Below are positions 1-64,000 of a stretch of DNA of 64,000 nt, in pieces; positions within the stretch are counted from its first letter, which is position 1; each line of letters begins with the position of its first letter. A model generated the notes under the pieces. It saw only the letters and a program-made list of their open reading frames with translations, was not told the DNA's origin and searched no databases. The stretch is from assembly GCA_027307165.1 (NCBI GenBank), contig DAHUXM010000020.1:1-64000 (forward strand), in the 5' to 3' direction. The position numbers and the translations under genes were made by a program. The DNA is from Gemmatimonadota bacterium. GTDB taxonomy: Bacteria > Gemmatimonadota > Gemmatimonadetes > Gemmatimonadales > Gemmatimonadaceae.

Positions 1-2213
1 AGATGAGCGGTTTCGTGTGAAGTCTGCGCCAATAGCTGGCGGAGAGGGGTTACGTCGTCGAGAATCCAGAACGAGCGGCCGTGGGTTGCGACGACGAGAT
101 CGCTATCCTTGACGACGAGGTCGCGGATCGACGTCGCGGGAAGGTTCTGCCGCAGCGACTGCCAGTGGTCGCCGTCGTCGAAGGAGACATAGACAGTGGT
201 TTCGGTTCCGGCGTAGAGCAGACCCTTGCGGACGGGGTCTTCGCGCACCGTGTTGACTGGCGCATCGTCGGGAAGTCCGGTGTCGATCTCCTTCCACGTC
301 TTTCCACCGTCGTGAGTGCGGTAGATGTGAGGATGGAGGTCGTCGAGCCGGAAACGATTCACTGCAGCATATACTGTCTGATCATCGAAGTGCGACGCAT
401 CGAGCTGCGCGACCTTGCTCCATGGCGTGATGCCGGACGGTGTCACATTGCTCCACGTCTTTCCGCCGTCGCGTGTTACATGAATCAAGCCATCGTCGGT
501 GCCGACCCAGATGACGTTGGCGTTGCGGTACGACGGAGCGATGCTGTAGATGACACCGCGATGATGGCCGTGCGCAGGATCGGCACTGACAAATGAGCCG
601 AGTGTCGCGGGGATGCCGGGATCTTCACGGGTGAGGTCCGGGCTTATGACGTCCCAGCTCTGACCGCCGTTGCGCGTTCTGAAGAGAACGTTGCTCGCGA
701 GAAAAAGTGTGTGCGGATCGGCGTAGGAAAAGATGAGCGGAGCAGTGCGGTTGAAGCGATACTTGCCGTCCCTGATCGCCTCGGGAGCGACATTCTGGTT
801 CTGGCCCGTGACGCGATCGTAGCGCGTTGCCTTGCCGCCGAACACGATGTTCGAGTCGAGCGGATCGGGGGCTACATAGCCGTATTCTTCAGTACCGACC
901 GGATGAAATTCACGGAACGTGATTGCACCATCGTTGCCGCGGCTTGCGATCGCGGCGGATCCGCTTTCCTGTTGACCGCCGTAAACCTGATATGGAAAAC
1001 GATTGTCGGTGGCGACGTGGTAGAACGCAGCGGTCGGCTGGTTGTACCATGAGCTCCAGGTCTTTCCGCCGTTGACGCTTATGGTTGCGCCCTGATCGAC
1101 GGCAAGAAGCAGGATCTCGGGATGCAGCGGGTTGATCCAGATTGCGTGGTAATCATCGCCGCCTGGCGCACCCTTGATCGCGGTGAAGGTTGCGCCGCCG
1201 TCCATCGAACGATATGTCGAAGTATTGCAGACGTAGATCTCGTCGGGGTTGCGTGGATCGGCGCGGACCCAGGCGAAATCGGATCCGCGACCCCAGACGC
1301 GCTGCTCGTTGTTTACGCGTGTCCAGCTCTCGCCAGCGTCGTCGGATCGGAACAGGCCGCCGGCGTCACGTTTTGCTTCGACGAGTGCGTACATGCGATT
1401 GTGATTGCCTGGCGCAACGGTGAAGCCGATGCGTCCGAGGCCCTGCGTGTCGGTTGGAAGCCCGCGTGTCAACTGATGCCAGCTGGTGCCGCCATCTACA
1501 GACTTGAACAATCCGCTGCCGGTACCGTTGTACGAATCGCTCGATGTCCATGGTGGGCGTCGTGATGCCCACATGCTGGCGTAGACGATCTGCGGATTGG
1601 TGGGATCGAATGCGAGATCGATGCCGCCGGTGTTCTCGTCCTTGTAGAGAACCCTGGTCCAGTTCTCTCCGCCGTCGGTCGAGCGAAAGATTCCACGCTC
1701 GGTATTGGGACCGTACGGGTGGCCGAGCACTGCCGCGAATACGCGGTTGGGATTGGATGGATCAACAATTATTGATGCGATTTGTTGACCGTCGCGGAGG
1801 CCGAGGTGGCGCCAGGTCCTGCCTGCATCGGTGGACTTGTAGATCCCGTTGCCGGTGGAGAGATCGGGGCGGCGAAGGCCTTCGCCGGAACCGACGTAGA
1901 TGACGTTGGGGTCCGATGGCGCGAGTGCAATGGTGCCGATGGAACCAGTCGATTCGGAGTCGAAGATCGGATTCCAGGTGCGGCCGGCATCGGTGGTCTT
2001 CCAGACGCCGCCGTCGTTGACGCCGACGTAGAAAGTGTTGGGCTGATCGGGGATTCCGGCGGCGCCGACGGTTCGGCCGCCGCGAAAGGGGCCTATGAGC
2101 CGATAGCGCAGGCTGGAGTACATCGCCGGATCGATGGTCTGGGATTGCGCGGCGAGTGGGAGAGAGGTGATCGCTGCAGAAGCGACGAGGGAAGCCAGGA
2201 TTGAAAGACGCAC
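1..2213 (-). CDS. BNR/sortilin-like beta-propeller secreted protein (3' part cut by window edge)
   Basis: The frame read on the minus strand from a GTG at 2213-2211 stays open to the left edge, giving 737 codons and no stop. The N-terminus is a signal peptide (MRLSILASLVASAAITSLPL, then AAQSQ). It is followed by a family-typical YRLIGPFRGGRT segment and repeated Asp-box signatures such as TTDAGRTW, which mark BNR/VPS10-like propeller blades. Near the edge the sequence reads HGRSFWILDDVTPLRQL, a conserved segment of these large exported 'glycosyl hydrolase, BNR repeat' proteins. Family members are usually about 1000 residues, so roughly a quarter is missing. Catalytic activity is unproven for the family. 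The GTG is chosen because no in-frame ATG precedes the signal peptide; no clear ribosome binding site is visible. Confidence 0.85.
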   Translation of the reverse strand, partial: MRLSILASLVASAAITSLPLAAQSQTIDPAMYSSLRYRLIGPFRGGRTVGAAGIPDQPNTFYVGVNDGGVWKTTDAGRTWNPIFDSESTGSIGTIALAPSDPNVIYVGSGEGLRRPDLSTGNGIYKSTDAGRTWRHLGLRDGQQIASIIVDPSNPNRVFAAVLGHPYGPNTERGIFRSTDGGENWTRVLYKDENTGGIDLAFDPTNPQIVYASMWASRRPPWTSSDSYNGTGSGLFKSVDGGTSWHQLTRGLPTDTQGLGRIGFTVAPGNHNRMYALVEAKRDAGGLFRSDDAGESWTRVNNEQRVWGRGSDFAWVRADPRNPDEIYVCNTSTYRSMDGGATFTAIKGAPGGDDYHAIWINPLHPEILLLAVDQGATISVNGGKTWSSWYNQPTAAFYHVATDNRFPYQVYGGQQESGSAAIASRGNDGAITFREFHPVGTEEYGYVAPDPLDSNIVFGGKATRYDRVTGQNQNVAPEAIRDGKYRFNRTAPLIFSYADPHTLFLASNVLFRTRNGGQSWDVISPDLTREDPGIPATLGSFVSADPAHGHHRGVIYSIAPSYRNANVIWVGTDDGLIHVTRDGGKTWSNVTPSGITPWSKVAQLDASHFDDQTVYAAVNRFRLDDLHPHIYRTHDGGKTWKEIDTGLPDDAPVNTVREDPVRKGLLYAGTETTVYVSFDDGDHWQSLRQNLPATSIRDLVVKDSDLVVATHGRSFWILDDVTPLRQLLAQTSHETAH

Positions 2214-2224
2214 GGTATGTCTGA

Positions 2225-2266
2225 TTGGAAGCCGGTTGGAAGCCGGGAAGTCTGGTTGGAAGCCGG
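2225..2266. repeat. Three direct copies of TTGGAAGCCGG upstream of the BNR gene
   Basis: The 11-mer TTGGAAGCCGG occurs at 2225-2235, 2236-2246 and 2256-2266. The last two lie inside a 17-bp duplicated unit (2234-2250 and 2254-2270) with a 20-bp period, close to two helical turns. The array sits directly 5' of the minus-strand BNR start at 2213. It could be a binding site or a simple slippage repeat. Confidence 0.7.
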
Positions 2267-2279
2267 GAAGCTTATCCGG

Positions 2280-2326
2280 TCTCGATTGCATTATAAGTGA
2301 AAGGCACGGATGCATCCGTGCCCCAC
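2280..2326. repeat. Dispersed palindromic repeat, copy 1
   Basis: About 47 bp that recurs at about 11876-11922. The core is a perfect 20-bp palindrome (GGCACGGATGCATCCGTGCC, 2303-2322) followed by CCCACA. The preceding 20 bases also align with the second copy with a few mismatches. On the minus strand the copy contains TATAAT (complement of 2290-2295), which might serve as a -10 for the BNR gene, although no matching -35 is evident. Confidence 0.75.
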
Positions 2327-2380
2327 AGTCGCGTCCGTCGTTGCTGGTGCGTGGACGTCGTCATCGTGGAGACCGATAAC

Positions 2381-2407
2381 ATGGATTCCCGCGTTCGCGG
2401 GAATGAC
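2381..2407 (+). repeat. 27-bp dispersed palindromic repeat, copy 1
   Basis: Element starting ATGGATTCCCGCG and ending CGCGGGAATGAC, with a 9-bp inverted repeat around a 2-base centre (2385-2404). An identical copy lies at 7388-7414 and a one-mismatch copy in the opposite orientation at 11749-11775. Very similar TGGATTCCCGC..GCGGGAATGAC palindromes are common dispersed intergenic repeats in many bacteria. Confidence 0.85.
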
Positions 2408-2424
2408 GAAGAACGGGGGGATGG

Positions 2425-2475
2425 CGAACAACGCGGAATTGACGAGCAACGCGGAACTGACGAGCAACGCGGAAT
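2425..2475. repeat. 18-bp tandem repeat, about three units
   Basis: Units based on GACGAGCAACGCGGAACT: a degenerate first unit ending at 2440, then 2441-2458 and 2459-2475. They directly follow the 27-bp palindromic element. No gene is supported here; the period of 18 keeps any overlapping frame open, which explains the short spurious reading frames. Confidence 0.7.
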
Positions 2476-2496
2476 GACGACTTCGGGCATCCGCCT

Positions 2497-2883
2497 CTAC
2501 TGTTCGTACTGTGCCACCGTGAATGCTATGAGCACCGGGACGTGAATGGCGTAGACGATGATCGAGAGGGTGAGCACGACGAGTGGTCCGCCGCTCATTC
2601 CGTCGCGCAGGAATGCGAACTCGATCAATCCCGCCGTTATCGCATACGCCAGCAGCGCCCATTTGCCTACTGCGAAGAATTTCCTCCACGCGAAATCCTT
2701 CACGCGACTGAGCGCGATGAGATTTACCGCCAGCAGCAATGTGGACGCGCCGAGAAGAATCCACGCCGGCGTGAGGGGTACCTGTTGTGGCAGGTGGGAG
2801 GCGAGATAGATGCCACCGATGAGGATCAGCGCGAGCGAAGTCATCGCGAGCTGAGTAACTGGCGGAAGAGTGCGCTCGCTCAT
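2497..2883 (-). CDS. Small four-helix membrane protein
   Basis: A 128-residue protein starting MSERTLPPVTQ. It contains about four hydrophobic segments (roughly residues 12-32, 40-62, 70-92 and 97-122) and little else, so it is an inner-membrane protein. Its ATG at 2883 overlaps the TGA of the upstream gene as ATGA, so the two are almost certainly translated together and may form one complex. I do not recognise the family. The start is fixed by the overlap; a longer frame upstream only runs through the partner gene. Confidence 0.7.
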   Translation of the reverse strand: MSERTLPPVTQLAMTSLALILIGGIYLASHLPQQVPLTPAWILLGASTLLLAVNLIALSRVKDFAWRKFFAVGKWALLAYAITAGLIEFAFLRDGMSGGPLVVLTLSIIVYAIHVPVLIAFTVAQYEQ

Positions 2884-3506
2884 CCGACTCTGATTCTGGT
2901 CATGATCACGAGGATCGCAACCTGAAGCGTTCCGGTGAAGCCGGCAGCGAAGATGAAGCGTTTCATCAGCTTCTGAATCACTGCTGGATTTGGCTTGGGC
3001 TTCTTGAGCTCGTTGAGGACCGCGATGTTGGCGGGAGAGAGAAGGCCGAGCGCGATGACAGCCATGAATCCGACGACGATGTAGCTGGCGACGATCCACG
3101 CGTGATTGTAGTACGAGCTGTTGACGGTGCCCATGAGCATGCCGAGCTGCCAGCCAGCCGCGAGAGTGACTGTCACGACGGTGGGCATGATCAGCACCAT
3201 CTTGGGCATCAGGCGGGTCGCAACCTCGATTCGCGCTGGAGGGGGAAGTTTCCCCATTGTGGGGCCGATCACGAATCCCATGAAGAGATCGACGATGGTC
3301 CATGCAGCGCCGAAGGCGACGTGCAGAAAGACGAGCGGCCAGAGTTTATTGGCTACGATCGCCGCAACGAGAGCGGCGAATACCACACCCACTATAGGGA
3401 GTCCCTTGCGCGGGACGATCTGAAAATCCGGACGCGCAGGAGGGACGCCGGGAGTTCCGGAGTAGGTGGTCGCCACGGGCGGTTGCGCAGCTGCAAGGTC
3501 AGTCAT
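2880..3506 (-). CDS. Five-helix membrane protein, unknown function
   Basis: A 208-residue protein beginning MTDLAAAQPP, with a short Pro/Ala-rich cytosolic leader. About five transmembrane segments follow: residues 38-58 (LPIVGVVFAALVAAIV), one starting LVFLHVAFGAAW, then MPKMVLIMPTVV, WIVASYIVVGFMAVIAL and FIFAAGFTGTLQVAILVI. The layout loosely recalls DUF2269/CopD-like membrane proteins, but I see no diagnostic motif, so this is only a resemblance. The ATG at 3506 is preferred over an upstream-extended frame because residues before it have no membrane-protein character. It is coupled to the following membrane gene by an ATGA overlap and has a palindrome against its start codon. Confidence 0.7.
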   Translation of the reverse strand: MTDLAAAQPPVATTYSGTPGVPPARPDFQIVPRKGLPIVGVVFAALVAAIVANKLWPLVFLHVAFGAAWTIVDLFMGFVIGPTMGKLPPPARIEVATRLMPKMVLIMPTVVTVTLAAGWQLGMLMGTVNSSYYNHAWIVASYIVVGFMAVIALGLLSPANIAVLNELKKPKPNPAVIQKLMKRFIFAAGFTGTLQVAILVIMTRIRVG

Positions 3507-3531
3507 TTTCTGGGGCTCCGAGCCCCAAAAA
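3507..3531. promoter_or_regulatory. Palindrome abutting a start codon, operator-like
   Basis: Arms TTTCTGGGGCTC and GAGCCCCAAAAA flank one central C, 11 of 12 positions complementary. It ends immediately 5' of the minus-strand ATG at 3506. With no loop it would fold poorly as RNA, so a DNA operator or a translation-initiation element is more likely than a terminator. Confidence 0.4.
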
Positions 3532-3651
3532 TGCCGCCACCGGGTCGGTCGCGCCAGACTGCGCGAATCAGGGGTCGTGGCAAACCGATGGCAGCCGGTA
3601 TTTCTTTCGGCAGGACTAGCTCTAACCCATCCACCCACCGGACGGCGCAGG

Positions 3652-4215
3652 ATGACCCGATACGTCGCATTTCTCCGCGGTATGAATCTCGGCAAACGCC
3701 GTCTCGAAATGAGCCGGCTCAAGTCTCTGTTCGTGGAGCTTGGATTCAGGGACGTGGATACGTTCATCGCGAGCGGCAACGTCATCTTCTCGACGCCGGA
3801 GCGGGTTACGAAGAAGCTGGAGTCGCGCATCGCCGCACACCTCGAGCGGTCGCTTGGCTACGACGTCGACACGTTCGTGCGGACTGTGGATGAAGTCGTG
3901 GCGATCGCCAGCTCGAAGCCATTTGCCGAAGACGGAAACGACGGCATCACCATCCACGTCGGTTTCCTGCAGGACGCGCTGAGCGGCGGGACCGCGAAGG
4001 CGTTGACGGCCGTGCGAACGCCTGACGATGAGTTTATCGCGAAAGGAAGAGAGTACTACTGGCTTTGCAGAATCAGAACGTCCGACTCGAAGGTATGGAC
4101 GTCTCCGGACGTAAAAGCTCTCAAGTTGCCGACGTCGACAATGCGGAACATGTCGAGCGTGCGGAAATTAGTTGCGAAGCACGGCAGCGATGGCGCCGCG
4201 CAGCGCGGACGATAG
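3652..4215 (+). CDS. DUF1697 family protein
   Basis: A 187-residue cytosolic protein starting MTRYVAFLRGMNLGKRRLEM. The opening 'YVAFLRGMNLG', the segment LFVELGFRDVDTFIASGNVIF and the C-terminal NMSSVRKL are the conserved blocks of DUF1697, a small alpha/beta family of unknown function. The length matches the family (about 180). The frame is open further upstream, but the family begins at this methionine. The last 48 bases overlap the 3' end of the convergent FMN reductase gene. Confidence 0.88.
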   Translation: MTRYVAFLRGMNLGKRRLEMSRLKSLFVELGFRDVDTFIASGNVIFSTPERVTKKLESRIAAHLERSLGYDVDTFVRTVDEVVAIASSKPFAEDGNDGITIHVGFLQDALSGGTAKALTAVRTPDDEFIAKGREYYWLCRIRTSDSKVWTSPDVKALKLPTSTMRNMSSVRKLVAKHGSDGAAQRGR

Positions 4216-4692
4216 CTCCGGATCGGCCGCGATGGTGGCGGCGCTGTCTCCCCGGCGCCGAGGTTGCACCGTGACACACGCTTCGGGAATCAGCCGTGCA
4301 TTCATCGTCGTGAGAACTTCGGCGAGCTGAGCCGGAGCGTGCACCGACAGAGGCGACGTGTTGAGAAGCGCGACAGGGCTGTCCGGAAATTCGGTGCTGC
4401 CCACCAGCCAGTCGAGCAGATTCTTGAACGATCCGGGAATCCCGTGCGCGTATTCGGGGCAGGAAATGAGCAGCGCGTCAGCCTGCCCGACCTGCCTTCT
4501 CAGGTCCGCAACGATTGCCGGTAGCGCACGTCCGTCCGGCGAATCCAGATCGGGATTGAAATGCGGAAGCGCGCCGAGGCTGTCGTAAAAGGTGATGGTG
4601 ACGCCCGGCGGCGAGAGAAGCACCGCGGCCTGGAGGACAGCCGTGTTGGAAGCGCCTGCGCGGAGACTGCCGGAAATGGCAAGGATGTGCAT
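4168..4692 (-). CDS. NADPH-dependent FMN reductase family protein
   Basis: A 174-residue flavodoxin-fold protein. MHILAISGSLRAGASNTAVL gives the first strand and FMN phosphate loop (SGSLR), and LISCPEYAHGIPGSFKNLLDWL is the second flavin-binding block typical of the NADPH:FMN reductase/azoreductase group (PEYxxGxPGxLKNxxDW). It probably reduces flavin or quinone-type acceptors with NAD(P)H in the cytosol. The ATG at 4692 is used because it starts exactly at the first strand; a TTG 15 bases upstream is possible. Its tail overlaps the convergent DUF1697 gene. Confidence 0.88.
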   Translation of the reverse strand: MHILAISGSLRAGASNTAVLQAAVLLSPPGVTITFYDSLGALPHFNPDLDSPDGRALPAIVADLRRQVGQADALLISCPEYAHGIPGSFKNLLDWLVGSTEFPDSPVALLNTSPLSVHAPAQLAEVLTTMNARLIPEACVTVQPRRRGDSAATIAADPELSSALRGAIAAVLRN

Positions 4693-4792
4693 GAATGGCT
4701 GGATCAATGATTGCGAGCGACGGCGCCGCGCGATCAGCGATGTAAGTTAAACCGACAGTCGTGTTGCGCATTCCCCAAACACGGATCGGCAA

Positions 4793-5983
4793 ATGCATCG
4801 TGTATTCGAAGGTCTGGCCTGGAGCGTGATAATCGCGCTCGGCGCAGTGCCGAACCCCGCCGGCGGGCAGGGTGCGCCCGTTGTTGCATCGAGCGGCGCA
4901 TTTCGCCCGCTGCTGGAGGCGGAATACAGTGCGACGGTGCGGGGTGACACCGCCGCACTCGGTGCCAGGCTGGCCGACGATCTGGTATGGATCGTTGGCG
5001 CGAACGGCAGTGAGATGACAAAGACACAATTGCTGAGTGCGGCTGCACAATTCCGCGCTCCCGCACCTCGATTCACCGTCGACAGTGTGCGCGCCGAGCG
5101 CTCTGGTGGTGTCGCGACCGTCGAGTACCGTCGCACGGATCACTGGCCTGAGGGCACCGGCGAGTTTGCAACATCGTGGAAGGCGCTGGACGTATTCGCG
5201 CTGCACAAGGGACGGTGGCTGCTGGAGCGGCACACCCAGGTATGGCTGGTTTCGCCGGTCACTGCGATATCGCTCGACTCCGCGTCGATGGGCGCGTTCG
5301 TGGGACGCTATCAGATCGGCCCTGGCTATGTCGATGATGTGCACTGGGAAGGGGCGAATCTCGTCGCAACTGCATCGGGGCAGAGGACGGGCGCGCGCCT
5401 CGTGCCGGTCGCTGCCAATGTGTTCAGCCCGGACGGCGATGGCGCTCTCATCTCGTTCGAGCGGGACGCGAGTGGCCGCGTGCTCGGTTACGTGCAGGGA
5501 TATCCGGATGGTCGTGTGATTCGTGCGCCGAAGCTGGGCATGGCGGAATCGGATTCGACCTCCATCGCATCGAAGGTGAAGCGGGAGATCGAGCCGTTGC
5601 TTGCCGAGATGATGGCAGCGGCGAATGCGCACGACACCGACCGCTTCATGGAGGCTTACATCCGCGATCCATCGTTCGTCTTCGTGATCAACGGCACTGT
5701 GATGAACGGTTGGGACGCGGTGCGTGCACAGCAGCTCAAGTGGTGGAACAATGGAAAATCCGATGTCGTGTACAGCTATGTCGGCGAACCGGAGTTCACG
5801 GTGCTGAGCTCCGATGCAGCGGTCGTGACCGAGAGGATGAGCGCGCGCAGAACTCTGGCGAACGGCCAGACCACGACCGGCGAGCTTGCCGTCACGATGA
5901 TGATGCAGAAACGTCCGGAGGGGTGGCGTGCTGTGCAGGTGCATGAATCGACAGTGCCGCCACCCGCGACTCCGGCCAAGTGA
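4793..5983 (+). CDS. Secreted protein with two SnoaL/NTF2-like domains
   Basis: A 396-residue protein with a predicted signal peptide (about residues 1-26). Two SnoaL/DUF4440-type NTF2-like domains are visible: residues about 35-155 (RPLLEAEYSATVRGDTAALG ... FALHKGRWLLERHTQVW) and about 265-385 (ANAHDTDRFMEAYIRDPSFV ... GWRAVQVHESTVP). Between them is a beta-rich segment starting GRYQIGPGYVDDVHWEGANL that resembles DUF3471-type domains found after S12 hydrolases. Catalysis cannot be assigned because NTF2 folds serve as enzymes and binders. The stop overlaps the next gene's GTG start (GTGA), so the two are translationally coupled. Confidence 0.75.
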   Translation: MHRVFEGLAWSVIIALGAVPNPAGGQGAPVVASSGAFRPLLEAEYSATVRGDTAALGARLADDLVWIVGANGSEMTKTQLLSAAAQFRAPAPRFTVDSVRAERSGGVATVEYRRTDHWPEGTGEFATSWKALDVFALHKGRWLLERHTQVWLVSPVTAISLDSASMGAFVGRYQIGPGYVDDVHWEGANLVATASGQRTGARLVPVAANVFSPDGDGALISFERDASGRVLGYVQGYPDGRVIRAPKLGMAESDSTSIASKVKREIEPLLAEMMAAANAHDTDRFMEAYIRDPSFVFVINGTVMNGWDAVRAQQLKWWNNGKSDVVYSYVGEPEFTVLSSDAAVVTERMSARRTLANGQTTTGELAVTMMMQKRPEGWRAVQVHESTVPPPATPAK

Positions 5984-6678
5984 TCCCTGAGCCACTTGTA
6001 CTGAGCTGGAGCGGCGGCAAGGACAGCAGTCTCGCGCTGGCTGCGTTGCGCGGGGACCCGCGTTATGACGTGGTGGCTCTCCAGACGAGCATGACACGCG
6101 GCTACGATCGTGTGAGCATCCATGGTGTCCGGCGCGCGCTGGTGGAGGCGCAGGCTGCTGCCGCTGGATTGCCGTTGATCGAGGTTACGCTCGAGCAGCA
6201 ATCGTCGAACGATGCATACGAAACAGCGTTCAAGGAGTCGCTCCGACGTGTGCGAGGCGAATATCCGGAAGTGCGGCGGATTGCCTTCGGTGACCTCTTT
6301 CTTGCCGATGTCCGCGAGTATCGCGAGCGGCTGGTCGGTTCCGCCGGCTTCGGCGCGCTGTTTCCGCTATGGGGACGCGACACGCGTGCGCTGGCGCACG
6401 AATTCATCGCAGCGGGATTTCGCGCGCATCTCGTTTGCGTGGACACCAAGCAGTTATCCGCCGAGTTCGCGGGTCGTGAGTTCGACGCAGCTCTGATCGC
6501 GGATCTGCCGGCGAGCGTGGATCCGTGTGGCGAACGGGGCGAATTTCACACTTTCGTGTCGGAAGGCCCTATTTTCACTGAAGCACTCGGTGTGACGCGT
6601 GGTGAAAGTGTGCTGCGGGATAATCGTTTCATGTTCTGCGATCTCCTGCCGGCCGCTGGATACCCGGGCGCGCCGTGA
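5980..6678 (+). CDS. Dph6-like ATP pyrophosphatase (adenine nucleotide alpha hydrolase superfamily)
   Basis: A 232-residue PP-loop protein with the motif SGGKDS at residues 11-16 and the family block VDPCGERGEFHTFV near the C-terminus. Both are diagnostic of the COG2102/diphthine-ammonia ligase-like group. In archaea and eukaryotes this family completes diphthamide on EF2; bacteria lack that modification, so the substrate here is unknown. It presumably adenylates a carboxylate or amide and releases pyrophosphate. The GTG start at 5980 overlaps the preceding TGA and gives the correct family N-terminus. Confidence 0.88.
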   Translation: MIPEPLVLSWSGGKDSSLALAALRGDPRYDVVALQTSMTRGYDRVSIHGVRRALVEAQAAAAGLPLIEVTLEQQSSNDAYETAFKESLRRVRGEYPEVRRIAFGDLFLADVREYRERLVGSAGFGALFPLWGRDTRALAHEFIAAGFRAHLVCVDTKQLSAEFAGREFDAALIADLPASVDPCGERGEFHTFVSEGPIFTEALGVTRGESVLRDNRFMFCDLLPAAGYPGAP

Positions 6679-6712
6679 ATCGAGAACTACGAGCATGAGG
6701 ATATGAACACAT

Positions 6713-7339
6713 ATGATGTCAGCACATGAAGCACTGGACCGTCTGAGGAATGGGAATCGAGACTTCGTCGCGCGCATGCAGGGCGGCGACGTGGCGCTCA
6801 GTGATTCGCGTCGATCTGAATTGCCGAAGGATCAGAATCCATTCGCGATCATACTCGGCTGCTCCGATTCACGAGTGCCTGCCGAGATCGTCTTCAATCA
6901 GGGACTCGGCGATCTCTTCGTGATTCGCGTCGCCGGAAACATCGTGGCGCCATCGCAGGTGGGGAGCGTGGAATTTGCTGCCGCGCGCTACGACACGGCG
7001 TTGGTGGTGGTGCTGGGGCACACGCAGTGCGGCGGCATTCTGGCGACGCTGGAAGCACTTCAGCAGCCGAGCGAAAAGCTCTCACCCGGTCTCAAATCGA
7101 TCGTGGATCGTGTACGGCCGTCTGTAGCGCCGTTGCTTAAGACCGACTTGCGGAATGATCTGGATTCGCTGGTGCGCCATGCTGTGCGGGCGAACGTCGC
7201 TGTATCTGTAAATCATCTACGGCATGCGTCGGCGCTCATCGAGCAGTTGATTCAGGATGGCAAGCTCGCGGTCGTGGGTGCGGAGTACTCGCTCGAGACG
7301 GGGGCGGTGGACTTCTTCGATACGGCGGGCGCGGAGTAA
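6713..7339 (+). CDS. Beta-class carbonic anhydrase
   Basis: A 208-residue enzyme interconverting CO2 and bicarbonate. The zinc ligands are visible as Cys50 in GCSDSR (with the Asp52/Arg54 dyad) and His103/Cys106 in GHTQCGG. The segment VIRVAGNIV is also characteristic. There is no signal peptide, so it is cytosolic and probably supplies bicarbonate for carboxylases. Two adjacent ATG codons (6713 and 6716) could start it; a GAGGA lies 16 bases upstream. It follows the Dph6-like gene by 34 bases and may be co-transcribed with it. Confidence 0.93.
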   Translation: MMSAHEALDRLRNGNRDFVARMQGGDVALSDSRRSELPKDQNPFAIILGCSDSRVPAEIVFNQGLGDLFVIRVAGNIVAPSQVGSVEFAAARYDTALVVVLGHTQCGGILATLEALQQPSEKLSPGLKSIVDRVRPSVAPLLKTDLRNDLDSLVRHAVRANVAVSVNHLRHASALIEQLIQDGKLAVVGAEYSLETGAVDFFDTAGAE

Positions 7340-7387
7340 CGCCCGTCCAGGGATCGGGAGGAAGATGGTCGCCGAGGCTGGTGGACC

Positions 7388-7414
7388 ATGGATTCCCGCG
7401 TTCGCGGGAATGAC
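7388..7414 (+). repeat. 27-bp dispersed palindromic repeat, copy 2
   Basis: Identical over 27 bases to 2381-2407, same orientation, lying between the carbonic anhydrase and the S15 hydrolase. The inverted-repeat core is at 7392-7411. Confidence 0.85.
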
Positions 7415-7557
7415 TACGGGGGGAGAACGGCGCGGTGAACGAACGGTCCTTCCGGCGCGTAGTGGAATGATGTCATAGTATTATCTACGGCGGCCGTGGT
7501 GCTCCGCGCGCCGTCGTAGATGCATTCCATTCGCACTCAAGTTCACGGAACGTGCCC

Positions 7558-9516
<1,959 letters not shown>

Positions 9517-9534
9517 CTCAATAAGAGGTCAATG

Positions 9535-9570
9535 AATCGGGCGAGGGTGCATATGCACCCTCGCCCGATT
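9535..9570. terminator. Perfect 36-nt palindrome after the S15 hydrolase
   Basis: Two 18-base arms, AATCGGGCGAGGGTGCAT and its exact complement, meet without a spacer, 18 bases past the stop at 9516. As RNA this forms a GC-rich stem with an A tract before it and only a short T run after it. It can act in both directions. Confidence 0.7.
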
Positions 9571-9762
9571 TGCGCATCTGGAGGGGAAGGCATCACCGCG
9601 CGGGCGGTTTGATCGCGATGAAACGGGTCGGGCACGACTAATCGTGGCTCGACACTAGCCAGAAACATGGTACGGAGGCGAACATATATCCGGTAGGCGA
9701 GTAGTAGCCTGCTGTCGAGCGCCGGCGGATTCGGTGCACCCCATCAGCGAAGGAGAACTGTC

Positions 9763-10683
9763 ATGACCGCAGCATCTCATCTCCGTGGCATTGCGTCAGC
9801 GGGATTAATCATCGCGGCATCATCGGTCGCGCCAAGCGTGATGATGTCACAGGGCGCTCCTCCGGGCGGCGGGATGGCGCCCGCAATGCGGGAGGCGAAC
9901 CAGCTGGATCTGAAGGGCGAGACGGCGCAGGCGCGCCTCATGTTCCAGAAGACCATCGACACGGCAACTGTACCGGCCGCGAAGGCTGCGGCACAGCGGG
10001 CGATGGCGATGTCGTATGCTTTTGATGGCGATTGCGCGAATACGGTGAAGTACGAGTCGATGGTGATCGACTACTGGAAGACGCGGGAACAGGCGGAGCC
10101 GCAGAACGCCTTCTATCAGGAGGGTGAGATGGCGAACGAGGCGGCTCGAGTCTGTATCGACGCAGGTGATCTGGCGGCTGCCGACCAGTGGTATCGAAAG
10201 GGTTACGAGCTCGGCGTGAAGGAGCCGGCGCCGCAGACTCATCCTCGCAGTCTCTGGGATTACCGGCTCGCGCACGCACTGGGCCGTCTGGCGGCCCGGA
10301 AGGGGGACAAGGCCGAGGCGGAGCGGCAGATCACCAAGGCGCGCCAGTTACTCGACAGTGACACGGCAATGGCGGCACAGCAGGAGCGTTTCTTTCCGTA
10401 TCTGGTCGGTTATGTCGCGCTATACACGAACGACTTGCCGACCGCCGAGTCGCAGTTTGGCAAGGCCGTCGCGATGAAGGGGAACGAGCGCGATCCGTTC
10501 ATGCACTGCCTGTTGGCGATGACGTACGAGCGGATGGGCCGGCAGAGCGAGGCGAACGCCATGTACAGACAGGCTTATGACATGGCGACGGGGCACAATC
10601 CGCCTGCCGCTTTTGTACGACCGTTCGTGCGAAAGAAGCTGGGAGCGAGCGCAGTTGCCGGGAACCTGGTGAGGACTCCGTAG
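9763..10683 (+). CDS. Secreted TPR-like protein
   Basis: A 306-residue protein with a signal peptide (about residues 1-30) and a helical-repeat body. Recognisable TPR-like units include ANQLDLKGETAQARLMFQKT, AADQWYRKGYELG, LGRLAARKGDKAEAERQITK and LAMTYERMGRQSEANAMYRQ. TPR proteins usually hold partner proteins; no enzyme motif is present. A GGAG sits eight bases before the ATG. It stands alone between two gaps with no obvious partner gene, so its target cannot be guessed. Confidence 0.8.
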   Translation: MTAASHLRGIASAGLIIAASSVAPSVMMSQGAPPGGGMAPAMREANQLDLKGETAQARLMFQKTIDTATVPAAKAAAQRAMAMSYAFDGDCANTVKYESMVIDYWKTREQAEPQNAFYQEGEMANEAARVCIDAGDLAAADQWYRKGYELGVKEPAPQTHPRSLWDYRLAHALGRLAARKGDKAEAERQITKARQLLDSDTAMAAQQERFFPYLVGYVALYTNDLPTAESQFGKAVAMKGNERDPFMHCLLAMTYERMGRQSEANAMYRQAYDMATGHNPPAAFVRPFVRKKLGASAVAGNLVRTP

Positions 10684-10857
10684 ACGGGGGGACAAGCGAG
10701 ATTTCGGCGGGCTATTCCCCGATGCTGTGCAGGGGAGTAGAAATAGTGGTGCATTCTGTGCAGGCAGGACGCACCGCGGCAGTGACCGTGTGCTGGCGCC
10801 GTCGTCCACGGTGGTCAGTAGTCGAAGCACGTATACATCAATCAGGAGCATCGCACC

Positions 10858-11376
10858 ATGGCAATCTGGAAGGAACAGACCTCGGTCAAAAAGGATTCTT
10901 CACCGCTGTCGTTGACGCCAGACCCCGAGGTCCAGCCTCAGACGTCCGCCGATCTTCCGCCGGCGAACGAGCCCGTGCGCCGCAGCCCGAGTGCGACTCC
11001 GGAGCGGAAGAATGCCGAGTCGGTAATCTCGGCAGGACTCTCGATCGAGGGGACGATCACGGGTAACGGAGACGTGCGCATCGCCGGACAGTTCAAGGGC
11101 GACGTGAACGTGCAGGGGAGTCTCACGATCGAAGCGGGCGCGAAGCTGGTTGGCGGCGTGCGCGCGAGCAACGTCGTGATCGATGGCGAGCTCGAGGGCA
11201 ACATCGAAGGTGCAACACGCGTGGAGCTGCGCTCTACGGGCGTGCTGAACGGCAATCTCAACACCGGCTCGCTCACTGTCGCGGCGGGATCGCGCATGCG
11301 TGGGCAGGTGGAGTTCGGGTGGGCCAAGGATGGTCCCCAGCGCTCGGATGCGACGGCGGGGCGCAGCATCGCGTGA
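10858..11376 (+). CDS. Bactofilin (polymer-forming cytoskeletal protein)
   Basis: A 172-residue protein. The N-terminal 55 residues are Pro/Ser-rich and disordered. Residues about 56-155 are the bactofilin beta-helix, seen as repeated short hydrophobic steps: SIEGTITGNGDVRIAGQFKG, DVNVQGSLTIEAGAKLVGGV, ASNVVIDGELEGNI, RVELRSTGVLNGNL. Bactofilins self-assemble into nucleotide-free filaments that scaffold cell-envelope enzymes and shape. AGGAG lies about 14 bases before the ATG. The next gene, a zinc-ribbon protein, starts 10 bases later and is probably in the same operon. Confidence 0.9.
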   Translation: MAIWKEQTSVKKDSSPLSLTPDPEVQPQTSADLPPANEPVRRSPSATPERKNAESVISAGLSIEGTITGNGDVRIAGQFKGDVNVQGSLTIEAGAKLVGGVRASNVVIDGELEGNIEGATRVELRSTGVLNGNLNTGSLTVAAGSRMRGQVEFGWAKDGPQRSDATAGRSIA

Positions 11377-11386
11377 GTAGACGCAC

Positions 11387-11731
11387 GTGAGTACGGTGAA
11401 TCAACGGACGCCGGGAAAGACGCGCAGTTGCCCGCACTGCAGGGCGACGATCCTCGAAAGCGCCAACGTCTGTCCCGGCTGCCGGCACCACGTGCGTTCG
11501 GGTGCGTCGTCGTCGGAGAGTGTCTTTCCGAGTTTCACGGCGTTGAAGGTTGACGGCACCATCAAGCCGCCGGCTGCTGATCAGGTGTGGGAGTATTCCA
11601 TGGTGGTGTCGATCCGCAACGAGCGCGGTGAGGAAGTCGCTCGGCAAATCGTCGGCGTCGGCGCGTTGGCGGCGTCGGAGACGCGGACTTTCACGCTGGC
11701 TGTGGAAGTGTTCAAGCCGGAAGGGCGGTAA
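11387..11731 (+). CDS. Zinc-ribbon protein, unknown function
   Basis: A 114-residue protein starting at a GTG. Cys15-x2-Cys18 and Cys29-x2-Cys32 (CPHC ... CPGC) form a classical zinc ribbon. The rest is a beta-rich domain (WEYSMVVSIRNERGEEVARQ ... ETRTFTLAVEVFKPEGR) resembling an immunoglobulin-like fold for an exposed surface. Tight spacing behind the bactofilin gene suggests a linked role in envelope organisation, but this is inference. An internal ATG at the WEYSM methionine would delete the ribbon, so the GTG is preferred. Confidence 0.7.
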   Translation: MSTVNQRTPGKTRSCPHCRATILESANVCPGCRHHVRSGASSSESVFPSFTALKVDGTIKPPAADQVWEYSMVVSIRNERGEEVARQIVGVGALAASETRTFTLAVEVFKPEGR

Positions 11732-11748
11732 CAGGTTCGTGAAGGGCC

Positions 11749-11775
11749 GTCATTCCCGCGAAAGCGGGAATCCAT
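11749..11775 (-). repeat. 27-bp dispersed palindromic repeat, copy 3
   Basis: Reverse orientation relative to copies at 2381 and 7388, differing by one central base (the complement reads CGCTTTCGCG instead of CGCGTTCGCG). It begins 18 bases after the stop of the zinc-ribbon gene and could act as its transcription terminator. Confidence 0.85.
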
Positions 11776-11816
11776 GTCATCGATCCCGGGATGCGATGAC
11801 GGCAGCAAGGTGGTCG

Positions 11817-11922
11817 GCCGCAATCTGCTGTCGATAGCATTTAAAGTGTGCAGGGGGCAGAGGGCCGCAATCTGCTCTCGATAGCACTTAGAGTGTGAGG
11901 CACGGATGCATCCGTGCCCCAC
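11817..11922. repeat. Duplicated 34-bp unit plus dispersed palindrome, copy 2
   Basis: GCCGCAATCTGCT begins both units (11817 and 11864, 47 bases apart), with three mismatches over 34 bases. The second unit runs straight into the palindrome GGCACGGATGCATCCGTGCC (11899-11918) and CCCACA, and so reproduces the sequence context seen at 2280-2326. Confidence 0.75.
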
Positions 11923-12014
11923 ATTCGCCTGCCTTCACTTACTCCTGCAACGTGGCGGTGTTGAATCCGATCGTCATCCGCAGACGATACGCGTGGCAAT
12001 CATTCGGCGCGGCC

Positions 12015-12054
12015 TTGCGGCCACATCTTTGAATGCTTGTGAGTCGCAGAGCTC
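12015..12054 (+). repeat. Direct repeat, downstream flank of DUF3175 gene
   Basis: About 40 bp starting TTGCGGCCACATCTTTG and running through TGCTTGTGAGTCGCAG. It matches 12416-12459 in the same orientation with only a few differences and a 3-4 base length change. Together the two copies bracket the DUF3175 gene. Confidence 0.75.
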
Positions 12055-12063
12055 CGCAAGGCC

Positions 12064-12366
12064 TCACTCCTTCCCGAATTCCTTTCGCAGCTCGCCTTTC
12101 GCGCGTTCCAGTACGTCGCGCTGATGCGCGCTCAGGTTATCGCCGGCGCGGTTGATGTAGAAGGTGAGCATCGACATCGCGGATTGAAACGGCGTTCCCT
12201 TCCGGCGATCGCTGTGCTCGGCGGAGTTCTTGAGTGAAGTCGCGATCCTGCGGGGATTCTTCCAGGTGAATACATCGCTTTCGAGATCGAGGGCGTTGCT
12301 GTGCTTCGTTACGGCGCCGGACCAGCGGTTGATCGTTCGTTTCCTGGTTGATGATTTGCGTGCCAT
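12064..12366 (-). CDS. DUF3175 family protein
   Basis: A 100-residue basic protein. The blocks NRWSGAVTKHSNALDLESDV, FTWKNPRRIATSLKNSAEHS and SAMSMLTFYINRAGDNL followed by ERAKGELRKEFGKE match DUF3175 over its whole length. The family's function is unknown. The high Lys/Arg content and small size would suit a nucleic-acid-binding protein, but that is only a guess. The gene sits alone on the minus strand between two copies of a 40-bp direct repeat, which may mean it was inserted as a cassette. Confidence 0.9.
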   Translation of the reverse strand: MARKSSTRKRTINRWSGAVTKHSNALDLESDVFTWKNPRRIATSLKNSAEHSDRRKGTPFQSAMSMLTFYINRAGDNLSAHQRDVLERAKGELRKEFGKE

Positions 12367-12415
12367 GTCGTCCTCCTGGGTGGACAGGCAGCCATTACCG
12401 TGCCGCCATCTGGCG

Positions 12416-12459
12416 TTGCGGCCAGATCTTTGGCATGCTTGTGAGTCGCAGGAGAGCTC
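12416..12459 (+). repeat. Direct repeat, upstream flank of DUF3175 gene
   Basis: Second copy of the 12015-12054 repeat (TTGCGGCCAGATCTTTGGC...), ending about 20 bases before the start of the S12 hydrolase. It therefore also lies in that gene's 5' region. Confidence 0.75.
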
Positions 12460-12479
12460 TGACCCTCATCAAACGCCAT

Positions 12480-13889
12480 ATGCGTATTCCTCACGCCTTC
12501 GCCACCGTACTGTTCGGTAGCGTTGCTCTGGGACCGTTGTCCCTCCACGCACAGGCCGCCACCGGGGATCCCCAGCTCGCGGGACGGATCGACTCGATAG
12601 CGTCCTCGGTACTCAAGAGCACCGGTGTGCCGAGTGCATCGGTCGCGGTGGTTCGACACGGTGAGATCGTGTACGCGCATGCGTACGGCTCGGCCAAGCT
12701 GGATCCGGCGGTCGCTGCGACTTCCGACATGCGCTACGGCATCGGCTCGATCAGCAAGCAACTGACTGCGGCGACCATACTCCTGCTGCAGCAGGACGGC
12801 AAGCTGTCGCTGGACGATCACGTGTCGCGGTTCGTGCCAGGGCTCACGCGCGGAGACGAGGTCACGATTCGCGAGCTGCTGTCGCACACGTCGGGGTATC
12901 AGGATTTCTGGCCGCAGGATTACGTGCCGCCGTTGATGCAGGAGCCGATTTCGCCGCAGGGGATTCTGGACCGGTGGGCGAAGCAGCCGCTGGATTTCGA
13001 TCCGGGTACCAAATGGCAGTACAGCAACACCAACTTCGTAATCGCGGCGCTGGTCGTGGAGAAGGCGAGTGGTGAGCCGTTCTTCCGGTTTCTGCAGAGC
13101 AGGATTCTCGACCCGCTCGGGATGAAGAGCGCGATCGATTTCGACGCGAAGGGACCATCTTCCGTCCAGCCGATCGGTTACATGCGTTATGCGCTTGGTC
13201 CGTTGCGTCCAGCGACGTCGACGGGTCCCGGCTGGATGCACGGCGCGGGCGAGCTTGCGATGACAGCCAGCGATCTGGCGCGCTGGGACATCGCGATGAT
13301 CAGGCAATCGCTGCTCGCACCGCAATCGTACAAGGCGATGGAAACGACGGTACTGCTCAGCGATGGGGTCAGCAGTGGTTATGGCCTTGGTGTCGACGTT
13401 GGCATGATGAGCGGCCATCGGTTGATTGCGCACAACGGCGAAGTAGCTGGATTCACCGCCGAGAATCTCGTCTTCCCGGACGACAGCGTCGCGGTGGTGG
13501 TGCTCACGAATCAGGACGCTGCGCCCGCCGACGGTGTGATCGCCGATCAGATTGCGCGAGTACTGTTCACGACGCAGGACGCGACAGAGGCGAAGCACAC
13601 GGCTCTCGCACGCGACATTCTCGAAGGATTGCAGCGCGGCACCATCAACCGTTCGCTGTTCACGGACGACGCGAACGCGTACTTCAGCACGCAGGCGATC
13701 CTCGATTTCACCTCCGGTCTGGCACCACTTGGCGCACCGACGGAGTTCGTGCAGATATCACAGGCCAATCGCGGTGGAATGGTCGAGCGTAGTTATCGCG
13801 TGACGTTTCCAACACGTACACTGCGTGTGTGGACGTACGAGATGCCGGACGGCAAGCTGGAGCAGTATCAGGTTGCTCCGATGGGGTGA
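12480..13889 (+). CDS. Secreted S12 family serine hydrolase (beta-lactamase/DD-peptidase fold)
   Basis: A 469-residue exported protein with a signal peptide (MRIPHAFATVLFGSVALGPL). All three active-site elements are present: Ser90-x-x-Lys93 (SISK), Tyr181-Ser-Asn183 (YSN) and the His318-Asn-Gly320 triad (HNG). RELLSHTSGY is a further family block. Residues about 350-469 are an extra beta domain. Members include DD-carboxypeptidases, esterases and D-aminopeptidases, so the substrate is open; nothing indicates antibiotic resistance. A longer upstream frame exists, but only ATG 12480 opens with a signal peptide. Confidence 0.9.
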   Translation: MRIPHAFATVLFGSVALGPLSLHAQAATGDPQLAGRIDSIASSVLKSTGVPSASVAVVRHGEIVYAHAYGSAKLDPAVAATSDMRYGIGSISKQLTAATILLLQQDGKLSLDDHVSRFVPGLTRGDEVTIRELLSHTSGYQDFWPQDYVPPLMQEPISPQGILDRWAKQPLDFDPGTKWQYSNTNFVIAALVVEKASGEPFFRFLQSRILDPLGMKSAIDFDAKGPSSVQPIGYMRYALGPLRPATSTGPGWMHGAGELAMTASDLARWDIAMIRQSLLAPQSYKAMETTVLLSDGVSSGYGLGVDVGMMSGHRLIAHNGEVAGFTAENLVFPDDSVAVVVLTNQDAAPADGVIADQIARVLFTTQDATEAKHTALARDILEGLQRGTINRSLFTDDANAYFSTQAILDFTSGLAPLGAPTEFVQISQANRGGMVERSYRVTFPTRTLRVWTYEMPDGKLEQYQVAPMG

Positions 13890-14006
13890 TATTCGCGTTC
13901 GGTACCTTACGATTCATACGTTTAGCGGTACATTTCGGGGCTGTCGTGAGCGTGTTGACTCACGCCGGGCTCTCGTCCTCTTTGAACGCTCCGCAGTGAG
14001 TCGCGC

Positions 14007-14747
14007 ATGTTTGGGTTTCCCGCACCGCGTCGCGCCAGCATCATCGCCTGGTGCCTTCCTGGCGTCATAGTCGCGACGCTCTTCATCTCATCATCTGCAG
14101 AATCGTCGGCGACTGTCGCGACTGCCGCAACTCCAACCGTGCCGCATTCGTCCGACTGGCGCGCTAACATTCGCGCATTTGCCGAAGCGCATCTACAGCA
14201 TACCGCGTGGGGACCTGCGCACGGACGACGTGATTACGAGATGACGCTTTCGCTTGCCCGTGCGGAAGGTGTGGCGGTGGATGACGACGCGTTATACGCG
14301 GCTGCGTATCTGCACGACATGGGCGGCATTCCACCGTACGCGAAGGCTGGCGTGGATCATGGCGACCGCTCGATCCAATTGGTGGACAGCGTGTTGCGCG
14401 ATGCCGGCTTTCCGATGGAGAAGTCCGCGCTGGTGAAGGAGATCATCGATCATCACCAGTACTATCGTCCGCCGGACACTCTTGCTGTCGCCGTGCTATT
14501 CCGTGACGCTGACATACTGGACTTTCTTGGTGCGGTGGACGTTGCGCGCATACTGTCGCTGACTACGCGCGAGAAGTTCACGCCGGACCTGCCGCATGCG
14601 GTGGAGGCGATACGGCAGAACATGCTTCAGATGCCGGGCCGGCTGCAGAGTGCGGCGGCGAAGCGCGAAGGTGCGAAGCGGGTGGCGGAGATGCAGCGGT
14701 ATCTGAACGAACTTGCGGCGGAGACTGATTCCCTGCAGGTGCTGTAG
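14007..14747 (+). CDS. HD-domain phosphohydrolase
   Basis: A 246-residue protein. An N-terminal hydrophobic segment (about residues 10-30, SIIAWCLPGVIVATLFISS) suggests export or membrane anchoring. The HD domain follows: H-x-x-x-R-D (GPAHGRRDYEMTLSLA), then YLHDMGG with the paired His-Asp, and ALVKEIIDHHQYY with an additional His pair. HD proteins bind divalent metals and hydrolyse phosphoesters or nucleotides. An HD domain outside the cytoplasm would be unusual, so the true start may be internal. The gene is alone and is followed by a weak hairpin. Confidence 0.82.
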   Translation: MFGFPAPRRASIIAWCLPGVIVATLFISSSAESSATVATAATPTVPHSSDWRANIRAFAEAHLQHTAWGPAHGRRDYEMTLSLARAEGVAVDDDALYAAAYLHDMGGIPPYAKAGVDHGDRSIQLVDSVLRDAGFPMEKSALVKEIIDHHQYYRPPDTLAVAVLFRDADILDFLGAVDVARILSLTTREKFTPDLPHAVEAIRQNMLQMPGRLQSAAAKREGAKRVAEMQRYLNELAAETDSLQVL

Positions 14748-14748
14748 G

Positions 14749-14770
14749 GCTCAGCGACCGGTGGCTGAGC
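14749..14770 (+). terminator. Weak hairpin after the HD gene
   Basis: Stem GCTCAGC/GCTGAGC of 7 bp around an 8-base loop, starting two bases after the TAG. No T tract follows, so termination here is tentative. Confidence 0.4.
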
Positions 14771-14862
14771 GGGTGTTGTAATCGCCTGTGGCACCGGTAT
14801 AGCTTACGTATGAAACACGACAATCGACGAACCCTCGGAGTCCTAGGGGCGGAGAAGTGCAG

Positions 14863-15402
14863 ATGAGCATCGAAACGGAATATCTGCAGAGTGCAATCAA
14901 GGCGTTCAGCACATACAAGGATCTCGCGGATCGCGCGATGGCCCAGGTGACAGATGAACAATTTTTCATGTCACTGGACGCCGAGTCCAACAGTATCGCG
15001 GTGATAGTAAAGCACGTGGCTGGGAACCTGCGCTCCCGCTGGACCGATTTTCTCACATCCGACGGCGAGAAAGCCAACCGCGATCGGGACGCTGAATTCG
15101 AGATCACTGATTCGACGACCCGCGCGGAATTGCAGGATGCGTGGGACTATGGGTGGAAACGCGCCTTCGAGACGCTGAACGCTCTCACAGCGGAAGATCT
15201 GGAAAAGACGGTCTACATACGCGCCGAGCCACATTCCGTCGTCAAGGCGATCACCCGGCAGCTCACGCACGGTGCGTATCACGTGGGACAGATCGTATTC
15301 CTTGCGAAGCACTTTGCGTCCGGCACGTGGCAGACGCTGACGATACCACGCCGCGCGTCGCAGGCTTTCAATGCGGAGATGTTCGCGCAGAAGCGTGTGT
15401 AA
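14863..15402 (+). CDS. DUF1572/DinB-like family protein
   Basis: A 179-residue four-helix protein. It opens MSIETEYLQSAIKAF and contains the conserved IVKHVAGNLRSRWTDFLTSD and LTHGAYHVGQIVFLAKH blocks, whose His residues in DinB-fold proteins bind a metal. The DinB-like superfamily includes thiol-dependent (bacillithiol or similar) S-transferases, and the exact reaction is unknown here. ATG 14863 is chosen because GGAG is eight bases upstream; a GTG at 14857 would lie too close to it. Confidence 0.88.
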   Translation: MSIETEYLQSAIKAFSTYKDLADRAMAQVTDEQFFMSLDAESNSIAVIVKHVAGNLRSRWTDFLTSDGEKANRDRDAEFEITDSTTRAELQDAWDYGWKRAFETLNALTAEDLEKTVYIRAEPHSVVKAITRQLTHGAYHVGQIVFLAKHFASGTWQTLTIPRRASQAFNAEMFAQKRV

Positions 15403-15444
15403 CACACCTGACAGGGCTCTTTACTCCTCAAGTCGACAACCCGA

Positions 15445-15867
15445 ATGAAAGCTCGCGTTACTCTCATCACGCTGGGCGTGGATGACCTGCAGCGCGCCGT
15501 CGCTTTCTATCGTGACGGTCTGGGTCTCGAGACTCCAGGAATCGTCGGCGAGGAATTCGAGAATGGAGCCGTGGCGTTCTTCGATCTTCAGTACGGACTG
15601 AAACTCGCGCTCTGGCCGCGCAGGAGCATGGCGAATGACTCAGGACTCTCGCGAGGGGCTCCGAATTCGACCGACTTCACGCTGGCGCACAACGTCATGT
15701 CGAAAGGAGACGTCGATGTCGTCATGCAGCAGGCACGCGACGCCGGAGCGGAAATCGTAAAGCCGGCGCAGGATACGTTCTACGGGGGCTATGCGGGATA
15801 CTTCCTGGATCCCGACCGGCATCTGTGGGAGATTGCGTGGAATCCTCAGATGCTTCCGGCTGAGTGA
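15445..15867 (+). CDS. VOC superfamily (glyoxalase/bleomycin-resistance-like) protein
   Basis: A 140-residue protein of paired beta-alpha-beta-beta-beta units. VTLITLGVDDLQRAVAFYRD is the first unit, and YFLDPDRHLWEIAWNP with its metal-site Glu the second. VOC proteins bind a metal and act on small molecules or sequester them. It lies 42 bases after the DinB-like gene on the same strand, possibly in one transcript; both families often act in small-molecule detoxification. Confidence 0.88.
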   Translation: MKARVTLITLGVDDLQRAVAFYRDGLGLETPGIVGEEFENGAVAFFDLQYGLKLALWPRRSMANDSGLSRGAPNSTDFTLAHNVMSKGDVDVVMQQARDAGAEIVKPAQDTFYGGYAGYFLDPDRHLWEIAWNPQMLPAE

Positions 15868-15877
15868 TCGCCTCCGG

Positions 15878-15923
15878 TTGACCGCCAGTCGGTTCGGTCT
15901 AGTTTGATGTAGTCAACTACATC
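15878..15923 (+). promoter_or_regulatory. Candidate promoter with overlapping palindromic operator
   Basis: TTGACC (15878-15883), a 16-base spacer and TAGTTT (15900-15905) form a weak sigma-70-like promoter. The next base begins a palindrome, GATGTAGT-CA-ACTACATC (15906-15923), with perfect 8-bp arms at the expected transcription start, the classic position for a repressor site. The downstream gene begins at 15952. The palindrome is certain, the promoter tentative. Confidence 0.45.
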
Positions 15924-15951
15924 GTGCTGCATGGCCCGGGACAAACAATAG

Positions 15952-17142
15952 ATGAATCAGCTCAACGGTGATGCGAGCAGCATTTCTGGATTGTTGCCGC
16001 AACAGATCGCGCAGATCGAGACTCCTGCTCCACTGGTCGAGGTGTCACGCCTCAAGCGCAACCTCGACCGCATGGCTGATTATGCGCGGTTGCACAAGCT
16101 GCAACTCCGACCGCATGTAAAGACTCACAAGACGACTGTGATCGGTGCCGCGCAGATGCGGCGTGGCGCCGCAGGACTGACCTGCGCGACGCCGCGCGAG
16201 ATGGAGATCATGAGCTCGGTCGCCTCGGACCTGCTGCTCGCGCACCCACCGCTCGGCCTCAAGATCGATCGGTTGCTGATGTTGCCGAGGTCCGTGAACA
16301 TCGTGACGGCGCTGGATTCGGCGGCGGCGATCGACTGGGTCGCAGATGCCGCGTCTGGTGCGAATCGTACAGTCAAGGTCTATGTCGAGATGGACGTCGG
16401 GATGCATCGTGTGGGTGTCACGACGGCAAAACAGGTCGTGGAGCTCGCGGAGCGAGTTGCTGCTGAAAGCTGGCTCGATTATGCGGGGATCTGCTTCTAT
16501 CCAGGTCACATTCGCGAAGCGGTGGATGAGCAGAGTGCGAAGATCTCCGCTCTCAACGAGGTTCTGGGAGAGGTGGTTTCAGCTCTCGAGCGGGCTCGGC
16601 TCAAGCCGCCGACTGTGAGCGGCGGATCGACGCCGACTGCGTGGCGCACACATGAGATGCCGCTGGTAACAGAGTTCCGGCCGGGTACTTACGTGTTCAA
16701 TGATCGTACGACGGCGGCGCTTGGCGCGTGCAAGTGGGACGATTGCGCATTTACGGTACTCGCGACCGTAGTGAGCACCGCCGTCCCGGGACAGGCTGTA
16801 GTCGATGCAGGCTCGAAGGCTCTCGGCCGCGAGCCGATGCGCGGTGTGAACGGTGAAGGCTTCGGCGCACTGATGGGGCACGAGGACGTTCTCGTGTCTG
16901 CAATGTCGGAGGAGCACGGCATACTCGACCTGTCCCGGACAGACTGGCGGCCGCGCGTGGGTGACACCGTTCGCATCGTGCCGAATCACGTCTGCATCGT
17001 GGTGCATCTGAATGATGCGCTGTACGCGGTGGACGGCGATCGCGTGACAGGAGTCTGGCCCGTGGCAGCTCGCGGACGCATGGCACCATTCACTGATGAG
17101 CAAGCGAGGGCTGCGGCTCCACCATCCGAGATTCTGCTGTAG
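15952..17142 (+). CDS. PLP enzyme of the D-serine dehydratase/D-threonine aldolase family
   Basis: A 396-residue fold-type III PLP enzyme. TPAPLVEVSRLKRNLDRMAD opens the alanine-racemase-like barrel, and RPHVKTHK carries the PLP lysine (Lys57). The C-terminal beta domain holds the metal site His346-x-Cys348 (VPNHVC). Known D-serine dehydratases use His-x-Cys for zinc whereas characterised D-threonine aldolases use His-x-Asp, so a D-serine dehydratase or related D-hydroxy-amino-acid lyase is the better guess. It is cytosolic. The likely role is catabolism of D-amino acids, fitting the peptidase-rich setting. A palindrome upstream suggests local control. Confidence 0.87.
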   Translation: MNQLNGDASSISGLLPQQIAQIETPAPLVEVSRLKRNLDRMADYARLHKLQLRPHVKTHKTTVIGAAQMRRGAAGLTCATPREMEIMSSVASDLLLAHPPLGLKIDRLLMLPRSVNIVTALDSAAAIDWVADAASGANRTVKVYVEMDVGMHRVGVTTAKQVVELAERVAAESWLDYAGICFYPGHIREAVDEQSAKISALNEVLGEVVSALERARLKPPTVSGGSTPTAWRTHEMPLVTEFRPGTYVFNDRTTAALGACKWDDCAFTVLATVVSTAVPGQAVVDAGSKALGREPMRGVNGEGFGALMGHEDVLVSAMSEEHGILDLSRTDWRPRVGDTVRIVPNHVCIVVHLNDALYAVDGDRVTGVWPVAARGRMAPFTDEQARAAAPPSEILL

Positions 17143-17166
17143 GAGTTGTGCGCGCCAGCGGTTGCG

Positions 17167-18789
17167 CTATCGCTTGCTGAACTTCGGTGGTTGCATCAGA
17201 ACCCAGGTATTGGGGTCGAGTACGACATCGCGTGGTGGTGAAGCAACAGGAATCTCGAAGTGTTGAGTTGCAGCTGTCATCTCGATCTTAGCGATTTCGG
17301 GCGCAACACCGGCACTGTCACCGACGAGTCCGATGTCGAGCGGCAGCCGATATACTCCGTCTGACTGTGTCTGCGTGAGATCGATCGAGACCTTCCGTGC
17401 AGCTGGATCGTAGCTCCACGTCCCGGTGAGCGCCGGCGAGTAATCACGATTGAGCCACTGATCGAAGAACCAGCCCAGCTTCTGGCCGGATACTTCTTCC
17501 ATCACGCGACGCAGGTCATCGGTGGATGCGCTGGAGTTGCGATAGCGGGCGTAGTATTCGCGGATTCCCTTCCAGAACGTGTCGGTGCCGAGCTGCGCGC
17601 GCAACATGTGAAGAACCCATCCGCCCTTCTGATAAACGAGCGGCGGGATGACGCCGCGAAGATCCGAAATATTTCTGTGGACGACCGGCTCGTTGTACTT
17701 CTGCTCGGCGGCCAGCGCAGTCGTGCGCGCACGCACGAGTCCGGGCACGAATGCATCGCGGCCGGAGTAGTGTTCCGTGAACAGCAGCGTGAAGTACGTT
17801 GCAAAGCCTTCACTGAGCCATGCATCGTCCCAATCGCTCTCGGTGATGGAGTCTCCGAACCACTGATGTGCGATTTCGTGCGCGACGATTGCGGTTGCAG
17901 GTTTGTCCGTGACCACCTTTTCACCGTAAAAGATCGCGCTTGCGTGCTCGGTACCACCTCCACCGAACGCCGCTGCTACGTTGGCGAGTTTTTCGTACGA
18001 GTATGGTCCGATGTGCTCGCTGTAGAATGCGAGCGCCTGTCGTGCCGGCTCTTCGAAGCTCGTGATTCCGTTGTCGCGGTCCTGATGCGCGACCCAGGTC
18101 TGCAGCTCGACGCCCTTCACCATACCTGCGTGATGGACGGCAAACTGCTCGACGCCGATCGCGTTGAGCCACGATGCGATCGGGACCGACTGCTTCCAGT
18201 GGGTGACCTTGCGACCGTCGCCAAGCAGTATCTCATCCTGCAGAAGGCCGTTGGATACCACTGCGTACTTTGCCGGTGCGGTGATGATGAATTCGCTGGT
18301 TGCCTTGTCTGATGGATGGTCGATCATCGGAAGCCACTGGCGCGCCTTGTCGGGCCAGTTCCACGAGAAGAACGCACGTTCGCCATGGCTGTTCTTGCCG
18401 ATGTAGAGTCCACTTGCCGGAATCCCGTGATACGCGACGGTGAACTTGCGCAGCTCGCCGGCGATTGTCGGCGTGGCGAGTCTGACGGTGAGATGATCGC
18501 CGGTGTGGGTGTAGCGCAGTGAGCTACTGTCGCGGGTGACACTGGTGACGGTCATGCCCTTGCCATCGGCGGGCGTGGCGAGGTCGAGGAAAAAGCTGGT
18601 GAGGCCGCCTTTCGTGAACCGGACCGTGATGGTGGCGTCGCCGCTGATCTCGTTGGTGGAATCGTTGAGGGCGAGGGCGAACCTGTAGTGCTGGACGTCG
18701 ACGCCTGGCTGTCGCGGATAGGTGTCAGTGGCGGCTAGTGGAGCCGCGCCGAGTGAAATACCGAGTGCCACCAGCATGAATTTGCGCAT
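17167..18789 (-). CDS. M1 family metallopeptidase, exported
   Basis: A 540-residue gluzincin with a signal peptide (MRKFMLVALGISLGAAPLAA). The zinc site is H304-E-I-A-H308 with Glu327 19 residues on (LSEGFATY), the exact M1 spacing. The substrate-binding GAMEN segment is replaced by GGTEHAS (about 278-284), a common bacterial variant. It likely trims N-terminal residues from peptides in the periplasm. ATG 18789 is chosen for the signal peptide and a GAGGCGG upstream. It is 82 bases downstream of the MoaD-like gene on the same strand, so it may share its transcript. Confidence 0.92.
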   Translation of the reverse strand: MRKFMLVALGISLGAAPLAATDTYPRQPGVDVQHYRFALALNDSTNEISGDATITVRFTKGGLTSFFLDLATPADGKGMTVTSVTRDSSSLRYTHTGDHLTVRLATPTIAGELRKFTVAYHGIPASGLYIGKNSHGERAFFSWNWPDKARQWLPMIDHPSDKATSEFIITAPAKYAVVSNGLLQDEILLGDGRKVTHWKQSVPIASWLNAIGVEQFAVHHAGMVKGVELQTWVAHQDRDNGITSFEEPARQALAFYSEHIGPYSYEKLANVAAAFGGGGTEHASAIFYGEKVVTDKPATAIVAHEIAHQWFGDSITESDWDDAWLSEGFATYFTLLFTEHYSGRDAFVPGLVRARTTALAAEQKYNEPVVHRNISDLRGVIPPLVYQKGGWVLHMLRAQLGTDTFWKGIREYYARYRNSSASTDDLRRVMEEVSGQKLGWFFDQWLNRDYSPALTGTWSYDPAARKVSIDLTQTQSDGVYRLPLDIGLVGDSAGVAPEIAKIEMTAATQHFEIPVASPPRDVVLDPNTWVLMQPPKFSKR

Positions 18790-18871
18790 CGCCGCCTCGC
18801 TGTCAGATTTCGGATAAAATATCCAATACAAATACGGCGCGCGCAAGAACGCTTGTTGCCCCGAGCCGGCG

Positions 18872-19162
18872 CTATCCCCCGCTTATGGCTGCGAGAATCG
18901 TTATCGTTGCCGGGTCGCGAATAGGCGTGGACAGGCCATCCGCGAAGCGACTGTTCTCGCCGTCGACGAATACATTGACGTGCGGGCGAAGAACGCCTTC
19001 TTCGGTCATCACGCGGTCGAGTACACCCGGATATCGTGACTCCAGTGCGCCAAGGGCGGCGCCGACGGAAGCGCACGATTGTTCGTGCGTATCTATGGTG
19101 ACGACGGCGCTTCCGCGCGAGTGCAGTCGGAGCGCCGAGGGGATCTCGATGGTGATCGCCAC
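18872..19162 (-). CDS. MoaD/ThiS-like ubiquitin-fold protein
   Basis: A 96-residue beta-grasp protein beginning at a GTG. It runs AITIEIPSALRLHSRG ... VGAALGALESRYPGVLDRVM ... RPHVNVFVDGENSRFADG and ends exactly in AAISGG. The terminal Gly-Gly is what E1-like enzymes adenylate in sulfur carriers (MoaD, ThiS) and in ubiquitin-like modifiers. No ThiF/MoeB-type E1 and no molybdopterin or thiamine genes are in this window. The start lies two bases after the stop of the BNR gene, so the two are translated as a unit. Role unknown: sulfur carrier or protein modifier. Confidence 0.85.
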   Translation of the reverse strand: MAITIEIPSALRLHSRGSAVVTIDTHEQSCASVGAALGALESRYPGVLDRVMTEEGVLRPHVNVFVDGENSRFADGLSTPIRDPATITILAAISGG

Positions 19163-19164
19163 GA

Positions 19165-20346
19165 TCAGCTCATCGGAGTGCCGACCACAGCTGCCTTCAC
19201 GCAGACGATCGATGGAAGTCCGCCGGCGATCTCGTTCCAGTTCTCACCATCGTTTGCCGAGCCGAAGAGCTTGCCGCTGCGTGTGCCGAAGTAGATACCA
19301 GCTGATGGGAGCGAGTCGGCGCTCAGTGCATCGCGGAGGATGGTTTCGTATGCGTCCTTCTGAGGGAGACCGTTCGCCAGCGGCTCCCACGATGCGCCGG
19401 CATCGGTCGTACGATAGACGCGCAGCTTTGCTTCGGGCACGCAACGAAACTGATCCGACTCGATGGGGACGATGTACACCGTGTCGGGATCGTGCGGGTG
19501 CATCTGCATGGAGAAGCCGAAGTCGGACGGAACGCCGTTCGCGATATCTGTCCACGAATCGCCCCAGTTGTCGCTGCGGTACAGGCCCCAGTGATTCTGC
19601 AGGAAGAGACGCTCCGGACGCGCAGGGTGATTCACGACCTTGTGAACGCACTGTCCGAACTTCGGGTACTTGTCGGGCATGAACTCAGCCCGGACACCGA
19701 CGTTTCGCGCCTGCCAGTTATTGCCGCCATCGTCGGTGCGGTAGAATCCGCCGCTGGAAACGGCGATCGCCATGCGTCTGGCATCGTTCGGGTCGACGAC
19801 TATGGTGTGGAGGCACAATCCGCCGCCACCGGGTTGCCACTTGGGGCGGTCGTCGTTGTCGTGCAGGCCGCGGACCATGTCCCACGTCTCGCCAGCGTCG
19901 CGCGACTCGAAGAGCGCAGCGGGCTCGACGCCGGCGTAGATGACGTCAGGTTGAGATGCACGTCCCGGCAGGATCTGCCAGACCTGAACGAGCGATACGC
20001 CCAGGCCGGCTGGAAACTTGATGTTCTGACGATCGGGGGCGGTCCAGCTCTGCCCGAAGTCGTCGCTCCAGCGCACGACACTGCCCCAGTGGAAGCTGCG
20101 TGTCCCAGCAAGAAGGCGGTGGCGGCCGTTGCGTTGATCGAGAGCGAGGGCGTACACGGATTCACCCGGGAAGTGCGGTCCGTCGATGCGCCAACTGGTG
20201 CGCGCGGCGTCTGACCAGATGAAGAATGCGCCTTTGACCGTGCCGACCATCAGCACTACTTCACCGCGAGCCTTCGCCTTCGTTTCAGATCTTGTTTCGG
20301 GATGCGTGTCAGCGCGAGATTCAGCGAGAGATTCAGCGAAAGTCAT
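19165..20346 (-). CDS. BNR-repeat (exo-alpha-sialidase-like) beta-propeller protein
   Basis: A 393-residue protein with at least five Asp-box blades, for example RWSDDFGQSWTAPD, ESRDAGETWDMV, RTDDGGNNWQARN, RSDNWGDSWTDIA and RTTDAGASWEPLA. The first 25 residues after the ATG are a hydrophilic, repetitive leader (AESLAESRADTHPETRSETK) rather than a signal peptide, so it appears cytosolic. Blades alone do not prove glycosidase activity, and such propellers may simply bind ligands. ATG 20346 has GGAG seven bases upstream. The following MoaD-like gene starts two bases after this stop. Confidence 0.88.
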   Translation of the reverse strand: MTFAESLAESRADTHPETRSETKAKARGEVVLMVGTVKGAFFIWSDAARTSWRIDGPHFPGESVYALALDQRNGRHRLLAGTRSFHWGSVVRWSDDFGQSWTAPDRQNIKFPAGLGVSLVQVWQILPGRASQPDVIYAGVEPAALFESRDAGETWDMVRGLHDNDDRPKWQPGGGGLCLHTIVVDPNDARRMAIAVSSGGFYRTDDGGNNWQARNVGVRAEFMPDKYPKFGQCVHKVVNHPARPERLFLQNHWGLYRSDNWGDSWTDIANGVPSDFGFSMQMHPHDPDTVYIVPIESDQFRCVPEAKLRVYRTTDAGASWEPLANGLPQKDAYETILRDALSADSLPSAGIYFGTRSGKLFGSANDGENWNEIAGGLPSIVCVKAAVVGTPMS

Positions 20347-20391
20347 GGTAGTCTCCGTGGCGATGTCGCAAATCAAACGAGGTTCCGGACT

Positions 20392-20432
20392 GTTCGTATA
20401 GTGTCACGACAGCGATATGACACTATACGAAC
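20392..20432. promoter_or_regulatory. Long inverted repeat between two minus-strand genes
   Basis: Perfect 15-bp arms, GTTCGTATAGTGTCA (20392-20406) and its complement (20418-20432), enclose 11 bases. The element lies 16 bases after the DUF1080-like stop and 46 bases before the BNR start. AT-rich arms and no T tract make it a poor factor-independent terminator in either direction; a regulator binding site or an mRNA 5' structure is equally possible. Confidence 0.55.
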
Positions 20433-20447
20433 GGCGCAACTGCACTT

Positions 20448-21152
20448 CTACTTCTTGACGGCGAGGCCTGTGACGAGACCTTCGGTGTTGTGCGCGAAGC
20501 GGATGCCGTACACGCCGTCGGTCGACTTGAGCTTGCCTGGTGCGACCAGCTCGGCCTTGGTGTAGCTGGCGACTTCGGTGCCGTTGATGGAGCATGACAC
20601 CTTGTCACCCTTCACCGAAAGTGCGATCAACTGTTCGACTGGCTGATCCTTGCCGGCAGCCTTGTGCACTGCCGGGCTGGCGGCGCCTTCCCGGCCGTTC
20701 ATCTGGAAAGGAGCCGGACCAAAGCCACGAACTATGAAATTGCCGTTGCCGTACGCAGCGCAGTAGAGATATGTCTGGTTATCGGTGCCCATGTCATTTC
20801 CGGCGATGAACACGCCGTACGGATGCGGATGGTCGTTGAGCGACATGTACTTGGGCTCACGGAACGTCGCGCTGACGGTGTAGTCGCCGCTTGCCTTGTC
20901 CGACGGATTCCAGTATGCGACCGCGGGTCCGGTCGTCACGTGCAGGGCGTCGCCGTCCTTGGAGAGCTTGGCGTCCTTCAGGGTCGAGCCGCGCTTGGCG
21001 GCACTGGCGTCGATCTTCCCGGTCCAGCCTGGAACGGAGACGCCCCCGCCTGCAATGCTGCGGGATGCTTCCTGCTGTCCCTGGACGGTGGTCGTCAAGG
21101 GTGAGAGCGCGACCGCGGCAGCGGCCAACGCATAACTGTAAATGCGATGCAT
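20448..21152 (-). CDS. Secreted DUF1080-like (concanavalin-fold) protein
   Basis: A 234-residue exported protein with signal peptide MHRIYSYALAAAAVALSPL. Segments such as SGDYTVSATFREPKYMSLND, HPYGVFIAGNDMGTDNQTYL and GKLKSTDGVYGIRFAHNTEG correspond to the jelly-roll strands of DUF1080/3-keto-disaccharide-hydrolase-like and LamG-type domains. Proteins of this type bind or cleave sugars, but I cannot place catalytic residues, so only a carbohydrate-related role is inferred. It is separated from the downstream BNR gene by a 41-base inverted repeat. Confidence 0.75.
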   Translation of the reverse strand: MHRIYSYALAAAAVALSPLTTTVQGQQEASRSIAGGGVSVPGWTGKIDASAAKRGSTLKDAKLSKDGDALHVTTGPAVAYWNPSDKASGDYTVSATFREPKYMSLNDHPHPYGVFIAGNDMGTDNQTYLYCAAYGNGNFIVRGFGPAPFQMNGREGAASPAVHKAAGKDQPVEQLIALSVKGDKVSCSINGTEVASYTKAELVAPGKLKSTDGVYGIRFAHNTEGLVTGLAVKK

Positions 21153-21396
21153 GGAGAACTACCTCTACTGAGAGTGGTTTACCGAACCGGGCCGTTGTAG
21201 GCCCAGAGGCTGATTTACCAGTGCCGAATCGAGGAAATCTACAGGAAGTTACGGGCTCGAGGGCCAGCCTCCATCGAGTGCCAGCCGGGCCTGCAAGTGC
21301 CTCGCCGCGGATTGATCTTTGGGCCGATCTGGCGCAGCTTCGGGGTGGCGGCGCGGTGTTCAGTGCCGCGAAGAATGCGCATCCGCACGAGGGACC

Positions 21397-21945
21397 ATGT
21401 TTCAGAACCTGGCAGAGGCTTCGCTCAGTGAGTGGGGAAGCTTCTATGTGATCACCGGATCGGCGGCGGCTGCGCTGACGGGGCTCCAGTTCGTCGTGAT
21501 GGCGCTCGTAAACGACGCGAGCAGACGTAGCAGCACAGAGACGATCGACGCATTCGGAACGCCGAACATTGTGCACTTCTGCGCTGTACTGCTGGTGTCG
21601 GCTGCGATGAGCGCGCCGTGGCACGTCCTGTCGTACGTGGCGCTGTTGATCGGCGCGTGTGGAATTGCCGGCGCGATGTACGCGCTGCTGGTCGCGAGGC
21701 GAACGAAACGGCAGCCCGACTACGTGCCTGTGCTGGAGGACTGGATCTGGCACGTGGCGCTTCCGTTCATCTCCTACGTAGCGTTGTTAGTTGCAGCGAT
21801 GCTGCTGCTCAGGGACGAAAACGCGGCGCTGTTTCTGATGGGTGCAGTGGCGCTCCTGCTGCTCTTCATAGGCATCCACAATGCGTGGGACACGATCACG
21901 TACATCGTGGTGGAGTTGCCCACGAAGGACAGCCAACCCAAATAA
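21397..21945 (+). CDS. Small integral membrane protein, unknown function
   Basis: A 182-residue protein with about five hydrophobic segments: residues 15-36 (SFYVITGSAAAALTGLQFVV), 55-75, 78-97, 120-140 and 145-165. The N-terminal SEWGSFYVITGSAAAALTGL block is seen in many uncharacterised bacterial membrane proteins. No catalytic motif is visible. An upstream-extended frame exists, but ATG 21397 starts the protein just before its first helix. A strong bidirectional hairpin starts at its stop. Confidence 0.72.
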   Translation: MFQNLAEASLSEWGSFYVITGSAAAALTGLQFVVMALVNDASRRSSTETIDAFGTPNIVHFCAVLLVSAAMSAPWHVLSYVALLIGACGIAGAMYALLVARRTKRQPDYVPVLEDWIWHVALPFISYVALLVAAMLLLRDENAALFLMGAVALLLLFIGIHNAWDTITYIVVELPTKDSQPK

Positions 21946-21983
21946 AAAGCCTGCACCAGCGCGTCGACGCTGGTGCAGGCTTT
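21946..21983. terminator. Bidirectional intrinsic terminator
   Basis: Arms AAAGCCTGCACCAGCG and CGCTGGTGCAGGCTTT are a perfect 16-bp stem around CGTCGA, flanked by an A run and TTTCT. It separates convergent genes ending at 21945 and 22007. Confidence 0.9.
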
Positions 21984-22006
21984 CTACTTCCTGAATCAGA
22001 TGACGA

Positions 22007-24010
22007 TCAGCGCGACGCCGATGCCAGCTGTGTAACCGCGCCTGTCAGCATCTTCACCTTGGATGCGTCGGACGATCCGTTTTCATCACCCTTGAGTTGT
22101 GCGGCGAGCTTGGTGAGCGACGCGCGTCGTGCAGCGCCCGATGCGCTCTCAGCACTGGTGAGTTCCTGGCGGACAGATGCGACCTTGTCGGAAGCCAGGC
22201 CCTTGGAGCGTTCGAGCTGATCGACGTAGGCGCGTGCAAGTGCGAAGCTTGCCGGCCAGACGATCTTCGGCTGTCCCTGAACATTCAGATAATCGAAGTG
22301 AACGGTCTTCGCGGCGTCGATTTCATTCTGCGAGAGATACTCGCTTGGCTGCAGCTCGAACACATCGAGACCGCGCTCGATCTCCGAGCCTACGATCTTG
22401 CCGTTGTACCAGTAGGCAGACCAGAAGCCGCCGGTGACCATGCGGGTGGAGTCCATCGGGCCACGATCGAAGTATGCGATCTCGACCGGGTGCGTCGCAT
22501 CGGTCCAGTCGAACACGGAGACACCGCCCTGATACCATGCCTGCACCATCACATCACGTCCTGGAATCGGTATCAGCGAGCCGTTGTGGGCGACGCAGTT
22601 CTCGAGTGACGTCTGGGGTGCGGGGAGCTTGTAGTAGCTCTGGAAGTGCATCTTGTTATCCGCGATCGTGAAGATCGCGTCGGCACCCCAATCGCGAGGA
22701 TCGGTTGCGCGGCACTTGGGCTGGCCGCCGCCGCCCCACTCATCGGAGAACAGCACCTTGGTGCCGTCGTTGTTGAACGTCGCCGAGTGCCAGTAGGAGA
22801 AATTGGAATCGGATGCCGCGTCGAGGCGTACCGGGTGTGCCGGATCCTTGATGTTGAGCAGCATTCCGTAGCCTTCGCATGCACCACCGGCGTAACCGAT
22901 GCCGGGATAGACGGTGATGTCGTGGCACTGGGTGGGGCCAGTCTTGCCGCGCGGCCCGATCATTTTGGCGATCATGTCGGGAAGTGCGGTGCGAAGTGTT
23001 GCGCTGTCGGCAGCGGTTGGCGCTCCAGTGCCGCCGCGCGCAGTCACGATGCTGTCCAGCATGTGGTTGGCGAACGCAGTCGGCAGCACCATGTCATTGC
23101 CCAGGATGTTCGCGATGAACGCTCCCTTGGCGCGCGCGGCGGCGATCTCGCTGATGTCCGCTGATGCGGCACCGTGCTCTGGTGGCGCAACCAGGTCGTT
23201 GAAAATGCGCGGTGAGCTGACGATCGCAGCCTTTTCCGGATGCGCGAGCGGGACCTTGATCACTTCGATGCGGAAGAGCGCCGAATTGGGATCCTTGTCA
23301 GGCGTGACCTTGGAGCAGCCGGCCAGTTCGTTTGGCGAGCGGACACCGGCGGAGCCGGAGACATAGACGTAGACGTTGTCCTTGTCTTTCGGATCGACGA
23401 GCAGAGTGTGCGTGTGCGAGCCTCGGCACGTCTGCACGTTGGAGACGTACTTCGGATTACTGATGTCGCTGATGTCGAAGATGCGGATGCCGCGCAAGCG
23501 CTCCTTGCTGACCGTATCCTTTACGCCTTCTCCACCGCAATCGAGGCGTCCGCTGGTTGCTTCGCTCGAAACGAAGAGGAGATTCCTGTAGACAGAGACG
23601 TCGCTCTGCGATGCAGGGCAGTAGTACGACGTCTTGAGGGACACCTGGGCCGGGTTCTCGACGTTCCATATCTGGAAGCCGTTGTAGTTGCCCTGGATGG
23701 CGTACGGCCCGATGAAGGCCAGATCGGAATTGGTGCTGCCAACGAACTTTGGCGGTGGCGCATTGGAAGACATGAGCTTGAGGTTCCACGAAGCCTGGCC
23801 GGCGTCTGCCGCGCCAGCCTTGAGGCCGACGCGTGGATCCGGCATCGGCTCGCCAGGGGCCATGTTGGCGGCTGCCGACACTTCCTGCGCAGCTGCTGCG
23901 GGAGCCTGAGCGGAAACCGCGGCAGCCATGGCGATTGCTACCGACAAATTGAGAACTGCCGCCAGACTTGATCGCGCTCTCGAGCGGAGCGACTGGTGCA
24001 CGAACGACAT
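22007..24010 (-). CDS. LVIVD-repeat secreted protein
   Basis: A 667-residue exported protein with a long Ala-rich signal region. The body holds LVIVD-type propeller repeats, for example GNYNGFQIWNVENPAQVS, RGIRIFDISDISNPKYVSNV, GMLLNIKDPAHPVRL and GGVSVFDWTDATHPVEIAYF. Several His and Cys residues are conserved-looking (CRGSHTHTLLVD, CHDITVYPGIGYAGGACEG). The C-terminal 90 residues are a helical extension (LTSAESASGAARRASLTKL). Function is unknown. ATG 24010 follows a GAGGAA. The DUF305 gene precedes it by 62 bases on the same strand, a pairing that probably reflects shared metal chemistry. Confidence 0.88.
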   Translation of the reverse strand: MSFVHQSLRSRARSSLAAVLNLSVAIAMAAAVSAQAPAAAAQEVSAAANMAPGEPMPDPRVGLKAGAADAGQASWNLKLMSSNAPPPKFVGSTNSDLAFIGPYAIQGNYNGFQIWNVENPAQVSLKTSYYCPASQSDVSVYRNLLFVSSEATSGRLDCGGEGVKDTVSKERLRGIRIFDISDISNPKYVSNVQTCRGSHTHTLLVDPKDKDNVYVYVSGSAGVRSPNELAGCSKVTPDKDPNSALFRIEVIKVPLAHPEKAAIVSSPRIFNDLVAPPEHGAASADISEIAAARAKGAFIANILGNDMVLPTAFANHMLDSIVTARGGTGAPTAADSATLRTALPDMIAKMIGPRGKTGPTQCHDITVYPGIGYAGGACEGYGMLLNIKDPAHPVRLDAASDSNFSYWHSATFNNDGTKVLFSDEWGGGGQPKCRATDPRDWGADAIFTIADNKMHFQSYYKLPAPQTSLENCVAHNGSLIPIPGRDVMVQAWYQGGVSVFDWTDATHPVEIAYFDRGPMDSTRMVTGGFWSAYWYNGKIVGSEIERGLDVFELQPSEYLSQNEIDAAKTVHFDYLNVQGQPKIVWPASFALARAYVDQLERSKGLASDKVASVRQELTSAESASGAARRASLTKLAAQLKGDENGSSDASKVKMLTGAVTQLASASR

Positions 24011-24072
24011 AGCTGATTCCTCTAGTGATGTTGGGTGGGGCATGATGGCGCTGACTGCTGGGACTTCTGCGG

Positions 24073-24774
24073 TTACTGCTCTGTGTCTGCTCCAAACATC
24101 TCTGCAACGAGCATCTTCTGCATTCGTGCGATTTCCGTAGCCTGATCGACGTTCGCATCGGTGGCGAGCTTGAACACAATTTCGTCCTGACCTGCGCCGT
24201 ACGTATCGAAAAGCTGCTTCACCATCGTGATCGCCCCTTCATGATGCTGGATCATATCTCTGAGAAACAGGAGGTCGAAGTTTCGGCCCCGTGCAGCGTC
24301 GAGCTCCTTGAGTTGAGCGTCGGAGAGCATGCCCGGCATCAATGGCCCGGCTTTCATGTCGCCCATCGACATGTCGGAGCCGCTCATCATCATTCCGGCA
24401 TGGCCATCCGGGACTGGCAGCTGGCGATCGCGGAGCCATTGCTGCATGGTCCGGATCTCATCCTGCTGCGCGTTGATGATTCGTGCGGCAAGGGTTTGCA
24501 CCGACGAATTGGCGCCGTGGGTGGGGGCCCATCCGGAGATGACGATGGCCTGGGCATGGTGGCCAATCATGCCGGTCATGAAGTCGATGTCCGCCTTGGT
24601 GTAGGGCAGGCGGGCGCTGTCGGCTCTTGCCCTGGCGATCGCCGCCGCCTCGCCGGGTGCAGCGGCAGCAGCGACGGTGGTGGCTTGCGCGGCCGCGGGG
24701 CTCGCGGTGGCGGAGGCAGCCACCGCCATGACGGCCAGCAAGGTGGTGATCCCGACGCTTCGCGGTGGGGTCAT
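24073..24774 (-). CDS. DUF305 family exported protein
   Basis: A 233-residue protein with a signal peptide (to about residue 30) and a ferritin-like four-helix domain of DUF305. Paired histidines occur at 72-73 (MIGHHAQAI) and 177-178 (MIQHHEGAI), and residues 128-149 are Met-rich (MMMSGSDMSMGDM). Met/His-rich composition suggests copper or silver binding in the periplasm; this is inference, as the family is only partly characterised. ATG 24774 is preferred because AGGAG lies 10 bases before it, with a GTG closer to that site as alternative. It is upstream of the LVIVD gene. Confidence 0.9.
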   Translation of the reverse strand: MTPPRSVGITTLLAVMAVAASATASPAAAQATTVAAAAAPGEAAAIARARADSARLPYTKADIDFMTGMIGHHAQAIVISGWAPTHGANSSVQTLAARIINAQQDEIRTMQQWLRDRQLPVPDGHAGMMMSGSDMSMGDMKAGPLMPGMLSDAQLKELDAARGRNFDLLFLRDMIQHHEGAITMVKQLFDTYGAGQDEIVFKLATDANVDQATEIARMQKMLVAEMFGADTEQ

Positions 24775-24978
24775 TTTGAGCACTCTCCTGGGGACGAGGT
24801 TGGGATCGCCCCGCTGTGAAAACCTGCTCTGGAAGATACCAATACTATCACCTGGGACCGGGGGGGTGAAGTCGTGCGGACGGGGGACTCCTCACCGCAG
24901 GACGGGGCAGCTGACTGGAACCATGACGGGATTGGACAAATCCAGTCGTGGAACGGTTGCACGCGCGGCTACGATTGT

Positions 24979-25614
24979 ATGATGCACGACGTTGCGCGCT
25001 ACCCGGTGCCAGCCGCCGATCATCGAGTCGAGCAGACGATCGAGCGGAGTCGGTTCATATGCACGGTGCGCCGCGTGGACAGTCCCGGTGCAGCCCAATC
25101 CTTCATCCGGGAAATAAGTGCGGAGTTCGCGGACGCGAGTCACAATTGCTGGGCCTACGTCGCCGGACCGCCGGGAAGCACCAACGTGATAGGGATGAGC
25201 GATGCCGGCGAACCGCACGGAACCGCAGGGCGACCGATGCTCACGGTTCTTCTGCACAGCGGAGTCGGCGAAATCGCAGCCGTCGTGACGCGTTATTTCG
25301 GCGGGACGAAGCTGGGTACCGGCGGCCTCGTCAAGGCGTATGGCGGCATCGTGCAGCTTGCGCTCGACTCTCTCCCGCTCGCTGAGCGGGTGGATTACGC
25401 CGAGGTGATGTTGTCGATCGGATACCCGAACATTTCCGTTGTGCAACAGGCAATCGCTTCGCTTGGCGCCGAGGTTCTGGAACAGGAGTACGGAGTGGAT
25501 GTTCGGTATCGGTTGCGAGTACCGCGCGCGAACGCCGAAGCGCTGCGGGCGGCCGTCGCCGATGCGACGCGCGGTGAGGGGGCGTTTTCTGTCATATCGG
25601 AGGACGCTGGTTGA
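24979..25614 (+). CDS. yigZ: YigZ/IMPACT family protein
   Basis: A 211-residue protein. SRFICTVRRVDSPGAAQSFI and HNCWAYVAG, then GMSDAGEPHGTAGRPML and RYFGGTKLGTGGLVKAYGG are the signature blocks of the UPF0029/IMPACT N-terminal domain. The C-terminal half is the DUF1949 ferredoxin-like domain (IASLGAEVLEQEYGVDVRYR). The eukaryotic relative IMPACT modulates the Gcn2 translational stress pathway; the bacterial role is unclear. ATG 24979 (followed by a second ATG) places the start at the usual distance before the domain; the long upstream frame is not protein-like. Confidence 0.93.
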   Translation: MMHDVARYPVPAADHRVEQTIERSRFICTVRRVDSPGAAQSFIREISAEFADASHNCWAYVAGPPGSTNVIGMSDAGEPHGTAGRPMLTVLLHSGVGEIAAVVTRYFGGTKLGTGGLVKAYGGIVQLALDSLPLAERVDYAEVMLSIGYPNISVVQQAIASLGAEVLEQEYGVDVRYRLRVPRANAEALRAAVADATRGEGAFSVISEDAG

Positions 25615-25677
25615 CGGACGAACGGTTGGGCTGACCGGCAGGCGGCGGGTCTGACGCGTGCAATCCTCTATCCACCG

Positions 25678-25707
25678 TTGACCCTGCGGAGTACCTTGTC
25701 CTGAAAT
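25678..25707 (+). promoter_or_regulatory. Possible promoter of the sdh operon
   Basis: TTGACC (25678-25683), an 18-base spacer and TGAAAT (25702-25707), about 26 bases before the first sdh start. The -35 is good, the -10 only fair. An AGAGAGAG stretch just before the ATG would serve as ribosome binding site. Confidence 0.35.
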
Positions 25708-25732
25708 AGAGCCCCTCAAGAGAGAGCACTTC

Positions 25733-26539
25733 ATGGCGTCTGAAGTGGTTCAACTGACGCGTCGCGGTTGGGGTGAGACCATGCGGCGCGACACGTGGTG
25801 GCTGCAACCGCTCGTGGTCTTCGTGATCCTGAGCGCATTCCTGGTGTACGCGACGTGGGCCGCGTTTCAGAACGCGCACTATGAATACGGTCCGTACCTG
25901 TCGCCGTTCTACTCGCCGCTGCTGTTCGCGAATTCACCGCATGCGTGGATTCAGGGCAGCCGGCCGGGATGGATCCCCAGCATGATCCCGTTCACGCCCG
26001 CGCTGCTGATCCTGCCGCTGCCGGCTGGATTCAGACTCACATGCTACTACTATCGTGGCGCGTATTACAAGGCGTTCTGGGCGGATCCGTCCAACTGCAC
26101 GGTTGGCGAACCGCGTACGAGCTATCGCGGCGAGCGGAAGTTCCCGCTGATTCTACAGAACGTGCATCGCTACTTCATGTACGTCGCGCTCGTATTCATC
26201 GTCATCCTTGCGCACGATGCGTACGTCGCGATGTGGTTTCCCGATCCGACAACTGGCGCAACCCATTTCGGCATCGGAGTCGGCACGCTGGTTCTCACCC
26301 TCAACGTGATCCTGCTCGGCGGCTACACATTCGGCTGTCACTCGTTGCGCCATCTTGTAGGCGGCTATCGGGATCGACTGGCTGGCGCGCCTGTCCGCAA
26401 GCGGTGCTACGACTGCGTGAGCTGTCTCAATCGCGGTCACATGCGTTGGGCGTGGCTCAGTCTTTTCTGGGTGGCGTTCACAGATCTCTACGTGAGACTC
26501 TGCTCGATGGGAATCCTGCACGACGTGAGGCTCTTCTAG
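25733..26539 (+). CDS. sdhC: Succinate dehydrogenase membrane anchor subunit
   Basis: A 268-residue membrane protein with about five helices (WLQPLVVFVILSAFLVYATW, a Pro-rich helix near 85-105, YFMYVALVFIVILAHDAYVA, GIGVGTLVLTLNVILLGGYT, SLFWVAFTDLYVRL). Histidines near helix ends (NVHRY, GCHSLRH) could ligate haem or quinone. It anchors SdhAB and passes electrons to the quinone pool. The single long anchor differs from the SdhC/SdhD pair of proteobacteria and resembles the Sdh1 anchor of actinobacteria in size and order; this comparison is from memory. Its stop is directly followed by the sdhA ATG. Confidence 0.87.
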   Translation: MASEVVQLTRRGWGETMRRDTWWLQPLVVFVILSAFLVYATWAAFQNAHYEYGPYLSPFYSPLLFANSPHAWIQGSRPGWIPSMIPFTPALLILPLPAGFRLTCYYYRGAYYKAFWADPSNCTVGEPRTSYRGERKFPLILQNVHRYFMYVALVFIVILAHDAYVAMWFPDPTTGATHFGIGVGTLVLTLNVILLGGYTFGCHSLRHLVGGYRDRLAGAPVRKRCYDCVSCLNRGHMRWAWLSLFWVAFTDLYVRLCSMGILHDVRLF

Positions 26540-28357
26540 ATGACCGTGTACGAGACCCATACATACGATGTGCTGGTGATCGGAGCGGGCGGCGCCGGAC
26601 TTCGCGCCGCGATCGAGGCTGCACATTCCGGCGCATCCGTCGGGCTCGTCTGTAAATCGCTGATGGGAAAAGCTCACACGGTAATGGCGGAGGGTGGCGT
26701 TGCAGCCGCACTCGCCAACACCGACGAGCGAGACAACTGGCAGGTTCACTTTGCCGATACCATGCGCGGCGGCCAGTATCTCAACAACTGGCGCATGGCC
26801 GAGCTGCACGCGCGCGAGGCACCGGACCGCGTACGCGAGCTGGAAGCGTGGGGCGCAGTTTTCGACAGAACTGCCGACGGGCGGATTCTTCAGCGTAACT
26901 TCGGCGGTCACAAGTACCCGCGTCTTGCACACGTTGGCGATCGCACGGGACTCGAGATCATTCGCACGCTGCAGGATTACGTGATCCATCAGCCTGTCGA
27001 AGTGAACATGGAATGCACCGTGATCTCGCTTCTGCGTGACGGTAATCGCGTTACGGGAGCGCTGGCGTACGACAGGGAGCGCGGGCGCTTCAAGGTGTTC
27101 GTCGCCGGAGCGGTAGTGTTGGCTACGGGCGGAATCGGCCGCGCCTACCGCATAACGAGCAACAGCTGGGAGTACACTGGCGACGGTCAGTCGCTCGCGT
27201 ACAATGCAGGCGCTGCGCTTCAGGACATGGAGTTCGTGCAGTTTCATCCCACCGGTATGGTGTGGCCGCCTAGTGTGCGCGGAATTCTCGTGACGGAGGG
27301 GGTTCGTGGCGAGGGTGGCGTTCTGGTGAACAACGAAGGACGTCGCTTCATGTTCGACGACATTCCGGAGAACTATCGCAGCCAGACCGCGGATAACGAA
27401 GAGGAAGGCTGGCGTTACACGCAGGGCGACAAGAGTGCACGTCGTCCGCCCGAGCTGCTCACGCGCGATCACGTTGCGCGTTGCATCATGCGCGAAGTGC
27501 GCGAAGGGAGGGGCAGTCCGCACGGCGGAGTTTTTCTCGACATCTCGTGGATCGGATCGAAGCTGCCGAACGCGGAAGAGCACATCAAGCGCAAGCTGCC
27601 GAGCATGTATCATCAATTCAAGCAGCTCGCCGACATCGACATTACAAAGGAGCCGATGGAAGTCGGCCCTACGACGCACTACGTGATGGGCGGCATCCGC
27701 GTGGACGGCGATACGCAGATGTCGACCGTGCCCGGTCTGTTCGCGGCAGGCGAGTGCGCCGCGGGGTTGCACGGAGCGAATCGTCTGGGTGGGAACTCGC
27801 TCTCCGATCTGCTTGTCTTCGGGAAGCGCGCGGGGGAACACGCGGCACTGTTCGCGAGTCAGAATCCCGCTGTCCTGCCGCATCAGGATGCGATAGACGT
27901 GCTGGCCAGTTACGCACTCGCGCCGTTCGAGCGGGAGGGTGACAGCGTCGAGGGGCCGTATCAGGTGCAGCATGATCTCCAGGCGATGATGCAGGATCTC
28001 GCCGGCATAGTTCGGAGGGAAGAAGACATGCAGAAGGCGTTGAGCGGGCTCGCTGTTCTGCGCGCTCGGGCATCGCAGGTGTCAGTGCCGGGGAATCGGG
28101 AGTACAATCCCGGATGGCATACCGCGCTCGATCTCGCGAATCTGCTCACGATCTCCGAGGCGATAACACGCTCCGCGCTCGAGCGCAAGGAGAGTCGCGG
28201 CGGTCACTTCAGAGATGATTATCCGGAGAAAGACCCCGCATTCGCGCACTTCAACACGGTTGTGACTCGCGGACCCGACGGCAGGATGCAGATCACGCGC
28301 GTTCCCCTGCCGGAGATGCGCGACGATCTGAAGCAGATAATCGAGGAGCAGAAATGA
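26540..28357 (+). CDS. sdhA: Succinate dehydrogenase flavoprotein subunit
   Basis: A 605-residue flavoprotein. The FAD dinucleotide fold is VIGAGGAGLRAA (Gly15, 17, 20), and His46 in GKAHTVMAEGG is the expected covalent FAD attachment site. Substrate-binding blocks include FHPTGM, GVRGEGGVLVNNEGRRFM, THYVMGGIRVDGD and HGANRLGGNSLSDLLVFG. It oxidises succinate to fumarate at the inner membrane for the TCA cycle and respiration; fumarate reduction is possible in principle. The gene starts on the base after the sdhC stop and ends in an ATGA overlap with sdhB. Confidence 0.95.
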   Translation: MTVYETHTYDVLVIGAGGAGLRAAIEAAHSGASVGLVCKSLMGKAHTVMAEGGVAAALANTDERDNWQVHFADTMRGGQYLNNWRMAELHAREAPDRVRELEAWGAVFDRTADGRILQRNFGGHKYPRLAHVGDRTGLEIIRTLQDYVIHQPVEVNMECTVISLLRDGNRVTGALAYDRERGRFKVFVAGAVVLATGGIGRAYRITSNSWEYTGDGQSLAYNAGAALQDMEFVQFHPTGMVWPPSVRGILVTEGVRGEGGVLVNNEGRRFMFDDIPENYRSQTADNEEEGWRYTQGDKSARRPPELLTRDHVARCIMREVREGRGSPHGGVFLDISWIGSKLPNAEEHIKRKLPSMYHQFKQLADIDITKEPMEVGPTTHYVMGGIRVDGDTQMSTVPGLFAAGECAAGLHGANRLGGNSLSDLLVFGKRAGEHAALFASQNPAVLPHQDAIDVLASYALAPFEREGDSVEGPYQVQHDLQAMMQDLAGIVRREEDMQKALSGLAVLRARASQVSVPGNREYNPGWHTALDLANLLTISEAITRSALERKESRGGHFRDDYPEKDPAFAHFNTVVTRGPDGRMQITRVPLPEMRDDLKQIIEEQK

Positions 28358-29205
28358 CTGCTACGGAAGCACAGATGCGGGATGTCGCCGAGAGCGGAGC
28401 CCGTGCTGCTGCGAGGAGCAACGAGAGCGCCGGAACCATCGCTCACACGATCGCGTTTCAGGTTTGGCGTGGCGACGGCACGTCGGGGCACTTCGAGGAA
28501 TACCGGACCGCAGTATCAGACGGGATGGTCGTACTGGACGCGATCCATCAGATTCAGTCGGAGAGCGCGAACGATCTGGCGGTCCGCTGGAACTGCAAGG
28601 CCGGCAAATGCGGCTCTTGCTCTGCCGAGATAAACGGCATGCCGCGACTGATGTGCATGACTCGCCTGAATCAGCTCGATCTCGACAAGCCGATAACCGT
28701 CGAGCCGATGCGCGCATTTCCGCTCGTGCGTGATCTGGTTACCGACGTTTCCTCGAACTTTCGACAGAAAAAGCGCATCAGGCAATTCACGCCGCGCGCA
28801 CCCGATGCGCCTGATGGAACGTGGCGCATGGCGCAGGGCGACGTCGACAGGATTCAGGAATTCCGGAAGTGCATCGAGTGCTTCCTGTGCCAGGACGTGT
28901 GTCATGTGCTGCGCGATCACCATCTGCACGACGAATTCGTGGGACCACGATTGCTCGTGCATGCGGCACAGCTGGAGATGCATCCGCTCGACGTGCTGGA
29001 TCGCACAGGGGATCTCAAGGACAAGCACAACATCGGCTACTGCAACATTACCAAGTGCTGCACCAAGGTCTGCCCCGAAAACATCACGATCACCGACAAC
29101 GCGATAATTCCGCTCAAGGAGCGTGTCGTCGATCGGCACTACGATCCACTGCACAAGCTAGTCAGTCTGTTTCGTCACAAGGAACCAGCGAGGGTGTCAT
29201 CATGA
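28354..29205 (+). CDS. sdhB: Succinate dehydrogenase iron-sulfur subunit
   Basis: A 283-residue protein with the three clusters expected of SdhB. Cys81, 86, 89 and 101 form the [2Fe-2S] site (CKAGKCGSC ... C). Cys173-x2-Cys176-x2-Cys179-x3-Cys183 and Cys230, 235/236, 240 supply the [4Fe-4S] and third cluster. It carries electrons from FAD to quinone. A 30-residue unstructured N-terminal extension precedes the ferredoxin fold. The start overlaps sdhA's stop and its own stop overlaps the next gene, both as ATGA. Confidence 0.95.
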   Translation: MTATEAQMRDVAESGARAAARSNESAGTIAHTIAFQVWRGDGTSGHFEEYRTAVSDGMVVLDAIHQIQSESANDLAVRWNCKAGKCGSCSAEINGMPRLMCMTRLNQLDLDKPITVEPMRAFPLVRDLVTDVSSNFRQKKRIRQFTPRAPDAPDGTWRMAQGDVDRIQEFRKCIECFLCQDVCHVLRDHHLHDEFVGPRLLVHAAQLEMHPLDVLDRTGDLKDKHNIGYCNITKCCTKVCPENITITDNAIIPLKERVVDRHYDPLHKLVSLFRHKEPARVSS

Positions 29206-29714
29206 CGGAGAAATTCCAACTGAAGCCGATTTCGCGGGCGGCGATTCCCAGTGCTATTCAGAAGGCAGAACGTTACAGACTGCTCAACGAATCATGGGCG
29301 GCCGAGAGCATCTGCCGGGATATTCTCGCGATAGAGCCCGACAATCAACAGGTGATAGTGATGCTGGTGCTGGCTCTCACGGACCAGCTTGCGGCGGGGC
29401 ACGGCCGCGTGATGCACGAAGTGCGCGCTGCTCTGTCCCGCATCACAGATCCATATCAGCGCGCCTATTACACCGGCATTGCGTCGGAGCGACACGGCCA
29501 GGAGCTGCTACGCCGCGTGGCAATGGGCAGCAGCACCATGGCGTACAATGCGTTCCGCGAGGCGATGGAGTGGTACGAGAAGGCGGAGGCGATTCGTCCG
29601 CCGGAAAACGACGACTCGATCCTGCGCTGGAATACGTGCGCACGGGTGTTGTCGCGCGAGAGCCACCTGGAGCCGCCTGTCGTCACGGAGTACGAACCGA
29701 TACTGGGGGAGTAG
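29202..29714 (+). CDS. Helical-repeat protein coupled to sdhB
   Basis: A 170-residue soluble protein, all alpha-helical in appearance, with TPR-like helices (AIQKAERYRLLNESWAAESI, CRDILAIEPDNQQVIVMLVL, FREAMEWYEKAEAIRPPEND). Its ATG overlaps the sdhB stop (ATGA), so it is translated in step with the SDH subunits. No enzyme motif is present. The position suggests an assembly, maturation or regulatory partner of SDH; it resembles neither SdhE nor SdhAF sequences that I recognise. A housekeeping gene placed there by chance is possible but less likely given the overlap. Confidence 0.8.
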   Translation: MTEKFQLKPISRAAIPSAIQKAERYRLLNESWAAESICRDILAIEPDNQQVIVMLVLALTDQLAAGHGRVMHEVRAALSRITDPYQRAYYTGIASERHGQELLRRVAMGSSTMAYNAFREAMEWYEKAEAIRPPENDDSILRWNTCARVLSRESHLEPPVVTEYEPILGE

Positions 29715-29786
29715 TGAGAGTGATCGACGGCTTGCTGCCACAGCCCGGTACCGGAGACTCCTGCAGGCGCTAGGTACTGATTCTCC

Positions 29787-30836
29787 ATGCGTGATTCATC
29801 CCGATCCATCATCGCGGCGATGCTCGTCGCCGGGTCACAACTGCTCGGTGCTCAGCAACCCTCACCAGGGCGAATCCGACAACCAGGCGTATCGCAGCCA
29901 GTGCTGATCAGCCGCCTGTCCCATTCACTCGATAGCCTGGCCGGACTCGGCGAATTCTCCGGTGTGGCGCTGCTTGCCAGGAATGGGGTTCCGGTGTTCC
30001 AGCGCGCATACGGCATGGCCGACCGCGAAGCCGGTCGACGGAACAATCTGGAAACAGCGTTCAACATTGGCTCGATCAACAAGATCTTCACGCAAATCGC
30101 GATCATGCAACTTCGCGACGACGGCAAGCTCGATCTGGATTCCAATCTCGTGAAGTACTGGCCGGACTATCCGAATCAGGAAGTCGCCCGCAAGGTGACG
30201 ATCCGGCAGTTGTTGCGACACACATCGGGAGTCGGTGGCAACATCTTCGCGGCTCCGGCGAGTGGACAGCGAAATGACATCCGTACGCTCGAGAGTTACC
30301 TCCCGCTGTTCGTCGACGCACCGATGCAGTTTGAGCCTGGCACGCGCACCGCATACTCAAATGCCGGGTACGTCGTACTCGGCCTGCTGATCGAGCGACT
30401 ATCGGGGGAAGATTACTACACTTACGTTCAGCAGCACGTATTCGAACCAGCTGGAATGACGCGAACTGCTTCGTACGCGGTTGATTCGCTGCCACCCAAT
30501 ACGGCCATCGGATATACACGTGGCGATGAAACGGCGCCGGCCGGAGTATCTCTTCATCGCAACAGCGCTGACCTGCCGGGACGCGGCAGCTCAGCCGGTG
30601 GCGGCTATTCCACGGTACACGACCTGCTCGCTTTTCTCCAGGCTCTGCGTGCGCACAGGATCAGATCAGGACCGCCAGCCGGTCTGGGGGCCGCAGGCGG
30701 ATCGGGTGGACTCAACGGCGATGTCGAAGGCGATCTGCCGGGTTGCTACGACCTGATAGTACTTGCCAACCACGATCCGCCGGCGGCCGAGCGCGTCGCG
30801 GATTCGGTAAGGAAGTGGCTCGGTGTCAAGGATTGA
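29787..30836 (+). CDS. Secreted S12 family serine hydrolase with degenerate third motif
   Basis: A 349-residue exported protein with signal peptide (MRDSSRSIIAAMLVAGSQLL). Ser96-x-x-Lys99 (SINK) and Tyr190-Ser-Asn192 (YSN) are intact, as is RQLLRHTSGVGG. The usual C-terminal His/Lys-x-Gly motif is not found; the corresponding stretch is Gly-rich (GLGAAGGSGGLNGDVEGD). The protein is also shorter than the other S12 enzyme in this window and lacks its extra C-terminal domain. It may still acylate substrates or serve as an esterase. No neighbour indicates a substrate. Confidence 0.85.
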   Translation: MRDSSRSIIAAMLVAGSQLLGAQQPSPGRIRQPGVSQPVLISRLSHSLDSLAGLGEFSGVALLARNGVPVFQRAYGMADREAGRRNNLETAFNIGSINKIFTQIAIMQLRDDGKLDLDSNLVKYWPDYPNQEVARKVTIRQLLRHTSGVGGNIFAAPASGQRNDIRTLESYLPLFVDAPMQFEPGTRTAYSNAGYVVLGLLIERLSGEDYYTYVQQHVFEPAGMTRTASYAVDSLPPNTAIGYTRGDETAPAGVSLHRNSADLPGRGSSAGGGYSTVHDLLAFLQALRAHRIRSGPPAGLGAAGGSGGLNGDVEGDLPGCYDLIVLANHDPPAAERVADSVRKWLGVKD

Positions 30837-30852
30837 GAGCTGCAATAGCGTC

Positions 30853-30898
30853 GAACGATCATCGGCACGGCCAATGCAGGCTGGGTCGATGATTGTTC
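30853..30898 (+). terminator. Hairpin between S12 and PQQ-type genes
   Basis: Arms GAACGATCATCG (30853-30864) and CGATGATTGTTC (30887-30898) pair over 12 positions, one of them G-U, around a 22-base loop, 17 bases after the stop. No T tract follows. It may terminate transcription or fold in the next gene's leader. Confidence 0.4.
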
Positions 30899-30965
30899 CA
30901 TGCGCCAGACGCCGGACATGATTTATCAGACGACTCAACCAGGTCGCGCTCGCGACCGAGGCGAA

Positions 30966-32426
30966 ATGCAGTACCTCATGGCTATCTGTTCTCTCATATT
31001 GACTGCGTGCAGCGGCGGACCGGCGGCACACGCGCCTGTGACTACAACCACCGCTCCGGGCGACTCCACTACCGCCGTCGTGCCAGCTGCGGCCCATCAG
31101 GACTGGACCCAGTTCGGGTTTGACGTTGGACGCTCGAGCGTCGACCTCGCGTCGACGGGAATTGCCGCCGCCAACGTCGCATCGCTCAAGAAGCAACAGG
31201 TTTCGATAGACGGAACCGTCGACGCGTCTGCCATCTACCTGCACGGCGCCAATGTGAGCGGCGGAACACATGATGTGTTCTTCGTCACCACGACATATGG
31301 AAAGACGCTGGCAATAGACGCTGACAGCGGCAAGGTGCTCTGGACGTACACACCTTCCGGTTACAGTGGTTGGGCGGGCTCTCGACAGATCACCACGGCG
31401 ACACCGGTAGCAGATCCGAGCCGGCAGTTCATCTACGCAGCATCGCCCGATGGACACATTCAAAAGCTCGCAGTATCGGACGGTCACTCCGTCTGGAGTA
31501 CCGCCATCACAAAGCTTCCGGAGCGGGAGAAGATCGCATCGTCGCTGAACTTCTTTCATGGAGATGTGATCGCTACGACCGGTGGCTACATCGGAGATGC
31601 GCCACCGTATCAGGGTCACGTTGCCATTCTGGATGGTGCGAGCGGCAACCTGTTGCACGTATGGAATTCTCTGTGTAGCGACCAGACCGTGCTGATCGAT
31701 CCCAAGTCATGTCCTGAAAGCGCCTCGGCGATATGGGGTCGCGCCGGTGCAGTGATCGACTCCACTACCGGAGACATCTATGTCGCCACTGGCAACGGGA
31801 AGTGGGATGGCAAGACGTATTGGGGCGACGCGACTCTCGAGCTCAATCCGACAGCGACTGCGCTGCTCGGAAACTACACACCATCGAACACCGATCAGCT
31901 CGATGAAACCGACGCGGACGTCGGATCAACATCTCCGGTCCTGCTCGGCGGCGGATACATCGCGCAGGGTGGCAAGGATGGAACGATCAGGCTGCTAAAC
32001 CCGTCGGTGATGAGCGGTGCGACAGCTCACAAGGGCGGCGAGCTGCAGGTGATTCAGACGCCAGGGAGTGCGCGACTCTTCACTGCTCCGGCAGTTCTAC
32101 ACAGCGGGTCCAATACGTCGATGTTCGTCGCGGACGGAAGCGGGACAGCCGCATGGAGCTTCAGCAACGGCAAGCTGCAATCGATGTGGCAGAACGGAAC
32201 GGCCGGCACCAGCCCTGTTGTAGCGGGCGGCCTGCTGTACGTCTACAATCCGAAGGGCGGTCTGGTGGTGTACGAGCCGAGCACCGGTAAGCAGATCGCG
32301 AGCCTCGATGCCGGTGGCGGTCACTGGAACAGTCCGATCGTCGTCGACGGAAGGATTGCGCTGCCCGAAGGCAGCTCCAACGACCACAGTACGAGCGGCA
32401 CGCTGGACATCTGGCGTGTCAAATAA
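30966..32426 (+). CDS. PQQ-type beta-propeller lipoprotein
   Basis: A 486-residue protein. From ATG 30966 it opens MQYLMAICSLILTACSGG, a lipoprotein signal with LTAC lipobox, so it is anchored to a membrane outside the cytoplasm. The rest is a quinoprotein-like propeller (DWTQFGFDVGRSSV, LAIDADSGKVLWTYTP, AAVDST-like ITDIYVATGNGKWDG region, LVVYEPSTGKQIASLDAGGG). PQQ-binding and metal residues of true alcohol dehydrogenases are not evident, so a structural or binding role is as likely as a dehydrogenase. A longer frame starts at 30900 but would bury the lipobox. Confidence 0.82.
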   Translation: MQYLMAICSLILTACSGGPAAHAPVTTTTAPGDSTTAVVPAAAHQDWTQFGFDVGRSSVDLASTGIAAANVASLKKQQVSIDGTVDASAIYLHGANVSGGTHDVFFVTTTYGKTLAIDADSGKVLWTYTPSGYSGWAGSRQITTATPVADPSRQFIYAASPDGHIQKLAVSDGHSVWSTAITKLPEREKIASSLNFFHGDVIATTGGYIGDAPPYQGHVAILDGASGNLLHVWNSLCSDQTVLIDPKSCPESASAIWGRAGAVIDSTTGDIYVATGNGKWDGKTYWGDATLELNPTATALLGNYTPSNTDQLDETDADVGSTSPVLLGGGYIAQGGKDGTIRLLNPSVMSGATAHKGGELQVIQTPGSARLFTAPAVLHSGSNTSMFVADGSGTAAWSFSNGKLQSMWQNGTAGTSPVVAGGLLYVYNPKGGLVVYEPSTGKQIASLDAGGGHWNSPIVVDGRIALPEGSSNDHSTSGTLDIWRVK

Positions 32427-32440
32427 ATAAAGTCAGTTCG

Positions 32441-34513
32441 CTACTGCGTTTCGGCGGCAAGCAACCCGCGTTCCGCGAGCATCGGCTCGATACGTGGATC
32501 GCGGCCACGGAATGCACGATACATCGCGGCGAGGTCCTCCGAATTACCGCGCGATAAAATCATTGCGCGGAAGCGATCGCCGTTCTCACGCGTGAGTCCG
32601 CCGTTCTCCTCGAACCACTCGTACGCGTCCGCGTCCAGCATCTCGGCCCACAGATATGCGTAGTAGCCGGCAGAGTAGCCATTTGACCAGATGTGCATGA
32701 AGTAGCTGGAGCGATAGCGCGGTGGAACGGTGCGCAGGTTGACGTTGTTTTCGCTCAACGCCTGCGTCTCGAACGCATCGACGTCCATGAGTGGTGCATC
32801 GGCGGGCAGAGTGTGCCACGCCATGTCGAGCAACGCCGCCGCCAGCACCTCGGTCAACCGGTAGCCCTGATTGAACTTCTCGGCCTGCTTGATCCTTTCC
32901 GTGAGATCCTGAGGCATGGGCTCGCCGGTGGCGTGATGCTTCGCGTAGTTCGCAAATACCGTTGGCTCCGTCGCCCAGTGCTCATTGAACTGGGATGGAA
33001 GCTCGACGAAATCGCGTGCAACGCTGGTTCCCGACAGGCTCGGGTACTGCTGGTCCGCGAAGAACCCGTGCAGCGCGTGACCGAACTCGTGAAACATTGT
33101 CGTGACGTCGTCGAAGCTGATCAATGCCGGCTCGCCGGCTGCGGGCTTCATGAAATTCGCCACGTTGTATATCACTGGCCTGGCGCCGAGGAGCTTCGAC
33201 TGCGTGATGAGGCTGTCCATCCACGCGCCGCCGTTCTTGTTGGCGCGTGCGAAGAAGTCGCAGTAGAAGAGCGTCAGCGGCGATCCATCGGCGTCGGTCA
33301 CCTCGAATACGCGCACGTCCGGATGGTACACGGGAAGATCGTCGCGCTCCCTGAACGTGATACCGTACAGCCGAGTTGCGGCGTAGAACACGCCATTCTG
33401 CAGCACGCGATCCAGCTCGAAGTACTGCTTGATCTCCTCCTCGTCGAGATCATATCTCGCTCTGCGGACGCGCTCTGCGTAGTGCTCCCAATCCCACGGC
33501 TCCAACTGGAACGACTCACCATCGGCGTCGATTATCGCCTGGATGGCGTCGCCTTCCGCGCGTGCGTTGGCTGTAGCGGCAGGAACCAGATCGCGCACGA
33601 ACTTCAACGCCGCTCCGGGAGTCCTGGCCATCTGGTCCTGCAATGCCCACTCGGCGTAACTCGCGTGGCCAAGCAGTTTCGCCTGGGAGGCGCGAATCTG
33701 CGCAAGCCGCGCTATGAGACCGCGGGTGTCGTTCGCGTCACCCTTTTCGGTGCGGCTGTACGATGCGTCGAACAAACGCTTTCGGACGTCGCGGTTCTTA
33801 AGCGCAAGAAGAGCTGGTTGCTGGGTCGTATTCTGCAGTGGGATGAGCCACGTGTTGTCGAGATTACGCTCCTGCGCCGCTCGCGCAGCTGCCGCGATCT
33901 CGGCGTCGCTCATCCCCGCGAGTGCATTGCGATCGGTGAGCGCCAACGCGCCGGCCCTGGCTGCCGCAAGCAGCTTGTTGACGAACGCAGTCTCGAGTGT
34001 CGACGCCTCCTGGTTCAGCGCCATGAGCGCCGCCTTGTCAGGCTCGGCGAGTCTGGCGCCCCTCTGCACGAAGACGTCGTTGTAGTACCAGTCGAGCAGC
34101 CGGCGTGACTCCGGGTCGAGAGTCAGGGTATCGCGTTGATTGTAGATCGATTCCACGCGCTCGAACAGCCGACGGTCGAGATAGATCCCATCTTCGTGCG
34201 CCGCGAGTCTGGGCGCGACATCTTCCTGGACCTGCTGCAGGAAGTCGCTCGTGTTGGCACCGGTGATCGCGCTGAATACATGCGTCACGCGGTGCAGCAA
34301 TTCGCCGGACTTCTCCAGCTCCACCAGCGTGTTCTCGAACGCAGGCGGGGCAGGATTGTCGATGATCCGCGCGATCTCCGCCACCTGCTGGCGCATTCCT
34401 TCTTCGATCGCCGGTTGGTAGTCAGCCTCCTGAATCTCATCGAAGCGCGGCGCCTGGAACGGCAACGTGCTCGGGGTGAAGAACGGATTCGCGCGCGCGG
34501 AGGTCGTGCTCAT
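32441..34513 (-). CDS. dcp: M3 family peptidyl-dipeptidase (Dcp-type)
   Basis: A 690-residue thimet-type metallopeptidase. The zinc motif is HEFGH starting at His475 (TMFHEFGHALHGFF), with a downstream Glu expected as third ligand. The N-terminal helical domain (NPFFTPSTLPFQAPRFDEIQ) and the C-terminal RSSYFMHIWSNGYSAGYYAY block match Dcp/oligopeptidase A over the usual 680 residues. No signal peptide is visible, so it probably removes C-terminal dipeptides from imported peptides. ATG 34513 is at the family start, 10 bases after the stop of the M1 peptidase gene, implying an operon. Confidence 0.93.
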   Translation of the reverse strand: MSTTSARANPFFTPSTLPFQAPRFDEIQEADYQPAIEEGMRQQVAEIARIIDNPAPPAFENTLVELEKSGELLHRVTHVFSAITGANTSDFLQQVQEDVAPRLAAHEDGIYLDRRLFERVESIYNQRDTLTLDPESRRLLDWYYNDVFVQRGARLAEPDKAALMALNQEASTLETAFVNKLLAAARAGALALTDRNALAGMSDAEIAAAARAAQERNLDNTWLIPLQNTTQQPALLALKNRDVRKRLFDASYSRTEKGDANDTRGLIARLAQIRASQAKLLGHASYAEWALQDQMARTPGAALKFVRDLVPAATANARAEGDAIQAIIDADGESFQLEPWDWEHYAERVRRARYDLDEEEIKQYFELDRVLQNGVFYAATRLYGITFRERDDLPVYHPDVRVFEVTDADGSPLTLFYCDFFARANKNGGAWMDSLITQSKLLGARPVIYNVANFMKPAAGEPALISFDDVTTMFHEFGHALHGFFADQQYPSLSGTSVARDFVELPSQFNEHWATEPTVFANYAKHHATGEPMPQDLTERIKQAEKFNQGYRLTEVLAAALLDMAWHTLPADAPLMDVDAFETQALSENNVNLRTVPPRYRSSYFMHIWSNGYSAGYYAYLWAEMLDADAYEWFEENGGLTRENGDRFRAMILSRGNSEDLAAMYRAFRGRDPRIEPMLAERGLLAAETQ

Positions 34514-34523
34514 GATATCAGCA

Positions 34524-36443
34524 CTATTTGCGCGTCCACTTGTTGTTCGTGGTATCCGCGTCCATCCAGATACCGCCGTCGAGATCGAGCGAGCTGACGG
34601 CTCGGGTTGTCGGGATCGTGACTGTCGCCCTGCGTTGATTGGCTTCCCAGATCGCGGGGGTCTGATGGAACGTCGCCGAATCGCCATCCGCGTACTTCAC
34701 GCGAATGTCCACTGGAGCGTCCATACCACCGATGTTGTCGATCACGACCGAGTAACCGTTGCGAGCTTTAGTGACGCTCGCGACTGCGAGATCGATGTAG
34801 TTGTTGCTGAAGTACCAGTCATTCCAGAACCAGTTCAGGTTCTTCCCCGATACGTTGCTGAACGTGTTGAAGAAATCCCACGGCATCGGGTGCTTGCCGT
34901 GCCAGCGATCCATGTACGCCTGCAGACACTTCTTGAATTGCGCGTCGCCAAGCAGGTCCTTCATGGCGAGGTAACCAAGTGCAGGCTTCCCGTACGCATT
35001 ATTACCGTACGCAACACCCTTGAGCACATCACCAGGCGTGACGATCGGGAGGTCTTCGAGGGGCGACGGATCGTGAATCCAGCCATTGACGCGGAATTGC
35101 TGGAAGAAGGTGGAAGCACGTTCCTCGCCGAGGTCGGCAGTCCCGATGAGGTACTCGAAGGTCGTGGCCCAGCCCTCGTCCATGAAGCCGTATCGCGTCT
35201 CGTTGGTTCCCATGTAGAACGGGAAGTACGTGTGTGCGATCTCGTGTTCGACGACGAAGCGGGAGAACACAGTGTCGGGCGTGCTGCCGTCGTTGACCAT
35301 CATGGGATATTCCATGTCGGCGGAGCCCTGTACGATCGTCGTCTTCTCGTACGGATATGGCACGCCAGGCCAGTTATGCGAAAGCCAGTCGAGCGCATGC
35401 TGGCCAAAGTGGACCATGTGGTGGTAATCGGCGGCTGTATCGTTGAACGCGGATTGTACACTGGCGCGACGGTGTGCCGCATCATCGACGATTACGCTGG
35501 CGGCATCCCAGTCGTAGTGGTTGCTGACGGCAAATGCCATGTCGGGAATATTGCTGGCTCTGAAGTGCCACGCGTTCATCGGCTTCTGCACCGTGATGCT
35601 GTCGCCAGCCATCTGCTCTCTGGTCGCGACGTGGATAACCTGATCGGAAGTGAGCGAATTGTTGAAGCGTTGCAACGGTGCAGGCTGCAGCACGTCAGCG
35701 GCATTCAGCAGCGTGCCCGTCCCCCATACCACGTAGTTGGCGGGAACGTTCAGTGTAACGTCGTAATCATTGAAGTCGCTGTAGAACTCCTGCTGATCTG
35801 TGAAGTCCATCGTATCCCAGCCGTTGTAGTCGTCGAAGACCGCGACGCGCGGGTAGAAGTACGCCAGGTAATACGTGGTCGAGTCGATCATGCCTTCGCG
35901 GCCCGCTTCCAGCGATATCTCGTAGTGCCAGTCGAAGGCGAGCCTTACCGAATCGTGCGGCATGAGCGGGGTCTTCAACGGCACGCGCTTCCACGTGAAG
36001 GTGCGTGCATCGTTGCCCCACGGAGTGGCAGTTCCGTTGATGGCGAACGAATCGATGTGCACGCCGGATGTGAGGTACGCGTCAGCAGCGCCACCCGCGC
36101 GTGGTGCTCCCGGCTTGTGGATGTTGACGAACAGCTTGATGACGAGGCTCTTCAGCGTGTCCGGGCTGTTGTTGGAGTAGCTGATCTGCTCGGTGCCCCT
36201 GATCGTGCGATCGGGTGGTGCAACGGTGAGCGAGATGGAGTAGCGGCCGTGATTCTCCCAGTAGTTAGGCCCCGGGCGGCCGTCGAGTGAGCGAGTTCCC
36301 TTTCTTATCGCTTCCTTGACGTTGCGCGGCATGTAGAGCGTCTGCGCTGTCGGCGCTGGTAACAACGGAACGCCCAGCAATGCAACCAGCCACGACTTGG
36401 CGAGCAATGGCTTCGTAAGGTCAAGCATGAAATGGGAAATCAT
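34524..36443 (-). CDS. M1 family metallopeptidase, exported
   Basis: A 639-residue protein with an N-terminal hydrophobic signal (about residues 13-33). The zinc motif is His400-E-I-A-His404 with Glu423 (FMDEGWATTFEY) at the exact M1 spacing. The exopeptidase GAMEN segment reads ADMEYPMM (about 375-382), keeping the Glu. The N-terminal domain (YSISLTVAPPDRTIRGTEQI) is the M1 saddle. It is clearly different from the other M1 protein in this window (LSEGFATY type). It precedes the M3 gene by 10 bases, and the two could act in sequence on peptides. Confidence 0.92.
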   Translation of the reverse strand: MISHFMLDLTKPLLAKSWLVALLGVPLLPAPTAQTLYMPRNVKEAIRKGTRSLDGRPGPNYWENHGRYSISLTVAPPDRTIRGTEQISYSNNSPDTLKSLVIKLFVNIHKPGAPRAGGAADAYLTSGVHIDSFAINGTATPWGNDARTFTWKRVPLKTPLMPHDSVRLAFDWHYEISLEAGREGMIDSTTYYLAYFYPRVAVFDDYNGWDTMDFTDQQEFYSDFNDYDVTLNVPANYVVWGTGTLLNAADVLQPAPLQRFNNSLTSDQVIHVATREQMAGDSITVQKPMNAWHFRASNIPDMAFAVSNHYDWDAASVIVDDAAHRRASVQSAFNDTAADYHHMVHFGQHALDWLSHNWPGVPYPYEKTTIVQGSADMEYPMMVNDGSTPDTVFSRFVVEHEIAHTYFPFYMGTNETRYGFMDEGWATTFEYLIGTADLGEERASTFFQQFRVNGWIHDPSPLEDLPIVTPGDVLKGVAYGNNAYGKPALGYLAMKDLLGDAQFKKCLQAYMDRWHGKHPMPWDFFNTFSNVSGKNLNWFWNDWYFSNNYIDLAVASVTKARNGYSVVIDNIGGMDAPVDIRVKYADGDSATFHQTPAIWEANQRRATVTIPTTRAVSSLDLDGGIWMDADTTNNKWTRK

Positions 36444-36603
36444 CTTCGTTTCTCTCGCATTTGGAGGTGCGGCAGAGCATCGTAATTGCCGATTGATAAG
36501 ATGACGACAAATCGGTGCCCTGGGTAGGGCGAGAGAATAGAGCGATATCTGCGATGATTCCCGGGGTGATCCTTACGTCGATCCTTACTCCATGGAGATC
36601 TCG

Positions 36604-39258
36604 CTACTCATAGCGCAAGGCGACCACCGGCTCGACCCGCCCGGCACGCCTGGCGGGGAAATAACTGGCAGCCAGCGCAACCGCGCCAAGCGCGAGCGCT
36701 ACCACGATCAGCGTGACCGGATCTCGTGGCGTCACTCCGTATAGCAGGAATGCGAGAGTCCTGCCGGTGAACCACGCGCCGGCGATACCGAGCATGACAC
36801 CGATCGCCGCCATGCGAGCACCGTCGATGATCACCATGCGTACGACTGTATGATATTTCGCACCCAGCGCCATCCTGACACCGATCTCCTGCGTGCGCTG
36901 CGCGACACCGTACGAGACGACGCCGTAGATGCCGGACGCAGCTATCACGAGTGCGATGAGCGCAAAGACGGCGAGAACGTCCGCGAGCAGGCTGTTGTAC
37001 GAATAGTGTCGCGCCATCATGGCTCGCATCGTGAGGACGCGTGTTACGGCAACGGAAGGGTCGATTGCACCAACCGTTCTGATGACCTGCTGAGCCATGC
37101 CGTCGGGGTTACCGGCTGTCTGAATCGCGACATCGGTGCTCCAGACAGCGCGTCGCATGGGAAAGTAGATCTCCGGTCCTGGCGGCTCGTCTGCACCGGC
37201 GTAATTCACGTCTCCGACGACACCAGCTATGGTGTACTGGTCACGCCCCTCGATGCCCATGCGGATCGTATGGCCAATCGCACTACGGTCGGGCCAGTAC
37301 CGATTGGCCATCGTGCGATTGACGATCACGACAGAGGTTGTCGTGTCACGGTCGGCATCGTTGAAGTCCCGGCCGTCGATCTGCGGAATTCCCATGACCG
37401 CGAAGTAGCCCGGCGTGACTACTTCCTCGTGCGCGGTCAGCCCCTGAATGACCGGGATGCCCGGCCGGCTGTCAGGAACGAAGTTGCCGGAGTTGTTGCT
37501 GTTGCTGAGCGGGAGCCGGTCAATCACCGCGACACGACGCACACCGGGTAGTGCTTCGAGTTGATGCACCAGCGTGCTGCGGTACGTAATCGCCTGACTC
37601 GCATTCAGTGTGGATGGAAGCTGCAGATGAAGCGTGAGCACGTGGTCGGGTTTCAAACCGGTGCCGGCCGCAGTAAGCCTCGTGAAGCTCTGAACCAGCA
37701 GGCAGGCTGCCGAAACGAGTATTACGGCGAGTGCGATCTCGCTTATGACGAGCGTCGTGCGTACTCTGGCGATTCGGCGACCGGCGGTGCTGCCGCGCGT
37801 ACCCTGCTTGAGCGCTCCAGTCAGATCCGCGCGCGCTGCCCGAAACGCCGGAAATGCGGACAATCCAGCGCCGATAGCGACGCATATTCCCAGCATCATG
37901 AGCACTACGTGTTCGTTGACACCCATTGCTTCCCATCCCGGAAGAAAGCTGAACAGGTCTGCCGGGACATTCTGCTTGATCAGAGTCACTCCCAGTTTGC
38001 CCGCAAGCACGCCAAGTACGCCTGCAGCGAGTGACAGCATCATGCCTTCGATGATCAGCTGACGCGCGAGTTGTCCGCGTCCAGCGCCCAGCGCCGCGCG
38101 AACGGCTACTTCGCGCTCGCGTGTAGTCGCGCGAACGAGCATCAGGTTGACAACGTTGGCGCACGCGATGAGCAGGAGACCGATGACCGCGCCGACAACG
38201 AGCAGGACTGACGATCGGACATCGCCGGTTCTGTATTCCTTGAGCGGTGCAACTATGAAACGCCAGTTGTCATCGGGTGTCGGCGATTCAACCGCGAGCC
38301 GTCGCTCAACGGCCGCCACATCGCGCGCGGCGTCGGCAGCTGTTGCGCCAGGTCGCAGTCTCCCGAGCACCATGCTGCCGTTGATGAAGTTGCGGTTCAA
38401 CGCGGCACTGTCGGGAACGCTGACCGGTCCCCAGACCGACGCGGTCGTTGGAAATGCGTCGTCCCTGCGCACGACTCCAATCACCGTCCTCGGAATCCCG
38501 TTCAATGACACAGTGCGCCCGACGATAGTCGAATCTCCATTGAAGTGACTCTGCCAGAAGGCGTAGCTCAGCATCACCACGGTTACCGTGGGCGTCGACG
38601 CGTCCGCATCGGCTTGCGTGAAGGACCGTCCAATCAATGGTGTGACGCCGAGTACCGAGAAGTAGTTCGGCGTGACGACCGCGCCTTCGGCAACGGTCGC
38701 TGTTGCACGACCCGAGATCGTCACGTCCCAGTAACGCTCCAGTGCTACATCCTGAAAGACTGTGCGCGCAGCGCGAATCGCTAGATAATTTCCGGGAGAG
38801 AGTGTGACGCATGCCGATTCAGAAGGGGCAGCCTGACATACGGTTGCAATACGGTCTATATCATGGAGCGGGATCGGATGCAATAGAGTTGCGTCGAGCA
38901 ACGCAACCACCGTTGTCGTCGCGCCAATTCCGAGCGTGAGTGTGACCAGTACGGTCAACGTGATCGCCGGAGTTCGCGTCAGGGATCTCGCCCCGTACCG
39001 CACGTCCTGCCATAGCGCGTCGATCCAGCCGAGCGACCAGTGATTTCTACTCGCTTCCTGCAGCATCGTCGCGCTTCCGAATTGTCGCCTCGCGAGCTCG
39101 CGCGCGGCGTCCGGTGCCATCCCGCGTGCCTCGTTGTCACGCGTCAGCATGTCGATATGAAACTGCATCTCGTCTCGCAGCTCCTCATCCAGCGAAGCAC
39201 GGCGCGCACGGAACGACAGGCGTCTCAAGATCGCCGAGATCCAGCTCCAAATCGCCAT
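36604..39258 (-). CDS. ADOP-type FtsX/MacB-like ABC permease
   Basis: An 884-residue membrane protein. The N-terminus (RASLDEELRDEMQFHIDMLT, then DVRYGARSLTRTPAITLTVL) is the signature leader of the duplicated ADOP permeases of Acidobacteriota and Gemmatimonadota. Two MacB_PCD periplasmic domains each precede FtsX helices, for example GLLLIACANVVNLMLVRATT and YFPARRAGRVEPVVALRYE at the end. Such permeases work as mechanotransmission exporters. It sits 11 bases after padR, with a GAGG overlapping the padR stop. An adjacent ATPase gene supplies the motor, unlike 'orphan' family members. Confidence 0.93.
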   Translation of the reverse strand: MAIWSWISAILRRLSFRARRASLDEELRDEMQFHIDMLTRDNEARGMAPDAARELARRQFGSATMLQEASRNHWSLGWIDALWQDVRYGARSLTRTPAITLTVLVTLTLGIGATTTVVALLDATLLHPIPLHDIDRIATVCQAAPSESACVTLSPGNYLAIRAARTVFQDVALERYWDVTISGRATATVAEGAVVTPNYFSVLGVTPLIGRSFTQADADASTPTVTVVMLSYAFWQSHFNGDSTIVGRTVSLNGIPRTVIGVVRRDDAFPTTASVWGPVSVPDSAALNRNFINGSMVLGRLRPGATAADAARDVAAVERRLAVESPTPDDNWRFIVAPLKEYRTGDVRSSVLLVVGAVIGLLLIACANVVNLMLVRATTREREVAVRAALGAGRGQLARQLIIEGMMLSLAAGVLGVLAGKLGVTLIKQNVPADLFSFLPGWEAMGVNEHVVLMMLGICVAIGAGLSAFPAFRAARADLTGALKQGTRGSTAGRRIARVRTTLVISEIALAVILVSAACLLVQSFTRLTAAGTGLKPDHVLTLHLQLPSTLNASQAITYRSTLVHQLEALPGVRRVAVIDRLPLSNSNNSGNFVPDSRPGIPVIQGLTAHEEVVTPGYFAVMGIPQIDGRDFNDADRDTTTSVVIVNRTMANRYWPDRSAIGHTIRMGIEGRDQYTIAGVVGDVNYAGADEPPGPEIYFPMRRAVWSTDVAIQTAGNPDGMAQQVIRTVGAIDPSVAVTRVLTMRAMMARHYSYNSLLADVLAVFALIALVIAASGIYGVVSYGVAQRTQEIGVRMALGAKYHTVVRMVIIDGARMAAIGVMLGIAGAWFTGRTLAFLLYGVTPRDPVTLIVVALALGAVALAASYFPARRAGRVEPVVALRYE

Positions 39259-39269
39259 TACTCGTTACC

Positions 39270-39608
39270 TCAAACTGCCTGGATGACCCGCTGAATCGCT
39301 TCTATTGCCTTTCGGAAATCCGCCACCTCCGCGCCGAGCTGCTTCTTGCCGGCGGCGGTGAGCCGGTAGTATCGAGCGCGGCGTCCCGTCGGGGACTGAC
39401 TCCACTCCGATGTCAACCATCCCTTCACCTGCATGCGCTGAAGCGATGGATATAGTGAGCCTTCCTCGACCTGAATCGCCTCGCGCGATACCTGCTGAAT
39501 GTGCTGCGCGATTCCGTACCCGTGCATCGGTGTGATGGTGAGTGTCTTCAGAATCAGCATGTCCAGAGTGCCAGGAAGTACGTCTGCGCGATCGGTTTTC
39601 TTCGACAT
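39270..39608 (-). CDS. PadR family transcriptional regulator
   Basis: A 112-residue winged-helix protein: VLPGTLDMLILKTL, MHGYGIAQHIQQVSREAIQV, EEGSLYPSLQRMQVKGWL and GRRARYYRLTAAGKKQLG are the PadR consensus blocks. It lacks the long C-terminal dimerisation domain of larger PadR proteins (subfamily s2-like). It lies between the ATPase and permease genes and very likely represses this operon, since palindromic sites cover the operon promoter. ATG 39608 is the family start; the ligand is unknown, often a drug or phenolic compound. Confidence 0.93.
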   Translation of the reverse strand: MSKKTDRADVLPGTLDMLILKTLTITPMHGYGIAQHIQQVSREAIQVEEGSLYPSLQRMQVKGWLTSEWSQSPTGRRARYYRLTAAGKKQLGAEVADFRKAIEAIQRVIQAV

Positions 39609-39624
39609 GATGGATATGGTGGTA

Positions 39625-40344
39625 TCAGGCTGGTTGCAGCATCGCATCTCGCGATGCTATCGCGACGACGTTCCCGTCCAGCAGATTGATTGTTCGCTCG
39701 GCGTGCCGGGCATGACGCGGATCGTGTGTCACCATGCAGATCGTCGAGCCCGTGCGATGCAGCTCGGCCAGCAGGTCCATCACCTGATCGCCGTTCTCGC
39801 TGTCGAGGTTGCCCGTGGGCTCATCTGCGAGAATGATCAGCGGCTCACCGGCAATCGCTCGCGCAACTGCGACACGCTGCTGCTGACCACCGGAGAGCTG
39901 TGCCGGATAGTGATCCAGCCGGTGCGCCATCCCCATTCGCTCGAGAGCGTTGAGCGCGCACTTGCGACGGTCGCGCGGGTCGAGTCCGCGGTAACTCAGG
40001 GGAAGCGCGACGTTCTCCCACACGGTGAGATCGCCGAGCAGATTGAACGCCTGAAAGATGAAACCGATCTGACTGTTGCGAATGCGCGCCCGCTGCCCGC
40101 CTGACAACTCCGCAATGTCGCGGCCGGCAAGGACGTAGCGGCCGGCGGTTGCGACGTCGAGAAGGCCGAGGATGGAGAGCAGAGTGGTCTTGCCGCACCC
40201 TGACGGACCGGAGATCGCGACGTACTCTCCGCGCGCGATCTCGAACGACACGTCGGACAGGGCGCGCGTCTCCACTTCATCGGTGAGATACGTCTTTCCA
40301 ACCCGTTCGAGCCGGATTACCGGCTCAGGTCCCCGCGAAGTCAT
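39625..40344 (-). CDS. MacB/LolD-like ABC transporter ATPase
   Basis: A 239-residue ATPase with Walker [11 protein letters not shown], signature [14 protein letters not shown] and Walker [13 protein letters not shown], plus the FQAFNLL Q-loop typical of the MacB/LolD group. It should power the FtsX-like permease two genes downstream. ATG 40344 is preferred over a TTG at 40383: a promoter is readable at 40393-40421, which would put the TTG about at the transcription start. Gene order ATPase, padR, permease on one strand supports an operon. Confidence 0.92.
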
Positions 40345-40384
40345 CGGCACGTTGGCGTTGGGGTCAACTGCCCTGGCAATCAAT

Positions 40385-40421
40385 ACATAGCTAATCTATG
40401 TGTAGTCTTTCTATGTGACAA
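40385..40421 (-). promoter_or_regulatory. Promoter and PadR-type operator of the ATPase-padR-permease operon
   Basis: Read on the minus strand: TTGTCA (complement of 40416-40421), a 17-base spacer and TAGATT (complement of 40393-40398). A palindrome, ACATAG-N5-CTATGT (40385-40401), covers the -10, and a third CTATGT half-site (40411-40416) overlaps the -35. A repressor on these sites would block the operon promoter; PadR, encoded in the operon, is the obvious candidate. Confidence 0.6.
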
Positions 40422-40543
40422 GGTGGCGGCGGCGCCACGCGCGCCGGGTCGGTCGCGGGACCGGGCTTTGCAGCATCTTTGACCTGTATTCACCCGGACA
40501 CGGCCAGCCGGCAGGGCCGGTATCACGATTACGGAGCAAAACG

Positions 40544-41209
40544 ATGGATCAGGAAACATGGACGGCGGTCGACGGTTACCTCACGAAGAAGCTCATTCCC
40601 CCGGATGCCGCGCTGGACGCTGCGCAGGCTGCGACCGCGGCTGCGAACATGCCGGCGATCAGTGTCTCTCCAACTCAGGGAAAACTGCTCGAGCTGCTTG
40701 CAATGACGCTGCACGCCAGGTCCATCCTCGAGATCGGTACGCTCGGCGGCTACAGTACGATATGGCTCGCGCGCGGCCTCGCTCCTGGAGGAAGGATCGT
40801 GACCCTGGAGAAGGTGCCCAGCCACGCGGACGTTGCACGAGCGAACATAGCGCGAGCGGGATTCGCAGATGTCGTCGATCTGCGCATTGGTAGTGCGCTC
40901 GACACGCTTCCGCAACTGGCTGCGGAAGATCGCGAGCCGTTCGATCTGGTCTTCATCGACGCCGACAAGCAGAACATACCGGCGTACTTCGACTGGGCGG
41001 TCACGCTGGCGCATGCTGGGAGCATGATCATCGTCGACAACGTCGTGCGTGACGGGGATGTCATCAACGACGATACCGAAGATACGGGAACGCAGGGCGT
41101 GCGCCGGTTTTTCGATCGGCTGTCCACGAGTGCACTCGTGACGAGCACGGCAATCCAGACTGTTGGCGTGAAGGGTTACGACGGCTTCGCGGTATCCATA
41201 GTGAACTGA
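40544..41209 (+). CDS. Class I SAM-dependent O-methyltransferase
   Basis: A 221-residue enzyme of the catechol/caffeoyl-CoA O-methyltransferase family. The SAM-binding motif is ILEIGTLGGYSTIWLARGL, followed by acidic VTLEKVPSHADVA and the metal-site DLVFIDADKQNIPAYFDWAV and IIVDNVVRDGDV. The terminal YDGFAVSIV is also conserved. It methylates a small phenolic or similar hydroxyl in the cytosol. ATG 40544 has GGAG eight bases upstream. It is divergent from the ABC-padR operon, and a PadR-regulated phenolic substrate would make sense, though this is speculation. Confidence 0.93.
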   Translation: MDQETWTAVDGYLTKKLIPPDAALDAAQAATAAANMPAISVSPTQGKLLELLAMTLHARSILEIGTLGGYSTIWLARGLAPGGRIVTLEKVPSHADVARANIARAGFADVVDLRIGSALDTLPQLAAEDREPFDLVFIDADKQNIPAYFDWAVTLAHAGSMIIVDNVVRDGDVINDDTEDTGTQGVRRFFDRLSTSALVTSTAIQTVGVKGYDGFAVSIVN

Positions 41210-41332
41210 CGGCGTTCGGCGGCACTCAGGGAGGACGACACCAAAACAAACCATTCTGACGCGCAGAGCATCTCATAATCGAGAAAGGGCGCGCACCGGC
41301 GGGCCCGTCAATGCACAGTTCAACGCTCGCAA

Positions 41333-43927
41333 GTGTCCTTTTCGATTCTATCTTCCCGTTCAATTTCGCGATTCACGCTCGGCGCGGCCGCGACGATTCT
41401 TGCTACCATGGCTCCGATGCTCGCCAGTGCGCAGGCACCGCAGTCAGCCCTTTCATCGGACTACATGACGTCGGTTGCAGCCACGCATGCAGATCATCCG
41501 CCCGTGCTGGATGGCCGCGACGACGATGCTGTATGGCGCAAAGCGCCCGCAGTTACGCATTTCCGCGAATTCGATCCGGTCGAGGACGGCGATCCACGCT
41601 TCCGCACCGAATTCAAGGTCGCGTACGACAGCCGCAACATCTACGTCTTCATTCGTGCCTTCGATCCCGAGCCGGCGCTGATACGGAAGACCCTTGCGCG
41701 GCGGGACGTTCGTCCGCCAACGGATCAACTCAAGGTGATGATCGATTCGTACCATGACGGACGCAGCGGCTTCGAGTTCGCGGTGAGCCCGGGTGGAGTG
41801 AAGCGCGATTACGCGATGTATGACGATACGAATGAGGACCCCACGTGGGACGGAGTCTGGGACGTCGCCACATCGGTCGATTCACTGGGCTGGACGGCGG
41901 AGTTCGCGATTCCCATGTCACAGCTCGGCTTCACCAATACAACCGTGCACACGATCGGGTTCGGGATCTGGCGCGACATCGATCGCTTCAAGGAGCGTGT
42001 GAGCTGGCCGGTGTTCCGTCCAAGCAGAAACGCGACTGTCTCTCAACTGGGAACGGTGACCGGCATCGGCGACGTTGGATCGACGCATCCGCTCGAAGTG
42101 GTTCCGTACGTGGTGACGAAGAATGTTTCGACGGTAGGCGCTTCATCGTACGGACGTGCGCAGCGCCTTTCTGCCGGTGCGGATCTCAAGGTTGGCGTGA
42201 CGCCGAGCCTGCGGCTGACGGCGGCGGTGAACCCCGACTTCGGTCAGGTGGAGGCGGATCCGTCGGTGCTCAACCTCGGTACGTTCGAGACGTTCTTCAA
42301 CGAGCAGCGTCCGTTCTTTGTCGAAGGGCAGGGGCGTTACGCGTTCAGCATCAACTGCAACGTCGTGAACTGCAGTTCCGAGGGGCTGTTCTACTCACGA
42401 AGAATTGGTCGCACTCCGCAACTAATTGGTAACTATGGCGACCCGAGCTCGCCCACGGCCACGACGATCCTGGGCGCCACGAAGCTGAGCGGGCGCATAG
42501 GCAAGTCACTATCGGTGGGTGTACTCGACGCGGTGACGGAGCGTGCGACGGGCTCGTTGGACAGAACCATCGAGCCGACGACAAACTATGGCGTTGCACG
42601 CGTGCAGCGCGAGTTTCGCGACGGAAAGAGCTACATTGGTGCCGTTCTCACGAGCGTCGATCGGAACACCGATTCATGGACGTCTGATGTACTGCGGCGA
42701 ACGGCGACCGTTGGCGGCGTGGATTTCGCGCATCGTTTCCTGAATGACAATTACAGAATTTCCGGATCGCTTACTGGAAGCGATGTGACGGGAACGGCTG
42801 CCGCGATCACGCAGACGCAGATGAGTGCCGTGCACTACTACCAGCGGCCTGATGGAAAGCTGCGCGTCGATTCCAGTCTCACGTCGCTGACAGGTAACGC
42901 AGAGGAACTGCTGGCCGGCAAGTACGGTGGCGGGATCACACGCTTCGAGACGAGCTATCAGCGCCAGTCGGCGGGTTACGAGATCAACGACATCGGTTAT
43001 CTGCGCCGAGCGGACGAACAGAGCTGGAGCAATTGGGGCGCGCTCGCTTTTCTGAAACCGACATGGCTGTACAACCGTCTCAACGTCAACGGCAACTTCT
43101 GGAACACGTGGAATACGGATGGGCTCGCGCTGGAGCACGCGATTAATTCCAACGTACATTTCGTGTTTCACAACAACTGGGGCTTCAACGCGGGCTCGAC
43201 GCTCGGTCAGCTGGGAAGCACCTATTGCGACAGATGCGCTCGCGGGGGGCCGGCGGTGCGGCAATCGCCGTATCTATCCCCATGGATGAGTATCAGCGGT
43301 GATGACAGACGCCGTATCACTCCTTCGATCTCGATGAACTATTTTCGAGCCGACGAGGGGCGCACGCACAGGCTGTCGGTCGAGCCAACGCTCGACGTGC
43401 GTGCATCGAGCCAGCTGCTTTTCTCGCTGGATGTCACCGCATCGCACAACGACGACAACACGCAGTGGATCGGCAACTTCCATGATACAGCCACATCCGC
43501 CATGCACTACGCTTTCGCGCATCTGCATCAGAACACGCTCGTCACCGCCGTACGTGCAACGTACATCGCGACACCGGCGCTGTCGTTCCAGTTCTACGCA
43601 CAGCCGTTCGTGTCGAACGGCTCCTATTCGGACCCGCGGGAGTTGAGTGCCGACCCGCGCGCCGCGCGATACTCAGGCCGATATGTTGCCTACACGCCAC
43701 CCGCGTCGGCGATGTCAGGATTCAGCGATCGCGAGTTCAAGTCGAATACCGTAGTGCGCTGGGAATACAGACCGGGATCGACGCTGTTCCTGGTGTGGAC
43801 GCAGGGACGTCAGCGGTACGACAACGCACCGGATGCACGCGGATGGACACAGACATATCCGGATCTGTTGCAGATCCGGCCGGACAACACGTTTCTGGTG
43901 AAGTTCAGCTACTGGTTGAACAGGTAG
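41333..43927 (+). CDS. DUF5916 outer-membrane protein with CBM9-like domain
   Basis: An 864-residue exported protein. A GTG start gives a signal peptide (to about residue 34). Residues about 45-230 are a carbohydrate-binding family 9-like domain (LDGRDDDAVWRKAPAVTHFR, KVAYDSRNIYVFIRAFDPEP, TAEFAIPMSQLGF). From about 240 the DUF5916 region follows with aromatic alternating strands and the conserved FETFFNEQRPFFVEG. It ends KFSYWLNR, a beta-barrel-like terminal strand. It is probably an outer-membrane barrel; the substrate is unknown. No ATG precedes the signal peptide, hence the GTG. Confidence 0.88.
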   Translation: MSFSILSSRSISRFTLGAAATILATMAPMLASAQAPQSALSSDYMTSVAATHADHPPVLDGRDDDAVWRKAPAVTHFREFDPVEDGDPRFRTEFKVAYDSRNIYVFIRAFDPEPALIRKTLARRDVRPPTDQLKVMIDSYHDGRSGFEFAVSPGGVKRDYAMYDDTNEDPTWDGVWDVATSVDSLGWTAEFAIPMSQLGFTNTTVHTIGFGIWRDIDRFKERVSWPVFRPSRNATVSQLGTVTGIGDVGSTHPLEVVPYVVTKNVSTVGASSYGRAQRLSAGADLKVGVTPSLRLTAAVNPDFGQVEADPSVLNLGTFETFFNEQRPFFVEGQGRYAFSINCNVVNCSSEGLFYSRRIGRTPQLIGNYGDPSSPTATTILGATKLSGRIGKSLSVGVLDAVTERATGSLDRTIEPTTNYGVARVQREFRDGKSYIGAVLTSVDRNTDSWTSDVLRRTATVGGVDFAHRFLNDNYRISGSLTGSDVTGTAAAITQTQMSAVHYYQRPDGKLRVDSSLTSLTGNAEELLAGKYGGGITRFETSYQRQSAGYEINDIGYLRRADEQSWSNWGALAFLKPTWLYNRLNVNGNFWNTWNTDGLALEHAINSNVHFVFHNNWGFNAGSTLGQLGSTYCDRCARGGPAVRQSPYLSPWMSISGDDRRRITPSISMNYFRADEGRTHRLSVEPTLDVRASSQLLFSLDVTASHNDDNTQWIGNFHDTATSAMHYAFAHLHQNTLVTAVRATYIATPALSFQFYAQPFVSNGSYSDPRELSADPRAARYSGRYVAYTPPASAMSGFSDREFKSNTVVRWEYRPGSTLFLVWTQGRQRYDNAPDARGWTQTYPDLLQIRPDNTFLVKFSYWLNR

Positions 43928-44064
43928 CGGCTGCGGCGCGTCCCTGGCCGCTGCCAGCGTCGGGATGGACTTCAGCCGCCGACGCATGACAGCATTGGGA
44001 GTGCGACGGTGGCGCGGCGCCCGCGGGCGCGCTATTCTCTTCGTACCACAAACTCTCAAGGGCC

Positions 44065-46209
44065 ATGAAACTCTCGTTTCGGTCACTCTCGCTGGCTGCG
44101 TCGCTCATCGCGTTTGCCAGCCCGTCCATCGGCGCACAGTCCGGGACGGCAGCACATCCGTCGGTTTCGGTCAGCAGCGATCCCTTTGTGTGGCTGGAGC
44201 AGGTTTCCAGTCCACGATCCATGGCGTGGGTGAACGCGGAAAATGCGAAGACCGTCGCGGTGCTGGAGAAGGATCCGCACTACGCTGCGCTGTACGCCGA
44301 TGCGGTCAAGCTGGCGGAGGCGCGCGACCGCATTCCGTCACCGTCCATCATCGGCGGTCAGATCTACAATTTCTGGCAGGACGCAGAGCATACGCACGGA
44401 GTGTGGCGGCGCACGACGCTCGCCAGCTACCGGAGCGCGTCACCGGCATGGACGACCGTGCTCGATCTCGACGCGCTCTCCAGGACAGAGAAGGCGAACT
44501 GGTTCTGGAAGGGAAGCACGTGCGCGGAGCCGGCGGAACGCCATTGCATGGTTCAACTTTCGGACGGCGGCGAGGATGCCGTGACGGTTAGGGAGATCGA
44601 TCTGCCGAGTGGGAGTTTCGTGTCGGGTGGCTTCGTATTACCGCATGGCAAGCAGCGCGTGGCGTGGGAAGATCCCAACACGTTGCTGGTCGCGCGCGAG
44701 TGGGCACCGGGCGAGATCACGAAGTCGGGGTATCCTTACATTGTAAAGCGCATCAAGCGCGGCCAGCCGCTGTCGGCGGCGACCGAAGTGTTTCGCGGAA
44801 CTGCGAACGACGGCGGATATGGTGTGTCGCCATTCACGCTCGACGATGGCGATGGTAATCATGCAGTGTTCGTGGCCCGTCCACTAAGCACGTTCGAGGC
44901 GGAGCAGTTCATCCTGACCAGGAACGGATTCGAGAAGCTTGCGCTTCCGCTCAAGTCGTCCGTGTCGGCAATGGTTGCCGGCAGAGTGATCATTTCGCTG
45001 GACACAGCCTGGACACCGGCTGGTGGCGCCGCCTTCAAGGCCGGATCGGTCGTATCGGTACCGTTGGCGACGATGCTCGCGAGTCCGGCGAAGTTTGCTC
45101 CGACGCTGGTCGCAGCACCCGGGCCGCGGGAGTCGATCAGCAGGATGGCCACGACGAAGAACGCGCTCATCGTCGCGCAGCTCGACAATGTGCGCGGACG
45201 CGCGTACACATACACGCCGGCAGGCGCGCACGGGTGGACGCGCTCTCAGCTCAAGTTTCCCGACAATCTCACCATCGGCGTCGTCGATGCCGACGCGCAT
45301 TCGAACACGGCATTCCTTGACGTTACCGGATTCCTGACGCCCAGCTCGGTATGGCTGGTGGATGCGCAATCGGGTGCGCTGTCGTCGGTCAAGTCCCTTC
45401 CGCCCAAGTTCGATGCGTCGAATGATGTAGTCGAGCAATTCGAAGCCACGTCGAAGGATGGCACACGTGTGCCGTACTTCGTCGTACATCGGCGCGGCAT
45501 GAAGCTGGACGGGAACAATCCAACGATCCTCTACGCGTACGGCGGCTTCCAGGTGTCGGAGACGCCCAACTACTCGCCGAACATCGGCAAGCTGTGGCTC
45601 GAGCACGGCGGAGTGTGGGTGCTCGCGAACATTCGCGGCGGCGGTGAGTTCGGTCCAGCCTGGCACGAGGCCGGCCTCAAGACGCATCGTCAGGTGGTAT
45701 ACGACGATTTCGCCGCGGTTGCGCAGGACCTCGTCAAGCGCGGCATAACGAGCACACGCCGGCTCGGCATTCAAGGCGGATCGAACGGCGGCCTGCTGAT
45801 GGGGGTCGAGTTCACTCAGCACCCGGAGATGTGGACCGCGGTGGACATCCAGGTTCCATTGCTGGACATGCTGCGTTACGAGCAGATCGCGGCGGGCAGC
45901 TCGTGGGTGGGAGAGTACGGCAGCGTCTCCGTTCCGGCGGAGCGGAAGTTCCTGGAATACCTGTCACCGTACAACAACATTCACGCCAACGTGAAGTATC
46001 CCGAGCCGCTGATCTGGACCACCACCAAGGATGACCGCGTGGGTCCGCAACACGCACGCAAATTCGCGGCAAAGCTCGCCTCGATGAATATCCCGTACCT
46101 CTTCTACGAAGTGATAGAAGGCGGTCACGGGTCAGGTGCAAGTCTCAAGGAGCGCGCGCACACCACGGCGTTGGAGATGACCTACTTCACGCGCAAGCTG
46201 ATGCAGTGA
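44065..46209 (+). CDS. S9A family prolyl oligopeptidase, exported
   Basis: A 714-residue serine peptidase with a signal peptide (MKLSFRSLSLAASLIAFASP). The N-terminal propeller (DPFVWLEQVSSPRSMAWVNA) is followed by the hydrolase domain. The triad is Ser573 (GGSNGG), Asp656/657 (TKDDRV) and His688 (EGGHGSG), in the order and spacing of S9A. The block NPTILYAYGGFQVSETPNYS also matches. It cleaves short peptides, typically after proline, outside the cytoplasm. It lies downstream of DUF5916, 137 bases away, and probably has its own promoter. Confidence 0.94.
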   Translation: MKLSFRSLSLAASLIAFASPSIGAQSGTAAHPSVSVSSDPFVWLEQVSSPRSMAWVNAENAKTVAVLEKDPHYAALYADAVKLAEARDRIPSPSIIGGQIYNFWQDAEHTHGVWRRTTLASYRSASPAWTTVLDLDALSRTEKANWFWKGSTCAEPAERHCMVQLSDGGEDAVTVREIDLPSGSFVSGGFVLPHGKQRVAWEDPNTLLVAREWAPGEITKSGYPYIVKRIKRGQPLSAATEVFRGTANDGGYGVSPFTLDDGDGNHAVFVARPLSTFEAEQFILTRNGFEKLALPLKSSVSAMVAGRVIISLDTAWTPAGGAAFKAGSVVSVPLATMLASPAKFAPTLVAAPGPRESISRMATTKNALIVAQLDNVRGRAYTYTPAGAHGWTRSQLKFPDNLTIGVVDADAHSNTAFLDVTGFLTPSSVWLVDAQSGALSSVKSLPPKFDASNDVVEQFEATSKDGTRVPYFVVHRRGMKLDGNNPTILYAYGGFQVSETPNYSPNIGKLWLEHGGVWVLANIRGGGEFGPAWHEAGLKTHRQVVYDDFAAVAQDLVKRGITSTRRLGIQGGSNGGLLMGVEFTQHPEMWTAVDIQVPLLDMLRYEQIAAGSSWVGEYGSVSVPAERKFLEYLSPYNNIHANVKYPEPLIWTTTKDDRVGPQHARKFAAKLASMNIPYLFYEVIEGGHGSGASLKERAHTTALEMTYFTRKLMQ

Positions 46210-46288
46210 TACGCGCGGTGGCATGCGCTGTGATGCGTGTGTCCATTCGTATATCTTTTGACGATTACCACTCAATGGGAGATCCATC

Positions 46289-46699
46289 TTGCAGCAGGAT
46301 GCAGGCCGCACACGTGACGACGTGGTTCGCTGGGCTGGCACGCTTTATTCGGACCACGTCGATCACAAGGATGCAGACGGTTTCGCGGCCGTATTCACGC
46401 CGGACGCCACGCTTCGCTTCGGCAACTCGGACGCGCTGACCGGACGCGATGCGATCCGTGATGCAATCGCGCAATTCTTCACTGCGTTCAAGTCGCTGCG
46501 GCATCACTCGGGGCGCACCTGGATCGAAGGCGACATCTTGGTTCTCGAGGCGGTCGTTACGTACATACGGCATGACGGAAAGGAAGTAACCGTGCCCGCC
46601 GTGACGATCTTTCACCTGATTCCGATCAGCGTATCATCGACACCACTTGCGGACGAATGTCGCATCTACGTCGATCTTGCTCCGTTGTTCGCAGCCTGA
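46289..46699 (+). CDS. SnoaL/NTF2-like protein
   Basis: A 136-residue NTF2-fold protein (WAGTLYSDHVDHKDADGFAA, VFTPDATLRFGNSDALTGRD, IRDAIAQFFTAFKSLRHHSG). The pocket-lining Asp/His pattern is compatible with isomerase or polyketide-cyclase relatives, but no specific reaction can be named. It begins at TTG 46289: GGGAG is at the right distance and no ATG or GTG fits the fold's first helix. It lies 36 bases before the lyase gene on the same strand and may share its transcript. Confidence 0.8.
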   Translation: MQQDAGRTRDDVVRWAGTLYSDHVDHKDADGFAAVFTPDATLRFGNSDALTGRDAIRDAIAQFFTAFKSLRHHSGRTWIEGDILVLEAVVTYIRHDGKEVTVPAVTIFHLIPISVSSTPLADECRIYVDLAPLFAA

Positions 46700-46735
46700 T
46701 CGGCACAGTCGTTTCCTGAAGAGAGAGTTTTTCCG

Positions 46736-47563
46736 ATGATAACGCAGGCAGAGAAGGGACGACGTTTTCGCGATTTGCATCACCGCGATAGCGCCTTCGT
46801 AATTCCGAATCCATGGGACATTGGCTCCGCGCGAATCCTGGCAAGCATGGAGTTCGAGGCACTCGCGACCACGAGCGTCGGCTACGCGAACTCGATTGGT
46901 CGTCAGGACCACGGAGTCGCGCGTGACGAGATGATCGCGCATGCGACAACCCTGTGCGCCGCGACGGAACTGCCTGTGAGTGCTGACCTGGAGAACGGGT
47001 TTGGAGACGATCCGGAAACCGTTGCGGAGACGATTCGTCTGGCAGCTGGCGCCGGCCTGGCCGGCTGTTCTATCGAGGACAGCACCAACCAGAACGACGA
47101 TCCGATCTATGCGTTCGAGCATTCGGTCGAGCGTATTCGGGCAGCTGTGGAGGAGGTGCGCAAGCTACCGTTTCCATTCATGTTGACCGCGCGCGCGGAG
47201 AACTATCTGCACGGGCGCAAGGATCTTGCAGATACCATCAAGCGACTGCAGGCCTTTCAGGAAGCCGGCGCCGACGTTCTGTATGCGCCCGGCATGACGG
47301 ATGTAGCCGAGATAGCGACCATGATACGCTCGGTGGACAGGCCGGTGAACGTACTGGCCGGAATGCAGGGCGTGCACTTCGACGTCGATGGGCTGTCGCG
47401 CATCGGTGTGAAGCGCATCAGCGTTGGCGGCGCACTCACTCGTATCGCATTTGCCGCGGTCATCCGTGCAGCACGCGAGATGAAGGAGCATGGCACATTC
47501 ACGTTCGTGGACGAGCCGATCACATCGCGCGAGATTGCCGCACTGATCGGTAGCGCCAGCTGA
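46736..47563 (+). CDS. Isocitrate lyase/PEP mutase superfamily protein
   Basis: A 275-residue TIM-barrel protein. FVIPNPWDIGSARILASMEF, SADLENGFGDDPETVAETIR (with the metal-binding Asp/Glu), GCSIEDS and FMLTARAENYLHGRKDLADT are hallmark blocks of the PEP-mutase/2-methylisocitrate lyase branch. The catalytic Cys loop (KKCGH) of true isocitrate lyase is absent. It probably cleaves or forms a C-C or P-C bond next to a carboxylate (for example oxaloacetate decarboxylase-like). GAGAGAG precedes the ATG. Confidence 0.9.
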   Translation: MITQAEKGRRFRDLHHRDSAFVIPNPWDIGSARILASMEFEALATTSVGYANSIGRQDHGVARDEMIAHATTLCAATELPVSADLENGFGDDPETVAETIRLAAGAGLAGCSIEDSTNQNDDPIYAFEHSVERIRAAVEEVRKLPFPFMLTARAENYLHGRKDLADTIKRLQAFQEAGADVLYAPGMTDVAEIATMIRSVDRPVNVLAGMQGVHFDVDGLSRIGVKRISVGGALTRIAFAAVIRAAREMKEHGTFTFVDEPITSREIAALIGSAS

Positions 47564-47589
47564 CAGTATCAACGCGTCAAGTTTCAGGC

Positions 47590-48078
47590 ATGGCACAGCA
47601 AGAATATCGTATCCGGCCGTACACATCGTCGGATCGCTCAGCATGCCTGGCATTGTTCGACAGCAACACGCCCGAGTTCTTTGCTCCTTCTGAACGCAAT
47701 GACTTCACGGCTTTCATTGACGGCCCCGACGCATCCATAATCGTGTTGGAGACATTAGACGGAGAACTCATCGGTTGTGGAGGCTATTACGTTCGCGCCG
47801 CGAGCGGGACCGGCGGCCTGGCATGGGGCATGATCGCGCGGCATTGGCACCGGCGTGGCGCTGGCCGCATGCTTCTACACCGCCGTTTACGTTCGCTCCG
47901 GACCGCTGGCGCGCTTTCGGTAACCGTTCACACCAGTCAGCACAGTCGGGGCTTCTTCGAGCGCGAGGGTTTCGAGGAGGTACGAGTGGTGCCAGACGGC
48001 TTCGCGTCCGGCATCGACATGGTCGAGTTGCGGCTCCAGCCGATCTTCCGAAACCACGCCGATTCACGCATGTTTTAG
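47590..48078 (+). CDS. GNAT family N-acetyltransferase
   Basis: A 162-residue acetyltransferase. IRPYTSSDRSACLALFDSNT is the first strand-helix of the GNAT fold. The acetyl-CoA loop is in WGMIARHWHRRGAGRMLL (R-R-G-A-G-R), and TVHTSQHSRGFFEREGFEEV gives the last conserved strand. The substrate, an amine or protein N-terminus, is unknown. It is a short gene in a run of same-strand genes (46.3-49.5 kb) with small gaps but no evident common pathway. Confidence 0.88.
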   Translation: MAQQEYRIRPYTSSDRSACLALFDSNTPEFFAPSERNDFTAFIDGPDASIIVLETLDGELIGCGGYYVRAASGTGGLAWGMIARHWHRRGAGRMLLHRRLRSLRTAGALSVTVHTSQHSRGFFEREGFEEVRVVPDGFASGIDMVELRLQPIFRNHADSRMF

Positions 48079-48137
48079 GCGACGGTGGAGACTGCACCAG
48101 CAGTACCGACTGTGGAGCTCAACTTCCAGGATCAACC

Positions 48138-48905
48138 ATGACACGTTTTCGCGTTCTTGCATTTGCCGCCATCGCTTCCATCGCGATTCCGGTACTTACC
48201 ATAGGGGCGCAGAACCAGCGTCCTCAGGGTCCACCACCGCCTCTCAAAAACCTCAAGTTCTTTCCGAAGAATATCTCGCGGCAGGCGCTGCTCGACACGA
48301 TGGGTACGTTCACTCGGGCGCTCGGCGTGGGCTGCGAATTCTGCCACATGGCTGACGATAGCATCCCACGCGACCGGCACGACTTTGCGTCGGATGTGAA
48401 GCCGAACAAGAACAAGGCACGTGCGATGCTCCGCATGGTCTCTGCCATCAACGCTGACTACCTGACGAAGCTGTCATCGAGACTGGAGCCGCCTGTCGTC
48501 GTCACCTGCGCCACCTGTCACCGTGGTGTGATGGAGCCTCGGCCGCTCGAGCAGGTAATTCTCACTCGCTACGATTCAGCTGGCACCGATTCCGCGATAG
48601 CAACGTATCGGGAGCTGAGGCAGCGTTACTACGGACGCGCATCGTACGATTTCGGTGAAGCCCCACTGTTCGCGGTTGGCAGTGCATTGCGCCAGCGCAA
48701 CAAGATGGCGGACGCGCTCAAGTTCTACATGCTGAATCTGGAATACGCACCGAACTCCGCGCCTGCGTGGTCCCAGGCTGGCATTGCGCAACTTGCCAGC
48801 GGCGATACTGCGACGGCAATCAAGAGCTTCGAGAAGGCACTCTCGATCGATCCGAAGGACCGTGGAGCGACCCGGGCAATGCAGTCACTCAAGCCCAAGC
48901 CGTAA
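48138..48905 (+). CDS. Exported dihaem c-type cytochrome with C-terminal TPR
   Basis: A 255-residue protein with a signal peptide (to about residue 24). Two c-type haem sites are present: Cys66-EF-Cys69-His70 and Cys124-AT-Cys127-His128. The surrounding NLKFFPKNISRQALLDTMGT and FTRALGVGCEFCH match the photosynthetic reaction-centre cytochrome domain. Residues about 165-250 are TPR-like helices (ALKFYMLNLEYAPNSAPAWS, TAIKSFEKALSIDPKD). No photosynthesis genes are nearby, so it is more likely a general periplasmic electron carrier or sensor. ATG 48138 gives the signal peptide; the frame's long upstream extension is spurious. Confidence 0.9.
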   Translation: MTRFRVLAFAAIASIAIPVLTIGAQNQRPQGPPPPLKNLKFFPKNISRQALLDTMGTFTRALGVGCEFCHMADDSIPRDRHDFASDVKPNKNKARAMLRMVSAINADYLTKLSSRLEPPVVVTCATCHRGVMEPRPLEQVILTRYDSAGTDSAIATYRELRQRYYGRASYDFGEAPLFAVGSALRQRNKMADALKFYMLNLEYAPNSAPAWSQAGIAQLASGDTATAIKSFEKALSIDPKDRGATRAMQSLKPKP

Positions 48906-48923
48906 CTTCGAGTCCCGTATTGA

Positions 48924-49523
48924 ATGGCGCGAGCATCGAAGAAAACCGCAGCACCGACTGATGTTTCGATCGTTCCATTCGCCGACCAGGTTGCGTGGAA
49001 CAAGTGGCTCGACAAGCATCACGCGACTTCAGTGGGGATCTGGATCCGCATCGCGAAGAAAGGGTCCGGCATCCCCTCTGTGTCGCACCCCGAAGCGCTC
49101 GACGTTGCCCTGTGTTACGGTTGGATAGATAGCCAGCGAAAGGGATACGACGAAAAGACGTTCATTCAGAAGTTCACACCGCGTGGTGCGCGCAGCATCT
49201 GGTCCGTGATCAACCGCGACAAGGCGGTTGCACTGCTGGAAAGTGGGAAGATGATGCCGGCGGGGATCTCCGAGATGGAGCGCGCGAAGAAGGACGGTCG
49301 GTGGGATGCGGCGTATGCCTCGCAGGCAACGATCGAAATCCCACCCGATCTGCAGGCCGCGCTCGACGCGAAGCCTCGCGCAGCAAAATTCTTCGCTACG
49401 TTAACCAGTCAGAACCGCTACGCCATCCTGTTCCGCATTCACAACGCGAAGCGTGCGGAGACTCGCGCCAGGAGAATCGCCGATTTCGTAGCGATGCTTG
49501 AACGGCATGAGACGATTCATTGA
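48924..49523 (+). CDS. YdeI/OmdA family protein
   Basis: A 199-residue cytosolic protein. VAWNKWLDKHHATSVGIWIR, GIPSVSHPEALDVALCYGWI followed by DSQRKGYDEKTFIQKFTPR, and SIWSVINRDKAVALLESGKM match the YdeI (bacteriocin-protection, OmpD-associated) family across its usual length. The mechanism is unknown. A short basic leader (MARASKKTAAP) precedes the domain. A strong intrinsic terminator follows the stop by 27 bases. Confidence 0.9.
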   Translation: MARASKKTAAPTDVSIVPFADQVAWNKWLDKHHATSVGIWIRIAKKGSGIPSVSHPEALDVALCYGWIDSQRKGYDEKTFIQKFTPRGARSIWSVINRDKAVALLESGKMMPAGISEMERAKKDGRWDAAYASQATIEIPPDLQAALDAKPRAAKFFATLTSQNRYAILFRIHNAKRAETRARRIADFVAMLERHETIH

Positions 49524-49550
49524 TCCGGTGTAGCGATCATGCAGAAAATG

Positions 49551-49582
49551 AAAGCGCGCCTGCATTTCCGCAGGCGCGCTTT
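49551..49582. terminator. Bidirectional intrinsic terminator
   Basis: AAAGCGCGCCTGC and GCAGGCGCGCTTT form a perfect 13-bp stem around ATTTCC. An A-rich stretch before it and TATTTC after it provide T tracts in both directions, between convergent genes ending at 49523 and 49604. Confidence 0.92.
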
Positions 49583-49603
49583 TATTTCGAGAACTGTCGC
49601 GAC

Positions 49604-51934
49604 TTACCTCAACGCATTCCACACCAGCGGATACGTCGACATGCTCTGCGCGCGGTACTGCGGGCGGAATCCAAACAGTACAACATGTCCCTTGCCCTGC
49701 TTCACGTCCACCATCGCGGCCTTGCCATTGATGCGGTCTGCGCCGAGCAGCCAGCCGGAGAGGAGTGGATTACCCTGCGCGGGATAGCGTGCGACGATCG
49801 TTGCACGTGATGGATCGGTTACTTCGAACGCAGGGCCGCCCTCGAACCAGACGGCCGGCGTCGGTGCGGTCATGCCAGCTGCGAGAGGATTGGCGCGATC
49901 GAACTCGACCTTGAAGAGCGAGCCTGGCGCGTAGAAATCCTTCGGCCGCACATCGGCGAGTACGTTCTTCACCGGTAGCGACAGCGCTTCGGTCGCGTAA
50001 TTGCTCGCAGCATTGAATGCCACGAGTGTACCGCCTGCATTTACGAACGCCGCCAGCTGCTTCGCTCCATCGTCGCCGAGTCCGCCCTTGAGCGAATCCG
50101 GATATGGGCCGCGCGGGCCGCCGGCGATCTGGCGCGCATTCTGATCCGGCAGCACTATCGCGTCGAAGCGAGAGCTGAGATCACCGGCGCGAATATCCTT
50201 TGCCGTAATCAGCGTGTACGGAACGTGATACTGATCGAACACCCACTGCGTCCATCCCTGATCCATCGACGGCGCCCAGTTCTGGAACATGGCGATACGG
50301 CGCGCCTTGTTGTTGCTGAGCCCCTTCGCGACCCAGGGAATCGCGCGAACCGGCGCAAGCGGAGTCGATGCAACCGTGACGGAGTCGCGCACGAACGCAA
50401 CGTTGAAGCCGTACAACAGCGGCAGCGTCTGCGCCGTGACGTCGTACGGACGCTTGGGCGGACCGCCCGGATACTCGAACAGATTCGGGTAGTGCTGGTC
50501 TTCGAGCAGCGTCTTCGCAAACGCAGCGTATGGCTGTGCGGTGTAGATCAGATAGCTTCCGGCCGGAAACTGCTTTCCATCGGCACTGAACGCGGATGTA
50601 GCGCGACGCACTTCAACCTGTCCGCGCTGCAGAATGCCGAGCGCTGCGTTGATCGCGGTGTCGCGCGCAGCCTCCTCGGGAATCACGATCGTCGCCGGCC
50701 AGTCTTCCCGGCCTGGCGCGCGATTGCCCATCACTGCGTTGCGCTCGACCTGCGAATATGTGCGCACCCATTCGATGTGATCTGCAGCGGCTTGCGTGAG
50801 CAACGCCATCGTTGCCGCGGTCTGATAGCGAACGATGTCGCCGATGGTCCATCTGCCACCGGGCCACGTGGTGAGGAAATCGACACCGGTCTTCTTGGGA
50901 TCGACATTGTAACCGGGGCGAAGTGAATCGAATGGTACGTTGATCGGCGAGGCGACGTCCGCACTGGCCGTCTCGGTCAGGATGCGGATCGCGCCGTGAT
51001 AGTGCTGATACGCCCGCGCCGGAGTCCACGCATCGTACGACGTGTTGTTCGCGATGCCGACGAATCCATCGGACGTCATGCGCCACGTCATCGCCTTGCC
51101 CATCTGTGCTACGCCAGCCATGAGGATGGGATCGATGTTCGGCTCGATCGGATCCATGTATGGCGGAATGAAGAGCCGCGTGCCTGAAGATCCTTGTTGA
51201 TGGATGTCGTTGACGATCGCCGGATGCCACGGGCTGTACAGCGAGTCGATCACCATCTGTGTCTCGACCTGAGTGAACGCGTACCAGTCGCGGTTGTCGT
51301 CGTGGCCCGTGTAGTGATGGTACAACACCGGCGGTCCGCTGCCTTCCCACGGCGTGCCCATGGAGCTCGCGTACCAGTCGTGCACGATGTCCACGCCGTC
51401 CGGATTGAGTGACGGAACCAGGATCACGATGGTGTTGCGCCGGATGGAGCGCGTGTTGTCGTCCTCGTCTCCCACCAGCTTCTGGGCCAGTACCATCGGC
51501 GTGAGTATGCCGCCGACTTCCGTGGAGTGGATGCTCGACGTGACGAGGATTACGAGCTTGCCATCGACCTGGAGCCTGGTGACCTGTCCCGGCGTAGTGA
51601 GCCGCGGGTCCGAGAGCAGGCGCTGGATGCCGCGATAATGCGCGAGGTTCGCGATGGTTGCCGAGTCGGCGATGTAAGCGGCGACGAACGGGCGGCCGAG
51701 CGTCGTCTTGCCGAGTGTGTGCACCTGGATTCGCGGCGACGCCTTTTCCAGCGTGTGGAAGTACGCGACTACCTGTTTCCATTCCGGAAGCTTCCGGTCC
51801 GTGCCGGGCGCGAAGCCAATCACGGAAGCCGGCGTCGGCACCGCGGATGCGGCACGTTGCGCGACGGACAGCGCGGGCGTGAACGGCAAGGCTGTCGCAA
51901 GGAATGTCAGCGCTGAGAAAAGACGAAAGCGCAC
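49604..51934 (-). CDS. M14 family zinc carboxypeptidase, exported
   Basis: A 776-residue protein with signal peptide MRFRLFSALTFLATALPFTP. The zinc ligands are His136-ST-Glu139 (SIHSTEVGG) and His245 (NDIHQQG), in M14 order, and NPDGVDIVHDWY follows. The catalytic domain covers about residues 50-400; the C-terminal half is a glutamine-amidotransferase-like fold (LPDQNARQIAGGPRGPYPDS, FVNAGGTLVAFNAASNYATE), a layout seen in large bacterial M14 proteins. It removes C-terminal residues from peptides outside the cytoplasm. The GTG at 51934 has AGGAG nine bases upstream. It is divergent from the arginine operon. Confidence 0.93.
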   Translation of the reverse strand: MRFRLFSALTFLATALPFTPALSVAQRAASAVPTPASVIGFAPGTDRKLPEWKQVVAYFHTLEKASPRIQVHTLGKTTLGRPFVAAYIADSATIANLAHYRGIQRLLSDPRLTTPGQVTRLQVDGKLVILVTSSIHSTEVGGILTPMVLAQKLVGDEDDNTRSIRRNTIVILVPSLNPDGVDIVHDWYASSMGTPWEGSGPPVLYHHYTGHDDNRDWYAFTQVETQMVIDSLYSPWHPAIVNDIHQQGSSGTRLFIPPYMDPIEPNIDPILMAGVAQMGKAMTWRMTSDGFVGIANNTSYDAWTPARAYQHYHGAIRILTETASADVASPINVPFDSLRPGYNVDPKKTGVDFLTTWPGGRWTIGDIVRYQTAATMALLTQAAADHIEWVRTYSQVERNAVMGNRAPGREDWPATIVIPEEAARDTAINAALGILQRGQVEVRRATSAFSADGKQFPAGSYLIYTAQPYAAFAKTLLEDQHYPNLFEYPGGPPKRPYDVTAQTLPLLYGFNVAFVRDSVTVASTPLAPVRAIPWVAKGLSNNKARRIAMFQNWAPSMDQGWTQWVFDQYHVPYTLITAKDIRAGDLSSRFDAIVLPDQNARQIAGGPRGPYPDSLKGGLGDDGAKQLAAFVNAGGTLVAFNAASNYATEALSLPVKNVLADVRPKDFYAPGSLFKVEFDRANPLAAGMTAPTPAVWFEGGPAFEVTDPSRATIVARYPAQGNPLLSGWLLGADRINGKAAMVDVKQGKGHVVLFGFRPQYRAQSMSTYPLVWNALR

Positions 51935-52008
51935 TAAACGCGGCTCCTGATCGAGGGGTCTCCTTCTGTACGCTGACCAGCAGACCTTCGTTAGAGACTT
52001 CGGAGCTA

Positions 52009-52044
52009 TTGCGACTGCACCGGTGACTGTTTATACATTCCTGG
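52009..52044 (+). promoter_or_regulatory. Promoter of the arginine operon, apparently leaderless
   Basis: TTGCGA (52009-52014), exactly 17 bases, then TATACA (52032-52037). The predicted transcription start, six to seven bases further, falls on the argC GTG at 52044. No ribosome binding site precedes that codon. This supports leaderless translation and rules out the earlier GTG at 52023, which lies inside the promoter. Confidence 0.6.
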
Positions 52045-53018
52045 TGAATAAAATTACGGTCGGCGTGCTCGGCGCCTCGGGATACGCGGGCCGCGAGATT
52101 TGTGATCTCGTTACGCGGCATCCATGCATGGAACTGGTCTTCGCGTCGGCCAATTCGCGGGCTGGCGAGACCATCCGTGCTGCCGGCCGTTCCATCTCTC
52201 TCATTGCGACCGACGAGGCGAAGCTGGACAGCGCCGGCCTCATCTTTTCGGCGCTGCCACATGGGGCATCCGCGAGCTGGGTACAGGCTGCTGCCGCGGC
52301 GGGTGCCAAGGTGGTCGATCTCTCAGCGGATCTGCGCCCCGGGAGCGGCTCGACATCGTGTAATGGAACGACTGTTCCATATGGCCTGACCGAGCTGACG
52401 CGGCCGTTGCTGCCAGGGGCGGACGTCGTCGCGAATCCAGGCTGCTACCCGACCGCGATTCTGATCGCGCTGGCGCCGCTGCTCGCCCGTTCGCTCACGG
52501 TGAAGGGTGCGACCATCAACGTGAGTGCGGCCAGCGGCGTTACCGGCGCCGGCTTCACACCGAAGCCTGAGCTGATGTTCGCGGAGGTGGCTGAAGACTT
52601 CCGTGCTTACGCAGTGGGGAACGAGCACCGGCACCTGAACGAGATGCGCGCCGTGGTGAGCGAGATGGGCGGTGACAACGACATTCTGTTCACGCCACAT
52701 CTGCTTCCTGTCGCGCGCGGCATACTTGCCACGATCACTGTCCCTGTGAAGGAGTCACTCGCGCAGCCGCTTTCGCTCTGGCGTGAGCTGTATCGCGATG
52801 AGCCGTTCATCGAAGTGAGCGATACGATGCCGTCGCTTCGCGAGGTGGTGCACCGCAACGTCGTGCGCATGAGCGTCACGACGGCTGCGAACGTGCGTCA
52901 ACCGACGTTGATAATCGTCGCGGCAATCGACAATCTCATGAAGGGCGCGGCGGGACAGGCGGTTCAGAACGCGAACGTAATGTTCGGCCTTCCGGAAATC
53001 GCGGGATTGCCGGCATGA
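52044..53018 (+). CDS. argC: N-acetyl-gamma-glutamyl-phosphate reductase
   Basis: A 324-residue enzyme reducing N-acetylglutamyl phosphate to the semialdehyde with NADPH in arginine synthesis. MNKITVGVLGASGYAGREIC holds the NAD(P) loop (GASGYAG), and Cys134 in NPGCYPTA is the catalytic cysteine. SAASGVTGAGFTPKP and NEHRHLNEM complete the pattern. The length is at the lower end of type-1 ArgC. The GTG at 52044 begins exactly at the first strand; a GTG 21 bases upstream would add residues and overlap the promoter. It overlaps argB by four bases (ATGA). Confidence 0.94.
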   Translation: MNKITVGVLGASGYAGREICDLVTRHPCMELVFASANSRAGETIRAAGRSISLIATDEAKLDSAGLIFSALPHGASASWVQAAAAAGAKVVDLSADLRPGSGSTSCNGTTVPYGLTELTRPLLPGADVVANPGCYPTAILIALAPLLARSLTVKGATINVSAASGVTGAGFTPKPELMFAEVAEDFRAYAVGNEHRHLNEMRAVVSEMGGDNDILFTPHLLPVARGILATITVPVKESLAQPLSLWRELYRDEPFIEVSDTMPSLREVVHRNVVRMSVTTAANVRQPTLIIVAAIDNLMKGAAGQAVQNANVMFGLPEIAGLPA

Positions 53019-53791
53019 CGGAGCCAATGACGCGCGTGGTGAAACTGGGCGGCCGCGCACAATCCGCGGACTCGCTCGCTGCGACGATCGCCTCGGCATG
53101 GAACGCGAGCAAGGCGATGTGTGTCGTCCATGGCGGTGGCGACGAGATCTCGGCACTGCAGCGCAAGCTCGGCGGCGAGCCTAAGTTCGCCGGCGGCCGT
53201 CGCGTCACGACGCTCGAGGATCTCGACATCATCCGGATGGTTCTATCGGGTGTCGTCAACAAGAGACTCGTGTCGCAGTTCAACGCGGCTGGCGCACCAG
53301 CTGTCGGAATCTCCGGCGAAGATGCGTCACTGATCGCGGCGAAACCGCTCGGCATTTCGGAGTTCGGTTACGTCGGCATGCCGGTGAGCATCAACACGTC
53401 GTTGATCGAGACGCTCTGGCTCGCGGGTCTACTACCAGTCGTATCGCCGCTCGCGACGAACGCTGAAACGCCAGGCACCGCGCTCAACGTCAACGGTGAT
53501 GATGCCGCGGCTGCCATTGCGGTTGCACTTGGCGCCGACGAGTTGCTGCTGATTGCAGACGTCGAAGGCGTGCTCGATTCGTCGGGCGAGGTGATCGATC
53601 AGCTCGACGTCGATGAAGCGCGTGCGCTCATCGCGTCGGGGATCGCTGTCGGCGGAATGGCCGCCAAGCTGGAAGCAGCGCACGCCGCACTGGCAGGCGG
53701 CGTTCGTGCTGTTCGCATTGCCGATATCGACGCGCTCGGAGAATCCGGACGCGGCACATTCATAACACTCGCAACGGTAGGCGCAAAGTGA
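53015..53791 (+). CDS. argB: Acetylglutamate kinase
   Basis: A 258-residue kinase phosphorylating N-acetylglutamate in arginine synthesis. VVKLGGRA and CVVHGGGDEIS are the nucleotide and glycine-rich loops, and NVNGDDAAAAIAVALGADEL and LLIADVEGVLD are family blocks. The protein is short and lacks the N-terminal helix of the arginine-sensitive hexameric kinases, suggesting it is not feedback-inhibited; this is inferred from length only. Overlaps with argC (ATGA) and argD (GTGA) show translational coupling. Confidence 0.93.
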   Translation: MTEPMTRVVKLGGRAQSADSLAATIASAWNASKAMCVVHGGGDEISALQRKLGGEPKFAGGRRVTTLEDLDIIRMVLSGVVNKRLVSQFNAAGAPAVGISGEDASLIAAKPLGISEFGYVGMPVSINTSLIETLWLAGLLPVVSPLATNAETPGTALNVNGDDAAAAIAVALGADELLLIADVEGVLDSSGEVIDQLDVDEARALIASGIAVGGMAAKLEAAHAALAGGVRAVRIADIDALGESGRGTFITLATVGAK

Positions 53792-55014
53792 CGACAATGA
53801 CTTTGCCTGTGATGCAGCTATCCACCGAACAGCCGGCAGTGCCGGTTCCAGCGCCAACGCAGTCAGCCATACTCGGCACGTACAAGCGCCCGCCCGCACA
53901 ATTCGTCCGTGGCGACGGCATGTATCTGTACGACGAGAGCGGCAAGGCGTATCTGGATTTTGCGAGTGGCATCGCCGTCAATGCGTTCGGCTACAACGAC
54001 GCCGGCATCGCGCGCGCGATCCAGGATGCGGTCGCCACGGGCCTGTTGCACGTATCAAACCTGTATCGCACTGCACCGGGCGAGGATCTGGCGGAATTTC
54101 TCGTCGATCACTCCTTCGCGTCGTCAGTCTTCTATTGCAACTCAGGCGCGGAAGCGAACGAGGGCGCGTTCAAGTTCGCACGCAAGTTCGGCCGTTCCAT
54201 GTCGCCCGACAAGACCGGCATCATCTCGTTGCGCGGCGCGTTCCACGGCCGCCTCTTCGCGTCGCTGGCGGCTACCGATCGCGCAAAGTACCAGGCGCCA
54301 TTCAAGCCACTGGCGCCGGGTGTATCGATCGTCGAGCGCACAATCGAGGATCTCGATGCTGCGCTGGATGCGCGGACCGTTGCAGCGGTGATACTCGAAC
54401 CGGTGCAGGGCGAGGGCGGCGTGCGAGTGATCGACCGCGGGCTGCTCGCGGAGCTGCGCGCGCTCACGCACGAGCGTCGCATCGCTCTCATCTTCGATGA
54501 GATTCAGAGCGGGCTTGGCCGTACCGGAACATTGTTCGCGTACGAGCAAACTGGCGTCGTGCCAGACATGGTAACGCTTGCCAAGCCGATTGCTGCCGGC
54601 CTGCCGATGGGTGCCGTGCTCGTCAGCGAAGAAATCTCGGCGGTAATGAAACCCGGCGATCACGGTACCACGTTTGGTGGAGGGCCCCTGGTCGCGAGCG
54701 TCGCGCTGCATGTCGTGAAGCGGCTTGCAGAACCTGCGCTGCTGGAGCAGGTGCGCGACAACGGTGCATGGATGGGCGAGGAGCTTCGCGCGATCATGCG
54801 TCGCACTGGTCGCGTACGAGCGGTGCGTGGCATGGGGCTCATGTGGGGAATCGACGTCGTGGAGCCGGCCGCAGGTGTCGTCGCACGCGCGATGGATGCG
54901 GGTCTTCTCATTCTATCGGCGGGCGAGTACACGCTCCGTCTGCTGCCGCCGCTCGTCATGAGTCGCGATGAGATGAGAGACGGTCTCGAATCGCTGGAAG
55001 AGGTCCTTCGATGA
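53788..55014 (+). CDS. argD: Acetylornithine aminotransferase
   Basis: A 408-residue class III aminotransferase. Lys266 in VTLAKPIAAGLPMGAVL binds PLP; LIFDEIQSGLGRTGTLFAYE carries the PLP-contacting Asp, and YCNSGAEANEGAFKFARKFG the phosphate site. It converts N-acetylglutamate semialdehyde to N-acetylornithine using glutamate; dual use in lysine synthesis (DapC) is possible. The GTG start at 53788 overlaps the argB stop, and an ATG nine bases later is an alternative. It ends in an ATGA overlap with the acetyltransferase gene. Confidence 0.92.
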   Translation: MTTMTLPVMQLSTEQPAVPVPAPTQSAILGTYKRPPAQFVRGDGMYLYDESGKAYLDFASGIAVNAFGYNDAGIARAIQDAVATGLLHVSNLYRTAPGEDLAEFLVDHSFASSVFYCNSGAEANEGAFKFARKFGRSMSPDKTGIISLRGAFHGRLFASLAATDRAKYQAPFKPLAPGVSIVERTIEDLDAALDARTVAAVILEPVQGEGGVRVIDRGLLAELRALTHERRIALIFDEIQSGLGRTGTLFAYEQTGVVPDMVTLAKPIAAGLPMGAVLVSEEISAVMKPGDHGTTFGGGPLVASVALHVVKRLAEPALLEQVRDNGAWMGEELRAIMRRTGRVRAVRGMGLMWGIDVVEPAAGVVARAMDAGLLILSAGEYTLRLLPPLVMSRDEMRDGLESLEEVLR

Positions 55015-55514
55015 ATCCTGATGTAACGGCATCCATCGTGTTGCGCCCAGCACAGAGTGGTGACATCTCCGGCATCGTGTCGCTCGTGAATGGCTATGCC
55101 GCAGAGGCGATCATGTTGTACCGGTCACCCGAATCGGTAAGCATGACGCTGCACGATTTTGTAGTTGCCGTGGATTCTGCTGGAACCGTGATGGCGTGCG
55201 GCGCGCTCAAGGAATACTCGCCGTCGCTGGCCGAGGTCGCGTCTGTTGCGGTGGCGCGTGACGCACATGGACTTGGGCTCGGAACTGCGATCGTCGCCGA
55301 AGTCGAGCGACTTGCGCGCAAGCGTGGAATCGACGAGCTGTTCGCGCTGACACTTACGCCCAGGTTCTTCGAGAGCGCGGGCTACGTGATTGCGGACCGG
55401 GCATTGTATCCGGAGAAGATCAGGCGCGATTGTCTCAAGTGTCCGCGCCGGATCCGCTGCAACGAGTACTGCGTGGCGCGCTCGGTCCAGGAAGAGATGG
55501 CCGTAGCGGCCTAG
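55011..55514 (+). CDS. Short N-acetylglutamate synthase-like GNAT with Cys-rich tail
   Basis: A 167-residue GNAT protein. VLRPAQSGDISGIVSLVNGY, SLAEVASVAVARDAHGLGLG (acetyl-CoA loop) and FALTLTPRFFESAGYVIADR match short stand-alone ArgA proteins, which make N-acetylglutamate for the pathway. Its overlap with argD makes this role likely. The C-terminal 30 residues carry four cysteines (Cys141-x2-Cys144-x5-Cys150-x3-Cys154, DCLKCPRRIRC), which could bind a metal or respond to redox. A similar tail occurs in related short synthases. No argF, argG or argH follows. Confidence 0.87.
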   Translation: MNPDVTASIVLRPAQSGDISGIVSLVNGYAAEAIMLYRSPESVSMTLHDFVVAVDSAGTVMACGALKEYSPSLAEVASVAVARDAHGLGLGTAIVAEVERLARKRGIDELFALTLTPRFFESAGYVIADRALYPEKIRRDCLKCPRRIRCNEYCVARSVQEEMAVAA

Positions 55515-55783
55515 CCACGATTGACGAGGCGTCCGGCGTACCCTCGGGACGCGCCGGGCGCCGAGTGGTGGCCCGTACGGAGGCTAACGAACGCACCTAC
55601 TCGACGCCGGTACTCGCCATGGCGCCCAATACCCGCGCCGAAAGCGTCCTGCATCGTTTTCAAACGCATATTGTATGCGCCCCCATACAGTTCCAGGGAG
55701 CGGACTGCGTGGTAATCGTTTGTTTATAGCACGACGGGCCGGATTGGGATAACGTTCGAGCTTACTCCCGGACGGAGATCCGC
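55515..55783. other. Intergenic region of 269 bp
   Basis: No coding frame is convincing. A weak stem (GCGTCC/GGACGC, about 55529-55551) follows the arginine operon, and a short palindrome CGCATA-TTG-TATGCG lies at 55665-55679, possibly an operator for the methyltransferase gene. GGAG stands before the next ATG. Confidence 0.5.
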
Positions 55784-56530
55784 ATGACTGCATCCGACAA
55801 GATCACGCCGTCGCACGTTGATTACGGGCTGGATGCGCCGGGCGTGATTCGCGTCATGCTGATCTGCGGGATTGTGGGCGTCGTGGCCGGGATCGTGGCC
55901 CGCCGGCTTGCGTTTGCGCCGGCGCTGCGTCAGGTCGCGATCGGGTCGATCCTGCTATGGATCGGCTGGGCATTGCTGGTCGGCGCCGGCTTGATGCTGG
56001 CGAGCAGCAGGTGGGGGAAGCTGCGGGCTCGTGACCGTTTGCTGGACCGGCTCGCATTCAACGGCGCGGAGACCGTGCTCGACGTCGGGTGCGGGCATGG
56101 ATTGCTTCTGATCGGTGCGGCGAAACGAGTTCCACACGGTCGTGCGATCGGCGTGGATCTCTGGTCGCAGGTCGATCAGAAGAGCAACTCCGCGGCTGCA
56201 ACACTGGCGAACGCTCGCGCGGAAGGAGTGGACGATCGGGTCGAAGTGCGCGACGCGGACATGCGTGCACTACCGTTGGACGATTCGAGCGTCGATGTGG
56301 TGGTATCGAGCCTCGCAATTCACAACGTGACCGGTGACGGTGAGCGACGCAAGGCGATTCGCGAGATGGTGCGAGTGCTCAAACCCGGCGGACGTGTCGG
56401 AATTCTGGACATCGCGCACGTCGGAGATTACGCGAAGGAGTTTCGCGCCGCAGGCATGAGCGAGGTCGAGCTGCATGGAATCACGCCGTGGATATATCCG
56501 CCTGCGCGCGTGTTGACTGCGATTAAATAG
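55784..56530 (+). CDS. Membrane-anchored class I SAM methyltransferase
   Basis: A 248-residue protein. Two N-terminal transmembrane helices (about residues 20-42 and 48-72, VMLICGIVGVVAGIVARRLA and IGSILLWIGWALLVGAGLML) precede a Rossmann methyltransferase domain with motif I TVLDVGCGHGLLLIGAA, then RVEVRDADMRALPLDDSSVD and MVRVLKPGGRVGILDIA. Location at the membrane suggests a lipid, quinone or envelope substrate, but none can be named. GGAG lies eight bases before the ATG. Confidence 0.88.
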   Translation: MTASDKITPSHVDYGLDAPGVIRVMLICGIVGVVAGIVARRLAFAPALRQVAIGSILLWIGWALLVGAGLMLASSRWGKLRARDRLLDRLAFNGAETVLDVGCGHGLLLIGAAKRVPHGRAIGVDLWSQVDQKSNSAAATLANARAEGVDDRVEVRDADMRALPLDDSSVDVVVSSLAIHNVTGDGERRKAIREMVRVLKPGGRVGILDIAHVGDYAKEFRAAGMSEVELHGITPWIYPPARVLTAIK

Positions 56531-56552
56531 CGACGGGCAGCACCTGACGGTT

Positions 56553-58457
56553 CTAGCTGTCGCTCGCGATCGTCTCCAGCTCCTCCCATCGTCCCATCAA
56601 CCGGGTCATCTCGAGCTCGATCTCGTCGAGCCGACCCCTGGCGGCGACGACGGCCGCGCCATCTCGCAGGAATGCTGGATCTGAAAGCGACGCGTAGATC
56701 TGCTCGCGCTCCTTCTCACGCCTGTCGATCTCATCCGGAAGCGATGCCAGCTCGCTCGTTTCCTTGTACGTGAGGCGACGCTTGCGCGCAGGCGCCGGAG
56801 TTGAAGCAACGGCGCGCTTCGGCTTGCTTGCTGCCGATGTCGTCGACGTTTCGCGCTCCGGCATTCGTCGCTGGCGCAGCCAGTCGGTGTACCCACCAGC
56901 ATACTCACCCACGCGACCGTCGCCCTCGAATACCAGCGTGCTCGTGACGACGTTGTCGAGAAACGCGCGATCGTGGCTCACGACCAGCAGCGTTCCATTG
57001 AACTCCAACAGAAGCTCCTCCAGCAGATCCAGTGTCTCGATGTCGAGGTCGTTGGTCGGCTCGTCCATCACGAGCAGATTGAACGGCCGCGTAAAGAGAC
57101 GCGCCAGCAGCAGGCGATTGCGCTCTCCACCTGACAGCGCGCGCACGGGAGCGCGCGAGCGGTCGGGTGAAAAGAGAAAATCCTGGAGATAACCAAGCAC
57201 GTGCTTCCGCGCGCCGGCGATGTCTATGAAGTCGGAGCCGTCGGCCACGCTATCGAATACGCTCCTGTCGGGATCCAGCTGCTCGCGCATCTGATCGAAG
57301 TAGGCTATTTCGAGTCCCGTGCCGATCCGAATCGTACCGGATTCAGGCTCGAGCTCGCCAAGCAGCAGACGCAGCAGCGTCGTCTTGCCGGAGCCGTTCG
57401 GGCCGATGAGCCCGACACGATCACCGCGCATGATAGTTGTCGAGAAATCGCGAATGATGGTACGCTCACCGCGCGCGAATGTCACCGCTCGCGCCTCCAC
57501 GACCAGTCGTCCGGACCGATCGGATTCCTGCGCCTGCAGCTTTGCGGTTCCTGTGCGCTCGCGCCGCGCACTGCGTTCCTTCCGCAACGCCTCGAGTGAT
57601 CTTACTCGTCCCTCGTTGCGCGTCCTGCGCGCCTGGATGCCGGTGCGAATCCAGACTTCTTCCTTTGCGAGCTTCTTGTCGAACTCGACCCATTCGCGCG
57701 CCTGGGCGGCGAGTGCTGCCTCCTTTCGCTCGAGATATGTGTCGTAATCGGCACCCCAATCGACCAGCTGTCCACGATCGAGCTCGACGATGCGCGTGGC
57801 GACGCGGCGCAGAAAGGCGCGGTCGTGCGTGACGAGCACGAGAGTGATGCCGCGATCCACGAGAAACGTTTCCATCCATTCGACTGCATCGACGTCGAGA
57901 TGATTGGTCGGCTCGTCCAGCAGCAGCACGTCCGGCTCGGCTACGAGCGCGCGAGCCAGCAGGGTCTGGCGCTTCCTGCCACCGGACGCCGTCCCAAACT
58001 GCGCCTCGCCGTCCAATCCCAGGTGAAACAGCACGGTTTCCACCCGAGTCTGCACCTGCCATGCGTTGGCGCTGTCGAGCGCTCGATGCAGCCTATCGAG
58101 ATCGCGCAGCGCGCTGGCACTGCTGTCAGTCGCCACTCGGTGGCTCGCCGCGTGATAGCGTGTGAGCAGGCTGCCCGTGTCGCCGAGTCCGGCGGCAACG
58201 ACGTCGAAGATCGTTCCCCCGAGGTCTGCCGGGATCTCCTGTTCCAGACGTGTTACGGCGATCCCGGTCTGGCGCACAATCTCCCCGCTGTCGGGCGCGA
58301 TGGTACCGTCCAGCAGCTTCAATACCGTACTCTTGCCAGTGCCATTCCGTCCGAGCAGGCAGACGCGCTCACCGAGCTCGATGCTGAACGCGGCGTGATC
58401 GAGGACTGGCGGTCCACCGAACGCGATGCTTACGTCCTGCATGCCCAACAACGCCAT
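56553..58457 (-). CDS. uup: ABC-F family ATPase, Uup type
   Basis: A 634-residue soluble protein with two ABC domains: Walker A sites GRNGTGKST and GPNGSGKTT, signatures ASGGRKR and LSGGERN, and Walker B VLLLDEPTNHLD and LVMDEPTNDLD, joined by a charged linker. The last 90 residues are a basic segment plus coiled coil (PDEIDRREKEREQIYASLSD ... RLDEIELEMTRLMGRW), which is the Uup C-terminal domain. ABC-F proteins act on ribosomes; Uup also affects precise transposon excision and replication intermediates. ATG 58457 has GGAAGAGA upstream. The long upstream frame is not protein-like. Confidence 0.93.
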   Translation of the reverse strand: MALLGMQDVSIAFGGPPVLDHAAFSIELGERVCLLGRNGTGKSTVLKLLDGTIAPDSGEIVRQTGIAVTRLEQEIPADLGGTIFDVVAAGLGDTGSLLTRYHAASHRVATDSSASALRDLDRLHRALDSANAWQVQTRVETVLFHLGLDGEAQFGTASGGRKRQTLLARALVAEPDVLLLDEPTNHLDVDAVEWMETFLVDRGITLVLVTHDRAFLRRVATRIVELDRGQLVDWGADYDTYLERKEAALAAQAREWVEFDKKLAKEEVWIRTGIQARRTRNEGRVRSLEALRKERSARRERTGTAKLQAQESDRSGRLVVEARAVTFARGERTIIRDFSTTIMRGDRVGLIGPNGSGKTTLLRLLLGELEPESGTIRIGTGLEIAYFDQMREQLDPDRSVFDSVADGSDFIDIAGARKHVLGYLQDFLFSPDRSRAPVRALSGGERNRLLLARLFTRPFNLLVMDEPTNDLDIETLDLLEELLLEFNGTLLVVSHDRAFLDNVVTSTLVFEGDGRVGEYAGGYTDWLRQRRMPERETSTTSAASKPKRAVASTPAPARKRRLTYKETSELASLPDEIDRREKEREQIYASLSDPAFLRDGAAVVAARGRLDEIELEMTRLMGRWEELETIASDS

Positions 58458-58617
58458 TACGTTATCTCTTCCAGGGTTCGGGGCCTGAAGTTTAACAGAT
58501 GGGCCATCGAGCCCGCATCCCGAGCGCCAATTCGAGCACCAGATCTGATCAGAAATACGCGGAAGCGGTAACTTCCAGAAGGATATTCCGGCACAACTTT
58601 CAGGCCCAAACAGAAAA

Positions 58618-59904
58618 TTGGACTCGACATCTCTCTGGCCTTTTCTGCCGACGCTCCAACGCCTGGCACTCGCGCTCGCCATCGGGCTCTTTGCCGGGCT
58701 TGAGCGTGAGCATCGTGGCAAGGAGGCGGGGCTTCGAACCTTCGCCTTGATCGCGCTGATCGGGTGCATCGGGGCGTTGCTGGGCGAGAGCTTCGCTCTG
58801 ATGAGCGTCGGACTGACGGGCGTGCTGATCGTGCTGCTGAACGTGCAGACAATGCGAGCGGGCGAGGGGATCGAACTCACGACCTCGGCGGCGCTCGTGC
58901 TCATCGCGCTCGCTGGAATACTGGCAGGAGAAGGACAGACACTCACGCCGACCGTGCTCGCGGTAATAACGGCGGCGCTGCTGGCGTGGAAGCAGCCTCT
59001 TCACAAGTTCAGTCTCGGTCTCACCGATTCCGAACTGCGGTCGGCGATACTGCTCGCGATTCTCGCGTTCGTTGTCTATCCAGTGTTGCCACGCGGATTC
59101 GCCGACCGTTGGGATCTCCTCGATCTCAGAGCAGCATGGATAATCGTAATGCTCATCGCGGGCATCGGATTCGTCAATTACATCCTGCTCAAGATGTACG
59201 GCCCAAAAGGAGTCGCCCTCACGGGATTTCTCGGCGGAATCGTGAACAGCACGGTTACGGTCACGGAGATGGCTACACGCGATCGTGACAGCGGTGACGC
59301 GCTCACTGGCGTCGCGTACGCGGGAATCCTGCTTGCGATTGTAGCGTCCATACTTCGCAACGCAGTCCTGCTGGTACTACTGGCACCGGCCGCACTCGTA
59401 AGCGGGATGCTTGCATTCACGTTGATGATCGGTGCCGGGGTCGTGCTACTCGTCCTTCACTACCGGTCAGTCAGAGAATCCGAATCGCCGACCCAGAATC
59501 AGTCGCTCATCCCGTTGTCTTCGCCGTTCTCTATCACATCGGCAATCAAGTATGGTCTCGTATTTCTCGCGATTCAGGTTACGGGAATACTCGGCCAGCG
59601 TCTGCTCGGCCATGCCGGTTTCTATTTCATCAGCATCATTGGCGGAGTTCTGTCGAGCGCGAGCGCTGTTGCATCGGCGGCGCTGCTCGCCGCACACGGT
59701 ACTATCACGCCATCGGTTGCTGCGATCGGCGCGGTTCTCGCGACCGCGGTGAGCGTGCTGGTGAACGTCGTGTTCGCTACACGTGTATCGAAAGACCCCG
59801 GCCTCAAGAAACATCTCACACTTACAATGAGCTCGCTCGCTGCGCTCGGCATCCTGGGTGTCATTGTCCAGAACGCCGTGGCGTCGTTGATAACTCGTCT
59901 GTGA
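58618..59904 (+). CDS. MgtC/SapB-DUF4010 membrane protein
   Basis: A 428-residue polytopic protein with about 12 helices. The N-terminus has the MgtC/SapB consensus (LALALAIGLFAGLEREHRGK, AGLRTFALIALIGCIGALLG), and the C-terminal half is DUF4010 (GPKGVALTGFLGGIVNSTVT, then VTEMATRDRD). The function is unknown; related MgtC proteins modulate ATP synthase or magnesium adaptation in pathogens. The start is a TTG since no ATG or GTG precedes the first helix. Its stop overlaps the tgt start (GTGA). Confidence 0.88.
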   Translation: MDSTSLWPFLPTLQRLALALAIGLFAGLEREHRGKEAGLRTFALIALIGCIGALLGESFALMSVGLTGVLIVLLNVQTMRAGEGIELTTSAALVLIALAGILAGEGQTLTPTVLAVITAALLAWKQPLHKFSLGLTDSELRSAILLAILAFVVYPVLPRGFADRWDLLDLRAAWIIVMLIAGIGFVNYILLKMYGPKGVALTGFLGGIVNSTVTVTEMATRDRDSGDALTGVAYAGILLAIVASILRNAVLLVLLAPAALVSGMLAFTLMIGAGVVLLVLHYRSVRESESPTQNQSLIPLSSPFSITSAIKYGLVFLAIQVTGILGQRLLGHAGFYFISIIGGVLSSASAVASAALLAAHGTITPSVAAIGAVLATAVSVLVNVVFATRVSKDPGLKKHLTLTMSSLAALGILGVIVQNAVASLITRL

Positions 59905-61139
59905 GCGTGGCGCCGGTTTCATTTCGAACGTCACATGAGTGCGGCTCTGCACGTCTCGGCTGGCTCGACACTCCGCATGGAGTAGTCGAGACACCCGCTT
60001 TCATGCCCGTCGGCACACATGGTGTCGTGCGCGGGCTCTCGATGGAGGAGGTCGCAGCAGCCGGGGGACGGATGGTACTGGCGAACGCGTACCATCTCTA
60101 CCTTCGTCCAGGCGACATGATGGTACGTGCGCTCGGCGGTCTCCATGCTTTCACGAGATGGAACGGCCCCATGCTCACCGACTCCGGCGGATTCCAGGTG
60201 TTCTCGCTATCCAGACTCCGCACAGTGACCGAGGATGGCGTAGAATTTCAGAGTCACATCGATGGCTCGACGCATCAGTACACGCCCGAAAGCGTGATGC
60301 GGATCGAGCGCAATCTGGGCGCCGACGTGATGATGCAGTTGGACGAGCTGATTCAGGGCCGCAGTGATGTCGCAGCAGCACGATCGGCCATGGAGCGAAG
60401 CCTCCGCTGGCTGCGACGCTGCAGGATCGAATTCGATCGGATCTCTCGCGAAGGACGTGCTCCGATTCCGGATTTCGCAGTACCACTTGGCGCGCCGACT
60501 CTTGCATGTGACAGCACGGCGCCGCCGCAGGCGCTTTTCCCCATTGTTCAGGGTGGTACCTATCCGGATCTTCGGCGAGCGTCGGTCGCCGGAATTCTCG
60601 GTAGTGGAGACTGGTCCGGCGTCGCGATAGGTGGATTGTCCGTCGGTGAAACGAAGGATGATACGTACGCGATGCTGGAAGTGTGCGATCCGATTCTGCC
60701 TCGCAACGTCCCACGCTATTTGATGGGCGTTGGCTTCCCGGATGACCTCATCGAAGGAGTGCGTCGCGGCATCGACCTGTTCGATTGCGTAGCGCCAACG
60801 CGGATGGGTCGCGACGGGACCGCGTTCACGCCCGATGGAAAGATGCAGATTCGGCAGAGCAGCTATCGCACCGATCGTCGTCCATTAGTGGACGGATGCA
60901 ACTGCCCTTGCTGTACGCAGTATGACCGGGCATATCTGCGACATCTCTTTGCAAGCGAAGAGATGCTGGGGAAGAGGCTGCTCGCGCTGCATAACATATC
61001 GGTGCTTATTGGCCTGATGCGAGATGCACGTGCGGCACTCCACGACGGGACATTCGATTCTTGGAGCGTCGAGTGGCTGGTGCGGTATCGTAATGGAACG
61101 AACGCGGCGGCCCGGCCGACGCGAACTGTCTACGTATGA
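59901..61139 (+). CDS. tgt: tRNA-guanine transglycosylase
   Basis: A 412-residue TIM-barrel enzyme that swaps guanine 34 of GUN-anticodon tRNAs for the queuosine precursor preQ1. TPAFMPVGTHGVVRGL opens the barrel, Asp94 in LTDSGGFQVFSL is the expected general acid, and Asp295 in DLFDCVAPTR the nucleophile. Zinc ligands are Cys333, Cys335, Cys338 and His364. It is slightly longer than typical because of a loop near residues 185-205 (REGRAPIPDFAVPLGAPTLA). A GTG start overlaps the preceding stop. No other queuosine genes are in view. Confidence 0.94.
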   Translation: MSVAPVSFRTSHECGSARLGWLDTPHGVVETPAFMPVGTHGVVRGLSMEEVAAAGGRMVLANAYHLYLRPGDMMVRALGGLHAFTRWNGPMLTDSGGFQVFSLSRLRTVTEDGVEFQSHIDGSTHQYTPESVMRIERNLGADVMMQLDELIQGRSDVAAARSAMERSLRWLRRCRIEFDRISREGRAPIPDFAVPLGAPTLACDSTAPPQALFPIVQGGTYPDLRRASVAGILGSGDWSGVAIGGLSVGETKDDTYAMLEVCDPILPRNVPRYLMGVGFPDDLIEGVRRGIDLFDCVAPTRMGRDGTAFTPDGKMQIRQSSYRTDRRPLVDGCNCPCCTQYDRAYLRHLFASEEMLGKRLLALHNISVLIGLMRDARAALHDGTFDSWSVEWLVRYRNGTNAAARPTRTVYV

Positions 61140-61147
61140 GGCCGTGA

Positions 61148-62743
61148 ATGACACTTCGCAAGATCATTGTGATTCTGGGCGCGCTCAACGCATTGATACT
61201 GGTGTCACACGCAACGTTTTCGTACGTGGAGGCACCAGCCGCGCACTACACAGACCGCGATCGCTGGGCGCTGGCGTTTCACGATCGAGTCGGTGCCAGA
61301 ATAGCGTCGGTTATTGCTCCAGTTGCTGTATTTGGAGAAATCGGCAAAAAGAACGAAGGTGAGCGTGTCAAGGAGTTGACCGCCAATCTGAGCGGTGGCG
61401 GATGGATGGCAGATCCTCGTCATTTTGTCATCCTTTACGCGACTCCGCTCGTGCTTTCGACGATCGTCACGCTGGTGCTGCTGGCGACGTTGGCGCGGCG
61501 ACCGGACGCGGTCGATACAAACACGGCTGCGTCGATGTTGCGGTGGAGTCACTGGTACGCGCTGGTGATGGCCTTCGCGACTCCTACACTGGCGGAAGAC
61601 TTCTGGCTCTCGGTCGGGTGGGGGCGGATGTTATCCATGGGTTACAACCCCTATTACCACATCTTCACGCCAGCACTGGTTAATCTGCCGCTCGAATCAC
61701 CAGGAATGCACATGACTTACGGCCCACTCTGGGCGCTCGTGGCATCCGCGGTGGAATGGGTGACGCGTGGATCGACGATCTGGAGCGCGGTCCTCTTCAA
61801 GGCATTGCTGCTAATCGCCTGGATATCAACGCTTCACTTGCTATCCAGGCTAGTGCGTGAGCGGAGCGCATCGGATCAGTGTATCGCTATTGCGATGGTC
61901 GGCTGGCTCCCGATCGGCGTTGTGCAGACAATGGGCGATGGACACAACGATGTCTTTATGGTCGTCCTTGTTATGCTCTGGCTCTGGCTTCTGGAGGAGC
62001 GACGATCGGTACTGGGTAGCGTAGCCCTGGCGCTATCGGTCACGATAAAGTATGCAAGCGCTCCGCTCTTCCTACTCGACTTGCTGCACCTTGAAGATCC
62101 TGACTCACCACCAAGCGCAATCCAACGCCTCCGAAATTATTTGCCGCGGGGACTTGCGGCAGCAGCGGTCACCGCGATCGTATTCGGGTCGGTATTTCGC
62201 GGGGCAGGCTTCTTTTCTTCTACGACCGATGTCAACAAATTCAAATTCTTTCTGCCCAGTGACGCCGTCCGCGCCGTAGCTGCACTGACGAATTTGCCGC
62301 TCTGGCGATTCGCGAACTGGGTGGAACTGATATTTCCGGTCGTCATGCTCGTAACGATCTGGAAGTACGTGCACACTCCGTCCCGGGATGCATTCCGGAT
62401 TGCGGTGGCAGGCGTGATGCTGGCGGTACTGTTCCAGGCAGCCAATCACGTCTGGCCGTGGTATGTGATTTGGCTCCTGGTCGTTGCGGCGACAGTTCCG
62501 CGATCGTTGGTCGCCCGCTGGGCGATGGGAGTGGCTCTTACAGCACCGTTTCCACTGATCGTATGGATCGCATTCCCCAAAAGTGATGGACTGACGAAGT
62601 TTCTGCTTCCTGCCCTCTTCGCATATGGCGGAGCTCTGTTGTGGACTATGTGGCTGTGGCGCTATTTCGTTCCATCGAACACAGTGGCGAAACAGGGCAT
62701 GCCATCACGCGGCCGAATCTCGAGTCCAGAAGCGACTGTCTAG
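61148..62743 (+). CDS. GT-C type membrane glycosyltransferase
   Basis: A 531-residue protein with about 12 transmembrane helices. An acidic loop pair after the first helices (PTLAEDFWLSVGWGRMLSMG, then YNPYYHIFTP), MTYGPLWALV and GDGHNDVFMVVLVMLWLW are characteristic of polyprenol-phosphate-sugar-dependent GT-C enzymes such as MptA/B or GT87-like mannosyltransferases. It likely adds a sugar to an envelope glycan or lipid outside the membrane; donor and acceptor are unknown. It starts eight bases after tgt, probably in the same transcript. Confidence 0.8.
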   Translation: MTLRKIIVILGALNALILVSHATFSYVEAPAAHYTDRDRWALAFHDRVGARIASVIAPVAVFGEIGKKNEGERVKELTANLSGGGWMADPRHFVILYATPLVLSTIVTLVLLATLARRPDAVDTNTAASMLRWSHWYALVMAFATPTLAEDFWLSVGWGRMLSMGYNPYYHIFTPALVNLPLESPGMHMTYGPLWALVASAVEWVTRGSTIWSAVLFKALLLIAWISTLHLLSRLVRERSASDQCIAIAMVGWLPIGVVQTMGDGHNDVFMVVLVMLWLWLLEERRSVLGSVALALSVTIKYASAPLFLLDLLHLEDPDSPPSAIQRLRNYLPRGLAAAAVTAIVFGSVFRGAGFFSSTTDVNKFKFFLPSDAVRAVAALTNLPLWRFANWVELIFPVVMLVTIWKYVHTPSRDAFRIAVAGVMLAVLFQAANHVWPWYVIWLLVVAATVPRSLVARWAMGVALTAPFPLIVWIAFPKSDGLTKFLLPALFAYGGALLWTMWLWRYFVPSNTVAKQGMPSRGRISSPEATV

Positions 62744-62805
62744 ATGCCATGGTTACCGCGGCTCACGCTAGCAGTACTCTCGTGGCATCATATCATGGAG
62801 TGTTG

Positions 62806-63891
62806 ATGCGTAAGCCAGGAGTCTATTTCGGACGTATCGTCGATATACACCGAAATGCGCGTGACATTTTCTGCCGAGCCGCGTTGCTACTCAGTGTACT
62901 CGGCGCTGGTCCGGCTGCGGCGCAGACGAGCCTCGGTTCCCCTCCCAAGCCTGCCCCGTCCGCTTGGATGGGTCTCATTGGCGAATACGGTGACGGCGAT
63001 CGAATGCTCATTTCCGAACGCAATGGATCGCTCTACGCCACGGTCGAATGGCTCACGCCGTACTCCGTCCGTCAGATTTCCACTGACGTGTTTCAGTGGC
63101 CGCGTGAAGGGTTGTACGGTGGTTCGCGAGTGGCGTTCCAGCGCGGTGCAAACGGCCGCGCAACGCAGCTCACTGTTGGCGGGATAGTATTCCCACGCAG
63201 ACAGATCGGTCCCGAATCCGGCACTCAGCTACGCATAACACCGGTCCGTCCGGTGGAGGAGCTGCGTACCATCGCTCTGGCTGCAGTGCCGCCTGTCGAG
63301 CCGCCGAGCGCGCGCCAGCCGGATCTGGTCGAGCTGACGACACTCGATTCCACGATCAAGCTCGAGATCCGCTACGCAACCACCAACAACTTCCTGGGTA
63401 GCCGCATGTACACGCAGGCGCGCGCATTCATGCAACGGCCTGCGGCAGAAGCCGTGGTTCGCGCCAGCCGAGCGCTGCACAAGCGTGGCTATGGATTGCT
63501 GATTCACGACGCGTATCGCCCGTGGTACGTGACGAAGATCTTCTGGGACGCGACTCCGGCCGACAAGAAATGGCTGGTTGCAAATCCAGCACACGGATCG
63601 ATGCACAATCGCGGTTGCGCCGTGGATCTCACGCTGTACGATCTCAAGAGCGGCCAACCAGTCGCGATGGTCAGCACTTACGATGAGAGCACCGATCGGG
63701 CGTACGCGGAATATCCAGGTGGCACGTCGCTACAGCGTTGGCACAGGGCGTTGCTGCGTTCGGCGATGGAAGCCGAGGGCTTCACCGCGAACCCGCAGGA
63801 GTGGTGGCACTTCGACTACAAGGATTGGCACGATTATCCAATCATGAACGTGACGTTCGAGCAGGTCAGTGCAACGAAGGGCGCGCACTAG
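62806..63891 (+). CDS. Exported D-alanyl-D-alanine dipeptidase-like protein (M15D, VanX/DdpX type)
   Basis: A 361-residue protein with a hydrophobic export signal (about residues 20-40). Residues about 50-160 are an extra beta domain, with the dipeptidase at about 172-350: DAYRPW with Arg238, SMHNRGCAVD with zinc ligands His267 and Asp274, and EWWHFDY with catalytic Glu332 and His335. This is the complete VanX/DdpX site. It probably recycles D-Ala-D-Ala or similar wall dipeptides; without vanHA or a sensor kinase nearby, glycopeptide resistance is not indicated. ATG 62806 with GGAG six bases upstream is favoured over upstream starts. Confidence 0.9.
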   Translation: MRKPGVYFGRIVDIHRNARDIFCRAALLLSVLGAGPAAAQTSLGSPPKPAPSAWMGLIGEYGDGDRMLISERNGSLYATVEWLTPYSVRQISTDVFQWPREGLYGGSRVAFQRGANGRATQLTVGGIVFPRRQIGPESGTQLRITPVRPVEELRTIALAAVPPVEPPSARQPDLVELTTLDSTIKLEIRYATTNNFLGSRMYTQARAFMQRPAAEAVVRASRALHKRGYGLLIHDAYRPWYVTKIFWDATPADKKWLVANPAHGSMHNRGCAVDLTLYDLKSGQPVAMVSTYDESTDRAYAEYPGGTSLQRWHRALLRSAMEAEGFTANPQEWWHFDYKDWHDYPIMNVTFEQVSATKGAH

Positions 63892-64000
63892 AAGATCGCT
63901 TGATCTTGTCGATGTCACGCATGTAGACCTCGAGTCCGAGATCCGGGAGCGTTCGCGAGTATCCGGCGATGAGCTGCGCGTCGTAGCGGTCCAGGTCGAA
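63866..64000 (-). CDS. C-terminal fragment of an unidentified protein (runs off right edge)
   Basis: An open minus-strand frame enters from the right edge and stops at 63868-63866, giving 44 residues that read as a plausible protein tail (FDLDRYDAQLIAGYSRTLPD, then LGLEVYMRDIDKIKRSSSAR). It overlaps the convergent VanX-like gene by 26 bases. Too little is visible to name a family. Confidence 0.5.
   Translation of the reverse strand, partial: FDLDRYDAQLIAGYSRTLPDLGLEVYMRDIDKIKRSSSARPSLH

Follow-up and report, generated by a model that had tools for sequence, protein, structure and literature searches.

The window, by which we mean the whole stretch of 64,000 nucleotides of Gemmatimonadota DNA that was analyzed, carries on its minus strand a gene for a BNR/Asp-box propeller followed almost immediately by a gene for a small beta-grasp protein of the sulfur-carrier type. 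The features of the locus are as follows.

19165..20346, minus strand: BNR/Asp-box propeller gene (open reading frame), 393 aa, ATG start at 20346, with an alternative upstream TTG at 20376.
19163..19164, minus strand: 2-bp gap from the propeller stop to the carrier start (read from the sequence).
18872..19162, minus strand: CysO/MoaD-like beta-grasp sulfur-carrier gene (open reading frame), 96 aa, GTG start, product ending in SGG.
18872..18880, minus strand: codons for the C-terminal Gly-Gly of the carrier and its stop codon (read from the sequence).
19333..20241, minus strand: codons of the predicted, conserved top-face site of the propeller (T36, K38, W123, H180, S197, H235, Q250, H252 and R338), from conservation over 77 sequences and blade topology of the model.

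The minus-strand sequence at 19171-19160 reads ATG AGC TGA TC GTG, in which the TGA stop codon of the propeller gene is followed by two bases and then by the GTG start codon of the carrier gene. The initial annotation, made from the sequence alone, had placed the BNR stop and a MoaD-like GTG start two bases apart and had described a small protein ending exactly in GG; both claims held, the coordinates and the gap being exact and the 96-aa product ending in ...AAISGG-stop. We also agree with its description of the propeller as cytosolic-looking, as no signal peptide is evident in the propeller sequence. By Pfam-based assignment, the genes flanking the pair in the window encode an M1 peptidase and a protein without assignment. 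Between the stop of the upstream gene and the propeller start we observed a perfect 15-bp inverted repeat (GTTCGTATAGTGTCA; 20392-20432) with an 11-nt spacer. The repeat at the same place in genome G022 has two changes, both still G-U pairable, and genome G190 (locus L004) has another 15-bp stem with the same spacer and position as in the window. The retention of the stem by G-U pairing in the one and by a different sequence in the other suggests an RNA hairpin rather than an operator, and the repeat could be a hairpin that is terminator-like but lacks a U-run.

A ThiS/MoaD-type gene was found directly beside the propeller gene, on the same strand, in 102 of 120 distinct propeller loci (duplicates removed), with a median gap between the matched regions of the linked loci of 18 nt (range -13 to 187). 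Part of this 120-locus set was collected via the carrier and is thus biased, so a separate count was restricted to loci picked by the propeller alone; 70 of these 84 loci had an adjacent carrier (Pseudomonadota 12/14, Chloroflexota 25/30 and Gemmatimonadota 33/40). The pairing was present in five phyla, these three together with Actinomycetota (L058, L059) and Acidobacteria (L067); Cupriavidus metallidurans CH34 (L055) is among the named strains that carry it. The propeller gene precedes the carrier gene in 84 loci and follows it in 18, and the occurrence of both gene orders makes it likely that the linkage arose or was reshuffled on more than one occasion. The propeller itself was recovered in 103 of 200 Gemmatimonadota (E <= 1e-50), and in 54 of 151 Chloroflexota and 14 of 299 Pseudomonadota (E <= 1e-30). 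Distances in the propeller and carrier gene trees were correlated (r = 0.74 overall; 0.82 within Gemmatimonadota, 0.93 within Chloroflexota and 0.92 within Pseudomonadota), and none of 2000 shuffles, within-phylum shuffles included, gave a value as high. Inside one phylum, several propeller subfamilies each pair with their own carrier subfamily. Since linked genes are inherited together, the matched trees show that the two genes have traveled as a unit over the long term; they do not show contact between the proteins.

These results show that the pair is conserved far beyond chance. The initial annotation had proposed that the two genes may form a two-part system, had left a chance operon possible, and had stated that its proposal would be refuted if adjacency was rare outside close relatives or if the terminal GG was not conserved. 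Neither refutation was borne out: adjacency occurs in five phyla and in both gene orders, 101 of the 102 linked carriers retain the GG, and the chance operon is in practice refuted by the adjacency counts across phyla. A third conserved neighbor, for which it had suggested a search, was not found as a universal feature. When 6,649 ORFs from 50 loci were clustered, the pair and frames overlapping the pair came out, with only small groups besides, and an E1 gene is a neighbor in 11 loci only. No propeller-carrier fusion was found among the 120 distinct propeller loci. The pairing is visible, unexplained, in public annotation, where ‘MoaD/ThiS family protein’ and ‘exo-alpha-sialidase’ are adjacent. 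We found no description of the pair in the open-access literature searched, a set that excludes most subscription papers; neither of the beta-grasp surveys PMC1779556 and PMC2948915 refers to BNR or sialidase, and in PMC1949818 a propeller occurs just once, where the legend to a figure lists it as the symbol of a domain.

The carrier scored 35 bits against Pfam ThiS (cut-off 22.5) and 53.7 bits against NCBIfam SAMP1 (NF041918), the latter under the curated cut-off of 60. Its best solved relatives by profile were CysO of M. tuberculosis (3dwg; 81 bits) and the Amycolatopsis CysO-BexX complex. The carrier model (pLDDT 85, final residues disordered) matched CysO best in fold as well (3dwg; TM 0.82/0.85), so that the proteins ranked best by profile were also best by fold. 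On the basis of the profile and of the fold match of the model, we regard the carrier as CysO-like rather than as the MoaD of molybdopterin synthase. CysO is a proven sulfur carrier (PMC3227635), and it shares with the window carrier (3dwg, 3dwm; Amycolatopsis 4n6e with BexX) a free C-terminal GG and an E1-rhodanese activator (PMC3227635), the latter putative for the window carrier. The two differ in their partners, which for CysO are the cysteine synthase CysM and the peptidase Mec+, whereas the gene linked to the window carrier encodes the propeller; no CysM or Mec+ (JAMM) gene is linked to the window pair, and the E1 of the window genome is MoeB-type by its CxxC motifs. MoaD of the MoaD/MoaE molybdopterin synthase belongs to the same beta-grasp superfamily and has the GG end, but the fold score of the carrier against it was below the CysO score, and the neighborhood scan gave no MoaE match near the pair. 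The initial annotation had remarked that no molybdopterin gene was in view; a canonical moaA-moaE-moaD cluster is present elsewhere in the window genome, on a different contig. Haloferax SAMP1 resembles the carrier by its NCBIfam score and by fold, but the carrier is below the family cut-off, is bacterial and comes with no evidence of protein conjugation. The conserved GG was exactly C-terminal in 98 of the linked carriers and was followed by 4-11 further residues in three. The one propeller-linked carrier that has lost it, from Nonomuraea (L058, 5075-5386, plus strand), ends in ...VLPALA and could be a degenerate copy or one with a non-sulfur role.

The propeller has a Pfam Sortilin-Vps10/BNR match and is a seven-bladed Asp-box propeller. 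It matched PDB 3b7f (YP_299179.1 / Reut_B4987 of Ralstonia eutropha JMP134) over its full length (profile E 1.9e-118, 40% identity, fold TM 0.86/0.92); the two belong to the same propeller family with no essential difference, and the function of 3b7f is given as not known (PMC2716378). GH33 sialidases, GH74 xyloglucanases, Vps10/sortilin and Ycf48 share the Asp-box propeller architecture, but their likeness to the query is only remote (TM no higher than about 0.58). We mapped conservation over 77 sequences onto the blade topology of the propeller model (pLDDT 81.6, built on nine sequences). Outside the Asp-boxes, seven polar residues reached 95% conservation or higher (T36, H180, S197, H235, Q250, H252 and R338), and all seven map to loop 2-3 or near the starts of inner strands, that is, to the top face (P ~4e-4); K38 (92%) and W123 (97%) join them there. 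The assignment to the top face depends on topology taken from the model and on topological classes set by hand, with no distances behind it. It is through their top face that known Asp-box propellers function (PMC2716378). From the model, the near-invariant residues are predicted to make up a small, polar site rich in His on this face, as would be expected for ligand binding or catalysis.

The initial annotation had seen no E1 gene in view, a statement that holds for the window but not for the genome. A single ThiF-family E1 gene, MoeB-type with a C-terminal rhodanese domain, lies outside the window in the assembly, which spans 3.7 Mb and is 98% complete. In relatives, an E1 gene stands beside the pair in 11 distinct loci; propeller, carrier and E1 follow in a row in three (L006, L008/L026 and L027/L148), and the E1 is on the other side or strand of the pair in the remainder (L106, L131, L186, L189, L190, L191, L210 and L222). 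This is well above chance, as we estimate that fewer than one such locus would be expected with 1-3 E1 genes per ~3,500-gene genome, although several of the E1-adjacent loci come from related genera. Both CxxC motifs of the MoeB type are present in the E1s found; the rhodanese domain is present in those of the window genome, L006 and L189 and absent from that of L131. In mycobacteria a single E1-rhodanese, MoeZR, charges both MoaD and CysO (PMC3227635), providing a precedent for the one E1 of the window genome serving two carriers. The mycobacterial MoeB-type E1, on the other hand, charged MoaD and not CysO (PMC3227635), which argues against a direct CysO analogy, since the E1 of the window genome is itself MoeB-type. 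The action of this E1 on the window carrier is inferred. No JAMM (Prok-JAB) peptidase over the curated cut-off was found in the window genome or in most pair-bearing Gemmatimonadota, which favors sulfur transfer over a cycle of conjugation and deconjugation. We also observed, in the Gemmatimonadota locus L051 (1471-2994, plus strand), one frame that fuses a ThiS/MoaD-type carrier, an E1 and a C-terminal rhodanese-like stretch.

The propeller gene had no adjacent carrier in 18 of the 120 distinct loci, and the top-face site was almost unchanged there. A similar carrier is located next to an E1 elsewhere in six of the genomes with such loci (G006, G142, G200, G508, G531 and G615), that of G142 being a carrier-E1 fusion; in the Pseudomonadota genomes G467 and G304 no carrier of the pair's type was found at E 1e-4. 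The persistence of the same site without a carrier suggests that the core function of the site may not need one. The conserved site also suggests a core activity intrinsic to the propeller, with the carrier adding to it in most lineages. Residue 384 at first appeared to separate linked from unlinked propellers, and the separation was gone in the full set. One Gemmatimonadota subfamily without an adjacent carrier has propeller genes that overlap yqeC (L227, L229 and L230) or moeA next to fdhD (L228), or that have xdhC and a mocA-type gene nearby (L226 and L231); the moeA/yqeC/xdhC linkage was observed in no other subfamily. A carrier-less propeller gene in Rhodobacter sp. CZR27 (L054, 2616-6143) lies beside egtB and egtD of ergothioneine synthesis, on the opposite strand, another sulfur-metabolism neighbor of the propeller. 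The Chloroflexota genome G508 (L141, 3420-8641) has two carrier-less propeller copies ~5 kb apart or less.

The presence of the two genes side by side in at least five phyla makes it very probable that the sulfur carrier and the propeller have a joint role in a sulfur-transfer step, seemingly one not yet described; the gene pair is shown, and the use of sulfur is inferred. In the proposed mechanism, the MoeB-rhodanese E1 would adenylate the C-terminal GG of the carrier and turn the adenylated GG into a thiocarboxylate, the formation of which is inferred. The charged carrier would dock on the co-encoded cytosolic propeller, a contact that is likewise inferred. At the top-face site, with its three His, one each of Arg, Gln, Ser, Thr and Trp, and usually a Lys, the sulfur would be handed to a bound small molecule or cofactor; the residues have been mapped onto the topology, and the sulfur chemistry at the site is inferred. 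We consider this full mechanism, with an E1-charged carrier, a propeller partner and use of the sulfur at the top face, as likely to be right as wrong. Against it stand the 18 propeller loci with no adjacent carrier, the two genomes (G467 and G304) in which no carrier of this kind was recovered at E 1e-4, the MoeB type of the E1, the L058 carrier without GG and the lack of a natural fusion. The initial annotation had suggested that the propeller might be the target, the receptor or the reader of the carrier; the two-part system is supported, and which of these roles applies is not decided. The occurrence of the propeller without an adjacent carrier, with the top-face site kept, fits a partner enzyme or acceptor better than a passive target.

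The alternative that survives best, and which remains possible, is that the propeller binds, sulfurates or inserts Mo- or Se-type cofactors with sulfur given by the carrier, as a branch of Mo-cofactor tailoring. It is supported by the overlap or proximity of carrier-less Gemmatimonadota propeller genes to yqeC, moeA, xdhC, mocA-type and fdhD genes, and by the Moco-related nature of the carrier family and of the MoeB-type E1. Against it, in a set of 200 genomes the propeller was as frequent where xanthine-oxidase-family enzymes (Ald_Xan_dh_C) were present (85/166) as where they were absent (18/34), the window's own genus is without these enzymes, and only 1 of 78 carrier-linked loci in the neighborhood scan matched the Mo seeds used, through a distant FdhD (L136). 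Co-occurrence with MoaC was uninformative because MoaC is near universal in the phylum. Maturation of Mo-hydroxylases as a general role of the propeller was considered and is unsupported by the co-occurrence counts. The Mo link may be a specialization of the one carrier-less Gemmatimonadota subfamily, and it is the leading clue to the type of substrate of the propeller.

A second alternative, which we consider unlikely, is that the small protein is conjugated to lysines in the manner of SAMP or ubiquitin, with the propeller as substrate adaptor, receptor or main target. The likeness of the carrier to SAMP1 in sequence and fold and the presence of an E1 speak for it, and propellers often serve as protein-binding adaptors. 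Against it are the lack of a JAMM deconjugase over the cut-off in the window genome and most pair-bearing Gemmatimonadota, the small, polar and His-rich character of the near-invariant site, as for a ligand or catalysis, and the closest relative of the carrier, which is CysO and not SAMP1. It is very unlikely that the annotation of the propeller as glycoside hydrolase or sialidase is right and that the carrier is an unrelated operon partner. Public records label the propeller exo-alpha-sialidase or glycosyl hydrolase, and there is the remote fold likeness to GH74 xyloglucanases. However, R338 is the sole invariant Arg, leaving no sialidase Arg triad, no Asp or Glu is invariant outside the Asp-boxes, so that the hydrolase acids are not conserved, and there is no evident signal peptide. 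We rejected a GH33 exo-alpha-sialidase identity on the Arg triad and the acids, and the unrelated-neighbor part of this reading is ruled out by adjacency in five phyla and the matched trees. Finally, an operon that arose by chance, or is merely ancestral, and whose genes share no function is all but excluded, for although co-inheritance of genes in one operon would suffice for the matched trees, it is opposed by the five phyla, the two gene orders, the short gaps and the propeller subfamilies that each have their own carrier subfamily.

Returning to the proposed sulfur-transfer role, a bolder reading is that the pair belongs to an undescribed, widespread pathway that makes a sulfur-containing small molecule or cofactor, the E1-charged carrier having an Asp-box propeller as its catalytic partner; we hold this more likely to be wrong than right. 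Sulfur-carrier systems are defined by the partner protein, as with MoaE, ThiG, CysM and BexX. A sulfur carrier with a dedicated partner is a known arrangement, and what would be new is the fold of the partner, as the Asp-box propeller is, to our knowledge, not known in that role. A partner of new fold kept in five phyla points to an unrecognized sulfur-dependent product, and among the genomes sampled the propeller occurs in roughly one in two Gemmatimonadota and one in three Chloroflexota. The proposal also offers a hypothesis of function for the orphan structure 3b7f and for proteins now labeled as sialidases.
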